Shown here piece by piece: positions 1 to 64,000 of a stretch of DNA of 64,000 nucleotides. Numbering within the stretch: position 1 is the first letter of the stretch; each line of letters opens with the position of its first letter. The stretch comes from Tahibacter soli (GTDB taxonomy: Bacteria; Pseudomonadota; Gammaproteobacteria; Xanthomonadales; Rhodanobacteraceae). A program made the position numbers and the translations under genes. The notes under the pieces were generated by a model. It was given only the letters and a program-made list of their open reading frames with translations. It made no database searches and was not told the DNA's origin. The stretch lies in the NCBI RefSeq assembly GCF_025717065.2, contig NZ_JAOVZO020000003.1:682001-746000 (forward strand), given 5' to 3'.

Positions 1-50
1 ACCGCGTCGACATGGTGCGCCGGAACCGCGTTTCAATGACGCCGCCCGCG

Positions 51-79
51 TTGACAGGGCGGGGCGCGTGCACTAGTTT
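51..79 (+). promoter_or_regulatory. Predicted sigma-70 promoter of the thrS operon
   Basis: A perfect -35 hexamer TTGACA (51-56) is followed after 17 bases by a weak -10 TAGTTT (74-79). The predicted start near 86 would give a roughly 195-base leader before thrS that contains a short peptide gene and a terminator hairpin. A further hairpin (arms 91-97 and 102-108) lies early in this leader. Confidence 0.55.
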
Positions 80-154
80 TGTGCGCGTCTGCGTCGCAGC
101 CGCGACGCGCAACGAACGGGTGGCCCGCGCCAACGCGCCGGTCTAGGGTGTGAC

Positions 155-184
155 ATGAGCACGCGAACTTTCTTTATCGGCTGA
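155..184 (+). CDS. Candidate leader peptide (9 codons) of the thrS operon
   Basis: The reading frame ATG AGC ACG CGA ACT TTC TTT ATC GGC TGA encodes MSTRTFFIG. It is preceded by an AGGGTG ribosome-binding site (145-150) four bases before the ATG. Two Thr and two adjacent Phe codons in nine are striking, because the downstream operon encodes both threonyl- and phenylalanyl-tRNA synthetase. An intrinsic terminator begins 26 bases after the stop, the usual layout of ribosome-mediated attenuation as in E. coli pheM-pheST. I infer attenuation from this layout. I did not find a clear competing antiterminator helix by eye, so this could still be a chance short frame. Confidence 0.45.
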   Translation: MSTRTFFIG

Positions 185-210
185 CACTTCGCGCAGGCGC
201 ACCTCGATGC

Positions 211-235
211 AAGGGCGCGCGGCGCCCTTTTTATT
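211..235 (+). terminator. Rho-independent terminator or attenuator before thrS
   Basis: A perfect 8-bp stem (211-218 with 222-229, loop GCG) is followed by TTTTATT, ending about 45 bases before the thrS start. It may end transcription from the gene to the left of the window. Its position downstream of a promoter and a short translated frame makes regulated read-through into thrS an attractive alternative. Confidence 0.65.
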
Positions 236-280
236 GTCCGCGCCGCCGCCATAAGGCGACGCGGAAACGAGAGACGGAAC

Positions 281-2185
281 ATGGTTCACATCACGCTACC
301 CGACGGCAGCCAGCGCGCGTTCGATCAACCGGTATCGGTGCAGGACGTCGCCGCGTCGATCGGCCCGGGCCTCGCCAAGTCGGCGCTCGCCGGCAAGGTC
401 GACGGCAAGCTCGTCGACACGAGCTATCGCATCGACGCGGACGCCGCGCTCGAAATCGTCACCGAAAAGCACCCCGACGCGCTCGAGGTGATTCGCCACT
501 CGACCGCGCATCTGCTCGCGCAGGCGACGCAGCGCCTGTTTCCCGACACGCAGGTCACGATCGGCCCGGTCGTCGACAACGGCTTCTACTACGACTTCGC
601 GCGCAAGACGCCGTTCACGCCGGACGATCTCGACAAGATCGAAGCCGAAATGAAGAAGATTGCGGCCGAAGGGCTCGCGGTCGAGCGCTCGGTCATGCAG
701 CGCGACGCCGCGGTCGACTTCTTCAAGAACAAAGGCGAGATCTACAAAGCCGAAATCATCGAGTCGATTCCGGCCAATGAAGATCTGTCGCTTTATTCAC
801 AGGGCGAGTTCATCGATCTGTGCCGCGGCCCGCACGTGCCGAACACGAGCAGGCTCAAGGCGTTCAAGCTGATGAAGGTCGCCGGCGCGTATTGGCGCGG
901 CGACGCCAAGAACGAGATGCTGCAGCGCGTCTACGGCACCGCGTGGCTCAACGACAAGGATCTCAAGGCGTATTTGACGCAGCTCGAGGAAGCCGAGAAG
1001 CGCGATCACCGCAAGATCGGCAAGGCGATGGACCTGTTCCATCTGCAGGAAGAAGCGCCGGGCCTCGTGTTCTGGCATCCGAAGGGCTGGTCGATCTGGC
1101 AGGTGGTCGAGCAGTACATCCGCAAGGTGTACCGCGACTCGGGCTACCAGGAAGTGCGCTGCCCGCAGATTCTCGACCAGACCCTGTGGCAGAAGACCGG
1201 CCACTGGGAAAACTACCGCGAGAACATGTTCACGACGGCGTCGGAGAACCGCGACTACGCGTTGAAGCCGATGAACTGTCCGGGCCACGTGCAGATCTTC
1301 AACCACGGCCTGCACAGCTACAAGGAACTGCCGATCCGCTACGGCGAGTTCGGCGCGTGCCATCGCAACGAGCCGTCGGGCGCGCTGCACGGCATCATGC
1401 GCGTGCGCGGCTTCACGCAGGACGACGGCCACATCTTCTGCATGGAATCGCAGATCGAGTCGGAAGTGACCGCGTTCCATCGACAGGCGATGAAGGTGTA
1501 CGCCGACTTCGGCTTCGCGGACATCGCGCTGAAGATCGCGCTGCGGCCGGACAAGCGCATCGGCTCGGACGAAACCTGGGACAAGGCCGAAAACGCGCTG
1601 CGTTCGGCGCTGCGCGCCTGCGGCGTCGAGTGGCAGGAGCTGCCGGGCGAGGGCGCGTTCTACGGCCCGAAGATCGAGTACCACATGAAGGACTCGATCG
1701 GGCGCGCGTGGCAGGTCGGTACGATGCAGGTCGACTTCTCGATGCCGGGCCGCCTCGGCGCCGAATACGTCGGCGAGGACTCTGCACGCCACGTGCCGGT
1801 GATGCTGCATCGTGCGATCGTCGGCTCGCTCGAGCGCTTCATCGGCGTGCTGATCGAACACCACGCGGGGCTGTTCCCGTCGTGGCTCGCGCCGGTGCAG
1901 GCGGTGGTCATGAACATCACGGACGCCCAGGCCGACCACGTCGAGCGCGCCGTGCAAGCCCTTGTTAAGCAAGGTTTCCGCGTAGAGGCGGATTTGCGAA
2001 ACGAGAAGATCGGCTATAAAATCCGCGAGCACACGTTGCAGAAGGTCCCGTATCTCCTCGTCGTCGGTGACCGCGAGAAGGAGAACGGGGCCGTTTCTGT
2101 GCGTCTACGCTCCGGCGAAGACCTCGGGTCGATGACCGTCGATGAGTTCGCCGAGCGTTTAAAAGGTGAGTCGATCAGTGCCTAA
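281..2185 (+). CDS. thrS: Threonine--tRNA ligase
   Basis: This class II aminoacyl-tRNA synthetase charges tRNA-Thr with threonine in the cytoplasm. At 634 aa it is full length (E. coli 642). The domains run in the usual order: N-terminal TGS domain (about residues 1-62), N2 editing domain (about 63-240, with the HSTAHLLA motif), catalytic core (about 245-535) and C-terminal anticodon-binding domain. The three zinc/substrate ligands are present: C333 in NCPGH, H384 in DDGH and H510 in MLHRA. Class II motif 2 is visible as [12 protein letters not shown]. The start ATG follows a weak purine stretch (GAGAC). It heads the thrS-infC-rpmI-rplT-pheS-pheT-ihfA cluster; infC follows after 44 bases. Confidence 0.98.
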
Positions 2186-2229
2186 GTGCTTGATCGCTCA
2201 AATCATTAAACCATTGGGAGGGCGCGCGT

Positions 2230-2766
2230 ATCGCCGCTACCGCTGAAAAAGCAAACCGCCGCAATCACGAAATCCGCGTGCCGCGGGTTCGTGTGATCGG
2301 CGCGGACGGAGAGCAGGTCGGGGTCTTGTCGCGTGACGATGCGTTGCGCATGGCCCAGGATCTGGAGCTGGATCTGGTCGAGATCCAGCCGAATGCCGAT
2401 CCGCCGGTGTGCCGCATCATGGACTTCGGCAAGTTCAAGTTCGAGATGCAGAAAAAGGCCCACGCGGCCAAGAAGAAGCAGAAACAGGTCGAAATCAAGG
2501 AACTGAAGTTCCGGCCGACGACCGACGACGGCGACTACGAAGTCAAGATGCGCAATATGAAGCGCTTCCTGGCCGAGGGCGACAAGGTCAAGGTCGTGAT
2601 TCGCTTCAAGGGCCGCGAAATGGCGCACACCGAGCTCGGCGACGCGATGGTCAAGCGCATCGCAGCCGAAATAGCGGAAGAAGCGGTGGTCGAGCAGTGG
2701 CCTCGCATGGAAGGGCGTCTGATGGTCATGATGGTCGCCCCGAAAAAGAAGCAGCCGCAGCCTTAA
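2230..2766 (+). CDS. infC: Translation initiation factor IF-3, AUC start codon
   Basis: IF-3 binds the 30S subunit and discriminates against poor start codons. The family-typical N-terminus ([19 protein letters not shown]) can only be reached from an ATC codon at 2230, which has an ideal GGGAGG site (2216-2221) 8 bases upstream. There is no in-frame ATG, GTG or TTG between that site and the GTG at 2278, which lies inside the conserved core. A near-cognate AUU/AUC start is the known basis of infC autoregulation: IF-3 rejects its own start codon. The resulting 178-aa length matches the family (E. coli 180), with the N-domain, lysine-rich linker and C-domain intact. An annotation starting at 2278 would lose the first 16 residues. 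Confidence 0.95.
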
Positions 2767-3077
2767 CGATGGCAACCCGCTTCCGTGCAGACGGAAGCGG
2801 ACGATCGAATCCCGGATCGGGACAGCAAGCCTGCTGTTGCGACCCCGGGGAACGCATCGATCGAGAGTCGATCGCGCAAGCGATCGGCTCTTTCGAGGAC
2901 GCGCGCAAGCTTTGCTTGCGTCGTTCGAGCGAGAAACAGGCAGGAGTCTGTTTCCCGCCTTGTGTAACGGGAACCCGCCTACGCGTGCGTGGGCTTATTC
3001 GCCGATACGAGCAGGAAGGAAAGCGCGGTGAGAGCCGCCGCTCGGATCAGTCTAGAAAACCATCAACGGAGCAGATC
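2767..3077 (+). promoter_or_regulatory. Structured rpmI leader, likely L20 autoregulatory region
   Basis: These 311 bases hold no convincing gene but are dense in hairpins: a 10-bp stem (2777-2786 with 2791-2800, loop GCAG), 2822-2827 with 2832-2837, 2904-2910 with 2914-2920 (loop TTT), and 2933-2939 with 2948-2954. None is followed by a T-run, so they are not terminators. In E. coli the infC-rpmI interval contains the pseudoknot bound by ribosomal protein L20 to repress rpmI-rplT translation. Position, length and structure suggest the same role here, although the fold was not computed. Confidence 0.5.
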
Positions 3078-3275
3078 ATGCCCAAGATCAAGACCAATCG
3101 GGCCGCTGCCAAGCGGTTCCGCAAGACGGCGTCCGGCAAATTCAAGTGCGGCCACGCCTTCAAGAGCCACATCCTCACCAAGAAGTCGACCAAGCGTAAG
3201 CGCAACCTGCGCGGCCCGAACCTCGTTCGTGCCGAGGACGCGGGCCGTGTCGCACGCATGCTGCCGTATCTCTGA
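3078..3275 (+). CDS. rpmI: 50S ribosomal protein L35
   Basis: A 65-aa, strongly basic protein with the family's N-terminus ([14 protein letters not shown]) and C-terminal Asn/Arg-rich stretch ([11 protein letters not shown]). L35 is a small component of the 50S subunit. The ATG follows a GGAG site at 3068-3071. rplT follows after 14 bases and the pair is normally co-translated. Confidence 0.97.
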
Positions 3276-3289
3276 GGGAGGATTGAACA

Positions 3290-3649
3290 ATGGCACGAGT
3301 TAAGAAAGGCGTTACCGCGCGTCGCCGCCACAAGAAGATCATCGCCAAGGCGAAGGGCTACTACAACGCCCGCCGCAAAGTATTCCGCGTCGCCAAGCAG
3401 GCCGTCACCAAGGCCCACCAGTACGCGTACATCGGCCGCAAGCAGCGCAAGCGTCAGTTCCGCGCGCTGTGGATCGTCCGCATCAACGCCGGTGCGCGTC
3501 AGTTCGGCCTGTCGTACAGCCGCCTGATGAACGGCCTGAAGAAGGCGAACATCACGGTCGACCGCAAGGTGCTGGCCGACATCGCGGTGCACGACATCGC
3601 GGCTTTTGGTGCGCTGGCCGAAAAGGCGAAGACCGCACTGGCCGCGTAA
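3290..3649 (+). CDS. rplT: 50S ribosomal protein L20
   Basis: L20 is an early 23S rRNA-binding assembly protein and the autorepressor of rpmI-rplT in bacteria where this was studied. The 119-aa length is typical. The basic N-terminal extension ([17 protein letters not shown]) and the globular C-terminal domain (from about residue 60) are both present. A GGGAGGA site at 3275-3281 precedes the ATG. A hairpin resembling a terminator separates it from pheS. Confidence 0.97.
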
Positions 3650-4762
<1,113 letters not shown>

Positions 4763-4836
4763 CGCGCCGGCGCGCGTCGCGCCGTACGAAGCACCCCAAG
4801 GACAGCGGCGCGCGCGTTTGCGCCCAACGGTGAACC

Positions 4837-7230
4837 ATGAAATTCAGCGAAAACTGGCTGCGCGAACTCGTCAATCCGAACGTCGACCGCGCCGAACTGT
4901 GTCATCGCCTGACGATGGCGGGTCTTGAAGTCGAAGGCGTCGAGCCGCTCGGCGCGGGGCTCGGCGGCATCGTCGTCGGCGAAATCGTCGAATGCGAAAA
5001 GCATCCGAACGCGGACAAGCTGCGCGTGTGCAAGGTATCGACCGGCGCCGGCGAGTTCGTGCAGATCGTCTGCGGCGCGCCGAACGCGCGCGCGGGCCTC
5101 AAGGCGCCGCTCGCGACGATCGGCGCGGCGCTGCCGAACGGCCTCGTCATCAAGCAGGCGCAACTGCGCGGCGTCGACTCGTTCGGCATGCTGTGCTCGG
5201 CGAAGGAAATCGGCGTCGACGCCGACGCGTCGGGTTTGATGGAACTGCCCGCCGACGCGCCGACCGGCGCGCCGCTCGCGGCTTATCTCGCGCTGCCCGA
5301 CGCGAGCATCGAGCTCAAGATGACGCCGAACCGGCCCGACTGCCTCGGCCTCGTCGGCCTCGCGTACGACGTCGCCGCGCTGTTCGGCGCGCCGCTCGCC
5401 GAACCGCCGCACGATCCGGTCGCATCGACCGTCGACACGCGCCGCGACATTCGGCTGGAAGCGGGCGCCGACTGTCCGCGCTACCTCGGCCGCGTGATCG
5501 AAGGCGTCGATCCGGGTGCGCCGTCGCCGCTGTGGCTCGCCGAACGCCTGCGCCGCGCCGGCCTGCGACCGATCAGCGCGGTCGTCGACGTGACCAACTA
5601 CGTCATGCTCGAGCTCGGCCAGCCGATGCACGCGTTCGACCACGACACGCTCGACGGCACGATCGTCGTGCGCCGCGCGCGCGACGGCGAGGCGCTCAAG
5701 CTGCTCGACGACAGCGAACGCACGCTCGACGGCGGCTTCCTCGTGATCGCCGACGACGCCAGGGCCGTCGCGCTCGGCGGCGTCATGGGCGGTTACGAAA
5801 CGCGCGTCACCGATGCGAGCACGAACATCTTCCTGGAATGCGCGCACTTCTCGCCGCCGGCGATCATGGGCCGCGCGCGCAAGCTCGGCATGCATACCGA
5901 CGCGTCGCATCGCTACGAGCGCGGCGTCGATCCCGAACTGCCGCGCGCCGCGGTCGAGCGCGCGACGGCGCTGCTGCTCGCGATCGTCGGCGGCAAGGCC
6001 GGTCCGATCGTCGAAGCCGTGCTGCCGGAACACCTGCCGCAGCGCCGCGCGGTGAATCTGCGCCGCGACCGCCTCGCGCGCGTGCTCGGCATGCACGTGC
6101 CCGACGCGGAGGTCGCACGCATCCTTGCCGCGCTCGGCATGCACGTCGCCACGACCGCCGACGGCTGGCAGGCCACGCCGCCGTCGCGCCGCTTCGACAT
6201 CGAGATCGAGGAAGACCTGATCGAAGAAGTGGTGCGCGTGCACGGTTACGACCGCGTGCCGACGCGCGCGCCGAGCGGCGAGCTGAAGCTCGGCCTGCCG
6301 CCCGAGGCGAACGTGCCGGCGACGCGCGCGCGCGCGCAGCTCGCCGCGCGCGGCTACTACGAGGCGGTGTGCTACAGCTTCGTGGCGCGCGAATGTCTCG
6401 ACCGCTGGTCGCGTGCGGACGGCGCGATCGCACTGGCCAATCCGCTCAGCGCCGACCTCGCGGTCATGCGCACGTCGCTGCTGCCGGGCTTGGTCGAGGC
6501 GCTCAAGCACAATCTCAATCGCCAGCAGGATCGCGTGCGCCTGTTCGAGACGGCGCGCGTGTTCGCCAAGCCGGCATCGGCGAGCCGCGAAGACTGGCCG
6601 GTCGAGACGCGCCGCATCGCCGCGGTCGCGTGCGGTCGCGCGGCACCCGAGAACTGGAGCGCCGACAAGCGCACGGTCGACTACTACGATATCAAGGCCG
6701 ATCTCGAAACGCTGCTGGCGCTGGCGGGCCCCGGTCGTTCGATCGAGTTCCTGCCGCTCGACCGCCCGGACTTCCATCCGGGCCGCAGCGCGCGGATCGC
6801 GATCGACGGCGAGCCGGTCGGCGTCGTCGGCGGCCTGCATCCGCGCCTGCTCAAAGCGCTCGATCTCGACGTCGACGTGTACGCGTTCGAAGTCGATCTC
6901 GACCGCGCGCTCGCCGGCCGCCTGCCGGCGGCGGCGGAGCTGTCGCGGTACCCGTCCGTGCGGCGCGACATCGCCATGGTGTTGCCGCAGGAGGTCACCT
7001 GGGGGCAGGTCGAGAGCGTATTGCGCGCGTCCGTCGGAGAGGTCTTGAGCGAACGGGTAGTCTTCGATCAATATGCGGGTGCGGGTTTAGGTTCAGGACT
7101 AAAGAGCCTCGCTATTGGCTTGATTTTGCAGGACAGTTACCGCACTCTTACGGATCAGGACGCAGACCGTTGCGTAGGCTTGGCGGTCGCTGCCCTGGAA
7201 CGCGAATGCGGCGGTAAGTTGCGGGGGTAG
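4837..7230 (+). CDS. pheT: Phenylalanine--tRNA ligase beta subunit
   Basis: The 797-aa beta subunit (E. coli 795) binds and edits tRNA-Phe. Visible parts are the N-terminal EMAP/OB-like tRNA-binding domain (about 40-150, with [13 protein letters not shown]-type residues), the B3/B4 editing domain (about 210-375), the B5 domain (about 400-475), the inactive class II-like core, and the C-terminal ferredoxin-fold anticodon domain ([13 protein letters not shown], about 705 onward). The stop is separated from the ihfA ATG by a single base, implying translational coupling. Confidence 0.97.
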
Positions 7231-7231
7231 C

Positions 7232-7533
7232 ATGGCGCTGACCAAGGCGGAAATGGCGGAGCGACTGTTCCTCGATGTAGGCCTCAACAAGCGCGAGGCC
7301 AAGGAATTCGTGGACGCCTTCTTCGATGTAGTGCGAGAAGCGCTCGAAAAAGGGGAGCAGGTGAAGTTGTCGGGTTTCGGCAATTTCGATCTGCGCAAAA
7401 AAACCAGCGTCCCGGACGTAATCCGAAGACCGGCGAGGAAATTCCGATTTCCGCGCGCAGGGTCGTTACGTTCAGGCCCGGACAGAAGCTGAAGGTCAGA
7501 GTCGAGGCCTATGCTGGATCAGGGCAGCAATAA
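7232..7533 (+). CDS. ihfA: Integration host factor alpha, reading frame interrupted at an A7 run
   Basis: IHF-alpha pairs with IHF-beta to bend DNA in recombination, replication and promoter activation. The first 57 residues match the family well ([27 protein letters not shown]). At the A7 run (7397-7403) the frame then breaks: frame 0 gives a foreign tail ending at 7492. Reading one base back gives the expected continuation ([20 protein letters not shown], then [16 protein letters not shown]), which ends at 7533 and completes a 100-aa protein. That continuation carries the DNA-intercalating beta arm, so the frame-0 product would not work. The cause may be a missing A in the sequence, transcriptional slippage, or ribosomal -1 slippage on AAA-AAA. 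The repaired gene overlaps the next gene by 23 bases. Confidence 0.9.
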
Positions 7534-7867
7534 CGAACTTCCGGTCATCCCGGCCAAGCGCTACTTCACGATCGGTGAAGTCAGCGAGCTGTGTGGCGTC
7601 AAGCCGCACGTCTTGCGCTATTGGGAGCAGGAATTTTCGAACTTGAAGCCGGTCAAGCGACGCGGCAATCGCCGGTATTACCAGCGCCACGACGTGCTGA
7701 TGATCCGTCAGATCCGCTCGCTGCTGTACGACCAGGGCTTCACGATCACGGGCGCGCGGCAGCGGCTGGAAGGCCAGCAACAGCGCACCGAGGTCAATAT
7801 CTCGAATCAGATCGTGCGCCAGGTGCGCATCGAGCTCGAGGAAGTGCTGCAGATTCTGCGGCGCTGA
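7511..7867 (+). CDS. MerR-family transcriptional regulator downstream of ihfA
   Basis: A 118-aa protein with an N-terminal MerR-type winged helix (about residues 18-87: [20 protein letters not shown] and NRRYYQ) and a short C-terminal helical tail that may dimerise. No effector-binding cysteines are seen. It is the small MerR-like gene commonly found directly after ihfA in beta- and gammaproteobacteria; its targets are not known to me. Its start lies inside the last codons of the repaired ihfA, so the two genes are probably translationally coupled. Confidence 0.85.
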
Positions 7868-7890
7868 AGCGTCGCCGCGGGGCCGCGATC

Positions 7891-7899
7891 TGCTACACT
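7891..7899 (+). promoter_or_regulatory. Likely extended -10 promoter element for tRNA-Pro
   Basis: TGC-TACACT lies 31 bases before the mature tRNA 5' end, placing transcription start near 7906. No clear -35 hexamer is seen, consistent with an extended -10 element. Confidence 0.4.
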
Positions 7900-7930
7900 C
7901 GCGCGCCTTCCGGCGGTCGAATGCCATAGT

Positions 7931-8007
7931 CGGGGCGTAGCGCAGCCTGGTAGCGCACCACACTGGGGGTGTGGGGGTCGCGAGTTCAAATCTCGCCGTC
8001 CCGACCA
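7931..8007 (+). tRNA. tRNA-Pro (anticodon GGG)
   Basis: A 77-base cloverleaf: acceptor CGGGGCG with CGTCCCG, D-arm stem GCGC with GCGC, anticodon stem CCACA with TGTGG, anticodon GGG at 7965-7967 (decodes CCC and CCU), T-arm GCGAG-TTCAAAT-CTCGC, and an encoded CCA end at 8005-8007. It follows the ihfA-merR pair as in related genomes and is followed by an intrinsic terminator. Confidence 0.97.
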
Positions 8008-8029
8008 ATTCGTCATCGACCGTCGCCGC

Positions 8030-8053
8030 GGCCCCGTTCGGGGCCTGCTTTCC
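8030..8053 (+). terminator. Terminator after tRNA-Pro
   Basis: GGCCCC (8030-8035) pairs with GGGGCC (8040-8045) around a GTTC loop, followed by TGCTTTCC. The T-run is imperfect but the position, 23 bases after the tRNA, fits. Confidence 0.6.
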
Positions 8054-8441
8054 TGTCGTGAGTCCCTTCCGGCGAACCGTTCGTCGCGATCGCGCGTGCG
8101 TACGCCGGTTTTCCGAAGGCTCCGCGAGACTTCCGGAGCGGCGAGGCGTCCCGAAGCCGGACCTCGGACCGGCTCGATCCCACCGGTTTTCGTGCCCTGC
8201 GATGTTGCCGAAATGCGCGGCCGGGCGATCGCGTACGTTCGTGCCGATCGGCGCGAACGTTGCGCGGAACCGCAGGGGCGGCGAAAACGCGTCTCTAAAC
8301 GTCTGATTTGCAAAGCCTCGGCGAGATTTCGCCGAAACCTCGCCTGGCGATGTTGCGGTTTTCGCCACGATCTCGCCCCGCGTTCAGGACTCCCCCGACG
8401 GCCGCGAACACGATGCGGCCACACACCACCGGGAGAGGGTC
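8054..8441. other. Intergenic stretch, no gene recognised
   Basis: Open frames crossing this stretch on both strands lack recognisable motifs and have composition typical of chance frames in GC-rich DNA. It includes repeats of a GGCGAGATTTCGCC-like palindromic string near 8315-8350 and presumably the promoter of the following AraC-type gene, but no confident promoter was found. Confidence 0.4.
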
Positions 8442-11004
<2,563 letters not shown>

Positions 11005-11180
11005 GCGCGCAGCGCCGGTCGGCGCAACGTGCGCAAACCGGCGCCGCAACGCGTTGTTGCAGGCGTTGCGTGTCGACGCGCGCAGGCAACCTTTCGTCTC
11101 CGAGCGGCGTCCACAGGGCCATGCAGCAGTTGACCCGGAGCGGCGGTAGCGTAGACAGTTCGATCGGGTAGGAACGAGGG

Positions 11181-13406
11181 ATGGCGGTGAGCGCAAACGT
11201 TCGAGTCTTGCGTCCGCAGGATCAGACGCGCTTTGCACGCGTAGGCGACTGGCTGATCGATCTGGCCAGCAATCGTCTGTTGCGCGGCGAGCGCGAGATC
11301 CGGCCGACGCCGAAGGCGATGGCCGTTCTGCGCCAGCTGATGCTCGCCGGCGGCGCGCCGCTGACGCGCACCGAGCTCCTCGACGTCGTCTGGCGCGACG
11401 CGTTTCCGACCGACGACGTGCTCACCCACGCGATCACCGAACTGCGTCGCGCGATCGAAGAAGACCCGAAGCTGCCGCGGCACATCGAAACGATTCCGAA
11501 AGTCGGCTACCGGCTGCTGACGCCGGTCGAATGGCTCGAGCAACTGCCCGGTCCGCCCGGCGCGAACGAGGCGCCGGCCGCCGCCGCGGCGGCGTCGCGC
11601 GACGAGGTGCCGCCGCAGCGGCCCGCGATACTGTGGGTGACGCTCGTCGCGCTGGCGCTCGTCGCATTCGTCATGCCGGCGCTCGTGCGCCAGCCGGTGT
11701 CCGCGCGCGCCGTACGCGCGCCGCAGGCGGTGCAGATCGCGCTGCCGGTGCGTCCCGTCACCGCCGAACCCGACAGCGAAACGTTTCCGAGCATCGCGCC
11801 GGACGGCTCGTCGGTCGCGTACACCGCGCACTATCCCGGCGACGAAGGCGCGCACATCTATCTGCGCGGCCTGTCCGGCTCGCCGCCGATCCGCCTCTCG
11901 CGCGGCGAGGCGGCCGAAGAGCTGTATCCGGTGTGGTCGCCCGACGGCACGCAGATCGCGTTCCTGCGCATGAGCGGCGACCGCTGCCGCCTCGTCGTCG
12001 TCGCCGCGCTCGGCGGGCGCGAGCGCGAAGTGTCGAGCTGCGCGCCGCGCTTCGTCGACTATTTCGACTGGATGCGCGACAGCCGCGCGCTCGTCGTGTC
12101 GCGCTCGCGCAGCGTCGAGGGCGAAGACGGCAAGCGCATGGCGTCCGGCCCGTCGGTGCTGCACCTGCTGAGCCTCGACGACGGCTCGGTCACGCCGATC
12201 GAATACCAGCGCAGCGACAACCATCCCGACATCCAGCCGCGCGTGTCGCCCGACGGGCGCCGCATCGCGTTCCGGCGCGGCGCCGTGCCGTACAGCGACA
12301 TCTTCGTGATGTCGGCCGACGGCGGCGCGGTGCGCCAGGTCACGCGCCTGCGCGCGCGGCTGCGCGGCTACGACTGGCTGCCCGACAGCCGCCACATGCT
12401 CGTGTCGTCCGATCACAACGGCCAGCAGTCGCTGTACCTGCTCGACGTCGACAGCGGCGAGCTGACGAGCCTCGGCATGCTCGGCGCGAGCTATCCGTCG
12501 GTCAGCCGCGGCCGGCCCTACGCGGTGTTCCAGCAGGACAACGCGGACGTGAACCTGCAAAGTTTCCGCTTCGACGCCGCGACCGACGCGGCCGGCGAGG
12601 GCATCGCGTCGTCGACGCGCAGCGAGGCGTGGCCGGCGTTCGCGCCGAACGACGACCGGCTCGTGTTCGTGTCGAACCGCGGCGGCGATTCGCAGCTGTG
12701 GCTGTTCGAGCCGGGCGCGCGCACGTCGTACCAGCTCACGCACCACAAGAACGTCGAGCTGACCGCGCCGGCGTGGTCGCCGGACGGTCGCCGCGTGCTG
12801 TACGTCGCCCGCGGCAACGCGCGCAGCGAGCTGTTCTCGGTCGACGTCGACTCGGGCCAGACGCGGCAAGAAAGCGACGAAGGCGACAATGTGCGCTATG
12901 GCACTTATTCCGCGGACGGCCGCAGCATCTACTACGTGTCGGATCGCGACGGTCCGTGGCAGCTGTGGCAGCGCTCGATCGAGCGGCGCACGTCGAGGCG
13001 CCTTTCCGACGTCGGCGCGTACAACGTGTCCGACGGCGTCGGCGACGGCCGCGTGTACTTCACGCACATGAACCAGCGCGGGCTGTACGCGCTCGATCCG
13101 GCGACCGGCGTCGAGGAGCGCGTCAGCGACGCGCTGGAATACTGGAACATGAACGCGTGGCGCGTCGACGCCTACGCGCTGTACTACCTGTTCGGCGTCG
13201 ACGGCATGAAGCCGGTGCTGTACCAGCAGCCGTGGAGCGGCGGGCCGCCCAAGGCGCTGCGCCAGATCGAAATGGCGGTCAGCGACGCGAGCTTCACGTT
13301 CGACAAGGACACGACCCGCGTCGTCGTGCCGGTGACGGCGCGCGACGACACCGACGTGATGCTGCTCGACCTGTCGCCGCTCGCCGATCCGCCGCCCGGA
13401 ACGTAG
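11181..13406 (+). CDS. Membrane-bound CadC-type winged-helix regulator with TolB-like propeller
   Basis: A 741-aa one-component regulator. Residues about 20-113 form an OmpR/PhoB-type winged helix with PTPKAMAVLRQLM, LTRTELLDVVW, ITELRRAIEED and the wing motif IETIPKVGYRLL. A low-complexity Ala/Pro linker leads to one transmembrane helix (about 149-167). The periplasmic remainder contains repeated PD40/TolB-like blades (SPDGTQIAFLR, SPDGRRIAFRR, SPDGRRVLYVA, SADGRSIYYVS). DNA binding in the cytoplasm with a periplasmic sensor places it with CadC/ToxR-like proteins. What it senses and which genes it controls are unknown; it appears monocistronic. Confidence 0.88.
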   Translation: MAVSANVRVLRPQDQTRFARVGDWLIDLASNRLLRGEREIRPTPKAMAVLRQLMLAGGAPLTRTELLDVVWRDAFPTDDVLTHAITELRRAIEEDPKLPRHIETIPKVGYRLLTPVEWLEQLPGPPGANEAPAAAAAASRDEVPPQRPAILWVTLVALALVAFVMPALVRQPVSARAVRAPQAVQIALPVRPVTAEPDSETFPSIAPDGSSVAYTAHYPGDEGAHIYLRGLSGSPPIRLSRGEAAEELYPVWSPDGTQIAFLRMSGDRCRLVVVAALGGREREVSSCAPRFVDYFDWMRDSRALVVSRSRSVEGEDGKRMASGPSVLHLLSLDDGSVTPIEYQRSDNHPDIQPRVSPDGRRIAFRRGAVPYSDIFVMSADGGAVRQVTRLRARLRGYDWLPDSRHMLVSSDHNGQQSLYLLDVDSGELTSLGMLGASYPSVSRGRPYAVFQQDNADVNLQSFRFDAATDAAGEGIASSTRSEAWPAFAPNDDRLVFVSNRGGDSQLWLFEPGARTSYQLTHHKNVELTAPAWSPDGRRVLYVARGNARSELFSVDVDSGQTRQESDEGDNVRYGTYSADGRSIYYVSDRDGPWQLWQRSIERRTSRRLSDVGAYNVSDGVGDGRVYFTHMNQRGLYALDPATGVEERVSDALEYWNMNAWRVDAYALYYLFGVDGMKPVLYQQPWSGGPPKALRQIEMAVSDASFTFDKDTTRVVVPVTARDDTDVMLLDLSPLADPPPGT

Positions 13407-13456
13407 CGCGACCGCCGTTGGCGGCGGCCGCGCGTCGATCGATCAACGGGATGCGA

Positions 13457-13774
13457 TCAGTGCTGCGCCGCGGCGGCGCCGTCGCCCTTGAGGCACGTCG
13501 ACATGAACGCCTTGCGCTCGTCGCCCTTCTTGCCGGCGGCTTCGGTGTTGCAGGCTTTCATCTTCTCCTGCTGCGTCATCGGCTTGGCGCTTTCGCCTTT
13601 GAGGCAGGTCGACATGAACGTCTTGCGCTCGTCGCCTTTCTTGCCTTCCGCCTGCTTGTTGCACTCGCTCATGCGCTGCTGCTGCGGCGTCAGTTCCTTC
13701 TTCTCGGCGGCCAGCGCGGACGCGGACATTCCCGCACACGCCAATGCGAACAACACGGTGCTTGCGAGCTTCAT
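13457..13774 (-). CDS. PsiF-repeat periplasmic protein
   Basis: 105 aa with a cleavable signal peptide (VLFALACAGMSASALA) and two copies of a repeat with a CNKQAEGKKGDERKTFMSTCLKG-like pattern: paired Cys, GKKGDERK, FMSTCLKG. This is the PsiF repeat, known from the E. coli phosphate-starvation-inducible protein PsiF, whose molecular role is not established. The start ATG has GAGG seven bases upstream on the minus strand. A TACACT -10-like element lies near 13820-13825. Confidence 0.85.
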   Translation of the reverse strand: MKLASTVLFALACAGMSASALAAEKKELTPQQQRMSECNKQAEGKKGDERKTFMSTCLKGESAKPMTQQEKMKACNTEAAGKKGDERKAFMSTCLKGDGAAAAQH

Positions 13775-13871
13775 GGCTAACCTCACGAGGATGCGTTGAC
13801 CGGCCGGATGCCGGCGCGCAAAGTGTACTCGCCCGAGTGTCGAGCGCGTGTCTGGAAGCTGTCTGCGCGTG

Positions 13872-14558
13872 TTACGTCTCGTCAACGTCGTTGCCGACAC
13901 GTTGCTCGACGAGTCCGAGCCGTTCCTGCAGCGCGTCGACCAGCGCTTCGAGCTGGCTGATGCGCCCTTCGAGATCGCCGTTGCCGTTGCCGTTGCCGGC
14001 GGTGACCGGCGCCGCGTCGCTGCGCGCGTACTGCTCGATCGCGACCTCGCCGCACAGCAGATGCATGTAGCGGTCTTCGCGCTGGCCGGCGGCGCGTCCG
14101 ATACGCACGGCGAACGGCGGCTCGCGCTGGGCGAGCCGGTCGAGCGTCGCGCGCACGTCGTCGAGACCGCCGAAGTCCGCGAGGCGCTCGCAGCGCGTGA
14201 AGAGTTCGGACACGGTCTGCGGTCCGCGCAGCATCATCACCGCGAGCAGCGCGCGCTGGCGCGGCGTGATGTTGAGCGCCTGGTCCATGCGATGTTCGTA
14301 GCGCGACGCGCGCGCCGAGAGCGAACCGACCACGAGGCGCTTGCCTTCGAGCTGGCGCAGCGCGTGGCCGACCGCGCCGGGTTCGAGTTCCAGGATCGGA
14401 TCGCGATTCGACTTCTGGTTGCACGCCGCGACGACGGCGTTGAGCGTCAGCGGATACGTTTCGGGCGTCGTCGACGCCTTTTCGACGAGGCAGCCCAGAA
14501 CGCGCGCCTCGATCGGTTCGAGCAGGGCGGGGGTGGCGGTGCTGTCGGTGTCGCTCAC
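13872..14558 (-). CDS. YceH family (DUF480) winged-helix protein
   Basis: The GTG start at 14558 is chosen because GGAG lies six bases upstream. The in-frame ATG at 14591 falls inside a sequence that looks like a -10 element (TATGAT). The 228-aa product has the two tandem winged-helix domains of the family (IEARVLGCLVEKASTTPETYPL, NAVVAACNQKSNRDP, ITPRQRALLAVMMLRGPQT) and a C-terminal coiled coil (ISQLEALVDALQERLGLVEQ) after a Gly/Asn-rich linker. Family function is unknown; DNA binding is plausible. Confidence 0.9.
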   Translation of the reverse strand: MSDTDSTATPALLEPIEARVLGCLVEKASTTPETYPLTLNAVVAACNQKSNRDPILELEPGAVGHALRQLEGKRLVVGSLSARASRYEHRMDQALNITPRQRALLAVMMLRGPQTVSELFTRCERLADFGGLDDVRATLDRLAQREPPFAVRIGRAAGQREDRYMHLLCGEVAIEQYARSDAAPVTAGNGNGNGDLEGRISQLEALVDALQERLGLVEQRVGNDVDET

Positions 14559-14673
14559 GGAACGCTCCAGAAGTAACGAAGCCTTAATCATACCCGGCCG
14601 CTTTTGCGGGACGTGACACACGTTTCACGCCTCGGTACGTGCTCGAACGTATAGTTACGTTCGAGGTGGCGCT

Positions 14674-15255
14674 ATGAAACGATCGATTCTGGCATTGCTG
14701 TGCCTGCTGCCGGCACCGGCGCAGGCGGTGTTCATGGACTGCCTGTTCAACGACGGACTCGAACTGGCGGGCGCGCCGGCGAACTGGGCGGTGAACCTCC
14801 GGCTGCAGAACTGCGCGCGCAAGACCGTCGTTCCCGCGGCGAGTCCGTCGCTCGGCATCCTGACGTGGAGCGCGTCGCTCGCGAGTGGCGCGCAAACGTG
14901 GGCGAACACCTGCACCTGGGGCCACAGCGGCGCGGCGGGGCTCGGCGAAAACCTCTACGGCGGCGCGGTGTCGTCGGGCTTTCCGACGAACGTCGAGCAC
15001 GATGCGATCACGAACCCGAACAACTTCGGCTGGGCCGACGAGTTCCCGTTCTACAACTACGCCGCGAACACCTGCGCGAGCGGCCAGCAATGCGGCCACT
15101 ACACGCAGATGGTCTGGCGCGCGACCACGCAGGTCGGCTGCGCGCTCAAGCAATGCACCACCGGCTCGCCGTTCGGCGCGCAGTTTCCGAACTGGACGGT
15201 CGTCGTGTGCCGGTACAGCCCGCAGGGCAACTTCACCGGCCAGCGGCCCTACTGA
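14674..15255 (+). CDS. Secreted CAP-domain (SCP/PR-1) protein with N-terminal FNDGLE motif
   Basis: 193 aa with a signal peptide (MKRSILALLCLLPAPAQA). The mature part is a CAP domain: LTWSASLASGAQTWANTC, H in WGHSG, GLGENLY, and GHYTQMVWRATTQVGCA, including the four residues typical of CAP cavities (two His, two Glu). Cysteines are abundant, consistent with secretion. Directly after the signal peptide is FNDGLE, resembling the FxDGFE tag in the subtilase at 49625. The activity of bacterial CAP proteins is largely unknown. The gene ends 7 bases inside the 3' end of the opposite-strand permease. Confidence 0.85.
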   Translation: MKRSILALLCLLPAPAQAVFMDCLFNDGLELAGAPANWAVNLRLQNCARKTVVPAASPSLGILTWSASLASGAQTWANTCTWGHSGAAGLGENLYGGAVSSGFPTNVEHDAITNPNNFGWADEFPFYNYAANTCASGQQCGHYTQMVWRATTQVGCALKQCTTGSPFGAQFPNWTVVVCRYSPQGNFTGQRPY

Positions 15256-16550
15256 CGCCGCCGCTGCCACAGGTACAGCGGCAGACCGGCCGCGAGCAGC
15301 GCGGCGCCCCACGTCAGCGCTTCGGCACCGGTGCCGACGAGCGCGTATGCGGCGTACACGAGCGCGAACGCGGCGACCGCGAGCATCCACGGCCGCCCGC
15401 GCTCGATGCGCATCAGCGCCGCCGCGCAGATCAGGAACGGCAGCAGCGACGCGGCCGTCGACAGCAATATCGCCCAGGTGAAGAGGTGCACGAGGCTCGC
15501 GCTGTAGTTCGCGCCGACGAGCACGCTCGAGAGCACCGCGCCGAACAACAGGCCGCTGCGCGGCGTGCCGTTCGCGTCCTGTTGCGCGAACAGCGGCGGA
15601 AACAGTCCGTCGCGCGCGACCGCGAGCGGCAGCTGGCCGAGCATCATCACCCAGCCGTTCAACGTGCCCAGACAAGTGATCGCCGCGACGAGCGCGACGA
15701 CGCGGCCGGCCGCGTCGCCGAGCAGCAGGCGCACGGCGTCGACGAACGGCGCGCCGGACGTCGCGAGCGATTCGGGCGGCACGAGCCGCATCACCGCGCT
15801 GCACGCGCCGATCGTCACGACGATCGCGATCGCGGTGCCGACGAGCGTCGCGCGCGGCACGGTGCGTGCGGGATCGCGCACGGCGCCGGCCGGCACCGTC
15901 GCGCTTTCGAGGCCGAGAAACGCCCACAGCGTGAGCGCCGACGTCGTCATCGCGACGCCGAGCAGACTCTGCCCCGACGGGTTGAACGGCCGCGGCGCGG
16001 CGTTCGCGTCGCCGCCGAACCAGGCCAGCCCGACGATCGCGAACGCGACGAGCGCGCCGACCTTGACCAGCGTCGTGACGAGCTGGACGCCGCCGGCGGT
16101 GCGCAGTCCGGAAATATTGAAAACGGTACAAAGCCACAAGACCAGAACGGAACAGCCGGCCGCGCGCAGCGGCGTCGCGGTCAGCGCCGGCACGAGCGAG
16201 CCGGCATACCCGGTGAACGCGATCGCGATCGCCGGCACGGCGCTCCAGATCGAAATCCAGTAGCACCACGCGACGAGAAAACCGATGCCGTCGCCGAACG
16301 CCGCGTGCGCGAACGCGTACGGACCGCCCGACAGCGCCGGTCGCAGCTGCCCGAGCCGCGCGAACACGGCGGCGAGCAGCAGCGCGCCGATCGTGCTGAT
16401 GATCCAGCCGAGCGCGCTCGCGGCGCCGAACGGCGCGAGGGAACTCGGCAGCAGGAACAGGCCCGAACCGACCATGTTGCCGACGACGAGCGCGGTCGCG
16501 GTGGCAAGGCCGATGCTCGGCGCGGCGCCGCCGTCCGGGGCGGCGCTCAT
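15249..16550 (-). CDS. APC-superfamily amino acid/polyamine permease
   Basis: 433 aa, about 12 hydrophobic segments. The first helix carries the APC signature GNMVGSGLFLLPSSLAPFG, and IGALLLAAVFARLG plus SGGPYAFAHAAFG follow, as in basic amino acid or polyamine antiporters. The start ATG overlaps the upstream Rieske oxygenase stop (ATGA), so the two form one operon; the permease may import that enzyme's substrate. Substrate cannot be read from the sequence. Confidence 0.88.
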   Translation of the reverse strand: MSAAPDGGAAPSIGLATATALVVGNMVGSGLFLLPSSLAPFGAASALGWIISTIGALLLAAVFARLGQLRPALSGGPYAFAHAAFGDGIGFLVAWCYWISIWSAVPAIAIAFTGYAGSLVPALTATPLRAAGCSVLVLWLCTVFNISGLRTAGGVQLVTTLVKVGALVAFAIVGLAWFGGDANAAPRPFNPSGQSLLGVAMTTSALTLWAFLGLESATVPAGAVRDPARTVPRATLVGTAIAIVVTIGACSAVMRLVPPESLATSGAPFVDAVRLLLGDAAGRVVALVAAITCLGTLNGWVMMLGQLPLAVARDGLFPPLFAQQDANGTPRSGLLFGAVLSSVLVGANYSASLVHLFTWAILLSTAASLLPFLICAAALMRIERGRPWMLAVAAFALVYAAYALVGTGAEALTWGAALLAAGLPLYLWQRRRQ

Positions 16551-17623
16551 GCGCGCCACGCCTGTCGCACGAGTTCGTGAAAATGGTGCACGCCGCTTTC
16601 GCGCTTCGGACACAGGCGGCCGGCGAGATATGAGCCCGATCCCAGGCGCCGCTGCACCGCGAGGCAGATGTCGACGTCCTCCTGCTGCACCTCGTCGCTG
16701 AACGTCTGGTCCCGTTCGCGTCGTTCGGCTTCGTCGCGACCGGCGTCGTCGCCGGCCGGATAGTAGTAGTCGAAATCGACGCGGCAGCGGTCGACCGCGA
16801 GCGGCACGACGCGATTCGTCTGCAGGCGGCCCGGCAGGATGTTCAGCATCGTGTTCGGCCAGACGAAGTAGTACAGCGCGTCGCCGTCGCCGTAGAAATT
16901 GCCGTTCGATTCCATCGGGCTCCATTGCAGCGAATACCATGGCGCCAGCTCGGTCGTGTAGCTGCGGTAGTCGAGCAGCCGGTTGAGGGCCGGATGGATG
17001 TGCGGGACGTGATAGCCCTCGAGATAGTTGTCGACGTACACCTTCCAGTTGCACGCGATTTCGTAGCTCACGCGGTGGTGGAACGCGTACGCGTCGAGAT
17101 CGTGGCCGGTCAGCCGCGCGTCGATGCCGGCGAGCACCTCGGCGAGCGGCGGCGCCGCGTCGAGCGCGACGAACACGAGTCCGTGCCACACGGCGACCGC
17201 GATTTCGGGCAGGCCGATCGCGGCGACGTCGAAGTCTTCGGCGTCGCCCATTTCCGGCGCGCTGCGCAGCCGGCCCGCGAGCGTATACGTCCAGCCGTGA
17301 TACTTGCAGCGCAGCGCCTTCGCGCCGCGGCCGTCGCACAGAGCGAGCGGCCCCGCGCGATGGCGGCAGACATTGTGGAAAGCGCGCAGCGCGCCGTCGT
17401 CGCCGCGCACGACGAGGATCGGCACGCCGGCGACGTCGGCGACGACGTGGTCGCCGCTGCCGTCGAGCTGGCGCAGGTGCGCAACAAGCTGCCAGCTGCG
17501 CGCCAGAATGCGGCGCCGTTCCTCGTTCAGCGCGGCGGCGTCGGTGTAGAACGGGGCGGGCAGGGCTCGCGCCTGCGCGAGCGGCTGCGGCGCGAGCCAG
17601 TCGGGATCGGGTCGGAAGGTCAT
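16547..17623 (-). CDS. Rieske non-heme iron oxygenase, alpha subunit
   Basis: 358 aa from the ATG at 17623 (MTFRPDPDWL). The N-terminal Rieske domain binds [2Fe-2S] through C86-x-H88 and C106-x2-H109. The C-terminal catalytic domain has the mononuclear-iron region around DNYLEGYHVPHIHP. The overall form resembles the subfamily of choline/carnitine/glycine-betaine monooxygenases rather than large aromatic dioxygenases. No reductase gene is adjacent, so electrons must come from elsewhere. It is paired with the APC permease and divergent from the 2-oxoacid oxidoreductase operon. Specific substrate unknown. Confidence 0.88.
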   Translation of the reverse strand: MTFRPDPDWLAPQPLAQARALPAPFYTDAAALNEERRRILARSWQLVAHLRQLDGSGDHVVADVAGVPILVVRGDDGALRAFHNVCRHRAGPLALCDGRGAKALRCKYHGWTYTLAGRLRSAPEMGDAEDFDVAAIGLPEIAVAVWHGLVFVALDAAPPLAEVLAGIDARLTGHDLDAYAFHHRVSYEIACNWKVYVDNYLEGYHVPHIHPALNRLLDYRSYTTELAPWYSLQWSPMESNGNFYGDGDALYYFVWPNTMLNILPGRLQTNRVVPLAVDRCRVDFDYYYPAGDDAGRDEAERRERDQTFSDEVQQEDVDICLAVQRRLGSGSYLAGRLCPKRESGVHHFHELVRQAWRA

Positions 17624-17812
17624 GATGCGCAATCTACCGGTTCCGTACGCTCGCGTCAGTGATGACGCGGCGTTCCTTTCATTTCGGCGCGCCGTAGGAC
17701 TAGACTCGGGCAGTTCGGCGTCGCAAGGCATCGACGTCGATGGCGAGGCTCCCAGCTAGGAGTTGCAAGCCAGGAGCCTTTCGTTGCATGTAATGCGGCG
17801 AGGAGGGTGAAG

Positions 17813-19636
17813 GTGCGTCCCACCGATATCCGGGTTCCCGATTACTTCCACAAAGTCGTCGATTGCCAGTGGGCTTGCCCGGCGCATACGCCGGTTCCGG
17901 AATACATCCGGTTGATCGCAGCGGGGCGCTACGCCGACGCGTACATGGTCAACTGGAAATCGAATGTCTTTCCCGGCGTGCTCGGCCGCACCTGCGACCG
18001 GCCGTGCGAACCGGCGTGCCGGCGCGGTCGCGTCGAAGAGAACAACGGCGACAAGCCCGAACCCGTCGCGATCTGCCGTCTGAAGCGCGTCGCCGCCGAC
18101 AACAAGGGCGACGTCGCCGCGCGCATGCCCAAACGCGGCGCGCCGAACGGCCGCCGCGTCGCGTGCATCGGCGCGGGACCGGCGTCCCTGACCGTCGCGC
18201 GCGATCTCGCGCCGCTCGGCTACCACGTCGTCGTGTTCGACGGCGAGGCGAAGGCCGGCGGCTTCATCCGCCAGCAGATACCGCGCTTTCGCCTGCCCGA
18301 ATCGGTGATCGACGAGGAAACCGGCTACATCCTCGATCTCGGCGTCGAGTTTCGCGCCGGCGAACGCATCGACTCGCTCAAGGCGCTGCTCGCGCAAGGC
18401 TACGACGCGATCTTCGTCGGCTGCGGCGCACCGCGCGGTCGCGATCTCGACCTGCCGGGCCGCGCCGAAGCCGCCGCGAACATCCATATCGGCATCGACT
18501 GGCTCGCGTCGGTGTCGTTCGGCCACATCGACGCGATCGGCCGCCGCGTGATCGTGCTCGGCGGCGGCAACACCGCGATGGACTGCTGCCGTTCGGCGCG
18601 GCGCCTCGGCGGCACCGACGTCAAGGTGCTCGTGCGCTCCGGCTTCGACGAAATGAAAGCGTCGCCGTGGGAGAAGGAGGACGCGCAGCACGAAGGCATC
18701 CCGATCCTCGACTACCACGTGCCGAAAGCATTCGTGCACGAGGACGGCAGGCTCGTCGCGATGCGGTTCGAACGCGTGCGCGCCGAGCGCGACGCGAAGG
18801 GCCGCCGCCAGCTCGTGCCGACCGGCGAACCCGACGTCGTCGTCGAATGCGACGACGTGCTGATCGCCGTCGGCCAGGAGAACGCGTTTCCGTGGATCGA
18901 GCGCGACGCCGGCCTCGCGTTCGACGAATGGAACATGCCGGTCGTCGACAAGACGACGATGCAGTCGAGCCTGCCGCATGTGTTCTTCGGCGGCGACGCG
19001 GCGTTCGGCCCGAAGAACATCATCTGGGCCGTCGCGCACGGCCACGACGCCGCGGTGTCGATCGACAAGCTGCTCAACGGCGAAGACGTGAGCGAGCGCC
19101 CGCCGCCGACCGTCAACGTGCTGTCGCAGAAGATGGGCATCCACGAGTGGAGCTACGACAACGAAGTGTCGCCGGAAGACCGGCACAAGGTGCCGTGGGC
19201 CGCGAGCGAGACGACGCTCGCGAGCATCAAGGTCGAAGTCGAACTCGGCTTCGATCCTGCGACCGCGTGGAAGGAGACGCAGCGCTGCCTCAACTGCGAC
19301 GTGCAGACGGTGTTCACCGACAAGGTGTGCATCGAATGCGACGCGTGCGTCGACATCTGCCCGATGGACTGCATCAGCTTCACGGCCAACGGCGAAGAAT
19401 CGCAGCTGCGCCAGCACCTGACCGCGCCGGCGCTGAACCTGACGCAGGACCTGTACGTCTCGGGCGAACTCAAGACCGGCCGCGTCATGGTGAAGGACGA
19501 GGACGTGTGCCTGCACTGCGGCCTGTGCGCCGAGCGCTGTCCGACCGGCGCGTGGGACATGCACAAATACCTGATCGACCTGACGCAGGCCGGGCCGAGC
19601 TGCCGCGGCAAGTCCGCCCGCAAGGAGGCCGCGTAA
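17813..19636 (+). CDS. GltD-like NAD(P)-binding flavoprotein fused to 2[4Fe-4S] ferredoxin
   Basis: 607 aa from the GTG at 17813, chosen because AGGAGG (17801-17806) lies six bases upstream; the GTG at 17807 is too close. It has an N-terminal Cys-rich helical domain like the GltD/DpyD iron-sulfur domain (CQWACPAHTPVPEYI, CDRPCEPAC). This is followed by FAD and NAD(P) Rossmann motifs (CIGAGPASLTVA, VLGGGNTAMDC) and a C-terminal ferredoxin with two 4Fe-4S motifs (CIECDACVDICPMDC, CLHCGLCAERCPTGA). Placed first in the operon with the 2-oxoacid:ferredoxin oxidoreductase subunits, it probably passes electrons between ferredoxin and NAD(P). This role is inferred. Confidence 0.88.
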   Translation: MRPTDIRVPDYFHKVVDCQWACPAHTPVPEYIRLIAAGRYADAYMVNWKSNVFPGVLGRTCDRPCEPACRRGRVEENNGDKPEPVAICRLKRVAADNKGDVAARMPKRGAPNGRRVACIGAGPASLTVARDLAPLGYHVVVFDGEAKAGGFIRQQIPRFRLPESVIDEETGYILDLGVEFRAGERIDSLKALLAQGYDAIFVGCGAPRGRDLDLPGRAEAAANIHIGIDWLASVSFGHIDAIGRRVIVLGGGNTAMDCCRSARRLGGTDVKVLVRSGFDEMKASPWEKEDAQHEGIPILDYHVPKAFVHEDGRLVAMRFERVRAERDAKGRRQLVPTGEPDVVVECDDVLIAVGQENAFPWIERDAGLAFDEWNMPVVDKTTMQSSLPHVFFGGDAAFGPKNIIWAVAHGHDAAVSIDKLLNGEDVSERPPPTVNVLSQKMGIHEWSYDNEVSPEDRHKVPWAASETTLASIKVEVELGFDPATAWKETQRCLNCDVQTVFTDKVCIECDACVDICPMDCISFTANGEESQLRQHLTAPALNLTQDLYVSGELKTGRVMVKDEDVCLHCGLCAERCPTGAWDMHKYLIDLTQAGPSCRGKSARKEAA

Positions 19637-19677
19637 TGGCTCGTCGCATCATTCGTCCGCAGCGGCGTCGGAGTTGA
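19636..19677 (+). other. Possible 13-codon coupling ORF before the alpha subunit
   Basis: An ATG overlapping the preceding TAA (TAATG) begins a frame encoding MARRIIRPQRRRS. A strong AAGGAGG (19622-19628) lies seven bases upstream inside the previous gene. It stops four bases before the next gene's start codon. It may only serve translational coupling or be chance; the next gene has its own GGAG site. Confidence 0.2.
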
Positions 19678-19681
19678 ACGA

Positions 19682-21538
19682 ATGGCCCCGATTTCTGCCG
19701 TCAACGATTTCGTCGTCAAGTTCGCCAACGTCAACGGTTCCGGTTCGGCCTCGGCGAACGAATTGTTCGCCAAGGCGATCCTGCGCATGGGCGTGCCGGT
19801 CAGCCCGCGCAACATCTTTCCGTCGAACATCCAGGGCCTGCCGACCTGGTACGAAGTGCGCGTCAACGCGCGCGGCTGGCTCGGCCGGCGCGGCGGCGTC
19901 GACCTCATGGTCGCGATGAATCCGCAGACGTGGGACGGCGACCTCAAGGAGATCGAACCGGGCGGCTATCTGTTCTACGACTCGACCAAGCCGCTGCCGA
20001 AGTCGAAGTTCCGCGACGACGTGACCGTGCTCGGCGTGCCGCTGACCGACATCTGCAACCGCACCTATTCCGAGGCGCGGCAGCGGCAGCTGTTCAAGAA
20101 CATCATGTACATCGGCGCGCTGTCGGTGCTGCTCGACATCGAGCCCGCGGTCGTCGAAACGCTGCTCGCCGAACAGTACAAGGGCAAAGAGAAACTGCTC
20201 GACGCGAACAAGCAGGCGTTCCATCTCGGCCGCGACTACGCGACGGAGCACCTCGCGCATCCGCTCGGCGTGCGCGTGGAGCGCGCCGACGCGGTCGGCG
20301 AACGCATCTTCGTCGACGGCAACGCGGCCGCTGCGCTCGGCTGCATCTACGGCGGCGCGACGGTGTGCGCGTGGTATCCGATCACGCCGTCGTCGTCGGT
20401 TGCCGAGGCTTTCCAGAAGTACTGCATGAAGTATCGCGTCGACGCGCAAACCGGCACGAACAAGTTCGCGATCATCCAGGCCGAGGACGAAATCGCGTCG
20501 ATCGGCATGGTCGTCGGCGCCGGCTGGAACGGCGCGCGCGCGTTCACGGCGACGTCGGGGCCGGGCGTGTCGCTGATGACCGAATTCATCGGCCTCGCGT
20601 ACTTCGCCGAAATCCCGGTCACGATCATCGACGTGCAGCGCGGCGGTCCGTCGACCGGCATGCCGACGCGCACGCAGCAGTCCGACGTGCTCGCGTGCGC
20701 GTACGCGTCGCACGGCGACACCAAGCACGTGCTGCTGTTTCCGGAAGATCCGGCCGAGTGCTTCGAGTTTTCGGCGGCGGCGCTGGATCTTGCCGATCGC
20801 TTGCAGACGCCGGTGTTCGTGCTGACCGACCTCGACATCGGCATGAACCAGCGCCTGTGCGAGCCGTTCCGCTGGGACGACGCGCGCGAATACGACCGCG
20901 GCAAGGTGATGACGCACGCCGAACTCGAAGCGGGCAAGGATTTCGGCCGCTACAAGGACGTCGACGGCGACGGCGTGCCGTATCGCACGTATCCCGGCAC
21001 GCATCCCACGCGCGGCAGCTATTTCACGCGCGGCACGTCGCGCGATCCGTACGCGCGCTATTCCGAGCGCGGACCCGACTACATTTACAATATGGAACGC
21101 CTGCTCAACAAGTTCGACACGGCGCGCTCGCTCGTGCCGCAGCCGGTCGCGCGCGCGGCGAAGCAGAAGGCGCGCTGCGGCGCGCTGTACTACGGCTCGA
21201 CGAGCCCCGCGATGGCCGAGGCGATCGACGCGCTCGAACGCGAAGGCGTGCACCTCGACACGCTGCGCCTGCGCGCGTTTCCGTTTCCCGAATCGGTGCG
21301 CGAATTCATCGACGCGCACGACACCGTGTTCGTCGTCGAACAGAACCGCGACGCGCAGCTGCGCAGCCTCGTCGTCAACGAGTTCGGCATCGACCCGGCG
21401 CGGCTCGTGCCGGTGCTGCACTACGACGGCACGCCGATCACCGCACGCTTCATCGCGCGCGCGATTTCCGAACGCGTGCGCTCGGCCGGCGGTCGCGCAC
21501 AGGGCAACGGCGTCGGCGCGGCGCGAGTCGGAGGCTAG
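19682..21538 (+). CDS. 2-oxoacid:ferredoxin oxidoreductase, fused gamma-alpha subunit
   Basis: 618 aa. The N-terminal ~190 residues are the gamma domain (GSGSASANELFAKAILRMG, LMVAMNPQTW). The rest is the alpha subunit with the pyrimidine-binding motif YPITPSSSVAEAF, the Gly-rich TATSGPGVSLMTE and VDVQRGGPSTGMPTRTQQ-type signature, and the C-terminal domain II (VFVVEQNRDAQLRSL). Such enzymes oxidatively decarboxylate 2-oxoacids to acyl-CoA with ferredoxin as acceptor. The gamma-alpha fusion is typical of the 2-oxoglutarate type (KorA), but substrate is not proven. A GGAG site lies eight bases upstream. Confidence 0.92.
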   Translation: MAPISAVNDFVVKFANVNGSGSASANELFAKAILRMGVPVSPRNIFPSNIQGLPTWYEVRVNARGWLGRRGGVDLMVAMNPQTWDGDLKEIEPGGYLFYDSTKPLPKSKFRDDVTVLGVPLTDICNRTYSEARQRQLFKNIMYIGALSVLLDIEPAVVETLLAEQYKGKEKLLDANKQAFHLGRDYATEHLAHPLGVRVERADAVGERIFVDGNAAAALGCIYGGATVCAWYPITPSSSVAEAFQKYCMKYRVDAQTGTNKFAIIQAEDEIASIGMVVGAGWNGARAFTATSGPGVSLMTEFIGLAYFAEIPVTIIDVQRGGPSTGMPTRTQQSDVLACAYASHGDTKHVLLFPEDPAECFEFSAAALDLADRLQTPVFVLTDLDIGMNQRLCEPFRWDDAREYDRGKVMTHAELEAGKDFGRYKDVDGDGVPYRTYPGTHPTRGSYFTRGTSRDPYARYSERGPDYIYNMERLLNKFDTARSLVPQPVARAAKQKARCGALYYGSTSPAMAEAIDALEREGVHLDTLRLRAFPFPESVREFIDAHDTVFVVEQNRDAQLRSLVVNEFGIDPARLVPVLHYDGTPITARFIARAISERVRSAGGRAQGNGVGAARVGG

Positions 21539-21541
21539 GCG

Positions 21542-21823
21542 ATGGGCGGATCGGTGGCGAACCTCCTTTCGGCTTTCGTCGGCATCATCCTGCTGCTCGC
21601 GTTCGTCGTGATCTTCATTCGCACGCAGTCGCCGTGGATCCTCGGCGCTTTGATCGCCGAGGCGGTCACGCTCGCGATGCGCCTGGGTTTCGGCCTCGCG
21701 ATGCAGAACGAGGCGATCCGCGACATCTACTTGGCCGTGTGGCAGCTTGCCGGGCTCGCGATGGCGGTATGCCTGCTGGCCTATGCGATCAATCTGCCGC
21801 CGTTGCGCAGGAATGAACAATGA
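21542..21823 (+). CDS. Small membrane protein inside the oxidoreductase operon
   Basis: 93 aa, not assigned to a family I recognise. Three hydrophobic segments are visible (about 5-25, 30-50 and 62-82: ANLLSAFVGIILLLAFVVIF, WILGALIAEAVTLAMRL, YLAVWQLAGLAMAVCLLAYA), with a short charged C-terminus (RRNEQ). It starts three bases after the alpha-subunit stop, so it is surely co-translated. It may anchor the otherwise soluble complex to the membrane or connect it to quinone chemistry; both are speculation. Confidence 0.75.
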   Translation: MGGSVANLLSAFVGIILLLAFVVIFIRTQSPWILGALIAEAVTLAMRLGFGLAMQNEAIRDIYLAVWQLAGLAMAVCLLAYAINLPPLRRNEQ

Positions 21824-21845
21824 TGCAAATGCTGCCGCGCTTTAT

Positions 21846-21984
21846 CTCCCTCTCCCCCGACGTCGTCGGGGGAGAGGGCTGGGGTGAGGGGGCGGCGCTT
21901 CCCACTTCGTCGAGCGCGACGCAGCGCCGGACGCATCCCCCTCACCCCATCCCTCTCCCCCAAGCAAGCTTGGGGGAGAGGGAG
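21846..21984. repeat. BIME-like palindromic repeat, copy 1
   Basis: Two REP-type palindromes in opposite orientation: one with CCTCTCCCCC and GGGGGAGAGGG arms near 21849-21878, one near 21954-21983. They are separated by inverted tails GGGGTGAGGGGG and CCCCCTCACCCC and a short variable spacer. A second copy lies at 29606-29736. It separates the small membrane protein from the beta-subunit gene and probably acts as an mRNA-stabilising or attenuating structure. Such repeats are typically spread by RAYT-type transposases acting in trans. Confidence 0.9.
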
Positions 21985-22006
21985 TCGCACGACTCGAGGT
22001 GATCGA

Positions 22007-23062
22007 ATGACCTACGTCGCCAAACCCAAACTGCACCACCCGACGCTGCCGCAGAATTCGCTGTGCTACACGCGCCGCGACTACGAGGGCAAGATTTCCA
22101 CCTTGTGCGCCGGCTGCGGCCACGACTCGATTTCGGCCGCGATCATCCAGGCGTGCTGGGAACTCGCGGTCGAACCGCATCGCATCGCCAAGCTTTCGGG
22201 CATCGGCTGCAGTTCGAAGACGCCGGACTACTTCCTCGGCCAGTCGCACGGCTTCAACACGGTGCACGGCCGCATGCCGTCGGTGCTGACCGGCGCGAAC
22301 CTCGCCAATCGCGACCTCTTGTACCTCGGCGTTTCCGGCGACGGCGATTCGGCGTCGATCGGCATCGGCCAGTTCGTGCACGCGATCCGGCGCGGCGTGA
22401 ACATGGTCTATATCGTCGAGAACAACGGCGTGTACGGCCTGACCAAGGGCCAGTTCTCGGCGACCGCCGACCAGGGCTCGACGTCCAAGCGCGGCGTCGT
22501 CAACGCCGACAGTCCGATCGACATGGTCGGCCTCGCGCTGCAGCTCGGCGCCACCTACGTCGGCCGCAGCTTCTCGGGCGACAAGCAGCAGCTCGTGCCG
22601 CTGATCAAGGGCGCGATCGCGCACCGCGGCGCGGCATTCCTCGACGTCATCAGCCCCTGCGTCGCGTTCAACAACCACGCCGGCAGCACCAAGAGCTACG
22701 AGTACGTGCGCGCGCACAACGACGCGGTCAACCGTCTCGACGTGATTCCGACGCGCGAGGAAATCGCCGTCGACTACGGCGAGGGCGAACTCGTCGAAGT
22801 CGAGCAGCACGACGGTTCGGTGCTGCGCTTGCGCAAGCTCGACGCCGGCTACGATCCGCGCGACCGGATCGCCGCGATGAACATCGTGCAGCAGCGCCAG
22901 GCGCAGGGCGAGGTCGTCACCGGCCTGCTTTACGTCGACGCCGAATCGGAAGACCTGCACGCGCACCTTTCGACCGACGCGCGCCCGTTCAATACGCTCG
23001 GCGCGCGCGAGCTGTCGCCGGGCGCCGCGGTGCTCGACAAGATCAACGCGTCGCTGCGTTAG
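22007..23062 (+). CDS. 2-oxoacid:ferredoxin oxidoreductase, beta subunit
   Basis: 351 aa thiamine-diphosphate-binding subunit that pairs with the gamma-alpha protein. It shows the CAGCGHD motif, GIGCSSKTPDYF, the HGRMPSVLTGANLAN stretch and the ThDP/Mg signature GDGDSASIGIGQ...ENN. This subunit of the 2-oxoglutarate/pyruvate type carries cysteines for a [4Fe-4S] cluster (the CAGC pair and C in VISPC). It is separated from the rest of the operon by the BIME-like repeat. Its stop overlaps the end of an opposite-strand gene by four bases. Confidence 0.92.
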   Translation: MTYVAKPKLHHPTLPQNSLCYTRRDYEGKISTLCAGCGHDSISAAIIQACWELAVEPHRIAKLSGIGCSSKTPDYFLGQSHGFNTVHGRMPSVLTGANLANRDLLYLGVSGDGDSASIGIGQFVHAIRRGVNMVYIVENNGVYGLTKGQFSATADQGSTSKRGVVNADSPIDMVGLALQLGATYVGRSFSGDKQQLVPLIKGAIAHRGAAFLDVISPCVAFNNHAGSTKSYEYVRAHNDAVNRLDVIPTREEIAVDYGEGELVEVEQHDGSVLRLRKLDAGYDPRDRIAAMNIVQQRQAQGEVVTGLLYVDAESEDLHAHLSTDARPFNTLGARELSPGAAVLDKINASLR

Positions 23063-23616
23063 CCGTCGCCGAGCGCGTCGCGCTCGGCCCGCAGACGCTC
23101 GAGTGCGCGCGCCGCGCGCCGCGCGCGCCACAGCGCCCAGACGAACGACGCGAGCGTCGGCGCGACGGCGCCGAGCAGCAGCTTGACCGGATCGGCCGAC
23201 GGCAACAGCGCGCGCGCGACGAACAGCACGACGACGCACAGCGCGGTACCGGCGCCGAGCTGCGCGAGCACGTAGCGCTCGGCGCGGATGCGTTGGTCGA
23301 TCAGTGCGACGACGTTCGCCGCCGGTGCCGAAAACAGCGCGTAGCGGCGGCGCAGCCACCAGTGCACGGATTGTCCGCCGATCGCCAGCGCCGCCGCGGC
23401 AGCGAGCCAGCGGCGCCCTTCGACGCGTTCGACGGGCAGGTTGAACCAGATGAACGCGACGAGTCCGAGCGTGGCGATCGTCGCGGCCAGTTCCAGCGCG
23501 AACAGCAGGCGCCGCCGCCGCTGCAGCCGGCGGATTTCGCGCAGCAGCGTGTCGGCGGCCGGGGCCGGCGCCGAGGTCCACGTCGTTGCAAGGTCGCCCC
23601 AGTCGTCGCCGCTCAT
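23059..23616 (-). CDS. Membrane protein of the ECF-sigma unit
   Basis: 185 aa, no family recognised. A hydrophilic N-terminus (MSGDDWGDLATTWTS) and an Arg-rich amphipathic stretch (about 25-37) precede three to four hydrophobic segments (about 38-57, 70-86, 118-136, 140-158) and a basic C-terminal tail. Its ATG overlaps the ECF sigma stop (ATGA). The position immediately after a sigma factor suggests an anti-sigma-like role, but the zinc-binding HxxxCxxC motif of common anti-sigma domains is missing. Confidence 0.7.
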   Translation of the reverse strand: MSGDDWGDLATTWTSAPAPAADTLLREIRRLQRRRRLLFALELAATIATLGLVAFIWFNLPVERVEGRRWLAAAAALAIGGQSVHWWLRRRYALFSAPAANVVALIDQRIRAERYVLAQLGAGTALCVVVLFVARALLPSADPVKLLLGAVAPTLASFVWALWRARRAARALERLRAERDALGDG

Positions 23617-24113
23617 CGTTCGTCCTCCCGCAGCCGTTCGCGCAGGGCCGCGCGTGCGCGACTCAATCGCCGATCCACCGTATTGACGCCGACGCCGACG
23701 ACGTTCGCGATTTCGGCGCTCGTGAAACCTTCGAGCACGAGCAGCACGCATTCGCGCTGTCCGAGCGGCAGTTGCCGGATCGCCGCGGCGAGACGCTCGC
23801 GGCGCTGCTCGATGTGCGCCGCCTCGTCCGGCACGGCGGCGGTCGCGACGACATCGACGTCGTCGATGTCGTCGGTCGGCGCCTGCGCGTCGCGCCGGCA
23901 GCCGTCGAGCGCCGCGTACTGCGCGACGCGCGCGACGAACGCCTTGAGCGATCCGTCGCCGCGCCAGGCCGGCAGCGCCTTCCACACGGCGACGCTCATT
24001 TCCTGCAGCAGATCGTCGCGCGCGGCACGGTTCGATGCATAGCCCGCGGCGATTCGCGCCAGCATGCCGGCGTGCTCGCGCAGCGTCGCCTCGATGCCGG
24101 GCGCGGCGTTCAC
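23613..24113 (-). CDS. ECF-family RNA polymerase sigma factor
   Basis: 166 aa with sigma region 2 (about 15-80: YASNRAARDDLLQEMSVAVW, FVARVAQYAALDGCRR) and region 4 (about 105-160: IRQLPLGQRECVLLVLEGFT, AEIANVVGVGVNTVDRRLSR). Region 3 is absent, as in all ECF factors. The GTG start overlaps the upstream stop (GTGA) and the stop overlaps the downstream start. It may direct its own operon and stress-type genes; no target promoter motif was identified. Confidence 0.9.
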   Translation of the reverse strand: MNAAPGIEATLREHAGMLARIAAGYASNRAARDDLLQEMSVAVWKALPAWRGDGSLKAFVARVAQYAALDGCRRDAQAPTDDIDDVDVVATAAVPDEAAHIEQRRERLAAAIRQLPLGQRECVLLVLEGFTSAEIANVVGVGVNTVDRRLSRARAALRERLREDER

Positions 24114-24820
24114 GCGGCCGCGACGTCGCGCCAGGCCGTGTAGGCGATCAGGCTGAACCACGGCAGCACGACGATGGCCACGAGCGGTTGCGCGACCATG
24201 AGCGCTGTCAGTTCCAGCGTGCACAAAGTGTACACGGCGACCGGCTTTCCGTTGCGCAGGAGGAACGCGAGCCCTTCGCCGAGCGCGTCGACGACACGGT
24301 CGTTCGTCAGCGCGATGCGCGGAACCGCGAACATCGTCAGCACCGCGGGCAGGGCGCCGCCGGCAAGGATCAGCGCGAATTCGCGGCGGGAAAAATGCAG
24401 CTCGGCGACGTTGCCGGTCGCGAGCGCGATGGCCTGGTCGACGCCGCCGACGATCGCGGCCGCACCGAGCTGGAACGCGAACACGACGAGCGCGATCGCC
24501 GCGTACGCGACGACGTGCAGTGGCCGTTCCGCGATTGCGCGCAGCGCGGCGCCCGGCGCGAACCGGTCGCCGCGCGCCTTCGCGTCGATCATGCACAGCA
24601 CCCACATGCCGACGACCGGCACGAGGCATTTCGACAGCACGATGCCGACGCGCGGCACCGCCTGGATGATGGCTTCGACGAAGAGCGGCAGCGCCGCGAG
24701 CAGCACGAAGCGCAGCGGCGCGCGGCGAAACAGCCGCCACGCCTCGCCGGACCAGTGTCCGAAACGCTTCCAGTGGTTGGTTTGCGGGGTGTCGAGGGCA
24801 GGTTGAACCAGCGTGGTCAT
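24110..24820 (-). CDS. Membrane protein, first gene of the ECF-sigma unit
   Basis: 236 aa with about six hydrophobic segments (for example LRFVLLAALPLFVEAIIQA, VGIVLSKCLVPVVGMWVLCM, VAYAAIALVVFAFQLGAAAI, ALMVAQPLVAIVVLPWFSLI). Its layout resembles the BPSS1780/DUF-type integral membrane proteins of unknown function. It overlaps the ECF sigma gene by four bases, so the three genes are one transcript. A role in sensing or signal transfer to the sigma factor is speculative. Confidence 0.7.
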   Translation of the reverse strand: MTTLVQPALDTPQTNHWKRFGHWSGEAWRLFRRAPLRFVLLAALPLFVEAIIQAVPRVGIVLSKCLVPVVGMWVLCMIDAKARGDRFAPGAALRAIAERPLHVVAYAAIALVVFAFQLGAAAIVGGVDQAIALATGNVAELHFSRREFALILAGGALPAVLTMFAVPRIALTNDRVVDALGEGLAFLLRNGKPVAVYTLCTLELTALMVAQPLVAIVVLPWFSLIAYTAWRDVAAA

Positions 24821-24880
24821 GATCGTCTCCTTGGCTTGTGTGCCGGTACAGACGAAGCGACCGCGAAAAACCTGACATGC

Positions 24881-26272
24881 CTATTCGCGGTTGAACGCCA
24901 CCACCGCATCGAGCGCGTCGCCGAGCCGCTCGACGCCGACAACTTCCATTTCGCCGATTTTGCCTTTTTTCGGCGCGTTCGCCTTCGGCACGATCGCGCG
25001 CAGGAAGCCGTGCGTCGCGGCTTCCTTCAGGCGTTCCTCGCCGTTCGGCACCGGGCGGATTTCGCCCGACAGGCCCACTTCGCCGAACGCGACGAGCTTG
25101 TCCGGCAGCGCGCGGTCGCGAAAGCTCGACAGCACCGACAGCAGCACCGGCAGGTCGGCCGCGGTTTCCTGCACGCGAATGCCGCCGACGACGTTGACGA
25201 ACACGTCCTGGTCGTACACCGCCGCGCCGCCGTGGCGGTGCAGCACCGCGAGCAGCATCGCGAGCCGGTTCTGTTCGAGGCCGAGCGCGACGCGCCGCGG
25301 ATTGGCCAGCGGCGACTGATCGACCAGCGCCTGCACTTCGACGAGGAGCGGCCTCGTGCCCTCGCGCGTGACCATCACCGCGCTGCCGGGCGTCGGGCCC
25401 GCGTGCGCCGACAGGAAGATCGCCGACGGATTCGGCACTTCGCGCAGGCCCTTGTCCGACATCGCGAAGACGCCGAGTTCGTTGACCGCGCCGAAGCGGT
25501 TCTTGAACGCGCGCAGCACGCGGAAACGGCTGCCCGATTCGCCTTCGAAGTACAGCACCGCGTCGACCATGTGCTCGAGCACGCGCGGTCCCGCGATGCC
25601 GCCTTCCTTGGTCACGTGGCCGACGAGAAACACGCTCGTGCCCGATTCCTTGGCAAAGCGCGTGAGCTTGGCGGCCGATTCGCGCACCTGGCTGACCGAG
25701 CCGGGCGCTGCGGTCAGAAGCTCGGTCCAGATCGTCTGGATCGAGTCGACGACGAGCACGTTCGGCTTGTCTTTCGCCACGTGTTCGATGATGCGTTCGA
25801 TGCACGTTTCGGGCAGGCAGCGCAGCGGTTCGAGCGCGAGCGACAGGCGCTGCGCGCGCGCGGCGACCTGCGCGACCGATTCCTCGCCGGTGACGTAGAG
25901 GCCCGACAGTCGCGTGCCGAGCGAACCGAGCATCTGCAAGAGCAGCGTCGACTTGCCGATGCCGGGATCGCCGCCGATCAGGACGACCGAACCTTCGACG
26001 AGGCCGCCGCCGAGCACGCGATCGAGTTCGCCGATGCCGATCGACGTGCGCGACTCGACGTTCTGCGCGACGTCGGCGAGCGACTGGATGCGGATCTGCG
26101 CCGTTTCGCCGGCATAGCCCGCGCGGCGCTGCGCGCCGGCCGCCTTCGCCGCCGGTTGCAGCACGATTTCGCTGAGGGTGTTCCACGCGCCGCAATCGGT
26201 GCACTGGCCCTGCCACTTGCTGTGCTCGGCGCCGCATTCGTTGCAGACGTACGCCGTTTTGGCCTTGGCCAT
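24881..26272 (-). CDS. radA: DNA repair protein RadA/Sms
   Basis: 463 aa; a RecA-like branch-migration ATPase/helicase in recombinational repair. All signatures are present: N-terminal zinc finger (C10, C13, C24, C27), Walker A GGDPGIGKS, Walker B (VLVVDSIQTIW), the RadA-specific KNRFG motif and the C-terminal Lon-protease-like domain with VNVVGGIRVQETAADLPV. It follows alr in the same orientation after 128 bases, as in related genomes. Confidence 0.97.
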   Translation of the reverse strand: MAKAKTAYVCNECGAEHSKWQGQCTDCGAWNTLSEIVLQPAAKAAGAQRRAGYAGETAQIRIQSLADVAQNVESRTSIGIGELDRVLGGGLVEGSVVLIGGDPGIGKSTLLLQMLGSLGTRLSGLYVTGEESVAQVAARAQRLSLALEPLRCLPETCIERIIEHVAKDKPNVLVVDSIQTIWTELLTAAPGSVSQVRESAAKLTRFAKESGTSVFLVGHVTKEGGIAGPRVLEHMVDAVLYFEGESGSRFRVLRAFKNRFGAVNELGVFAMSDKGLREVPNPSAIFLSAHAGPTPGSAVMVTREGTRPLLVEVQALVDQSPLANPRRVALGLEQNRLAMLLAVLHRHGGAAVYDQDVFVNVVGGIRVQETAADLPVLLSVLSSFRDRALPDKLVAFGEVGLSGEIRPVPNGEERLKEAATHGFLRAIVPKANAPKKGKIGEMEVVGVERLGDALDAVVAFNRE

Positions 26273-26400
26273 GGAAGGTCTCGCGCGGGGAATCGCGCGG
26301 AAGTCTAAACGTTCGCGTCCCACGCGGTGAGACGCGGGCGTATCGCCGCCGGCCGTCGAGAGACAGCGAAGGCGCGCAAGCCAGGCTTGCGCCGTTCTCG

Positions 26401-27483
26401 TCAACCGGCATCCTCGACGAACAGCACGCGCCGCGTCATGCCGCAGGTGAGGTCGTATGCAATCGTGCCGGCGTGCGCGGCGACCGTTTCGATCGGCAGT
26501 CCGCGGCCCCACAGGATCGCACGGTCGCCGACCCGCGCGTCGGGCACGTCGCGCAGGTCGATCGTGACGAGATCCATCGACACGCGTCCGACGATTCGCG
26601 CGAGGCGCTCGCCCAGAAGCACCGGCGTGCCGCTCGCGGCGCTGCGCGGATAGCCGTCGCCGTAGCCGATCGCGACGACGCCGACCGGCATGTCGGCCGG
26701 CGCGGTCCACGTGCCGGCGTAGCCGACGCGTTCGCCCTTGGTGATGCGGTTGACGGCGATCAGGCGCGTCGACAGCGTCATGGCCGGTGCGAAGCCGAAA
26801 TCCTCGCCGCACTTGCCGTCGACGACCGAAAGGCCGTACAGCAGGCCGCCGGTGCGCACCCAGTCGCCGCGCGCGGCGGGCCAGCCGAGCACGCCCGCCG
26901 AGTTCGACAGGCAGCGAGCGCCGGGCAGGCGGGCAGCGACCGCCTCGAAGCGCGCGATCTGTTCGGCGGTCACCGCATTGTCGAATTCGTCGGAAGACGA
27001 GAAATGCGTCATCAGCACGATGTCGCGGTCGACGGAGGCGAGCGCCGTCAGGCGCGCGTGCGCGGCGAGCGCGTCGTGCGGCGCGAAGCCGAGGCGGTGC
27101 ATGCCGGTGTCGATCTTGAGCCATACGCGCAGCGGCCGCGCGTCGCGGTCGGCTTCGAGCCAGGCGATCTGCGCGTCGTGGTGAATCACCGCGTCGAGTT
27201 TCAACCGGCGCATTTCGGCGAGATCGGCCGCCTCGTCGGGGCCGGAGAGAACGACGATGCGCTGGCGGTGCCCGGCCGCGCGCAGGCGCTGTCCGTCGGC
27301 GATCGCGGCGACGCCGAACGCATCGGCGTCGGCCAGCGTACGGGCGACGCGTTCGAGGCCGTGGCCGTAGCCGTCGGCCTTGATCACGGCCATCACGTTC
27401 GCGCCTTGCGCGAGGCTGCGCACGCGCGCGAGGTTCGCGCGCAGCGCGGATAGATGGATCGTTGCGACGGCGGTGCGGCTCAC
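26401..27483 (-). CDS. alr: Alanine racemase
   Basis: PLP enzyme that makes D-alanine for peptidoglycan. The GTG at 27483 is chosen because GGAG lies five bases upstream on the minus strand; it gives 360 aa, the family norm. The PLP lysine is K35 in VIKADGYGHG. The second catalytic base Tyr is in VGYAGTW, and the GYGDGYPR and CMDLV-like (VSMDLVTID) motifs are present. It lies 27 bases after dnaB and is likely co-transcribed with it. Confidence 0.96.
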   Translation of the reverse strand: MSRTAVATIHLSALRANLARVRSLAQGANVMAVIKADGYGHGLERVARTLADADAFGVAAIADGQRLRAAGHRQRIVVLSGPDEAADLAEMRRLKLDAVIHHDAQIAWLEADRDARPLRVWLKIDTGMHRLGFAPHDALAAHARLTALASVDRDIVLMTHFSSSDEFDNAVTAEQIARFEAVAARLPGARCLSNSAGVLGWPAARGDWVRTGGLLYGLSVVDGKCGEDFGFAPAMTLSTRLIAVNRITKGERVGYAGTWTAPADMPVGVVAIGYGDGYPRSAASGTPVLLGERLARIVGRVSMDLVTIDLRDVPDARVGDRAILWGRGLPIETVAAHAGTIAYDLTCGMTRRVLFVEDAG

Positions 27484-27510
27484 GCGGACTCCGGGCACGG
27501 GCTCCGGGCG

Positions 27511-28899
27511 TTATTCGTACGAGCCGAGATAATTGTCCGAAGCGTAATTTTCAAATTTTGTATATTGCCCCAGGAACGTCAGCTTGACGCTGCCGGTCGG
27601 ACCCGAGCGCTGCTTGCCGATGATGATTTCGGCGAGGCCCTTGTCCGGCGAATCCTGGTTGTAGTACTCGTCGCGGTAGATGAACATGATGACGTCGGCG
27701 TCCTGCTCGATGGCGCCCGATTCGCGCAGGTCGGCCATCACGGGACGCTTGTCGGCGCGCTGTTCGAGCGAGCGGTTGAGCTGCGACAGCGCGATCACCG
27801 GCACATGCAGTTCCTTGGCGAGCGCCTTCAAGTTGCGCGAAATTTCTGAAATTTCGGTGGCACGGTTCTCGCGATTGCCGGGCACCTGCATGAGCTGGAG
27901 GTAGTCGATCACGATGAGACCGAGGTCGTGCTCGCGCTTCAGGCGCCGGCAGCGCGCGCGCAGTTCCGACGGCGACAGCGCCGGCGTGTCGTCGATGAAG
28001 ATCTTGGCCTCGGAGAGCAGCGTGATCGCCGAGGTGACGCGCGGCCATTCCTCTTCCTGGATGTCGCCGTTGCGCAGATGCTGCTGGTTGATGCGGCCGA
28101 CCGACGAGATGAGACGGAACGCGAGCTGCGAGGCCGACATTTCCATCGAGAACACGGCGACGGCCTTCTTCGTGCGCATCGCGGCGTTCTCGGCCATGTT
28201 GAGCGAGAACGCGGTCTTGCCCATCGCCGGTCGCGCCGCGACGATGATGAGGTCGGACGGCTGCAGGCCGGCGGTCATTTCGTCGAGGTCGGTGAAACCG
28301 GTCGGAATGCCGGTGACGCTGCCCTTGTTCTCGAAGCGGCTGTGCAGGATCTGGAACGCTTCCTTGACCGCCGAGCGCATCGACACGAAACCCTGTCGTC
28401 CGCGCGCGCCGGCTTCGGCGATATGGAACACGCGCTGCTCGGCCGCTTCGAGGATTTCCTGGACGCTGCGGCCTTCCGGTGCGAAGCCGTCGCCGACGAT
28501 TTCGGTGCCCGCGTCGATCAGCTGCCGCAGCACCGACTTCTCGCGCACGATGTCGCAGTACGCGGTGATGTTCGCGGCGCTCGGCGTGGTGTTGGCGAGC
28601 TGCAGCACGTAAGCGGTGCCGCCGACGAGTTCGGAGATGCCCTGCGATTCGAACCATTCGCCGAGCGTGACCGCGTCGCACGGCAGGCTCTTGTTCGAAA
28701 GCTCGGTGATCGCGCGAAAGATCAGGCGGTGATCCTTGCGGTAGAAGTCGTCTTCGTTGAGACGGTCGGCGACGCGGTCCCACGCTTCGGGCGACAGCAT
28801 GAGGCCGCCGAGCACGGCCTGTTCGGCGTCGATCGAATGCGGGGGGACGCGCAGCGCATCGACCCGCTGCGTGGTTTTGCGTTCGGCGGAGGCGGACAT
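27511..28899 (-). CDS. dnaB: Replicative DNA helicase DnaB
   Basis: 462 aa hexameric helicase of the replication fork. The N-terminal DnaG-interacting domain starts at PPHSIDAEQAVLGGLM. The RecA-like domain has Walker A ARPAMGKT, Walker B (LIVIDYLQLM), the arginine-finger region and the C-terminal DLRESGAIEQDADVIMFIYR motif. No intein is present. It is the fourth gene of the rpsF-rpsR-rplI-dnaB-alr-radA order, but a strong terminator separates it from rplI. The upstream region carries a DnaA box, so it probably has its own promoter. Confidence 0.97.
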   Translation of the reverse strand: MSASAERKTTQRVDALRVPPHSIDAEQAVLGGLMLSPEAWDRVADRLNEDDFYRKDHRLIFRAITELSNKSLPCDAVTLGEWFESQGISELVGGTAYVLQLANTTPSAANITAYCDIVREKSVLRQLIDAGTEIVGDGFAPEGRSVQEILEAAEQRVFHIAEAGARGRQGFVSMRSAVKEAFQILHSRFENKGSVTGIPTGFTDLDEMTAGLQPSDLIIVAARPAMGKTAFSLNMAENAAMRTKKAVAVFSMEMSASQLAFRLISSVGRINQQHLRNGDIQEEEWPRVTSAITLLSEAKIFIDDTPALSPSELRARCRRLKREHDLGLIVIDYLQLMQVPGNRENRATEISEISRNLKALAKELHVPVIALSQLNRSLEQRADKRPVMADLRESGAIEQDADVIMFIYRDEYYNQDSPDKGLAEIIIGKQRSGPTGSVKLTFLGQYTKFENYASDNYLGSYE

Positions 28900-28962
28900 G
28901 GAATGCGGGCTCGCTGCAGTGGCGTCGGGACGCCTCGCACGATCATGCGCAGCCTCGTCTCA

Positions 28963-29000
28963 GTTGTCGAGACAACAAACTGTGGCGTGGCTGTGGATAA
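28963..29000. promoter_or_regulatory. DnaA box and adjacent palindrome upstream of dnaB
   Basis: TGTGGATAA at 28992-29000 is the exact complement of the consensus DnaA box TTATCCACA, 93 bases upstream of the dnaB start. Sixteen bases away, GTTGTC-GA-GACAAC (28963-28976) forms a two-base-spaced inverted repeat that looks like an operator. Both lie between the dnaB start and the rplI terminator, where the dnaB promoter must be. Confidence 0.5.
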
Positions 29001-29028
29001 CTTGTGCGCAGGCCGCGTGGAAGCTGTG

Positions 29029-29062
29029 AAAACGCGACGGGCGCCCTGCGGCGCCCGTCGCG
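29029..29062 (-). terminator. Terminator of the rpsF-rpsR-rplI operon
   Basis: Read on the minus strand, a perfect 13-bp stem (29050-29062 with 29033-29045, four-base loop) is followed by TTTT (29032-29029). It begins 18 bases after the rplI stop. Confidence 0.85.
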
Positions 29063-29080
29063 GTATTGCTGGCGGTGCGA

Positions 29081-29530
29081 TCAGCCTTCGTTCGTGACCA
29101 CAACCTTGACGGTCGTGTGCACGTCGGCGTGCAGGTGCACGTGCACTTCGAATTCGCCGATGTGACGGATCGGGCCTTCGCCCATGACGACTTCCGACTT
29201 TTCCAGCGGCTTGCCGGCGGCGGTGAACGCCTCGGCGATGTCGCGCGGGCCGACCGAGCCGAACAGCTTGCCTTCCGGGCTCGCGTTCGCGCCGATCGTG
29301 ACGGACGCGCCTTCGAGGGCGGCCTTGCGCGCTTCGGCGCCGGACAGGACCTGGTTCGCCTTCGCTTCGAACTCGGCGCGGCGCTGTTCGAACTGCGCGA
29401 CGTTCTCGGCGGTGGCGGCGACGGCCTTGCCCTGCGGGACGAGGAAGTTGCGGCCGTAACCCGGCTTCACCTTGACCTTGTCGCCGAGCGCGCCGAGATT
29501 TTTCACTTTCTGCAGAAGGATAAGTTCCAC
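29081..29530 (-). CDS. rplI: 50S ribosomal protein L9
   Basis: 149 aa from a GTG start with GGAG seven bases upstream; this gives the conserved N-terminus (V/M)ELILLQKV. The N-domain has [21 protein letters not shown], followed by the long connecting helix ([16 protein letters not shown]) and C-terminal rRNA-binding domain ([21 protein letters not shown]). An upstream in-frame GTG/ATG extension of about 21 codons is not conserved and is rejected. It is separated from rpsR by 224 bases containing a BIME-like repeat. Confidence 0.97.
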
Positions 29531-29605
29531 GGTATTGCTCCAGTCGTTAGCACCGTCGACGACGGTGCAGCGGTTTGCTGTCCGATTGGACAAGAAGCTT
29601 TCGAA

Positions 29606-29736
29606 CCCTCTCCCCCAAGCTTGCTTGGGGAGAGGGCAGGGTGAGGGGGCGACGCCGTGTTCTTCGTCGACGTCGACGAAGTGCGATGCGTCGCCCCCTC
29701 ACCCGACCCTTTCCCCGACGGCGTCGGGGGAAAGGG
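29606..29736. repeat. BIME-like palindromic repeat, copy 2
   Basis: Same architecture as the copy at 21846: CCCTCTCCCCC-AAGC with GCTTG-GGGAGAGGG arms at 29606-29636, the tail GGTGAGGGGGCGACGCC, a variable spacer containing TCGTCGACGTCGACGA, the inverted tail GTCGCCCCCTCACCC, and a second palindrome CCCTTTCCCCGACG with CGTCGGGGGAAAGGG. It sits between rpsR and rplI within the ribosomal operon. Confidence 0.9.
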
Positions 29737-29754
29737 CTCAAGCGCGTTGACGAA

Positions 29755-29979
29755 TCAGTGGTTGTCGCAGTACGGCAGCAGCGAGAGGAAGCGAGCGCGA
29801 TTGATCGCGGTCGTCAGCTGGCGCTGGTACTTCGCCTTCGTGCCGGTGATGCGGCTCGGGACGATCTTGCCCGTTTCGCCGATGTACTGGCGCAGCGTGT
29901 TGAGATCCTTGTAGTCGATCTCGACGGTGCCTTCGGCGGTGAAACGGCAGAACTTCTTGCGACGGAAAAACTTCGACAT
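29755..29979 (-). CDS. rpsR: 30S ribosomal protein S18
   Basis: 74 aa, basic; conserved stretches [39 protein letters not shown] and [13 protein letters not shown]. It binds 16S rRNA with S6. AGGAGC precedes the ATG, 15 bases after the rpsF stop. Confidence 0.98.
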
Positions 29980-29994
29980 GATGTGCTCCTGACC

Positions 29995-30402
29995 TTAGGC
30001 CGCTTCGGCATCGTTGGAATCGTTGCCGCCACCGAAACCGCCCTCGTCGTCGTCGCGACGACGGCGTTCGCCGTTCTTCTCGTCCTTCGTCTTCATGATG
30101 AACGACTGTTCCGTCACGGACTCGTCGCGCACCAGGATGAGGTGGCGCAGCACGGCGTCGTTGAAGCGGAAGCCGGACTCGAGTTCGGCGAGGACCGACT
30201 GGCTGCACTCGATGTTCATCAGAACGTAGTGCGCCTTGGCGAGGTTCTGGATCGGGTAGGCCAGCTGGCGGCGGCCCCAGTCTTCCAGACGGTGGATGGC
30301 GCCCTTGTCGCCTTCGATCAGCGTCTTGTAACGCTCGATCATGGCGGGCACCTGTTCGCTCTGGTCGGGATGGACCAGGAACACGATTTCATAATGACGC
30401 AT
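29995..30402 (-). CDS. rpsF: 30S ribosomal protein S6
   Basis: 135 aa with the conserved start [19 protein letters not shown] and core [25 protein letters not shown]. The C-terminus carries an acidic/Arg- and Gly-rich tail ([15 protein letters not shown]), a variable extension; in E. coli the tail receives glutamates from RimK, but no such site is proven here. AAGGGAG lies five bases before the ATG. Confidence 0.98.
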
Positions 30403-30534
30403 GGTGACTCCCTTGTGGATGACGGACGAGGCGGGCTCGTCGCGCAGCCTCCCGCGGCGCGGTAAGGCAAGGCCTTCCCGCCGGGACGGCAGGAAGGGGC
30501 GCGCATTCTACGGGAGCCGGGGCGTCCGGCGCAA
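30403..30534 (-). promoter_or_regulatory. rpsF promoter and structured leader
   Basis: On the minus strand, TTGCGC (30534-30529), an 18-base spacer and TAGAAT (30510-30505) form a good sigma-70 promoter, with start near 30498. The ~95-base leader contains a GC-rich hairpin (CCTTCC...GGAAGG arms around 30466-30496) and an ACCG element. Many bacteria carry a leader here bound by the S6:S18 complex for autoregulation; this one is a candidate, not confirmed by folding. Confidence 0.5.
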
Positions 30535-30559
30535 CTGGGGGTTGGCGCAACTCGTTGAT

Positions 30560-31513
30560 TTACAGGGTCGCCAGCCACTCGTCGTCGGAGCCCTCGTTGA
30601 CGCCCTCGAACAGGAACGTCGACAGGTAGCGTTCACCGGTGTCGGGCAGCATCGCGAGGATCACCGCGCCCTCGGGCGCCGATTTCGCGACCTCCAGCGC
30701 CGCGGCGAACGTGCCGCCGGCCGAAATGCCGCAGAAAATGCCTTCTTCGGCAGCGAGTTGCCGCGCCGTGTCGCGGGCCGTCACGTCGTCGACCGGCACG
30801 ATTCGATGCGCCACGTCGCGCTTGAGCACCGCCGGGACGAAATCGGGCGTCCAGCCCTGGATCTTGTGCGGCTTCCACTCGGCGCCCGATAGCAGCGACG
30901 CGCCGGCCGGCTCGGTCACGACGATCTCGACCTCGGGCCGCGCCAGCCGGATCATTTCTCCGGCGCCGGTCAGCGTGCCGCCGGTGCCCCAGCCGGTCAC
31001 GAACGCGTCGAGGCGGCGGCCGGCGAAGTCCTGCAGGATTTCCGGGCCGGTCGTGTTGCGGTGATACGCCGGGTTCGCCTCGTTCTCGAACTGCCTGGCG
31101 AGAAACGCGCCGTGCTTCGCGGCGAATTCTTCGGCGCGCCTGACCATGCCGCTGCCGCGCTCGGCGGCCGGCGTCAGCAGCACCTTCGCGCCGAGCGCGC
31201 GCATGATCTTGCGCCGCTCGATCGAGAACGTCTCGACCATGAACGAGACGAACTGGTAGCCCTTCGCCGCGCAGACCATCGCGAGTGCGATGCCGGTATT
31301 GCCCGAGGTCGCCTCGACGATCATCTGGCCGGGTTTGAGGAGACCCTTCGCTTCGGCGTCGAGCACGATCGCGAGCGCGAGGCGGTCCTTCACCGACGAC
31401 ATCGGGTTGAACGCTTCGAGCTTGACGTACATCTCGACGCCGGCCGGCGCGAGGCGGTTGATGCGCACGATCGGCGTGCGGCCGACCGTTTCGAGGATGT
31501 TCGCGTAGATCAT
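30560..31513 (-). CDS. cysK: Cysteine synthase A
   Basis: PLP-dependent O-acetylserine sulfhydrylase, the final step of cysteine synthesis. 317 aa. The PLP lysine is K42 in MSSVKDR; the substrate loop ATSGNTG, the phosphate-binding loop GWGTGGTLTG and SAGGTFAA are present. The C-terminus (LSTFLFEG) is usual for CysK rather than CysM. A MITE-like palindrome lies 38 bases upstream of the start codon, where the promoter would be expected. Confidence 0.95.
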   Translation of the reverse strand: MIYANILETVGRTPIVRINRLAPAGVEMYVKLEAFNPMSSVKDRLALAIVLDAEAKGLLKPGQMIVEATSGNTGIALAMVCAAKGYQFVSFMVETFSIERRKIMRALGAKVLLTPAAERGSGMVRRAEEFAAKHGAFLARQFENEANPAYHRNTTGPEILQDFAGRRLDAFVTGWGTGGTLTGAGEMIRLARPEVEIVVTEPAGASLLSGAEWKPHKIQGWTPDFVPAVLKRDVAHRIVPVDDVTARDTARQLAAEEGIFCGISAGGTFAAALEVAKSAPEGAVILAMLPDTGERYLSTFLFEGVNEGSDDEWLATL

Positions 31514-31551
31514 GGCGGGCTCCGTTCGCGGCGAGATCTGAAGATTACTCT

Positions 31552-31711
31552 AGTGTTCCAACCCACAAGTTTCCAAACATTCCGGTGTCTTTCACCGCGA
31601 TACGTCGTTGCGCCTCGTCGCCGTACTGCCCGTACGACTCCTCGGCGCGCCTAGTCTCGCGGCGAAATCCATCCGGAATCTTACGTTTGAAAACCTGTGG
31701 GTCGAAACACT
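31552..31711. mobile_element. MITE-like 160-bp palindromic element
   Basis: The ends are 27-base inverted repeats with 23 matches (31552-31578, beginning AGTGTTCCAACCCACA; and 31685-31711, ending GACGAAACACT-like GTCGAAACACT). The similarity continues inward (ATTCCGG at 31579-31585 and CCGGAAT at 31673-31679; CGTAC near the centre), so nearly the whole element is one imperfect palindrome. It carries no gene. No clear target-site duplication was found. It fills the gap between a glycosyltransferase stop and cysK, and probably affects cysK expression. Confidence 0.7.
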
Positions 31712-31729
31712 GGCGCCGCGCCGCCGGCG

Positions 31730-34700
31730 TTACCGCACGATGCGCGCGAGCGCCCGCTTCGCCGCGTCGAACGAAAAATGCCGTTCGACGTTGGCGAGGC
31801 CGTTCGCCGACAGCGTGTTCCACAGCGCCTCGTCGCCGTACAGGCGCACGACGTCGGCGGCGAACGCCGCAGCGTCGGTCGCCACGAGCACGTCCGAGCC
31901 TTCGGCGATGTGCATGCCTTCGACCGCGGACGGCGTCGCGACCACCGGCAGGCCGTAGCTCATCGCCATGTTCACCTTGCCCTTGACGCCGGCGCCGTAG
32001 CGCAGCGGCGCGACCGACACGCGGCAGCCGTCCATGAACGGTTCGAGATCTTCGACGAAGCCGTGCACGACGAAGTCGTCGGCCGCGAGCGCGAGCACGC
32101 CTTCGGGCGGAGGCTGGCCGATCACGTGGAAGCGCACGCCCGGCAGCGCCGCGCGGATCGCGGGAAACACGTCGCGGCCGAACCACAGCACGGCGTCTTC
32201 GTTCGGCGGATGCATGAAGCTGCCGACGAAGACGATGTCCTTGCGCTCGCCGAACGGGCGCCGGCAGCCGAACACTTCGTGCACATTGGAAAGAATCTCC
32301 ACGCGCGCCTGCGGCAGCTCGCGCGCGAGCAGGTCGCGCTCGACCGGGCTGACCACGAGCGTCACGTCGCATTCGCGGATGAGTTTCAATTCCTGCGCGC
32401 GCGTCGTTTCGGCGCGACGCAGGAGGTCGGCGCTGTTTTCGAGCTTCGCGGCGCGCTGTTCGCGCAGGTAGTGCAGGTCGACCGTGTCGAAGATCAGCGT
32501 CGCGCGCGGCGCGTACAGGCGCGCAAGGCCGAGATAGTTGATCGCGATGTAGTGGCGCGACAGCAAGATCGCGTCGAACTCGTCGCCGCGCTGGCGGAAC
32601 AGCCGCACCGCATCGGTCAGGTAGGGCGCGTACAGCGCTTCGACGCCGAGCGCCTGCAGCGCCGGCGTGTAGCGGTCGAGGTAGAGCCGGTTTTCGGCGA
32701 AGAACGTCACCTGCCAGCCGAGCGCGCGCATCAGGCGCATGAGATTGACCATGCGCAGCGAACCCGAATCCTGGTCCGGCGTCGGCGTGCACGCGTCGAC
32801 GATCAGGATGCGCTTGCCCGCGCGGAACGTCGCGGCGCGCGGCGCCTTCGCCGCGTCGTCGATCGGCGCCGGCTGGCGCGAAAGTTCATCCTTCCACTTT
32901 TCCAGGAATTTCGCGTGGTTGATCGTCTGGAAGCGCTTCATGCCGGTGCCGGCCGTGTCGGTGCCGGCGGTGACGCCTTCGAAGTGGATCACGGTCGCGC
33001 GCGGCTCGACGAACACCTTGAGCCCCGCCTTGCGCACGGCGAACGCGAGATCGGTGTCCTCGTAGTACGCCGGCGCGTAGCGCTGATCGAAGCCGCCGAG
33101 CCGTTCGAACAGTTCGCGGCGTAGCACGATCGCGGCGCCCGAGCAGTAGTCGGCCTCGCGGCGGAAGTTGTAGCGCGGGTCGGCCGGATCGTCGAAACGG
33201 CCGTAGTTCCAGCCCGAGCCGTCGTTGAACACGATGCCGCCGGATTCCTGCAGACGCCCGTCGGGATACACGAGTTTCGCGCCGACGAGGCCGGCGTCGG
33301 GTTCCTCGGCGAACACGGCGACGAGCGTGTCGAGCCAGCCCGGCGTGACCACGGTGTCGTTGTTGAGGAACAGCACGAATTCGCCGCGCGCGGCGGCGGC
33401 GCCGGCGTTGCACGAACCGACGAAGCCGAGGTTCTGCGCGTTGCGGATCGCGCGCACGCCGTCGACGTCTTCGAGGCGGCGCTGCGTATCGTCGGTCGAG
33501 CAGTCGTCGACGACGATCGTTTCGAACGACGTCGCGCCCGCATGCTCGGCGAGGCTGCGCAGGCAGGCGACGGTGTAGACGATCTTGTTGTAGACCGGGA
33601 TCACGATCGACACGCGCGGCGTCGCGCTCGTCGGCACGGCGAACACCTCGCCGTCGTCCTCGGGCAGGCCCGCGACCGCGACCGTCGGCACCTTGGCGCG
33701 CGCGAACTCCTTGAGCGCGCGGCGGAACGTGCCGGCGAGGCCGCGCCGCGCGATGCTGCCGCGCGTGCGGCGCCAGCCGTTGACGAGGCGCGAGCGGTAG
33801 AACGCCAGGCGCGCGCGCAGCCCCTTGAACTTGCGCTTGGCGTAGCGCAGCGGGCGCGTGATGCGCCACGAAATGCTGCCGTAGGCGAGATCGAGTTCTT
33901 CCTTGAGCGCCAGCGCCCAGCGCGTGCGTTCGGCGAAATCCTCTTCGACCTGCAACAGGCTCTTGAGCCAGCGGCCGCGTTCTTCGTAGTCGTTGCGCAG
34001 CTCGCGGTTTTCGCTTTCCTGCGCCTGCAGCGCGACCAGCGTCGTGCGTTGCTCGCGCTCCAGACCGATCGCCCATTCGGCGCGTGCGTCGAGTTCGGCC
34101 GACTGCTCGCGCACGGTGCGCGCGAGCGTCGCAGCGCGCGCGCGCTGGGCGTCGAGTTCGCCGCGCAGCGCGAAGAGCTGCAGCAGTTCCGTCGCGGCCG
34201 GCCGCGCCTGCGCGACGCGCGCGAGTGCGCGTGCGGGAAGCACCGCCGCGTAGTCGGCCGCCATCGCCGCAACGTCGCGCACGGGCAACGTCGCCAGATG
34301 CGCGCGCACGGCCGCGAGCGATTCGCGCGACGCGGCCAGCGCCGCGACGCGCGCGGCGATCGCCGCGGCGTCGGGTTCGACCAGAAAACCGTCGACGCCG
34401 TCATGCAGGCGCTCGGCGAGCGCGCCGACGCGCGTCGCGATCACCGGCAGGCCCAGGCTCAGGCACTCCGACAGCGTGTAGCTGAACGTTTCGGCGACGG
34501 TCGGCAGGATCAGCGCGGCGTCGGGCGCCAGCGTGTCGACGAGCGCCGGCAGTTCGTCGCGCCGGTAGTTGAGCAGCACGTGCACGTTGCGCTCGCCGAA
34601 AAACGCCTGCGCTTCGGCGCCGGCGCCGACGAGAAAGAGATCGGCGTGTTCGCGCAGTGCCGGCAGCGCGGCGAGCAGCAGTTCGGCGCCCTTGCCGCGA

Positions 34701-36106
34701 CGCACGCGGCCCGGCACGACGAGGCGCAGGCGCGCGCGCGGCGCGCGCGGCGCGACCGCTTCGCGCGGCGGCCACGCGGCGATGCCGTGGGCGACGACGT
34801 CCGACGTCAGCGCGCGCAGTTCGGGTGCGAGCCGCAGCACGTTCGCGAGCGCGCTGCGGCTCGGCGCGACGATCCGCGCCGATGCGGCGAGCAGCGCCTG
34901 CACGTAGCCGTCGCGCAGCGCGCGCCAATGCGCCGGATCGCGTTCGGCGAATTCGAACTCGCCGTCGGCCGCGGCGAGGTCGCCGGCGCGCTGCGCGTCG
35001 TCGAATGCGAGCTTCGCATCGCCGAAGTCGCGATGCAGGATCGGCCACAACGGATAGCAGTCGTGCGCGACGACGACGGTCGGCAGGCCCGAACGCAGCG
35101 CGTCGAGACTGTGGCCGATCAGCGACGACACCATCACCGCGTCGACCGCCTGTTCGGCGACGATCGCGTCGAAGAACGCGCGCCAGTCGGCGTCGGCGAG
35201 CGCCGTGTCGGCGATCGGCCGCGGCAACGCGAGCCGGCGCAGCGGCGGCCCGGCGAAACTCCCGTCGACGAGTTCGAGCGCCTCGCCGTAGCGGCGGCGC
35301 GGAAAGTCGCCGCGCGCTATGAGCACGCGGTGGATGCGCGACGTGTCGCTCGCGGCGAGATCGCGCACGAAGCGCTCGGCGCCGCCGCCCCAGCCGTGCA
35401 GCACGTGCAGCACGACCGGCCGCGGATCGCAGCCGGCGCGCGCCGGGTTGCAGGCGTCGTCGGCCAGCGCGAGGGCCAGTTGCGCGCGCAGCTCGCCGAG
35501 CGCGTCGCCGGGCGCGTCGTCGCGCGCTATGCGGCGCTTCGGACCCGCCACGTACAGATGATCGAGCAGCACGCAGCGCCGCGGTGCGAACGCGCCGAAC
35601 GTGTCGCCTTGTGCAATCGTGGCGATGTCGCTTTCGCGCAGTCGTTCGCCGTGCCAGGCCGAGAGCAGCGGCGAGACGTCGGCCGCGGCGATCAGCGCGC
35701 GGCGGCCGTACGCGTAGCACAGCGCGTCGATGCGATCGACGCCGGCCGTACCCGGCGCCGCGAGCGGATGGCGCGACGCGGCCGTGTTGTCGAGCGGGCC
35801 GGCCGCGAGCACGTCCGGCTGCGCGAGCGCCGCCACGAGGCGTTCGTACCAGAAGGGCGGCAACGCGGTACCCGCCGCGAGCAATACCACGTGCGTACCC
35901 GGGCGGTACTCGCGTGCCCAGGCCAGCTGCGCGGCGCGCGTGTCGCCGGCCGCCTGCGCCGTGGCGATGCGGGCGAGGTCCGGCGCGTGCGTTGCCACGG
36001 TTTCGACGCCGTCGGGCAAGGTGTCGGCGAGGGCCTGCCACCAGGCGGCGGACGCGCCGGCGCCATGGACGAGGAGTAGTGCGGGGCTTGCGTGGGCGGA
36101 AGGCAC
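31730..36106 (-). CDS. Multi-domain glycosyltransferase (degenerate GT2-like / GT4 / GT2 / GT4)
   Basis: 1458 aa. Four parts can be seen. Residues about 1-225 resemble a GT2 fold (VVLLAAGTALPPFWYERLVAAL aligns with the LFLNNDTVVTPGW region of the later GT2) but lack the DxD metal site. About 229-640 is a GT4-type transferase (LHGWGGGAERF; GRVRRGKGAELLLAALPAL; PTVAETFSYTLSE). A long charged helix, probably coiled coil, spans about 660-790. About 860-1105 is a full GT2 (VSIVIPVYNK, NND metal motif, YYEDTDLAFAVRKAG), and 1120-1458 is a second GT4 (ILIVDACTPTPDQDSGSLR, FVGSFMHPPNEDAV, GAGVKGKVNMAMSYG). Likely builds a repeat unit of a surface polysaccharide or glycan. No polymerase or export genes adjoin it. 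Confidence 0.85.
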   Translation of the reverse strand: MPSAHASPALLLVHGAGASAAWWQALADTLPDGVETVATHAPDLARIATAQAAGDTRAAQLAWAREYRPGTHVVLLAAGTALPPFWYERLVAALAQPDVLAAGPLDNTAASRHPLAAPGTAGVDRIDALCYAYGRRALIAAADVSPLLSAWHGERLRESDIATIAQGDTFGAFAPRRCVLLDHLYVAGPKRRIARDDAPGDALGELRAQLALALADDACNPARAGCDPRPVVLHVLHGWGGGAERFVRDLAASDTSRIHRVLIARGDFPRRRYGEALELVDGSFAGPPLRRLALPRPIADTALADADWRAFFDAIVAEQAVDAVMVSSLIGHSLDALRSGLPTVVVAHDCYPLWPILHRDFGDAKLAFDDAQRAGDLAAADGEFEFAERDPAHWRALRDGYVQALLAASARIVAPSRSALANVLRLAPELRALTSDVVAHGIAAWPPREAVAPRAPRARLRLVVPGRVRRGKGAELLLAALPALREHADLFLVGAGAEAQAFFGERNVHVLLNYRRDELPALVDTLAPDAALILPTVAETFSYTLSECLSLGLPVIATRVGALAERLHDGVDGFLVEPDAAAIAARVAALAASRESLAAVRAHLATLPVRDVAAMAADYAAVLPARALARVAQARPAATELLQLFALRGELDAQRARAATLARTVREQSAELDARAEWAIGLEREQRTTLVALQAQESENRELRNDYEERGRWLKSLLQVEEDFAERTRWALALKEELDLAYGSISWRITRPLRYAKRKFKGLRARLAFYRSRLVNGWRRTRGSIARRGLAGTFRRALKEFARAKVPTVAVAGLPEDDGEVFAVPTSATPRVSIVIPVYNKIVYTVACLRSLAEHAGATSFETIVVDDCSTDDTQRRLEDVDGVRAIRNAQNLGFVGSCNAGAAAARGEFVLFLNNDTVVTPGWLDTLVAVFAEEPDAGLVGAKLVYPDGRLQESGGIVFNDGSGWNYGRFDDPADPRYNFRREADYCSGAAIVLRRELFERLGGFDQRYAPAYYEDTDLAFAVRKAGLKVFVEPRATVIHFEGVTAGTDTAGTGMKRFQTINHAKFLEKWKDELSRQPAPIDDAAKAPRAATFRAGKRILIVDACTPTPDQDSGSLRMVNLMRLMRALGWQVTFFAENRLYLDRYTPALQALGVEALYAPYLTDAVRLFRQRGDEFDAILLSRHYIAINYLGLARLYAPRATLIFDTVDLHYLREQRAAKLENSADLLRRAETTRAQELKLIRECDVTLVVSPVERDLLARELPQARVEILSNVHEVFGCRRPFGERKDIVFVGSFMHPPNEDAVLWFGRDVFPAIRAALPGVRFHVIGQPPPEGVLALAADDFVVHGFVEDLEPFMDGCRVSVAPLRYGAGVKGKVNMAMSYGLPVVATPSAVEGMHIAEGSDVLVATDAAAFAADVVRLYGDEALWNTLSANGLANVERHFSFDAAKRALARIVR

Positions 36107-36242
36107 TGAGTCGAGAAATCCTTGTGGCGCCGCGATAGCCGGGCACGTAAACCGCCCAATTATCCCGAATGCCGGCTGAAGGGGAAACCGTGACGGCCCG
36201 GAAGCGTCTTTCGTCGCCGGCCGAGGGGGCGGCCGGATCGGC

Positions 36243-36248
36243 TACACT
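36243..36248 (+). promoter_or_regulatory. Possible -10 element of the PBP1b gene
   Basis: GGCTACACT resembles the TGCTACACT element before tRNA-Pro. It is 31 bases before the TTG start; no clear -35 is seen. Confidence 0.3.
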
Positions 36249-36278
36249 CCCGGCACTCACCGAGGCCGCCGACCGCAC

Positions 36279-38594
36279 TTGTTCACCGACTTATCTGCCC
36301 GTCTCGCCGCCGCAGCGCGCATCGTCTGGCGCTGGGCGCGGGTCCCGTTCTGGTTCGGCCTCGGTTTCGCGATTGCGTTCGGCGTGCCGTACGTGCTGCA
36401 TCTGGACACGCAGGTGCGCGCGCGCTTCGACGATCTGTCGTGGGAAACGCCGACGCGCGTCTACGCGCGACCGCTGCTGCTCGCGCCCGGCGAGCCGCTC
36501 GATGCCGCCACGCTGCTGCTCGAACTCGACGCCGCCCGCTACGACGAGGTGACCGGCGCGCGCCAGCCCGGCACGTTCATGCGCGACGGCGACCGCTTCG
36601 TCATCGCGCGCCGCTCGTTCGTCACGCTCGAAGGCATGGAGCGCGCGCGGCGCGTCGAAGTGGTGCTGCAGCGCGCGCGCGTCGCGACGATCAAGGACAT
36701 CGACAACGGCCAGACGCTCGCGCAGCTGCGCCTCGACCCCGCGCGCATCGCCACGCTCTACGGCGCCGAACAGGAAGAACGCCGCGTCGCAAAGCTCGGC
36801 CAGATGCCGCCGCTGCTCGTGCAGGGGCTGCAGGCGGTCGAGGATCGCGACTTCAAGCATCACTTCGGCATCGACTTCACCGCGATCGTGCGCGCGATGC
36901 TCGCGAACGCGCGCGCCGGCCATCTCGTGCAGGGCGGCTCGACGCTGACGCAGCAGCTCGTCAAGAACCTGTTTCTCGACCGCAGCCGCAGCCTCGTGCG
37001 CAAGTTCAACGAAGCGGTGCTCGCGATGCTGATCGAAGCGCGCTACGAGAAGCAGCGCATCCTCGAAGCGTACGTCAACGAAATCTTTCTCGGACAGCAG
37101 GGCGGCCAGGCCGTGCACGGCTTCGCCGCGGCGAGCGAATTCTATTTCGGCCGCGAGCTCAACACGCTGCGCGTGCCCGACGTCGCGCTGCTCGTGGGTC
37201 TCGTGCAGGGCCCGAGCTACTACGATCCGCGGCGCTACCCCGAACGCGCGCTGGCGCGGCGCAACCTCGTGCTGTCGATGTTCTTCGAGACGGGCCTCGT
37301 CAGCGACGACGAATACGCCCGCGCGAAGGCCGCGCCGCTCGGCGTATCGGAAAGTCCGGGCCTGCCGCGCAACCGTTTTCCGGCATTTCTCGATCTCGTG
37401 CGCGGACAGTTGACGCGCGACTACGACGACGCCGCGCTGCGCGGCGCGGGCCTGACCGTGCTCACGACGCTCGCGCCGTCGACGCAGATGCTCGCCGAGC
37501 GCGCGCTCGTCGAGACGCTCGCCGCGCTCGGCAAGAAGCAGGACGGCACGCAGGCCGCGATGGTGGTGACCGGCGCGCGCAGCGGCGAGGTCGCCGCGGT
37601 CGTGGGCGATCGCGCGCCCGATCAGCCCGGCTTCAATCGCGCGATCGACGCGCGCCGGCCGATCGGTTCGCTGGTCAAGCCGTTCGTCTATCTCGTGGCG
37701 CTGGCGCAGCCGCAGCGCTACTCGCTCGCGAGCATCGTCGACGACGCGCCGGTCGCGCTGCCGCAGCCGAACGGCAAGACGTGGATGCCGCAGAACGCCG
37801 ACAAGGAGGCGCACGGCCCGGTGACGCTGATCGACGCGCTGGCGCGGTCGTGGAATCTCGCGACGGTGCGGCTCGGCATGCTCGTCGGCGTCGACCGCGT
37901 GCGCGCGCTGCTCGCCTCGTTCAATCTCGCATCGCCGATCAACCCGAATCCGTCGCTGCTGCTCGGCGCGCTCGACCTGTCGCCGCTGGAAGTGGCGCAG
38001 CTGTACCAGTATTTCGCGGCCGACGGCCATGCGCTGCCGGTCGTCGCCGTGCGCGGCGTGCTCGATCTCGACGGCCGGCCGCTGCGGCGCTACGGCGTCA
38101 AGCCCGGCGCCGGCGACTACGTCGACGCGGCGCGGCTGGTAAGCTACGCGCTGCAGCAGGCGCTGACGACCGGCACCGGCAAGGCGGTGGGCGCAAGTCC
38201 GCTCGCGGCGCTCAACGCGGCCGGCAAGACCGGCACGAGCGACGATTCGCGCGACAGCTGGTTCGCCGGCTACACGGGCGATCATCTCGCCGTCGTCTGG
38301 GTCGGCCGCGACGACAACAAGCCGACCGGCCTCGTCGGCGCGACCGGCGCGCTGCGCGTGTGGATGGCGCTGTTCGGACGGTTGCCGAGCCGGCCGCTCG
38401 ATCTCGATCTCGGCGGCGGCATCGAAATCGCCTGGGTCGACCCGACGAGCGGCAAGCGGACGCGGCCCGAATGCGAAGGCGCGCGGCAGATGCCGTTTCT
38501 CGCCGGCTACGCGCCGCAGGAAGAAGAGGGCTGCGCGCTGCAGCGGCTGCGCGAATGGTTCGGCGGCGATTCCGGCGAAGCCGGCGCGCATTGA
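36279..38594 (+). CDS. mrcB: Penicillin-binding protein 1B (bifunctional)
   Basis: 771 aa inner-membrane peptidoglycan synthase. A TM anchor (about 22-40) is followed by a UB2H-like domain (about 60-150), the GT51 transglycosylase (catalytic E188 in VEDRDFKHHFGID; GGSTLTQQLVKNLFL) and the transpeptidase with S464-x-x-K467 (GSLVK), S524-x-N526 (SWN) and K650-T-G (GKTGTSDD). These define a PBP1b-type class A PBP. The annotated start is TTG at 36279; no ATG precedes the TM segment and the ribosome-binding site is weak, so a GTG start is possible. The lipoprotein gene follows after 25 bases. Confidence 0.93.
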   Translation: MFTDLSARLAAAARIVWRWARVPFWFGLGFAIAFGVPYVLHLDTQVRARFDDLSWETPTRVYARPLLLAPGEPLDAATLLLELDAARYDEVTGARQPGTFMRDGDRFVIARRSFVTLEGMERARRVEVVLQRARVATIKDIDNGQTLAQLRLDPARIATLYGAEQEERRVAKLGQMPPLLVQGLQAVEDRDFKHHFGIDFTAIVRAMLANARAGHLVQGGSTLTQQLVKNLFLDRSRSLVRKFNEAVLAMLIEARYEKQRILEAYVNEIFLGQQGGQAVHGFAAASEFYFGRELNTLRVPDVALLVGLVQGPSYYDPRRYPERALARRNLVLSMFFETGLVSDDEYARAKAAPLGVSESPGLPRNRFPAFLDLVRGQLTRDYDDAALRGAGLTVLTTLAPSTQMLAERALVETLAALGKKQDGTQAAMVVTGARSGEVAAVVGDRAPDQPGFNRAIDARRPIGSLVKPFVYLVALAQPQRYSLASIVDDAPVALPQPNGKTWMPQNADKEAHGPVTLIDALARSWNLATVRLGMLVGVDRVRALLASFNLASPINPNPSLLLGALDLSPLEVAQLYQYFAADGHALPVVAVRGVLDLDGRPLRRYGVKPGAGDYVDAARLVSYALQQALTTGTGKAVGASPLAALNAAGKTGTSDDSRDSWFAGYTGDHLAVVWVGRDDNKPTGLVGATGALRVWMALFGRLPSRPLDLDLGGGIEIAWVDPTSGKRTRPECEGARQMPFLAGYAPQEEEGCALQRLREWFGGDSGEAGAH

Positions 38595-38619
38595 TCACGA
38601 AGATGCAACAAGGTGCAGA

Positions 38620-39147
38620 ATGAACGTTTTTGCTTTGTCGATTCGTAGTGCCGGCGTCGCCAGCCTGCTCGCGCTCGCCGCCTGCGGCGGCGCGCCGTCG
38701 CCGCAGCAGGCGCCCGCGCAGGCCAAGGTCGAGCGCGACTACATCATGGAGATCCGCGCGGCGGGCTATGCCAGCACGTCGGCGGTCGAAGTGCAGCCGC
38801 TGCGCGATCCGGCCGTCGACGGTTTCCTCAAGCAGGCCGCCGACCTCGAAGCGCAGCACAAGTACGCCGACGCGACGGCGACCGTCGACCGGGCGCTCAA
38901 ACTCGCGCCGGACGCGCCGGAGATCCTGCAGCTCAAGGCCGAACTGATGATGCCGCAGGGCAAGTACGCCGACGCAGAGGCGCTGGCGCGCAAGTCTTAC
39001 GATCTCGGCCCGAAGCTCGGCAGCCTGTGCGCGCGCAACTGGCAGACCGTCATCGAAACGCGCCGCGTCGCGCGCGACGACGCCAGCGTCGAGAGCGCCA
39101 AGGGCCAGCTCGCGTCGTGCCGCGTCGCGCCGCGTCAGCGGCTCTGA
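38620..39147 (+). CDS. TPR-like lipoprotein downstream of PBP1b
   Basis: 175 aa with a lipoprotein signal: hydrophobic stretch and lipobox LAAC with the lipidated Cys near residue 22. The mature protein has a short proline-rich linker and TPR-like helices (FLKQAADLEAQHKYADATATVDRALKLAPDAPEIL, KYADAEALARKSYDLGPKLG). Its place directly after mrcB and before the helicase gene suggests a periplasmic partner in wall synthesis, by analogy to LpoB; it is not sequence-similar to LpoB as far as I can see. Confidence 0.8.
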   Translation: MNVFALSIRSAGVASLLALAACGGAPSPQQAPAQAKVERDYIMEIRAAGYASTSAVEVQPLRDPAVDGFLKQAADLEAQHKYADATATVDRALKLAPDAPEILQLKAELMMPQGKYADAEALARKSYDLGPKLGSLCARNWQTVIETRRVARDDASVESAKGQLASCRVAPRQRL

Positions 39148-39154
39148 ACCGCGC

Positions 39155-41059
39155 GTGCGGGATATCGCCGAACTCCTGGGCGCGGACGGCGTCTTCGCGC
39201 GCGAAGTGCCGGGCTTCGCGCCGCGCGCCGCGCAGCAGGAAATGGCGCGCGCGGTCGCCGACGCGATCGCCGATCGCCATACGCTGATCGCCGAGGCCGG
39301 CACCGGCACCGGCAAGACGTTCGCGTACCTCGTGCCGGCGCTCCTGTCGGGCAAGCGCGTGATCGTCTCGACCGGCACGAAGACGCTGCAGGACCAGCTG
39401 TTCCACCGCGACCTGCCGCGCGTGCGTCAGGTGACCGGCGCGCGCCTGAAGGCGAGCCTGTTGAAAGGCCGCGCGAATTATCTATGCCTCTACCGGCTCG
39501 ACCAGGCGAGCCGCGACGGGCGCTTCCCGTCGCGCGAGCAGGTCGGGCAGTTGCAGCTGCTGCGCGCGTGGTCGACGCGCACGGCATCGGGCGATCGCGG
39601 CGAATTCGCCGACGTGCCCGAAGATTCGCCGCTGTGGCCGCGCGTGACGTCGACCACCGAGAACTGCCTCGGCGCCGACTGCCCGATGTTCAACGACTGC
39701 TTCGTCGTCAAGGCGCGCCGCGCGGCGCAGGAAGCCGACGTCGTCGTGGTGAACCATCATCTGCTGTTCGCCGACCTCGCGATCAAGCAGGAGGGCTTCG
39801 GCGAAATCCTGCCCGGCGCGCACGCGTTCGTGCTCGACGAGGCGCATCAGATTCCCGATCTCGCCGGGCAGTTCTTTTCGGTCAGTTTTTCCGCGCGACA
39901 GGTGCAGGAGCTCGTGGCCGACACCGAAGCCGAATGCGGTTCGGTCACCGGCGCTTTCAGCGTGCTCAGCGAAGCGTTGACGGCGATGCCGTCGGCGCTG
40001 CGCCGCGTGCGCCTCGCGCTCGACAAGCTGCCGCAGCGCGGTGCGTTCGCCGCGATCGAGGACGACCGCTTCGCGCTCGGCGAACTGCGCGAGCTGCAGA
40101 CGGCGATGAGCAAGCTCACCGAAGCGCTCGCGGGGCAGGCCGAACGCTCGCGCGGCATGACCAACATGCACGAGCGCGCCGAAGGCATCGTGCAGCGGCT
40201 CGACCAGGTGCTCGACGGCACCGCGCACAACTGGGTGCACTGGTACGAACTGACGACGCAGGGCTTCGCGCTCAACGCGACGCCGCTCGATCTCGCGCCG
40301 CCGCTGCGCGCACTGCGCCAGCAGAGCCAGGCCGCGTGGATCTTCACGTCGGCGACGCTGTCGATCGCCGGCGATTTCAAGCACTATTCGCGCCAGCTCG
40401 GCCTCGACGATCCGGTGACGCTCGCGCTCGCCAGTCCGTTCGACTACGCGCGGCAGGCGCTGACGTACATCCCGCGCGGGTTGCCCGATCCGAACGCGCC
40501 GGACTACACCGACCGCGTGATCGCGGCCGCGCGGCCGGTGCTGGAAGCGTCGCGCGGTCGCGCGTTCCTGCTGTTCACCTCGCATCGCGCGCTGCGACGG
40601 GCGGCCGAACTGCTGGCCGACCTGCCGTACCCGCTGTTCGTGCAGGGCACCGCGCCGCGGCATCAGCTGCTGACCGACTTCCGCGCGTCCGGCAACGGCG
40701 TGCTGCTCGGCGCGGCGAGTTTCTGGGAAGGCGTCGACGTGGCCGGCGATGCGCTGAGCTGCGTCATTATCGACAAGTTGCCTTTTGCGGCGCCGGACGA
40801 TCCGGTGCTCGAAGCGCGCCTGAATGCCATGCGCGAGGCGGGCGGCAATCCGTTCGTGCAGTGGCAGGTGCCGACCGCGGTGATCGCGCTCAAGCAGGGT
40901 GCGGGCCGGCTGATCCGCGACGTGCACGATCGCGGCGTGCTGGTGCTGTGCGATCCGCGGCTCATCACGCGTCCCTACGGCAAGCTGTTCCTGAAAAGCC
41001 TGCCGCCGATGCCGATCACGCGCGAGCTCGTCGACGTCGACGGGTTCTTCGGCGAGTAG
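39155..41059 (+). CDS. DinG/YoaA-type ATP-dependent DNA helicase
   Basis: 634 aa XPD-like superfamily 2 helicase. It shows Walker A (AEAGTGTGKT), the DEAH box (VLDEAHQI), STGTKTLQDQL, and C-terminal motif VI (VIALKQGAGRLIRD). Four cysteines for a [4Fe-4S] cluster are present (NYLCLYR; NCLGADCPMFNDCF). Its size and cysteine layout favour YoaA over the longer DinG. YoaA works with the Pol III chi subunit at damaged forks in E. coli. The GTG start lies eight bases after the lipoprotein stop; TetR follows after 10 bases. Confidence 0.9.
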   Translation: MRDIAELLGADGVFAREVPGFAPRAAQQEMARAVADAIADRHTLIAEAGTGTGKTFAYLVPALLSGKRVIVSTGTKTLQDQLFHRDLPRVRQVTGARLKASLLKGRANYLCLYRLDQASRDGRFPSREQVGQLQLLRAWSTRTASGDRGEFADVPEDSPLWPRVTSTTENCLGADCPMFNDCFVVKARRAAQEADVVVVNHHLLFADLAIKQEGFGEILPGAHAFVLDEAHQIPDLAGQFFSVSFSARQVQELVADTEAECGSVTGAFSVLSEALTAMPSALRRVRLALDKLPQRGAFAAIEDDRFALGELRELQTAMSKLTEALAGQAERSRGMTNMHERAEGIVQRLDQVLDGTAHNWVHWYELTTQGFALNATPLDLAPPLRALRQQSQAAWIFTSATLSIAGDFKHYSRQLGLDDPVTLALASPFDYARQALTYIPRGLPDPNAPDYTDRVIAAARPVLEASRGRAFLLFTSHRALRRAAELLADLPYPLFVQGTAPRHQLLTDFRASGNGVLLGAASFWEGVDVAGDALSCVIIDKLPFAAPDDPVLEARLNAMREAGGNPFVQWQVPTAVIALKQGAGRLIRDVHDRGVLVLCDPRLITRPYGKLFLKSLPPMPITRELVDVDGFFGE

Positions 41060-41068
41060 ACTCGTCGC

Positions 41069-41629
41069 ATGGCCCGCAGCTCCGAAGACACGCGACGGCG
41101 ACTCCTCGATGCGGCGACCGCCGAGTTCGCCGAGCACGGCATCGCCGGCGCCCGCGTCGACCGCATCGCCGCGGCGGCCGGCTGCAACAAGCAGGCGATC
41201 TACGCGTACTTCGGCAGCAAGGACGGCCTGTTCGACGCGGTCTACGACCTCCTGTGCGTACGCATCGTCGACGCCGTGCCGATCGATGCGCACGATCTGC
41301 CGGGCTACGCCGTGCGCCTGTCCGACTGGTTCGCCGCGAATCCGCAGGTGCTGCGGCTGGCGGCGTGGTTCCAGCTCGAAGTCGGCGCGTCGCGGCTGCC
41401 GCCGGCGGTGGCGCTGCGCGCGACCGAGCACAAGATCGCGGCGATCCGCGCGGCGCAGGACGCCGGCGCGATCGGAAGCCGCTTCGCGCCGGAAGCCCTG
41501 CTCGCCCTCGTGCTGAGAATCGCGACGACCGGCAGCAAGGACTCGCCCGAATCGGGCCTGCTCGATGCGTCGGCGGCCACGCTGCGGCAGGTCGTGCGCG
41601 CGGCGGTCGAGCGGCTCGTCTCGAATTGA
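41069..41629 (+). CDS. TetR-family transcriptional regulator
   Basis: 186 aa with the TetR DNA-binding domain (about 1-55: RRRLLDAATAEFAEHGIAGARVDRIAAAAGCNKQAIYAYFGSKDGLF). The C-terminal ligand domain (about 80-180) is variable and its ligand unknown. It is the last gene of the mrcB-lipoprotein-helicase run, so the whole run may be one transcript. Confidence 0.88.
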   Translation: MARSSEDTRRRLLDAATAEFAEHGIAGARVDRIAAAAGCNKQAIYAYFGSKDGLFDAVYDLLCVRIVDAVPIDAHDLPGYAVRLSDWFAANPQVLRLAAWFQLEVGASRLPPAVALRATEHKIAAIRAAQDAGAIGSRFAPEALLALVLRIATTGSKDSPESGLLDASAATLRQVVRAAVERLVSN

Positions 41630-41672
41630 TCGATGCCTTGGTCGCACTCGCGGCGCAAGGCATCTGTGCTTG

Positions 41673-43116
41673 CTACGGATTTCCGCACACGGCAGGCATC
41701 GGCGAAAGATTGCTGGCAAAGCAGGCGTTCGCCGTCGGAAACGAAAGTGTCGATTCGAAGCCCGGAACGAACCAGAATTTGCATGAAACGCTCGGTGTTG
41801 CGCCAAGGTTTGGGTCGGCGTAACCGAGCGTCGGTGCATTGACCTGGAACGTGACTTGACCGTTCGTGTTCGTGTCAACGCTCGTCGGTGGGGTAACCCA
41901 AATGGCGATGTCAGGCCGAGTCGACGTGCAGCTCGACTGGATTGTCCTGCCGGGGTAGGCGTGGCTCAGACTTACAACGACATTGCTCTGGCCGGTCCAG
42001 TTGAGAGGCGAGATGGACGACGGATTGATGACGACATTCTGACCGAGAGCGACACCGACCGCAGTATATGTTGCGGCGTTTAGGGTGCCGATCGTGAATG
42101 AACATTGGCGTGTCGGGGGCGGTGTAGGTTGTACCGTGACCATGTCGCTGGCCGTGACGCCGATTGTGAACATGCCCCAGGAATCGGTCCTATACGGGGG
42201 TAACGCGCTCAATGTAACCCCCGGAGCGCATACGATATTTATCGGCACATCCGCCACGATGGGATTTGTGGTTAAAGATACCTGCTGTGTAAAGCTGGCG
42301 TTGCCGGGGGGGATTCGCGGACGTGGGTGTTACTGCAATCTGCGAATAGATGCGTTGTCCTCGAACTCCAATCTTCGCGCTCTTTGTCCCGGCTTTAGTG
42401 CGAAACGTACAGTCACTCTTAGGGTCATCGCCGGACAGCGCGTAGACACGCAAATTGGTTGCAGTGATCTTGAATGGCCCTGCGCTGCCATTCGAGTTCG
42501 TGAAGAGCGAGCTTGGCGTGACCGTGACGGTTGTTGGGCCGCCGACAGGGGTGGGGACGGTGCAAGTCGCCTCGATCTCGGCGTTGGGTGTCGGATTGTC
42601 CCCTTCCTCGCCGAGCGTTGCCGTGACAAAGGTATCTCCGTCTACTCCGATGGTTGCGCTGGGGGCCAGACGTACGATCGGGTCGACCTTGAATTTGATT
42701 TGCTGAGGAGTCGGATCGCACGTGATATTGAGGAAATCTAGGTAGCAAAAAGTGAACTGCACGTAGCGCGTAGATGACGGTGTCGCTCCGGTAATTGGTA
42801 GCCCGGATGTCGTCAACGTATATGGCTGTCGTGTGCCGCTGACGCCGTTTGTGACGCCTATCGATCCGCTGCTTGGAGGGGTGGTCGATCCGAACCCTTC
42901 GAGTTGCCAACTATACGAACTTCCGAAGAACTGGTAGGAAAATGTTCGCGGATTACCGCCGGCCACTGTCTCAAGACAGATCGCCGACGTCTTGTTCCCT
43001 TCCACTTCAGTTGTGGGAGCAGTTGTGGGAGTACACGAAGTTTGTGCTGCCGCATTCGACGCCAGTGCCAGACCGAGCAACGCGCCGGCCGCCGAAGCAG
43101 TCTTGTTGTTCAACAT
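41673..43116 (-). pseudogene. Secreted Ig-like repeat protein, frame broken at a G7 (C7) tract
   Basis: A signal peptide (NNKTASAAGALLGLALASNAAA) opens a frame that runs from 43116 to the tract at 42306-42312, then leads to a foreign tail ending at 42190. Removing one base of the tract joins it to the frame ending at 41673, giving a continuous 480-aa protein. It contains at least two related Ig-like units with a TNxNG-x-F-x-A-x-L ... S-C-x-F pattern (SSLFTNSNGSAGPFKITATNL and TSVDTNTNGQVTFQVNAPTL), each closed by a Cys strand, plus GFES near the end. A secreted/surface role is likely. It is divergent from the RHS gene across 213 bases. It may be a true mutation, phase variation, or a sequence error. 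Confidence 0.7.
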
Positions 43117-43329
43117 CGTAGATCCCTAGCCGAGGATTGTTGAGCGCGCGTCGGACGCGGTTCAGTACCGCACTCGCATCGTCGCAACGTTGTAGCAGCG
43201 GAGCAGTTGTTTAGTAGTACCAAGTTTCTGCTACCCTCGCAATCGAGTTGCTTCCCCAATGACAAGCGTGCGCCTGAAGTCGAGGTGTCGTCTTCGCGCG
43301 CACAAAAAAACGAGCGTAAGGGCCGGTGC

Positions 43330-46300
43330 ATGAGCATGCGCAGTTTCGGATTCTGGCTGTCGGCAACATTGGTTCTCAGCAGTTCAGCCCACGCGATATG
43401 CGGTCCGACGAGCAGCGCGCCGTCGACGATCTACCGCTACACGTATCAGGCGTCAGGCGTCTCCTGCACGAGTCTGGAAGAAGCTGAAGCCCAGATTCCG
43501 GGGTCGAATCCGGGGGGTGCGCAACGTACAAACAGGCGTCAGTGCGCTCGGACTTGCGTCGTCCGCACAAACGGTGACCGAGTCGCAGTACCGGCCCAAC
43601 GGGGCCACGTCGATGGCCTCCGCGGCATTGCACAACCCGCCGGCTTCGTCGACGCCGAGCTTTCGCTTGTTCGTCAAGAATCAGCCAGGCCCGATAACCG
43701 CCGCGTGCGCGACAGCAGTTCCGGGCTGCACCGCGAATGGCTGTGCGACAGCCGAGGATCTGCGCAAGCTCGCCGAGTGCCAGTTTTCCGCGACGTGGGG
43801 CAACTCGCAAAACTTGTTTTGTTGGCAGCGAACTGGCCCGGCGAGTATTCAGGGAGCGTCGCTCACAAGGCCGCCTGTCGTCATCGGTGCCGGCAATCAG
43901 AGCGGTACGCTGCTATATGGGCCGATTTCAAGCACAAGCTACGACTCGGGGATGACACTGTCGATACCCGCGCAGTCGTGCTTCTCGTCGACCAAGACGG
44001 ACGAGAGCGTGCCGGCGAAGATTGTGCAGACCTTCAACTGGGGCGTCGCCAACAGCGCTTCCGTAAGCTGTCCAGCCGGTTCGACGTTGAGCGGTTCGAC
44101 TTCCGTCGGCAGTGCGTGCGGGACCGACTTCGCCAAGTTTTTCATCCAAGCTCCCGGACTGAACCAGACGCCCGGCCAATGCGGTGTCGGCAACCCTTGC
44201 TTCCCGGGCAACGGCAACAAGCAGGTCGATGAAGTCGGATTGCGCCATGGCGCCATCGCGCTCGACTTCCACTACAACTCGTTGCGACAGAATGCGCCGC
44301 TGGCTTACGTCGACCGCAACTGGTCACACTCGTTCGCAAAACGCGTAGTTACTGCCTGGATGCTGCCCGGACATTATGTGGCGTCGGGACCTTCCGATCC
44401 GGAAGTGGATCCGATTGCACAAGTGAACGGAATGGTCGTACAGGACGAACGGGCGCAGATCGAGGCTTATCTTCGCGATGGCAACCTGCCATCTGGAACG
44501 TTCAGGTCGACCGCGACGACGGGCAAATACCTGCGCTACAAGACGGGCGCCACCGCCGCTCAGCAGACCTGGGAACTGACGTACCCGGACGGCACGATTG
44601 AAGTTTACGATCGCGCGGGTCGACTCACTGCGATCAACAGCCCCGGCGACCCGAGAGACAGCCTTGCACTGAGCTACGGCGGAGCGCCGATCACCGGTGT
44701 GCTTTCGGCTAACGTGTCGCAGAACGATCCGATGTTCTGGCGCCTCTTGAAGATCACCGACGGCAACGGCCGTTTCGTGACGCTCGACTACGAGGATTCG
44801 CCGATCTACCGACTCAAGCGCGTGTTGGCCGACGATGGCGTCGAGCTCGTCGGCCTCGGCTACGACAGCGCTCGCCGCATGACGTCGATGACACGGTTCG
44901 GCAAGACGCGCACGTTCGTCTACAACGAAGCCGCGTACGCGCCTCTGGCGGCGACAGTGCAGGGCTATTGGCTGACCGGTATCGTCGACGAGGACAGCCG
45001 CCGCTACGCGACATACACTTACGACGACTGGGGGCGTGCGACTGGCAGCTGGCATGGCACCGTCACCGATAGCGCCGGCAAGGTCTCCGTCGAATACCTC
45101 AACGACTATTCGAGTCGTGTCATGCATCCGCTCGGTCGCCAGGTCACCTACAACTACAATCCGACGAAAGCCTATCGACGCATCGATTCGATGACGGACA
45201 GCGACGGCTCGATCCTCCTGGAGTATTCCGCGGCCAACCGGATCAGCGCTCGCGTCGATCGTCGCAACGTGCGTACGGAGTTCGAATACTCGGCCGACGG
45301 TACGTTCGAAACGGCCCGAACCGAGGCGAAGAACACGCCTGAGCAACGGCGAATCGAAACCGATTGGGATGCGGCGCGCGGTCTGCGTACGGCAGAGCGC
45401 ACGTTTGCCGACCCACCGGGCGGTCCACGCGTAAAACTCGAAGACACGCGCTATCGCTACGAAACCGGCAGTTCGCGTCTGGTCGGCGTCGACCGTGTCG
45501 ATCCGGTCACCAACGTGTTTCGCAGCGTCGATCTGACGTATTGCAGCGCCGCGGATGTCGCCAATCCCACCATGTACTGTGCTTTTGTCGGCCAGCTTCG
45601 ACAGGTCGATGGCGCGCGCAACAATGTGACCGATGTCGTCGACGTTACGACTTATGCGTATCGCGCGAGCGACAATCTGTCGGGCTGCGGCACGTTCGTC
45701 GGGCCCTGTCATCGCAAGGGCGATTTGTGGCGCACGACGAACGCCTTGGGTCATGTCGAAGAGGTCGTTGCCTACGATCGGGCTGGCCGAGTCAAGCGCA
45801 TGACCGATCCGAACGGCACGATCACCGACTACGAATACGACGAGCGCGGCCGGTTGCTCAAGCGCAGCGTACGCGCCGATGCGAGCGGCGTGCCGAACGC
45901 CTCGCTCGATGCGTTCGCGCAGTTCATCTACGACAACTCGGGCAACGTAACCTACGTCTATCCGCCGGGCGGCCACGGTGCGTACTTGCGTTATGAGTAC
46001 GATGATGCGCAACGGATTACGGCGATCGTCGACTCGCTCGGCAATCGCATCCAATATCAACTGGATCGCGCCGGCAATCGTACGAGCGAGCAGGTCGTCG
46101 GGAGCGACAGCCAGATCAGGCGTACGCTGGCGCGTGAATACAACGCGCTCAATCGCCTGAAGAAGGTTCTCGCGGGCAACCAGCAGGTCGTTGCTTTCAC
46201 GGCGAACGAAACCGGTATCAGCGAGGGTTACGACGCGAACGGCAATCCGCGTCGCATGAGTGACGGGCTCAGTATCCCCACCGACCGGCAGTACGACGCC

Positions 46301-48502
46301 TTGAACCGGCTTACCCAGGTTCTTCAGGACTACGACGGCAGCATCACGCCACCGGCGGCTGCCAACGTACGAACGAAGTATGCGTACGATGCCGCCGACC
46401 GGCTCAAGTCGGTAACGGATCCCGATTCCGTCGCCACGACGTACGCCTACAACGGGTTTGGCGACGTTTCCACGCTGGGCAGCAACGACGGCGGCAATCG
46501 TACTTATCTGTACGATAACGCCGGCAACCGGACCCGCGAGACAGATGCGCGAGGCGTCGTTGTCGACTTTCGCTACGATGCATTGAATCGACTTACGCAC
46601 GTGCTGTACCCGGACAGCAACCTCAACGTGCGGCGCGACTATGACCAGCCTGATAGCGTCACTGGTTGCGTCGGGTCGTTTGCGAAAGGACGCCTAACGC
46701 AAATCAGCGACCAGGATGGCATAACGACCTACTGCTACGATCGCCGCGGCAACGTGCTGAAAAAATCGATAGTTACGATTTGGGACTCTCAGTCGATCGT
46801 TTACGAGTACACACGTGGCGATCTGCTCAAATCGGTCAAATATCCCAGTGGCGCCATCGTGCGCTACACGCGCGATGCGATGGCTCGGGTCAACAGCGTA
46901 ACGTGGCAACCCGATGCAGTTTCGACGCCGCAGGCACTACTGACCGGCGTGAGCTACTACCCGTTCGGACCCGTGCAGACGCTGACGTTCGCCAACGGGC
47001 GCACGTTGACCAAGACCTACGATACGAAGTACGCGATAGACAGCGTGGCAAGCTCGGCCGTGGACGGCTTGGTGCTGGATTTCACGGTCGATGCGATGAG
47101 TAACATCAAGGATGCCGCGCCGTCGATCGGAGGTGCTCCGCTGCGACGGTACGCCTACGACCGCCTGTATCGACTCACCGGCGTCAACACGGCTGCGGGC
47201 AGCCCGTTGGAAGGCTACGCCTATAACAAGACCGGCGATCGCACGTCGAAGAACATCGGCGGCGTCGTGGAGTCCTATACATATACGCCCGGCACGCATC
47301 GGCTGGCGAGCGTCGGCGGTCAAGCGCGGGGCAGTGATGCCAACGGCAATACGACGAGCGGCATCGGTCCGCAGCCGCTGCAGTACGACCAGACGAATCG
47401 CTTGACCAAAGCATTCGAACTGATCAATAGCGCCGCGAGTCCGATTTCGTACTCGTACAACGGTCAGGGGCAACGGGTACGCAAGATCGCGGCGACGAAT
47501 CGCAACGACGCATGGTATGGCGAGGACGGTCAGCGTCTTGCCGATCAGGAGTACATCAGATATTGCGAGGGTGGTGGTACGGAATCGCTTTCGAAAGGCG
47601 GGCCCGTGGAGGCATGCGCCGGCGGCGGTACGATGCAAAACGTCCCTACGGATTACAAAGACTATATATACCTGGATGGCGTTCCGGTTGCGGTAGTCTT
47701 GTTCGTGCAAGGTGCCAAGAACCCCAAAATGCTGTATATCGAAACCGACCATCTCGGCACTCCGCGTACGGTCGTCGATGCGGCGACGAATGCGGTCAAG
47801 TGGCGCTGGGATTTCTTTGGCAGCGCGTTCGGCGAACACGTTCCAGCTGCAATTGCAGGTGGTGTCCGGCTTGATGCGCGCTATCCAGGACAATTTTTTG
47901 ATGCCGAGACTCGGCTGAACTACAACTATTTTCGGGACTATGAGGCGGCGGTCGGGCGTTATATTGAGAGCGATCCGATTGGAATATTTGGAGGAATCAA
48001 CACCTATGCATATGCAATGGCTGCGCCGCATGGAATGATTGATCCATGGGGGCTCGCGGGGTGTGTCGTCAATTTTATAGGATACCCAATTGCAATTCCC
48101 GGCACGCAAACTCACATTCCTTTGGCGCATGCCGGAGTTTTGGCATACGACGAAACGACAGGGCGCACTCGTTACTACGAATATGGTCGATACAACGATG
48201 ATTTTGGAAATGTGCGGAGAGGGAATGTTCCAAATTTGGAAATCGACCCGGACGGCAATGTGACCGACGCTTCCTGGGAGCGACTAAAGAACTCGTTAGC
48301 CAAGAATCAAGGCAAGGGAATTCGACCGACAATGGATTGCGTTGATAGGGCGGACGATAAGAAAATTGTCGAATTTGCGGAAGGGCGAATGAAGGATAAG
48401 GAGCGCGCCCCCTATAGTTGGAACCCGCTGTGGCCAAATACGTGTGGTACGTTCGCGAGCGAGGCGCTATATAGCTCGGTGCGCCCGATATGGGCATGGT
48501 AA
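43330..48502 (+). CDS. RHS/YD-repeat polymorphic toxin with signal peptide, frame broken at a G6 tract
   Basis: The ATG at 43330 (AAGGG seven bases upstream) encodes a signal peptide (RSFGFWLSATLVLSSSAHA) and Cys-rich stretch that ends in another frame at a G6 tract (43512-43517). Losing one G joins it to the main 1661-codon frame beginning at 43517, for about 1723 aa. The body has a DUF6531-like segment (VGLRHGAIALDFHYNS), about twenty YD repeats (YDARGR / YAYDGFG types), and the RHS core with DHLGTPRTVVDA, RYPGQFFD and a DPIG-x19-DPWG autoprotease-like motif. The last ~147 aa after DPWGLAG are a variable tip, of lower GC, with HAGV and YYEYGRY early and NTCGTF late: a possible permuted papain-like/NlpC hydrolase. 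An immunity candidate follows after 15 bases. Confidence 0.85.
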
Positions 48503-48517
48503 AAGAAAGGCGAGGCC

Positions 48518-48835
48518 ATGTTAAATAGAAGGACTTTGTGGACTCTATTACTGGCGAGTCTTTTCTTTTTCGGCTATTTGTCAGTGCTTCTATTGGATGG
48601 AGGGAGCGCATTGGAAGACTCTCGCAGCGAGGTTCGCCGCCTTCGAGAGAGGAGCGATCTAAGCCTGGAGCTGATTCGGCAGACTTGGCAGGGACGACCT
48701 TTGGCCGACCTTCGAGCGGCACTGGACAAGGTGAACCATGAGGTTGACTCGTCCGAGCCGGGTGCGATTGAGATCGGGCAGATACGATTTGAATACAAAG
48801 ATGGTGTTGTTATTCGCGTCGTTTATTTTGACTAA
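48518..48835 (+). CDS. Membrane-anchored candidate immunity protein
   Basis: 105 aa. An N-terminal TM helix (LWTLLLASLFFFGYLSVLLL) is followed by a charged helical region (SRSEVRRLRERSDLSLELIRQ), WQGRPLADLRAAL and a short C-terminal strand pair. This layout recalls the Imm58-type immunity proteins from memory, not a search. It is close behind the RHS toxin tip, on the same strand and in the same lower-GC DNA, which is the normal position of an immunity gene. A membrane-bound, outward-facing form would fit a toxin acting in the periplasm. Confidence 0.55.
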   Translation: MLNRRTLWTLLLASLFFFGYLSVLLLDGGSALEDSRSEVRRLRERSDLSLELIRQTWQGRPLADLRAALDKVNHEVDSSEPGAIEIGQIRFEYKDGVVIRVVYFD

Positions 48836-49494
48836 CTTCGCTGGCGTCGTTCTGTGAGAAATTGATGTTGTACGTCCTTTGTGTCTTAAGGGGCGAAATG
48901 GAAGTTCGGCGCCGACTAGCCCATGCCGATGGTGTTTTTCGCGGGAGTTGATACTGCTTTTTTGGAGTAATTTGTCGGCTGTTGCAGTTTCCTTCAGCGA
49001 TAATCGTTCGGCAGCTCGGCCTGCGCTGAGTTTGGCCGCTCATGTCGCTGGCAACCAGCGACGCCCATTCATGGGTTCGACGGCCCGAACAACACAGTAG
49101 TCGTATTGTTCTCACCAATCCCTTGCACTGCACTGCTATTGATATAGATGAGCGACCGACTGATCGTGCGCGACGAATATTCGACCTCGGATGTTCGAGC
49201 TTCTCTTCACTGCCAATACGTACGAGGCTTGAGCACCATCAGGGTTCCGCGCTTTGGCCGAAACGTCGACGATTCGAAGCGTACGGGTGCCGAGGTGACT
49301 CATCCTAAAGGCTTATTTGAATCGATCTTGAGGCCCGTGTCGGGGCTCCCGCACGACCTAGGGCTGCGTTTTGCGGCATGTGCCAAACGCGCGTTTGAAC
49401 GCTATCGAGGCCGACCGATTGCGTTGATGCACCCGCACTAAGTCCCTGCGACAGACGGGATTGCGATTGTCTAGACGCTTTCTTGCACTGCAAC
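48836..49494. other. Lower-GC intergenic stretch, no recognisable gene
   Basis: Short open frames here (the longest about 100 codons, 49148-49441 and 49305-49724 reverse) have no signal peptide, no conserved motif and no good ribosome-binding site. GC content is visibly lower than in most of the window. Such DNA behind an RHS gene commonly holds decayed toxin tips or immunity genes, but I could not recognise one. Confidence 0.5.
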
Positions 49495-49523
49495 TTACCT
49501 ACCAGCACGGATGTTGCTATAAC
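49495..49523 (+). promoter_or_regulatory. Predicted promoter of the subtilase gene
   Basis: TTACCT (49495-49500), a 17-base spacer and an extended -10 TGC-TATAAC (49515-49523). A start near 49530 gives a ~95-base 5' leader. Confidence 0.5.
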
Positions 49524-49624
49524 TGTGGGTCGAACAGGTCCGTTCGCCCAAAGCAGTGCGTCGTCGCCACAGGATCGTCGAGCGGCCTCGCCCATCAGAG
49601 CAGTCCATGCGGGGAGTTTTTGTA

Positions 49625-52054
49625 ATGCGCAATTTTCGAATGAACGTGCTGGCCGCCGTGATCGGCGCGAGCATCTGCGGCGTGGCGGTCCTCCCGGCGA
49701 CGGCGCAGTCGCCCCAAGGCGCAACGGTTGCCGCGACGAAGTCGTACATCATCGAATTCGATGAGCCGGGCCTGTTCTACTCCAGCGTGGGCATGAAGCA
49801 GCGCAAGGTGCCGGTCGGCGAAGCCGCCGTCACGAGCGCCACCGACGCCGGCCGCATCGACGTCAACGCGGCCGAAGCGCGCGACTACCTCAACGCGGTG
49901 CAGATGCAGCAGCAGACGCATCTGGCCCACATCCGCGGCGCGATCGGCCGCAGCAATCTGAACATTACACACTATTACAATATTACCCTGAGCGGCATCT
50001 CGGCCGACCTGACCGAAGCCGAAGCCGAAGCGGTCGCGCGCGTGCCGGGCGTCAAGACGATCTACGAAACCCCGCAGCTGCAGCTCGACACCTTCCGCGG
50101 GCCGACGTTCATCGGCGCGCCGTCGATCTGGAACGGCTCGGCCGTGCCGGGCGGCATCGGCTCGCGCGGCCAGGGCCAGACGCTCGCGTCGCTCGACGGC
50201 GGCACGAACTCGACGCATCCGTCGTTCGCGAACGACGCGAGCTGCGGCTTCTCGATCGCGACGCCCAAGCTCAAGAGCGCGCTCGACTGCACCACCGCGT
50301 CGACCCCGACCGGCGCCTGCAACGGCCCGAATCCGGAAGACAACGAAGGCGGCCACGGCGTGCACACCTCGAGCACCGCGGCCGGCAACGTCGTGACGAC
50401 GACGATCGACCCGACGCTGCCCGTCGTGGCGCCGTACAACTCGATCTCGGGCGTCGCGCCGTGCGCGGCGGTTCGCGCGTACAAGATGTGCGACTCCACG
50501 ACCTGCGGCGGCAACGCCACGCTCGCGGCGATCAACAACTTCATGGCGGCCGGCGACGTCACCGCGGTGAACTACTCGATCGGCCCGACCGCCGGCGGCA
50601 CCAGCGGCACCAACCCGTGGTCGACCGGCTCCGACAAGGAGTTCCTCGCGGCCGTGCAGTCCGGCGTGTTCGTCGCGGCGTCTGCCGGCAACACCAGCGC
50701 CACGCTGGCGACGCCGGGCGGTCGCGTCGCGCATCAGGGGCCGTGGATCATGACCGTGGCCAACTCGACGCAGGACGAGGTGATGACCGCCGGTATCTCG
50801 GCGACCGGTCCGGGCACGCCCCCGGCCAACACGCAGGGCATCTACCTCGTGCCGGGCTCGACGACGGCGCCGCTCACCGCGCAGATTCTCGGCGACATCG
50901 CCACGTACCCGGCGAACATCGAAGGCTGCACCGACGCGGTCGCGGCGAACCCGAACGTGCCCGACAGCGGTACGCCGGGCGGCGGCTTCCCGGCCGGCAC
51001 GTTCACCGGCAAGATCGCGCTGATCCAGCGCGGCGACTGCAACTTCTCGGTCAAGATCGACAACGCGATCGGCGCCGGCGCGGTCGGCGTGGTGATCTAC
51101 AACAACATCATCAACTTCGGCACCGTGTCGATGGACATGTCGGCGGTCACGTCGCCGAACGCGAAGGCGTGGTTCATCGAAGGTCCGTCCGGCCTCGCGC
51201 TCAAGAACTTCATCGCGTCGAGCCTGCCGACCGCCGTGCCGGGCAAGATCGATCCGATCGCCTGGGGCTTGCGCCAGGGCGACGTGCTCAACGGCGGCAG
51301 CCTGCGCGGCCCCACGGCCGGCGTCACCGACCTGACCAAACCGGACATCACCGCGCCGGGCACGGACATCCTCGCCGGCAAGGATCCGGGCAACAACAAC
51401 TACGGCCTGATGAGCGGCACGTCGATGTCGAGCCCGCACATCGCCGGCGTCGGCATGCTGATGAAGGCGGTGCACCCGACCTGGACGCCGGCCGAAATCA
51501 AGTCGGCGCTGATGCTGACGGCGGTTTCGGGCTTCCGCGAAAACGGCACCACGCCGTGGACGCCGGATGACGTCGGCAGCGGTCGCGTCGACCTGACCAA
51601 GGCCGCGCGCGCGGGCTTCGTCATGGACATCGCGAACTACTTCCCGTCGAACACCACGCGTCCGACCGTCGCCGACCAGCGCGCGATGAACTTCGCGAGC
51701 ATGCGCAACACGGTCTGCTCGAAGGCGACCGGTTGCAACTGGACGCGTCTCGTCAAGGGCGTGCTCCCGACCGGCACGTGGAACGTGACGGTCAACAACC
51801 CGTCGCCGGATATCGCGCTGACGGTGGCGCCGATGTCGTTCACGCTGAACAACGACGGCATCTTCAAGGATGGCTTCGAAAGCATCCCGACGCCGACGCT
51901 GCCGGCGACGCAGTCGCTGACGATCACCGCGCAGCCGGGCCCGGCCGCGCCGGTCTCGACGACGACGTGGTGGTTCGGCACGGTGACGTTCACCGAGGCG
52001 AGCAACCTGTCGCCGCCGCTGACGATGACGGTGTCGATCAAGGTTGCGAACTAA
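49625..52054 (+). CDS. Secreted subtilisin-like serine protease (S8) with PA insert and FKDGFE motif
   Basis: 809 aa from the ATG with GGGGAG eight bases upstream. Signal peptide (about 1-28, cleavage after ATA-Q), inhibitor-I9-like propeptide (about 40-165), then the catalytic triad D191 (SLDGGTN), H244 (EGGHGVHTS) and S600 (SGTSMSSPH). The ~350-residue gap between H and S holds a protease-associated domain (GKIALIQRGDCNFSVKI, AGAVGVVIYN). The C-terminal Fn3-like domain contains IFKDGFES, the tag-like motif seen in this bacterial group. Likely exported and self-processed. It is monocistronic, with its own promoter and terminator. Confidence 0.93.
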   Translation: MRNFRMNVLAAVIGASICGVAVLPATAQSPQGATVAATKSYIIEFDEPGLFYSSVGMKQRKVPVGEAAVTSATDAGRIDVNAAEARDYLNAVQMQQQTHLAHIRGAIGRSNLNITHYYNITLSGISADLTEAEAEAVARVPGVKTIYETPQLQLDTFRGPTFIGAPSIWNGSAVPGGIGSRGQGQTLASLDGGTNSTHPSFANDASCGFSIATPKLKSALDCTTASTPTGACNGPNPEDNEGGHGVHTSSTAAGNVVTTTIDPTLPVVAPYNSISGVAPCAAVRAYKMCDSTTCGGNATLAAINNFMAAGDVTAVNYSIGPTAGGTSGTNPWSTGSDKEFLAAVQSGVFVAASAGNTSATLATPGGRVAHQGPWIMTVANSTQDEVMTAGISATGPGTPPANTQGIYLVPGSTTAPLTAQILGDIATYPANIEGCTDAVAANPNVPDSGTPGGGFPAGTFTGKIALIQRGDCNFSVKIDNAIGAGAVGVVIYNNIINFGTVSMDMSAVTSPNAKAWFIEGPSGLALKNFIASSLPTAVPGKIDPIAWGLRQGDVLNGGSLRGPTAGVTDLTKPDITAPGTDILAGKDPGNNNYGLMSGTSMSSPHIAGVGMLMKAVHPTWTPAEIKSALMLTAVSGFRENGTTPWTPDDVGSGRVDLTKAARAGFVMDIANYFPSNTTRPTVADQRAMNFASMRNTVCSKATGCNWTRLVKGVLPTGTWNVTVNNPSPDIALTVAPMSFTLNNDGIFKDGFESIPTPTLPATQSLTITAQPGPAAPVSTTTWWFGTVTFTEASNLSPPLTMTVSIKVAN

Positions 52055-52074
52055 AAAGCGCAAAGCGTGAAACG

Positions 52075-52106
52075 AAAAGCCCGGGCGAGAGCCCGGGCTT
52101 TTTTTT
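52075..52106 (+). terminator. Terminator of the subtilase gene
   Basis: A perfect 12-bp stem (AAAAGCCCGGGC with GCCCGGGCTTTT) around GAGA, followed by four more Ts, 20 bases after the stop. Confidence 0.95.
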
Positions 52107-52253
52107 GTGATCTGTCGGACGATGAGCGTGGTACGGTCGTGGAAATGGGTAGAGTTTGTCGACCGCTAGCGCAGGCGGTTATCGGGATATGTGACGCTCT
52201 GCGGAATCACTGGGGCGTATATTCAACCGGGCACCGATATTCGAACTGTGACT

Positions 52254-52604
52254 ATGACAAAGCGTAATAGGTCATCGATCGTTGTCGCGTTGACGGTGTT
52301 TGCGACCGTCTCGGTTGCCCTGGGATGGGCGCTGGTTGCGTATCTGTTGTGGAAAAGTGATTTCGGGGCGCAATTGGCGAATATCGGCACCGATGTGCTG
52401 CGCTACGGAATAGTCGTCTCGGTTCTGGGCGCATTCCTGGCATTGGTTGCTTCGCGGGCGGTCAGGCGAACCGTTTGGATGAGTGTCGTTGGCCTGGGAG
52501 TGACGGCAGCAGTTTCCATCTTCGTGCTTCACACTTTGGAGATGGCTTGCACGTCGAAGAAGGCGGGAGTTTGCGAAGCGTTGTGGCCGAATGCCGAGCG
52601 GTGA
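52254..52604 (+). CDS. Hypothetical small membrane protein
   Basis: 116 aa, no family recognised. A basic N-terminus (MTKRNRSS) and three hydrophobic segments (about 9-32, 50-70, 78-96) are visible, followed by a short tail with two Cys (MACTSKKAGVCEALW). GC is somewhat lower than that of its neighbours. No strong ribosome-binding site is seen; an upstream in-frame ATG at 52191 would add a non-hydrophobic extension. Confidence 0.45.
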   Translation: MTKRNRSSIVVALTVFATVSVALGWALVAYLLWKSDFGAQLANIGTDVLRYGIVVSVLGAFLALVASRAVRRTVWMSVVGLGVTAAVSIFVLHTLEMACTSKKAGVCEALWPNAER

Positions 52605-52804
52605 TTGCGTATTTCGGAATCCCTGACCAACGCGACGACGGACGATGGGCCGTGCGCGAGGCGTCTCTGCTCTCGACCGCACCAGACCCCAAGCAAGACC
52701 GCCGCCCGGCGCAACGTTCGCGCCGGACAGCGGTGGGGCAAGCAGTGCGGGGGCGGCCAGCGGCGGAAGCGGCCTTTTAACCTGCGGGAATAAGCAGCGT
52801 TCGG

Positions 52805-53122
52805 CTACGCCGCAGCGTTGCCGACCAGCGTCAATTTCGGACGTCCCGGGTTCGCCGGCGACGCCGTGGGGGCGGTTTCGTCGACTTCCGCGGCTTCGAC
52901 ATCGCCGAAACTTTGTTCGAATTGTGCAAAACGCGCGTCGGCCGCGCGGGCCACGCCGTGGGGCACGATGCCGCTCTGCAGCAGCTGGCACACGATCGCG
53001 CGCTGCTGCGCGCCGAAATCGGGGTCGAGCAGCGCTTCGTCGAGCGCGTTGACGAGCGCGGCGAGCCAGTGCGCATTCGGTGCGCGCAGCGCGAGGATCA
53101 TTTCCTGGGAAGAAAGCGCCAT
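52805..53122 (-). CDS. Hypothetical 105-aa protein
   Basis: Begins MALSSQEMILALRAPNAHWLAALVNALDEALLDPDFGAQQ. It has a helical N-terminal two-thirds and a Pro/Thr-rich, acidic linker (DETAPTASPANPG) before a short basic end. No known motif was recognised. It is a long minus-strand frame whose ATG follows a purine-rich stretch, divergent from creD; coding is likely but not certain. Confidence 0.5.
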   Translation of the reverse strand: MALSSQEMILALRAPNAHWLAALVNALDEALLDPDFGAQQRAIVCQLLQSGIVPHGVARAADARFAQFEQSFGDVEAAEVDETAPTASPANPGRPKLTLVGNAAA

Positions 53123-53350
53123 CGTTCGAATCCGATCATTGCCCCCTGGCAATTCGGTTCCGCTCGATGCAGGAAAAATGCCAACAATCGTTACGGCCGA
53201 CGGCCGGGTGATAGTCCGGGCCGCCTTCGCCGCAACGGCTCGGTCGCCTGCACATTGCCATGTTTCGCCGCCGGACCGCCCGCCGCGCGTCCGCGTGGCG
53301 CCGCGCCGCCTTGCGTCAATGCAGCCTCGATCACTACGGGAGAGGCGAAG

Positions 53351-54673
53351 ATGCTGCGCAACGTCCATTCGATCACGCTCAAGGTGCTGGGCATCGGCGC
53401 CCTGTCGCTGCTGATGCTGATTCCGCTCGCCTATGTGCAGGGTCTCATCAGCGAACGCAGCGGCCTGCGCGATCAGGCGGTCGAAACCATCGCGTCGCGC
53501 TGGGGCGCGGCGCAGACGATCGGCGGCGCCGTGCTGACCGCGCCCGCGCCGTACCAGTGGACGACCGAGCAGGGCGTGCATACCGGCGAGGACACCGCGG
53601 TATTCCTGCCGGGGCAGCTCGACATGACCGCGAGCCTCGCGCCGCAGCTGCGCAGCTACGGCATCTACGAGACGCCCGTATACGAGGCGCAGGTGTCGCT
53701 GACCGCGCGCTTCGACGAGCGCGACCTCGCCGCGCTGCGCCGGCCCGAGGAAAGCCTCGCGCTCGACCGCCTGCAGGTGCGGCTGCCGATCGCCGACGTG
53801 CGGGGCCTGCGCGAAGTCGCGTCGGTGAAGGTCAACGGCGAGGAAGTGCATCTGTCGCCCGGCGACGCGATCGGCGGCTATCGCACCGTCGCGTTCGCGC
53901 TCGACCGCAAGCTGCTGGCGGCGCCGCTGACGGTGACCGCGCAGTTCACGATCGCCGGCACCGAACGCATGCAGTTTCTGCCGCTCGCGCGTACGACGAC
54001 GCTCAAGCTCGACGCGCCGTGGGGCGATCCGAGCTTCATCGGCGGTTTTCTGCCGGCCAAGCGCGATATCGATGCGGGCCGCTTCGTCGCGCACTGGCAG
54101 GTGCTCGAACTCAACCGCGGCTTCGGCCAGACGTGGAAGGAACGCACGTTCTCGGGGTCGACGCTCGCGGAATCGGCGTTCGGCGCGGCGCTGTTCCAGC
54201 CGGCCGGCGTGTATCAGCGCAACGAGCGCGCGGGCAAGTACGGCCTGCTGTTCGTTGGCCTCACGTTCGTCGCGTTCTTCCTGTTCGAGGTGCTGAAGCG
54301 GCTTCGCGTGCACCCGGTGCAGTACCTTCTCGTCGGACTCTCGCTGTGCACGTTCTACGTCGTGCTGCTGGCGCTGTCCGAGCAGATCGGCTTCGCGCCG
54401 GCGTACGCCTGCGCGGCCGGCGCCGTCGTGCTGATGGTCGGCGGCTATGCCGCGGCCGTGTTGACGACGCGGCGCGCCGGCGCGATCCTCGGCGGTTCGC
54501 TCGCGCTGGTCTACGCGCTGCTGTACGGACTCGTCGTCAGCGAGCAGTATTCGCTGCTGATCGGCGCGTTCGCGCTGCTGGCCGTGGTCGCCTTGCTGAT
54601 GTTCCTCACCCGCAACGTCGACTGGTACGGGCAGAGCCTCGCCGTCGACGCCGCCCCCGCGCAGAACGGATAA
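53351..54673 (+). CDS. creD: CreD family inner-membrane protein
   Basis: 440 aa with one N-terminal TM helix (about 7-28), a large periplasmic beta-rich domain (about 30-305, with the family's QYLPEE-like FLPGQLDMTASL and GIYETPVYEA), and several C-terminal TM helices (about 310-430: LLFVGLTFVAFFLFEVLKRLRVHPVQYLLVGLSLCTFYVVLLALSE). CreD is part of the CreBC regulon in E. coli and is linked to colicin E2 tolerance, with biochemical role unknown. No creBC genes are adjacent. tsaB begins three bases after its stop. Confidence 0.88.
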   Translation: MLRNVHSITLKVLGIGALSLLMLIPLAYVQGLISERSGLRDQAVETIASRWGAAQTIGGAVLTAPAPYQWTTEQGVHTGEDTAVFLPGQLDMTASLAPQLRSYGIYETPVYEAQVSLTARFDERDLAALRRPEESLALDRLQVRLPIADVRGLREVASVKVNGEEVHLSPGDAIGGYRTVAFALDRKLLAAPLTVTAQFTIAGTERMQFLPLARTTTLKLDAPWGDPSFIGGFLPAKRDIDAGRFVAHWQVLELNRGFGQTWKERTFSGSTLAESAFGAALFQPAGVYQRNERAGKYGLLFVGLTFVAFFLFEVLKRLRVHPVQYLLVGLSLCTFYVVLLALSEQIGFAPAYACAAGAVVLMVGGYAAAVLTTRRAGAILGGSLALVYALLYGLVVSEQYSLLIGAFALLAVVALLMFLTRNVDWYGQSLAVDAAPAQNG

Positions 54674-54676
54674 GCC

Positions 54677-55381
54677 ATGAATCTTCTCGCCATCGAAACC
54701 TCGACCGAAGCGTGTTCCGTCGCGCTGATGCATCGCGGCCGGGTGATCGCGCGCAGCGAGATCGCGCCGCGGCGCCACGCCGAACTCGTGTTGCCGATGG
54801 CCGACGCGCTGCTCGCCGAGGCGGGCCTGACGCGCCGCGCGCTCGACGGCATCGCCGTCGGGCGCGGCCCCGGCGCGTTCACGGGCGTGCGCCTGGCCGT
54901 GTCGCTCGCGCAGGGCATGGCGCTCGGGCTCGACCTGCCGGTGGTGCCGGTGTCGTCGCTCGCCGCGCTCGCGTGGGACGCGCCGGACAACGGCGCGCCG
55001 GTGCTCGCGCTGATCGATGCGCGCATGGGCGAGGTGTACGCCGGCACGTTCGTGCGCGACGCCGTGCGCGGCCTCGTGCCGCTCGCGGCGGAATCGGTCG
55101 GTGCGGCGGACGCTCTCGCGCTGCCGGACGCCGACGCGTGGAACGTCATCGGCAGCGGCTGGGACGCCTACCGCGACGCGGCGCGCGCGCGGCTCGGCGC
55201 GCCGCCGCGCTGGTCCGACGGCGCGCTGTACCCGCAGGCCGCCGCGGTCGTGCAGCTCGCCGCGGCCGAGTTCGCGGCGGGTCATGCGGTGGCGCCGGAA
55301 CTCGCCCTGCCGGTGTACCTGCGCGACAAGGTGGCGCTGACCTTGACCGAACAGCGCGCGGCACGAGCGTCAGCGCAGTAG
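54677..55381 (+). CDS. tsaB: tRNA threonylcarbamoyladenosine biosynthesis protein TsaB
   Basis: 234 aa ASKHA-fold protein; with TsaC, TsaD and TsaE it makes t6A37 on ANN-decoding tRNAs. It starts LLAIETSTEACSVAL, with the HAELVLPM and GRGPGAFTGVRLAVSLAQGMALG motifs. The second sub-domain is shorter, as is usual for TsaB. The 3' end overlaps the convergent mgtE by 12 bases. Confidence 0.94.
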   Translation: MNLLAIETSTEACSVALMHRGRVIARSEIAPRRHAELVLPMADALLAEAGLTRRALDGIAVGRGPGAFTGVRLAVSLAQGMALGLDLPVVPVSSLAALAWDAPDNGAPVLALIDARMGEVYAGTFVRDAVRGLVPLAAESVGAADALALPDADAWNVIGSGWDAYRDAARARLGAPPRWSDGALYPQAAAVVQLAAAEFAAGHAVAPELALPVYLRDKVALTLTEQRAARASAQ

Positions 55382-56728
55382 CAGCAGCGTCGACAGGCCG
55401 AGGAACGAGGCGAAGCCGCAGCAGTCGGTGACGGTCGTCAGGATCACGCCGCCGGCGAGCGCCGGATCGATGCCGAGGCGGCGCAGCAACAGCGGCAGGA
55501 ACACGCCCGACATCGCCGCGGCGATGAGATTGATCACCATCGCCGCGCCGAACGCGAGCGCGAGCCACGCGTCGCGATAGACGAGCAGGGCGATGCCGCC
55601 GACGGCGCACGCCCACAGCACGCCGTTGGCGAGCGCGACGAGCACTTCGCGTTTCAACAGCAGCACCGCGTTCGACGCGCTGACCTGGCCCAGCGCCATC
55701 GCGCGCACCATCAGCGTGAGCACCTGCGTGCCGGCGACGCCGCCCATGCTCGCGACGATCGGCATCAGCACCGCGCAGGCGACCACCTGCTTCAGCACGC
55801 CTTCGAAATTGCCGATCACCCACGACGCGAGAAACGCGGTGAGCAGGTTGATGCCGAGCCACACCGCGCGGCGGCGCGTGGTGCGCGGCACCGGCGCGAA
55901 CAGGTCGGCGTCCTCGTCGAGGCCGGCCGCACCCATCGCCTGGTGTTCGGCCTGCTCGCGGATGATGTCGACGACGTCGTCGATCGTGATGCGGCCGAGC
56001 AGCACGTTGTTCTCGTCGACCACGGGCGCGCTGACCCAGTCGTGATTGGCGAAGCGCTCGGCCACTTCGGGCGCCGGCATGTCGGCGGGAATGCCGGGCT
56101 GCTCGTCGTCGATGAGGCGGTTGACGGCGACCGCAGGATCGGCGGTCAGGAGCTGCGCGAGCGAAATGCGGCCCTGGTACTGGCGGCGGCGCGACAGCAC
56201 GTACAGGTGGTCGGTGGCTTCCGGCAGCTCGCCGCGCAGGCGCAGATAGCGCAGCACGACGTCGACCGTGACGTCGGCGCGCACCGTCACCACGTCGGGA
56301 TTCATCAGGCGGCCGGCGGTGTCCTCGTCGTACGTGAGCATCTGCTCGAGGCGCTCGCGGTCGACGCGGTCCATCGAGCGCAGCAGCTCGTCGATGACCG
56401 TGTCGGGCAGGTCGTCGAGGAGGTCGGCGAGGTCGTCGATGTCGAGCGACTCGGCCGCGGCGACGATTTCGTCGGGGTCCATCGCGCGCAGCAGGTCTTC
56501 GCGCACTTCGTCGCCGACGTGCACCAGCACTTCGCCGTCGTCCTCGGGATCGACCACGCCCCAGACCACCTGGCGCTTGGCGGGCGGCAGCGATTCGAGC
56601 AGGTTGCCGATCTCGGCCGGCGACAGTGTGTTGACGAGGCGCTTGACCGGCCCGAGGCGACCGCTGTCGATGGCCTGCTCGAGCAGGCGCAGTTGCTTGG
56701 CGGCGCGTTCCTGGGCGATCTCGGCCAT
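55370..56728 (-). CDS. mgtE: Magnesium transporter MgtE
   Basis: 452 aa channel-type Mg2+ importer. The N-terminal helical MgtE_N domain (about 15-130, with LVNTLSPAEIGNLLESLPP) and two CBS domains (about 135-260; YDEDTAGRLMNPDVV, DWVSAPVVDENNVLLG) sense cytoplasmic Mg2+. The membrane domain (about 290-452) has five TM helices with LMPIVASMGGVAGTQ and FLPLLLRRLGIDPALAGG, including the pore Asp region (VTDCCGF). Convergent with tsaB. Confidence 0.95.
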   Translation of the reverse strand: MAEIAQERAAKQLRLLEQAIDSGRLGPVKRLVNTLSPAEIGNLLESLPPAKRQVVWGVVDPEDDGEVLVHVGDEVREDLLRAMDPDEIVAAAESLDIDDLADLLDDLPDTVIDELLRSMDRVDRERLEQMLTYDEDTAGRLMNPDVVTVRADVTVDVVLRYLRLRGELPEATDHLYVLSRRRQYQGRISLAQLLTADPAVAVNRLIDDEQPGIPADMPAPEVAERFANHDWVSAPVVDENNVLLGRITIDDVVDIIREQAEHQAMGAAGLDEDADLFAPVPRTTRRRAVWLGINLLTAFLASWVIGNFEGVLKQVVACAVLMPIVASMGGVAGTQVLTLMVRAMALGQVSASNAVLLLKREVLVALANGVLWACAVGGIALLVYRDAWLALAFGAAMVINLIAAAMSGVFLPLLLRRLGIDPALAGGVILTTVTDCCGFASFLGLSTLLLLR

Positions 56729-56837
56729 CGCGGGCTCCCGTTTGCGACGCGCGATTATCGACGCTGCGCGCCGCCGCGGCTAGCGCGGCGGCGTTTGAAG
56801 TTTCGGCTACAAGTTCACAAAGGGAGAAGGCCGGCCG

Positions 56838-59069
56838 TCAGGGAACACCCGACAGCCGGTACAGCACGTAGCCCGCGTCCTCGACGACGAGCGCGGCATC
56901 CGGCGGCGTCCAGGCGCCCGGTGTGCACAGACCGTTCGGTTCACCCTGTACCTTGCCTTCGGGCGTGTCCTTCATGCGCCGGGACTCGGGCGTCGGCCGG
57001 CGCAGCATCAGGTACGGTACGTCGAAGCGGCGCATGTAGGCGACGAGCTCGCCGGCGTCGTCGGTGTAGTGCCGCCGCGTATAGCTCATCGTGACGAGGT
57101 CTTCGAAGCGCGCCGGCAGCCGCGCCGACGCGCCGAAATCGGCGCAGCCGACGACGCGCGGCGCGCCGGGCAGCGCGCGCAGGTATTGCGCGATCCGCGC
57201 CATGCCGTGCGTTTCGAACGCCGCGCGGTCGAGCTTGCGCGTATCGCGCGGGCCGCGATCGAAATGCAGGTCGAATTCGCGCGTGCCGGTGATCCAGCTC
57301 GCGCTGCAGAACGCGTACGCGGCCTGGAACAGCGCGAACGCCAGCAGCGCCGCGGTCGCGCCGGCGCGCAGCGCCGCGTGGCGCGCGACGCGCGGCCACA
57401 GGATCGCGACACCGACGACGACGGCCGGCACGATCGCCGCGATGAAATAATTTCCGTCGCCGCCGCGCGCGTTGTAGCGCCATGCCGTCGCGACGATCGC
57501 GCCGGCCAGGATCAGCGCGACGGCCGGCGTGCGGGCTTCGCGCGGCAGCGGCACGTGACGGCCGCCGAGCGCGAACGCGGCCAGCGGCAGCCACAGCCAG
57601 ACGTTGCCGGTCCAGGTGATGATGATGTGCTCGAGCCTTTCGGGACGGAACAGCCAGTCGACGATGAGCGCCGGGACGCCGGCCCACTCTTGCGGCCAGT
57701 TCCATTGCAGCGTGCCGACCGGTTCGCGCAACGTGAAGCCGAGCGCCTGCCACAGGCGGAACAGCGGATCGGGCCCGATCGTCGGCATGCCGGCGAGGAG
57801 TTGCGTACGTGCGGTGACGAATACGGCGACGGCGACCGCCAGTGCGAGCGCCACGAGCGCGGCGCGCGGTGACGGCGCAGGCTGCGGCAAGGACGCGACC
57901 GGCGCCGCGCGCCGCAGCCACGCGTGCGCGAGCGTCGCGACGGCCAGCAGGCCGAGAAAAGGAATCGCCGTGAGCTTCGACTGCGTCGCCAGCAGGCCGT
58001 ACGCGGCGAGCCAGGCGAGCGCCGGCCATTGCCGCGTGCGCAACCAGTCGATCGCGGCGAGCGATGCGAGCACGACGAAGAGGCACGCGATCACGTCGGG
58101 TTTGGGTTCGAGCATCGGATTGGCGACGGCCGGCAGCGTCAGGCATACGGCGGCGGCGAGCAGTTGCGCGCGCGCATCGTCGACGCCGCAGCGTGCGAGC
58201 AGCCGCGCCGCGGCAAGACCGAGCAGCGCGCCCACCGCGAGGGTCATGCCGTTGATCGCGCTGAAGTCGCCGAGCCCGCTCAGCGGCTGCAGGTACAATT
58301 CGTACATCTTGGGAAAATAGTGCACCGGCGAGACGAGGCCGAGCGAGCGGTATGCCGAGACTTCGCCGGTCAGCACGTATTCGCCGCGCAGGCCGTACCA
58401 GAGCGGGTCGAAGCCGGTGACCACGTTCGTGCGCGCGAACAGCACGCAGAACCAGCCGGCGAGTGCCGCGGCGACCGCACGATCGCCGCGCGAGAGGGTG
58501 CCGAACGCACGTGCCGCGTACGCGACGAGCGGCTGCGCGCGCGCCAGCGGCAGCGCGACCGCGAGCAGCAAGGTGAGCCAGCGCAAATCCTTCGTCGTAC
58601 CCGCGCCGAGCGCCGATGCGGTCCACGCGCACACGCTCCACACGGCAAGGCCGAGCGCGAACGCGCGCAGGTAGTCTTCGCCGTCGCGCGGCTTGCCGTC
58701 GCCGCCGGCACGCAGCGCCAATGCGCCGAGCGCGACGGTGATTTCCAGGTACAGCGCGTCGACGAGCAGCGGAATGTCCACGGCATGGCGGCGCAGATAC
58801 AGCGCGGCGAGCGCCGCCGACAGCGCGATGCGCAGGCGCGACGACGCGACGAACTGCAAGCCTGCGAGGCCTGCGACCAGCACGAGCGCTTCGAGTCCGC
58901 CCTGCCAGGTCTGCGGCGTACCGACGTGCCACCCGAACGGCCCGATCGCGAGGAGGCGCCACGCGACGACGGCGCAGAACAGCAAGGCGGTGACGACGAG
59001 CATGACCGCCCGTATCCGGGGCGAGCGCGCAGCCTGCGCGGGCGCCGTGTCCTCGGCGACGTGATCCAT
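56838..59069 (-). CDS. Polytopic membrane protein, probable GT-C-type glycosyltransferase
   Basis: 743 aa. The ATG at 59069 has GGAG six bases upstream. About 14 hydrophobic segments and an extracytoplasmic loop with FDPLWYGLRGEY and KMYELYLQPLSGL resemble GT-C transferases that use lipid-linked sugars. The final ~120 residues are a soluble domain (RVVGCADFGASARLP, YTRRHYTDDAGELVAYM). Its start is 216 bases downstream of the methyltransferase stop on the same strand. Substrate unknown. Confidence 0.7.
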   Translation of the reverse strand: MDHVAEDTAPAQAARSPRIRAVMLVVTALLFCAVVAWRLLAIGPFGWHVGTPQTWQGGLEALVLVAGLAGLQFVASSRLRIALSAALAALYLRRHAVDIPLLVDALYLEITVALGALALRAGGDGKPRDGEDYLRAFALGLAVWSVCAWTASALGAGTTKDLRWLTLLLAVALPLARAQPLVAYAARAFGTLSRGDRAVAAALAGWFCVLFARTNVVTGFDPLWYGLRGEYVLTGEVSAYRSLGLVSPVHYFPKMYELYLQPLSGLGDFSAINGMTLAVGALLGLAAARLLARCGVDDARAQLLAAAVCLTLPAVANPMLEPKPDVIACLFVVLASLAAIDWLRTRQWPALAWLAAYGLLATQSKLTAIPFLGLLAVATLAHAWLRRAAPVASLPQPAPSPRAALVALALAVAVAVFVTARTQLLAGMPTIGPDPLFRLWQALGFTLREPVGTLQWNWPQEWAGVPALIVDWLFRPERLEHIIITWTGNVWLWLPLAAFALGGRHVPLPREARTPAVALILAGAIVATAWRYNARGGDGNYFIAAIVPAVVVGVAILWPRVARHAALRAGATAALLAFALFQAAYAFCSASWITGTREFDLHFDRGPRDTRKLDRAAFETHGMARIAQYLRALPGAPRVVGCADFGASARLPARFEDLVTMSYTRRHYTDDAGELVAYMRRFDVPYLMLRRPTPESRRMKDTPEGKVQGEPNGLCTPGAWTPPDAALVVEDAGYVLYRLSGVP

Positions 59070-59285
59070 GTATTTCTCCGAACGGCTTTCCGCCTCAAGG
59101 CCGCGCATCGCACGCGAACGGCACCGGGCGTGTTTTTCTACAGGCGTGTCCGTGGAAAACAGCCGACATTTTTCGGGCCGGTCGCTGTCTTGCGCGAGCC
59201 GTGCGCAGCGTAGACGAGCGCTGCGCCGGGAATGTAAGAAAGACGTTGCGAAGGTGCCGCGCAGTCGCCGGCGCGGCGCGCGGCG

Positions 59286-60044
59286 TTACGCGAAGTGGCG
59301 GCTCTTGAGCAGCGCGAACGCGCGCTCGTCGCGCTGCGGTTCGGACGGATTGGAGTTTTCCACATCGCCGACCGTGGCGAACTCGACGACGTCCCACCCG
59401 CAGCGGTCGAACAGGCGCTTGAGCCCCGGCACCGAGAAGATCCAGTAGTTCGTCGCGTCGTTGTTGCACTCGTCCGGCGCGAGCAGATAGGCCACCGGCG
59501 CCTGCGCGAGTTCGAGCCGGCGGTCGGTCGTGTAGCGCGCCACGCGCGTGCTGACGAACGTGTAGCGCGCATGCCGCGCGAGCTTCTCCATCACGTAGTA
59601 CGGGTTCTTCAGGTGATACAGGATGCCGAGGAACAGCGCGACGCCGTACTCGGCGCGCGGCGGCGTGAAATAGCTGTCGAGGTCCATCGGATGGATGTCG
59701 ACCTTCGCGCCGAGCAGTTCCTTCAGGTGCGCGGCGCCCTGGAGGCCGTTCCAGTTCGTCGCCGGCCAGTCGACGATGTCGACGTCGAAGCCGAGCGATT
59801 CGAACAGATAGCCCAGATCGCCGTCGGCCGCGCCGATGTCGGCGATCGGCAGGCCGCCCACCTTCTCGAACAACTGGCGGTTTTCGCCCTTGAGCAGAAA
59901 GTCGAGGTGGTGCGTGTTCGAAAGGATGTCGTAGCCGTACCAGGTGAAACCTTCCGGCGGATTGTCCTCCTTGACCCTGCCGAGCGTCGCGCGGAAGTTG
60001 TGGGTCGCGGCGACGATCGCGCCGATGTCGAGCGAATGGGTCAT
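59286..60044 (-). CDS. SAM-dependent methyltransferase
   Basis: 252 aa class I methyltransferase with motif I IADIGAADGDLGYLFESLG (about 67-85), FDVDIVDWPATNW, and the post-core ALFLGILYHLKNPYYVMEKLA. The pattern is closest to CmoB/DUF1698-like enzymes, but the genes around it suggest modification of a sugar or lipid instead. Three bases lie between the end of the upstream membrane glycosyltransferase and its ATG, so they are co-translated. Confidence 0.8.
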   Translation of the reverse strand: MTHSLDIGAIVAATHNFRATLGRVKEDNPPEGFTWYGYDILSNTHHLDFLLKGENRQLFEKVGGLPIADIGAADGDLGYLFESLGFDVDIVDWPATNWNGLQGAAHLKELLGAKVDIHPMDLDSYFTPPRAEYGVALFLGILYHLKNPYYVMEKLARHARYTFVSTRVARYTTDRRLELAQAPVAYLLAPDECNNDATNYWIFSVPGLKRLFDRCGWDVVEFATVGDVENSNPSEPQRDERAFALLKSRHFA

Positions 60045-60047
60045 GTG

Positions 60048-61640
60048 TCAGGCTCTCGGTTCAGGGGGATCGTCAAGCGACGCGCCGGCGGGCGCGGGCG
60101 TCGCGTCGCGCGTCAATGCGCAAAGCGTCGGCGCCGGTCGGCGATGCTGCAGGTTCGCATGGACGCTGCGGCAGGCGTTTGCGTCGAGCATGAGCCGATG
60201 CCGCGCAAGCGCCGCCTCGGCCCGCGCGGTATCCGCATTGCCGAGCAGGGCGTACAGCGGCCCGTCGGCCGCGGCGATGCGCCGCGCGGCTTCGCGGTCC
60301 ATGCCCCATTCGGGCAGCGGCGGCCCCATCAGGTTGCCGCCGACGCGCACGAAACGCGTCGTCCGCGGAAACGAGGCGACCAGATAGGCGAGTGCGCCGT
60401 TGTCGGCGAAGATCACCGTCGCGCGGTCGAGATCCGGCACGTCGGGCACCGCGACCTCGACGTAGCGTTCGCCGTAGCCGGGCAGGCGGCCCCAGTCCGG
60501 CGGCTTCGTCGTGACCGCGACGAGCGCGAGCACGATGCCGACAAAGATACTTGTTGCTTTTTTCGAAACGGGAATCGCGCCGAGCGCCGCGACGAAGACG
60601 ACCGGCGCGAGCATTTCGACGACGGCGAGATAGCGGTAGTAGCCGAACAGCGCGAGCCAGCCCAGGTAGCCGATGCCGAGCGCGACCAGCACGTAGCGCA
60701 GCCGTGGCGACGCGGCGCGACGCCACCACAGCGGCAGCGCTAGCACGGCGAGAAACGCGAACGGCACGCGCAGGTCGAGAAACCATTCTTCGGACACGAT
60801 GCGCGGCGTATCCGCCCATGCGAGCGGATAGAACAGCCACTGCAGTGTGCCGCGCGGCAGGAAGCGATAGTCGCGCAGGTCGCCCGGCGGCGCGTACTCG
60901 CCGCCGAACCACGCGCCGAACAGCGGAAACACCGGATTGCCGTAGCGCTGCGCGAGTTCGAACATCCAGAAGCCGCCCGTCGCGAGAAAACCCGCGAGCG
61001 CCGCGAGCGCGGCACAGGCGAACAGCGCGATCGCGTCGCGGCGTCCGCTCGCCAGCAGCGGCAGCGCGATTACGATGCCGGCCGCGAACGGCGCGACGGT
61101 CAGCTTGATCCCGACCGCCGCGCCGGCGACGAGCCCGACGGCGATCGCGCGCGGGCGGTCGACGCGGCCCACGGCGAGGGCTATCGCACCGAGCAGCAAC
61201 AATGTCAGAAGGTTGTCGCCGAACGTCGCGCCGAGTTCGCCGAGCTGCGTGGCACCGGTCGTGCCGACGCACGCGATGGCGACGACGAGCACGCGCGACC
61301 GCTCGGGCAGCAGCGCACGGGCGATGACGTAAATCAGCGCGAGGTTGAGCCCCTGCACGGCGCCGAGCGCGAACGTGCCGAGCGCCGGCGGCAGCGTCGA
61401 CAGCAGCGCGTACTGCGCGGCCGGGAGCAGCGGATTGAAGTACGTCTGCAACTGCGCCGCGGCGAGGTCGGCGTCGCCGCGGCCGGTCAGCCATGCCCAG
61501 CCGTCGTACCAGTGGTAGTTGGCAAGATCCCAGTTGTCGCTTTGTCCCAGAAGATACGCCGCGAGACCGAACGCGAACGCGCCGATCGCGGCGAGCGCGA
61601 CCGGCAGGCGATCGGCGATCGGCGGCGCCGCGTTTTCCAC
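60048..61640 (-). CDS. Polytopic membrane protein, probable glycosyltransferase
   Basis: 530 aa with about 11 hydrophobic segments. The first extracytoplasmic loop carries DNWDLANYHWYDGWAWLTGRGDADLA, a GT-C-type acidic loop, and GELGATFGDNLLTLL lies further on. A C-terminal soluble part (about 410-530) follows. Its start abuts the 2OG oxygenase stop (next base), so the two genes are tightly coupled. Confidence 0.7.
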   Translation of the reverse strand: MENAAPPIADRLPVALAAIGAFAFGLAAYLLGQSDNWDLANYHWYDGWAWLTGRGDADLAAAQLQTYFNPLLPAAQYALLSTLPPALGTFALGAVQGLNLALIYVIARALLPERSRVLVVAIACVGTTGATQLGELGATFGDNLLTLLLLGAIALAVGRVDRPRAIAVGLVAGAAVGIKLTVAPFAAGIVIALPLLASGRRDAIALFACAALAALAGFLATGGFWMFELAQRYGNPVFPLFGAWFGGEYAPPGDLRDYRFLPRGTLQWLFYPLAWADTPRIVSEEWFLDLRVPFAFLAVLALPLWWRRAASPRLRYVLVALGIGYLGWLALFGYYRYLAVVEMLAPVVFVAALGAIPVSKKATSIFVGIVLALVAVTTKPPDWGRLPGYGERYVEVAVPDVPDLDRATVIFADNGALAYLVASFPRTTRFVRVGGNLMGPPLPEWGMDREAARRIAAADGPLYALLGNADTARAEAALARHRLMLDANACRSVHANLQHRRPAPTLCALTRDATPAPAGASLDDPPEPRA

Positions 61641-62591
61641 TCAGCGCGTCAGACGGCGGACGAGCCGTCTGGCGTACTGCATGACGTTCTGCAGCACCGG
61701 GCCGTTCGCGGTTTCGATCTGCTCGGTCAGCGCGGTGATGTCGCGGTACAGGCGCTGGTTGTGCTGGTCGCGGCGCGCCAGCAGGATGCGCAGCTCCTGC
61801 ACGTCGTCGCCGCTCAGCGTGTAGCCGGGGCGGAATCGCTCGGGCAGCGGTCGGTCGACGTAGATCGTCGAGTGCGTCGGCGCGAGTTCGTCGGCGGGGC
61901 GCTCGACCGAATAGAAGTACAGCGCGATCGAGCGGCGCGTCAGGTCGGTACGGTCGGCCGGCAGCTGGATCGGCGGAAAGCCGTGCCAGCTCCATTCCGT
62001 CGTTTCGAAGATCACCGCGCGGTTGAACAGTGGCAGCACGTCGATTGTGCGATTGTCCGGCGACCGCGGATCGGAATGCAGCTGCAGCGTGCCGCCCCAG
62101 TCGAGTTCCCATTCGTGGTTGAAGTACACGATGAGGTTGAGGCGGCGATGCCACGGTTCGATCGGATGGCGGTTGAAGTCGACATGCGCGTCGAGATCCT
62201 GCCCGTTGCGGCTCTCGTGCGTGCCGCCGCCGAAGTACCACGGGTCGTACAAGAGGTTCGGAATGCCGGTGATGCGCGAAATCGTCTTGAGGAACGCGTC
62301 GGACTTGATTAGATCGTCGAGCGCGGCGTAGGCGCCGCCGAGCTCGCGGATCTTTTCAATCGTGGATTTGTTGCCGAGCGTCCCGTTTTCGGATCGCGCG
62401 TTGCCGCGCTCGAAATCGGGAAACTGCGCCAGCAGGCTGTCGGCGCTCTCGGGCGCGAAGAAGTTTTCGATGACGATGTGGCGAAACGGGTCGCGTTGCT
62501 TGAATTGCGCGGCGTATTCATCCGCGCGGGCGACTACGGTGGGGTCGAGCATGGCGGCGGTCGTCTCCGGTTTGCGGCGCGATGATGCCAC
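61641..62591 (-). CDS. 2-oxoglutarate/Fe(II)-dependent oxygenase
   Basis: 316 aa with a double-stranded beta-helix core: iron ligands H-x-D in LDAHVDFNRHP, the distal His in WSWHGFPP, and the 2OG-binding Arg in TRRSIALYFYS. It resembles the prolyl 4-hydroxylase-like group that includes enzymes acting on peptides and sugars. A C-terminal coiled-coil-like tail (ELRILLARRDQHNQRLYRDI) is present. A GTG start at 62591 has AGAGG upstream; an ATG at 62552 is the alternative. It is the first gene of the four-gene glycan cluster. Confidence 0.82.
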   Translation of the reverse strand: MASSRRKPETTAAMLDPTVVARADEYAAQFKQRDPFRHIVIENFFAPESADSLLAQFPDFERGNARSENGTLGNKSTIEKIRELGGAYAALDDLIKSDAFLKTISRITGIPNLLYDPWYFGGGTHESRNGQDLDAHVDFNRHPIEPWHRRLNLIVYFNHEWELDWGGTLQLHSDPRSPDNRTIDVLPLFNRAVIFETTEWSWHGFPPIQLPADRTDLTRRSIALYFYSVERPADELAPTHSTIYVDRPLPERFRPGYTLSGDDVQELRILLARRDQHNQRLYRDITALTEQIETANGPVLQNVMQYARRLVRRLTR

Positions 62592-62618
62592 AGGACCTCT
62601 GCGGCTCGGCGCGGCGTT

Positions 62619-64000
62619 TTACGACGACGCGCGACTGCGCAAGTTCCCCCGGTTCGCGCCGGCGAGCAGCGCGGCGATCTCGTCGTGGCTTTCGGCCTTG
62701 AGCAGGCGCGGGGCGAGCCGGCGCAGGCGCGTACGGTCGCAGCGCGCGAGCGCGTCGCGCACTTCGAGGATCGCGCCCGAATGCATGCTGAAATCGGTCA
62801 GGCCGAGCGCGACGAGCAGCGGCGTGAACGTCGTGTCCGAGGCCATCTCGCCGCACAGGCAGACCGGCTTGCCGGCCTTTTCGCCGCAGCGGATCGTGTC
62901 GGAGAGCAGTCTGAGCACCGCCGGATGCAGCGGGTCGTACAGGTCCGACACCGCGTCGTTGTTGCGGTCGGCCGCGAGCGTGTACTGCACGAGGTCGTTC
63001 GTGCCGATCGAGACGAAATCGACGAGGCGGATCAGCGCCGGCAGCGCGATCGCGGCGGCCGGCACTTCGACCATCGCGCCGAGTTCGAAGTGGTCGGCGA
63101 TTTCGTGGCCTTCGCTGCGCAGGTCGCGCGCGCAGATTTCCATCAGCCGGCGCGTCGCGCGGATTTCCTCGGCGCGCGACACCATCGGCACGAGCACGCG
63201 GATCGGCCCGTAGGCCGAGGCGCGCAGGATCGCGCGCATCTGCGTCGCGAACAGCGCCGGCCGGCGTATCGACAGTCGTACGCCGCGCATGCCGAGCGCG
63301 GGATTCGGCTCGCGCGTGAGTGCAAGGCCGGTCGTGTCGGCCTTGTCGGCGCCCAGGTCGAGCGTGCGCACCGTGACCGGCAGGCCGCCCATGCCGAGCA
63401 CGAGGTCGCGGTACGCGTGGAACTGCTCGTCCTCGTCCGGCAGATGATGGCGTTGTAGAAAAAGAAACTCGGTCCGGTACAGGCCGATACCGGCCGCGCC
63501 GTGCGCGCGCGCCTGCGCGACCTCGGCCGGCAGCTCGGCGTTCGCGTACAGGCGCATCGACGTGCCGCAGGCGGTGAGCGTCTGCGCGTGCGCGAGCTGC
63601 GCGAGGCGCTGGCCTTCGCGCTGCATGTCGCGCGCGTGCTGGCGGTAGCGCGCGAGATCCTGCGCGGTCGGATGCACGACGACTTCGCCGTGTTCGCCGT
63701 CGATCATGACGAGGTCGTCGTCGTGGATCTGCGCGAGCGCGTCGTGCGCGCCGACGACCATCGGCAGCCGCATGCTGCGCGAGAGGATCGCGCTGTGCGA
63801 CAGCGGACTCGACCCGGTGCAGACGGTGCCGAGCACGCCCTGTTCGGCCAGGTGCGTCATTTCGGCCGGCGCGATCTGGTCGCTGACGAGGATCGTGCCG
63901 ACGCGCGCGGCGATCTGGCGTTCGGCCGGACTCGTTTCGCGCGACAGCGCGGCCTGCACGCGGCCGATGACGTGGTCGATGTCTTCGCGGCGGCTGCGCA
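62619..64000 (-). CDS. ptsI: Phosphoenolpyruvate--protein phosphotransferase (PTS Enzyme I), partial
   Basis: The C-terminal ~460 residues; the frame stays open to the window edge, so the N-terminal HPr-binding part lies outside. Enzyme I takes phosphate from PEP to its active-site His (SPLSHSAILSR here) and passes it to HPr. The C-terminal PEP-binding barrel shows GLYRTEFLFLQR, VPMVSRAEEI, FVSIGTNDLVQYTLAADRNN and the catalytic Cys in VCLCGEMA. It could also be a PtsI-HPr-type fusion or PtsP paralogue, which cannot be decided without the N-terminus. HPr and EII genes are not in the window. Confidence 0.93.
   Translation of the reverse strand, partial: RSRREDIDHVIGRVQAALSRETSPAERQIAARVGTILVSDQIAPAEMTHLAEQGVLGTVCTGSSPLSHSAILSRSMRLPMVVGAHDALAQIHDDDLVMIDGEHGEVVVHPTAQDLARYRQHARDMQREGQRLAQLAHAQTLTACGTSMRLYANAELPAEVAQARAHGAAGIGLYRTEFLFLQRHHLPDEDEQFHAYRDLVLGMGGLPVTVRTLDLGADKADTTGLALTREPNPALGMRGVRLSIRRPALFATQMRAILRASAYGPIRVLVPMVSRAEEIRATRRLMEICARDLRSEGHEIADHFELGAMVEVPAAAIALPALIRLVDFVSIGTNDLVQYTLAADRNNDAVSDLYDPLHPAVLRLLSDTIRCGEKAGKPVCLCGEMASDTTFTPLLVALGLTDFSMHSGAILEVRDALARCDRTRLRRLAPRLLKAESHDEIAALLAGANRGNLRSRASS

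What the first reader, a model, noticed from the sequence alone, without database searches (positions are those of the whole stretch)
48061..48835. Short RHS toxin tip with a possible permuted papain-like fold and adjacent immunity gene
After the DPxG core boundary, ~147 residues show an early His (HAGV, YYEYGRY) and a late Cys (NTCGTF), the reverse order of ordinary NlpC/P60. This is as in circularly permuted hydrolases. The next gene encodes a 105-aa TM-anchored protein that fits periplasmic immunity. Both are in DNA of lower GC. If right, this is a cell-wall or lipid-targeting effector pair.
Basis: partly seen in the sequence, partly recalled or inferred. Interest (0 to 1): 0.75.

Follow-up and report, generated by a model that had tools for sequence, protein, structure and literature searches.

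The report
TseH-like toxin tip on RHS carrier
This is the toxin end of a large bacterial RHS weapon protein, related to a known envelope-attacking enzyme of cholera bacteria, with a likely protective partner gene next to it, in a genome where the usual injection machine was not found.

The parts
43330..43395 (+). Signal-peptide-like start MSMRSFGFWLSATLVLSSSAHA, in a different reading frame from the carrier body
   Evidence: translation; hydropathy (best 12-residue mean 1.62, weaker than the 2.37-3.12 of four relatives); cleavage site read by eye
43512..43517 (+). Run of six G where the signal-peptide frame and the carrier-body frame meet; described only
   Evidence: sequence; frames
43517..48502 (+). 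RHS carrier body, 1661 aa from a GTG, with the toxin tip at its end
   Evidence: RHS_repeat 163.6 bits, 11 stretches
47825..48055 (+). RHS repeat-associated core domain (TIGR03696), ends at the tip boundary
   Evidence: carrier residues 1437-1513, model positions 3-76 of 76
48041..48052 (+). DPWG, the DPxG boundary of the RHS core
48053..48499 (+). Toxin tip, TseH-like permuted NlpC/P60 domain, 149 aa
48128..48130 (+). Candidate catalytic His (tip 26)
48179..48181 (+). Conserved Glu of YYEYGRY (tip 43), candidate third polar residue
   Evidence: (E in 15 of 16 tips, D in L040)
48443..48445 (+). Candidate catalytic Cys (tip 131)
   Evidence: (16 of 16)
48506..48515 (+). Purine-rich, ribosome-binding-like stretch before the small gene
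   Evidence: sequence; by eye
48518..48835 (+). Candidate immunity gene, 105 aa, one N-terminal TM helix, relative of Imm58-type proteins
   Evidence: model pLDDT 73.3, pTM 0.42

Best explanation
A polymorphic RHS toxin. The RHS shell carries, behind the DPxG boundary, a TseH-type cysteine hydrolase that would attack the cell envelope of a neighbouring bacterium from the periplasm. The adjacent gene makes a single-TM inner-membrane protein whose outer part of about 80 residues would block the enzyme in the producer's own periplasm. Unlike TseH, this branch is probably exported by Sec (signal peptide on the carrier) and then by a second, unidentified step, not by a T6SS. Shown here: domain family, fold, conserved His/Glu/Cys, conserved partner gene, no T6SS marker match in this genome. 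Inferred: toxicity, protection, topology, Sec export, release at DPxG, envelope target. For the substrate I lean slightly to peptidoglycan (about 0.5) over lipid acyl bonds (about 0.4).
Against: P0001 itself has no Imm58 match; its only Pfam row is DUF6994 at E 0.14. Of 5 Imm58-like genes found outside the starting set and examined (L052, L053, L058, L059, L061), only L053 has a TseH-like tip in its locus. In the window the signal peptide and the carrier body lie in different frames, so the gene may be inactive as sequenced. T2SSL has no match in 3 of 10 genomes and only sub-cut-off ones in 2 more, so T2SS is not shown to be the general route. The genomes without VipB are partly close kin and no base rate was measured.
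Confidence: 0.78

Rival explanations
1. The tip is a lipid-targeting enzyme (phospholipase or acyltransferase) like Tox-Act1, PLAAT and LRAT, and does not cut peptidoglycan.
Confidence: 0.4
2. The locus is a decaying cassette: the carrier is broken near its start and only the immunity gene still matters, as an orphan shield.
For: Signal peptide and body in different frames at a G6 run. L041 has a tip fragment beside an open immunity gene, and Imm58-like genes occur without a TseH tip.
Against: The 1661-codon body and tip are open and the catalytic residues kept. An assembly error at a homopolymer would look the same. L046 is open from its signal-peptide-like start through the tip.
Confidence: 0.25
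3. The tip is a T6SS effector whose T6SS was lost recently or missed by the assembly.
For: 6 of 8 genomes of the genus (own included) have VipB; TseH of Vibrio is a T6SS effector (PMC7721734).
Against: G000 is 99.04% complete without a VipB, Hcp, VgrG or PAAR match; 10 of 10 genomes of this branch lack VipB; several carriers have signal-peptide-like starts.
Confidence: 0.07

Closest known systems
TseH (VCA0285) of Vibrio cholerae, Pfam PF25218, PDB 6v98, with immunity TsiH
   Different: TseH is loaded on a T6SS with a PAAR protein (PMC7721734). Here the domain is an RHS tip, no T6SS marker was matched, the long tail of the other branch (DPRPxSY region) is absent, and the neighbour gene differs from the GGxDGG genes beside long-tail relatives. 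TsiH itself was not compared.
Imm58 (Pfam PF15581; Zhang et al. 2012, PMC3482391)
   Same: Two relatives of the small protein score above the Imm58 cut-off; RHS context as listed by Zhang et al.; WxG and KxxxE occur in P0001
   Different: P0001 has no Imm58 match and no YxxxD; Zhang et al. name no toxin domain for Imm58 in the passage read
Tox-Act1 (Salmonella T6SS effector; PMC12994826)
   Same: Permuted NlpC/P60 antibacterial toxin with a membrane-associated immunity protein
   Different: A clade of its own beside DUF4105 in that paper's tree, separate from TseH; T6SS-delivered
Sec-exported RHS polymorphic toxins and Tox-NLPC/P60 (PMC3482391, Tables 1 and 2, passages)
   Same: Signal peptide, RHS repeats, exchangeable C-terminal toxin, downstream immunity gene; an NlpC/P60 toxin class with RHS is listed
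   Different: Tox-NLPC/P60 is listed with the order C, H, D and with T6SS, PVC or TcdB/TcaC export; 'permuted' occurs 0 times in the part of the text held

Membership tests
TseH-like domain (PF25218) | Profile score above the curated cut-off | tested here: met
   56.7 bits against 27
TseH-like domain (PF25218) | Fold of the TseH crystal structure | tested here: met
TseH-like domain (PF25218) | His before Cys, both conserved | tested here: met
   His in 14 of 15 rows with that region, Cys in 16 of 16
TseH as a T6SS effector | T6SS or its spike parts in the same genome | tested here: not met
   No VipB, Hcp (24), VgrG/Phage_GPD (33) or PAAR (51) match in G000; each search rang in at least one control genome
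Permuted NlpC/P60 (LRAT/YiiX-like) superfamily | Permuted order of catalytic residues in a papain-like fold | tested here: met
   His-Cys order plus the TseH fold; TseH is called permuted in PMC12994826
Permuted NlpC/P60 (LRAT/YiiX-like) superfamily | His and Cys in contact | not testable with these tools
   No coordinates are returned for the model
Permuted NlpC/P60 (LRAT/YiiX-like) superfamily | Fold match to PLAAT and YiiX themselves | tested here: inconclusive
RHS polymorphic toxin | RHS/YD repeats, core domain ending at DPxG, C-terminal tip, downstream small gene | tested here: met
RHS polymorphic toxin | Self-cleavage at the core boundary | not testable with these tools
   Needs protein
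Imm58 (PF15581) | P0001 scores above the Pfam cut-off | tested here: not met
   No Imm58 row at E up to 10; kinship only through relatives
Imm58 (PF15581) | Motifs YxxxD, WxG, KxxxE (PMC3482391) | tested here: inconclusive
   WQG and KVNHE are present in P0001, YxxxD is not (sequence); columns were not aligned to the Imm58 model

The most novel reading that the evidence does not exclude
A separate branch of TseH toxins lives on Sec-exported RHS carriers without any T6SS, and its partner is the Imm58-type single-TM immunity family, whose toxin was recorded as unknown in 2012.
Probability: 0.6. Interest if true: 0.55.

Novelty: new variant of a known kind. Interest (0 to 1): 0.45.

Why it matters
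TseH is discussed as a T6SS effector whose true substrate is disputed. A branch that seems to live without T6SS, with its own immunity family, widens where this enzyme is used and offers a toxin partner for Imm58. The phage relative fused to peptidoglycan-binding repeats is a separate, testable handle on the substrate question.

Tried and rejected

Rows dropped before counts: L010 and L041 have no complete tip in one frame and are not in the 16-row tip set; L019 (frame leaves the family before the Cys, no Imm58-like gene in its locus) and L014 (under cut-off, 4 stops) are in neither the tree nor the immunity sets; L022 begins after the His region, L009 reads Met at the His column; copies of the same places (L001, L002, L003, L008, L011, L035, L036, L038) were not counted again. 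L053 was found through its immunity gene and is in neither the tree nor the 10-of-11 count. The 11 are window, L012, L013, L017, L018, L019, L020, L037, L039, L040, L041; L019 is the miss. Of the 12 matches, four were members already used, L058-L061 were looked at (L060 is a weak match inside a 477-codon frame and was set aside), L062-L065 were not looked at. VipB was not sought in G819 (L053).

Full report
What is there. The carrier body runs from a GTG at 43517 to 48502 (1661 aa) and matches RHS repeats (11 stretches, 163.6 bits). The RHS core model TIGR03696 reaches its last position at carrier residue 1513, the L of DPWGL. Behind it lies the 149-residue tip (48053-48499). After a 15-base gap with a purine-rich stretch comes a 105-aa gene, 48518-48835.

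Spread. The tip had a match in 3 of 61 relatives including its own genome; the TseH family in 11 of 369 genomes of the class, 10 over the cut-off; a profile of 6 tips in 6 of 398 genomes of the order. A scan of the genome collection gave 6 loci.

Two branches. A maximum-likelihood tree of 16 tips splits 9 from 7 at a 100/100 branch. The 9, window included, end soon after the Cys helix. The 7 carry a longer tail; they include stand-alone relatives and the RHS-fused L021. The genes next to the two branches differ: the 9 have a single-TM protein of about 102-124 aa with a nearly invariant Asp just after the TM helix, the others a GGxDGG protein. Profiles of the two do not align. L021's GGxDGG protein has a sub-threshold match to the DUF6695 C-terminal domain (23.6 bits, cut-off 25); PMC12994826 names DUF6695 as the Pfam family of its TseH clade.

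The immunity family. Left out one at a time, each of 10 members is found by the profile of the other nine at 24.6-64.7 bits; the best of 300 shuffles for any member is 12.1, and GGxDGG proteins reach at most 3.3. The window's protein scores 49.2. Pfam names two members Imm58 above the cut-off of 25, L012's at 79.4 and L047's (the gene also seen in L039) at 60.4 bits, with sub-threshold rows for three others, 5 of 10 in all. The window's own protein has no Imm58 row. Zhang et al. 2012 list Imm58 with 'Unknown toxins with RHS repeats' (PMC3482391, passage). A library search for Imm58 found 2 papers, one of them on brain imaging, so in this library I saw no later report of its toxin.

Reciprocal test. 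Imm58 itself was sought in 398 genomes of the phylum: 2 matched, one over the cut-off. L053, the one below the cut-off, overlaps the end of a TseH-like tip (tip profile E 1e-42); L052, the one over it, has no such neighbour in its locus. The profile of the 10 members was sought in 369 genomes of the class: 12 matched at E 0.01. Four are members already used. L058, L059 and the weaker L061 have no TseH-like tip in their loci. So short-tail tips nearly always have this gene (10 of 11), but among 5 further Imm58-like genes examined only 1 has the tip. The family also occurs alone, or with partners I did not recognise.

Delivery. VipB was not found in the window's genome, while 6 of 8 genomes of the genus, own included, have it. 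Hcp, VgrG and PAAR had no match. Over 18 genomes, VipB is in 0 of 10 with the short-tail branch (G000, G020, G605, G622, G504, G059, G320, G091, G178, and G770 whose tip is broken and not in the tree) and in 5 of 8 with the other (G259, G187, G221, G111, G261 yes; G367, G768, G769 no). Completeness of G768-G770 is not told. In-frame signal-peptide-like starts precede the tip in L046 (1535-codon frame), L047 (818), L020 (2152) and the short L053; L049 has one on the carrier upstream of its separate tip cassette. Hydropathy was computed for all but L020; cleavage sites were read by eye. T2SSL was found in 7 of 10 genomes, 5 over the cut-off, the window's included, so a T2SS is possible but not general. 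Sec/T2SS export of RHS toxins is an established class (PMC3482391 Table 1, passage).

The window's carrier start. The signal-peptide-like start at 43330 and the body are in different frames and meet at a run of six G. This could be an assembly error, a real frameshift or slippage. I leave it as described; open relatives exist (L046).

Substrate. PMC7721734 and PMC12663445 (TseH passages) describe TseH as acting on peptidoglycan. PMC12994826 (abstract, passages and section 11) argues for lipids from the permuted fold and reports TseH phospholipase activity in a liposome assay at pH 8.9, and none detected in its mass-spectrometry assay. New here: in an IMG/VR contig (L042) one protein holds PG_binding_1 repeats (35.6 bits, cut-off 23) and a TseH domain (36.1 bits, cut-off 27) with His, Glu and Cys kept. 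A Peptidase_M15_3 gene lies downstream, and PHROGs matches to endolysins lie on the repeat part. This points to peptidoglycan, but it is a single contig.

Host. G000 is unnamed. Its relative G020 has a contig of 422,576 bases, the length of Dyella amyloliquefaciens record NZ_SAYT01000003.1, with the same genes at the locus, and is told as same family; so the family is probably Rhodanobacteraceae (name as printed).

Verdict. The finding is real and correctly read in its main point. The domain is known; the carrier, the missing T6SS and the Imm58-type partner make it a new variant.

Noticed in passing
L042:4353-5576: Phage protein with peptidoglycan-binding repeats fused to a TseH-like domain, upstream of an M15 peptidase gene; a lead on what TseH-type enzymes cut.
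   Followed up: partly
L017:3365-3922: Next to the TseH-like pair in Dyella lies a second RHS tip cassette with GHVGLML early and NCSTT late, again His before Cys, without a Pfam match (one search scanned 3401-3919); a lipoprotein-like gene follows it (L002:2827-3324).
   Followed up: partly
L058, L059, L061, L052: Imm58-like genes without a TseH tip in the locus; L059 and L061 lie beside small unrelated genes (reductase-like, acetyltransferase-like by eye), perhaps orphan immunity genes in gene cassettes.
   Followed up: partly
L053:1815-2408: A signal-peptide-like start joined directly to the last part of an RHS core and a TseH-like tip, 198 aa: a minimal exported tip.
   Followed up: partly
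window 43330-43519: Signal-peptide frame and RHS body frame meet at a run of six G.
   Followed up: partly
window 49556-52054: Large secreted subtilisin-like protease by eye, next long gene downstream of the pair.
   Followed up: no
G000: 30 RHS/YD-like matches, the window's own included and often several per gene, in a genome without T6SS marker matches.
   Followed up: no
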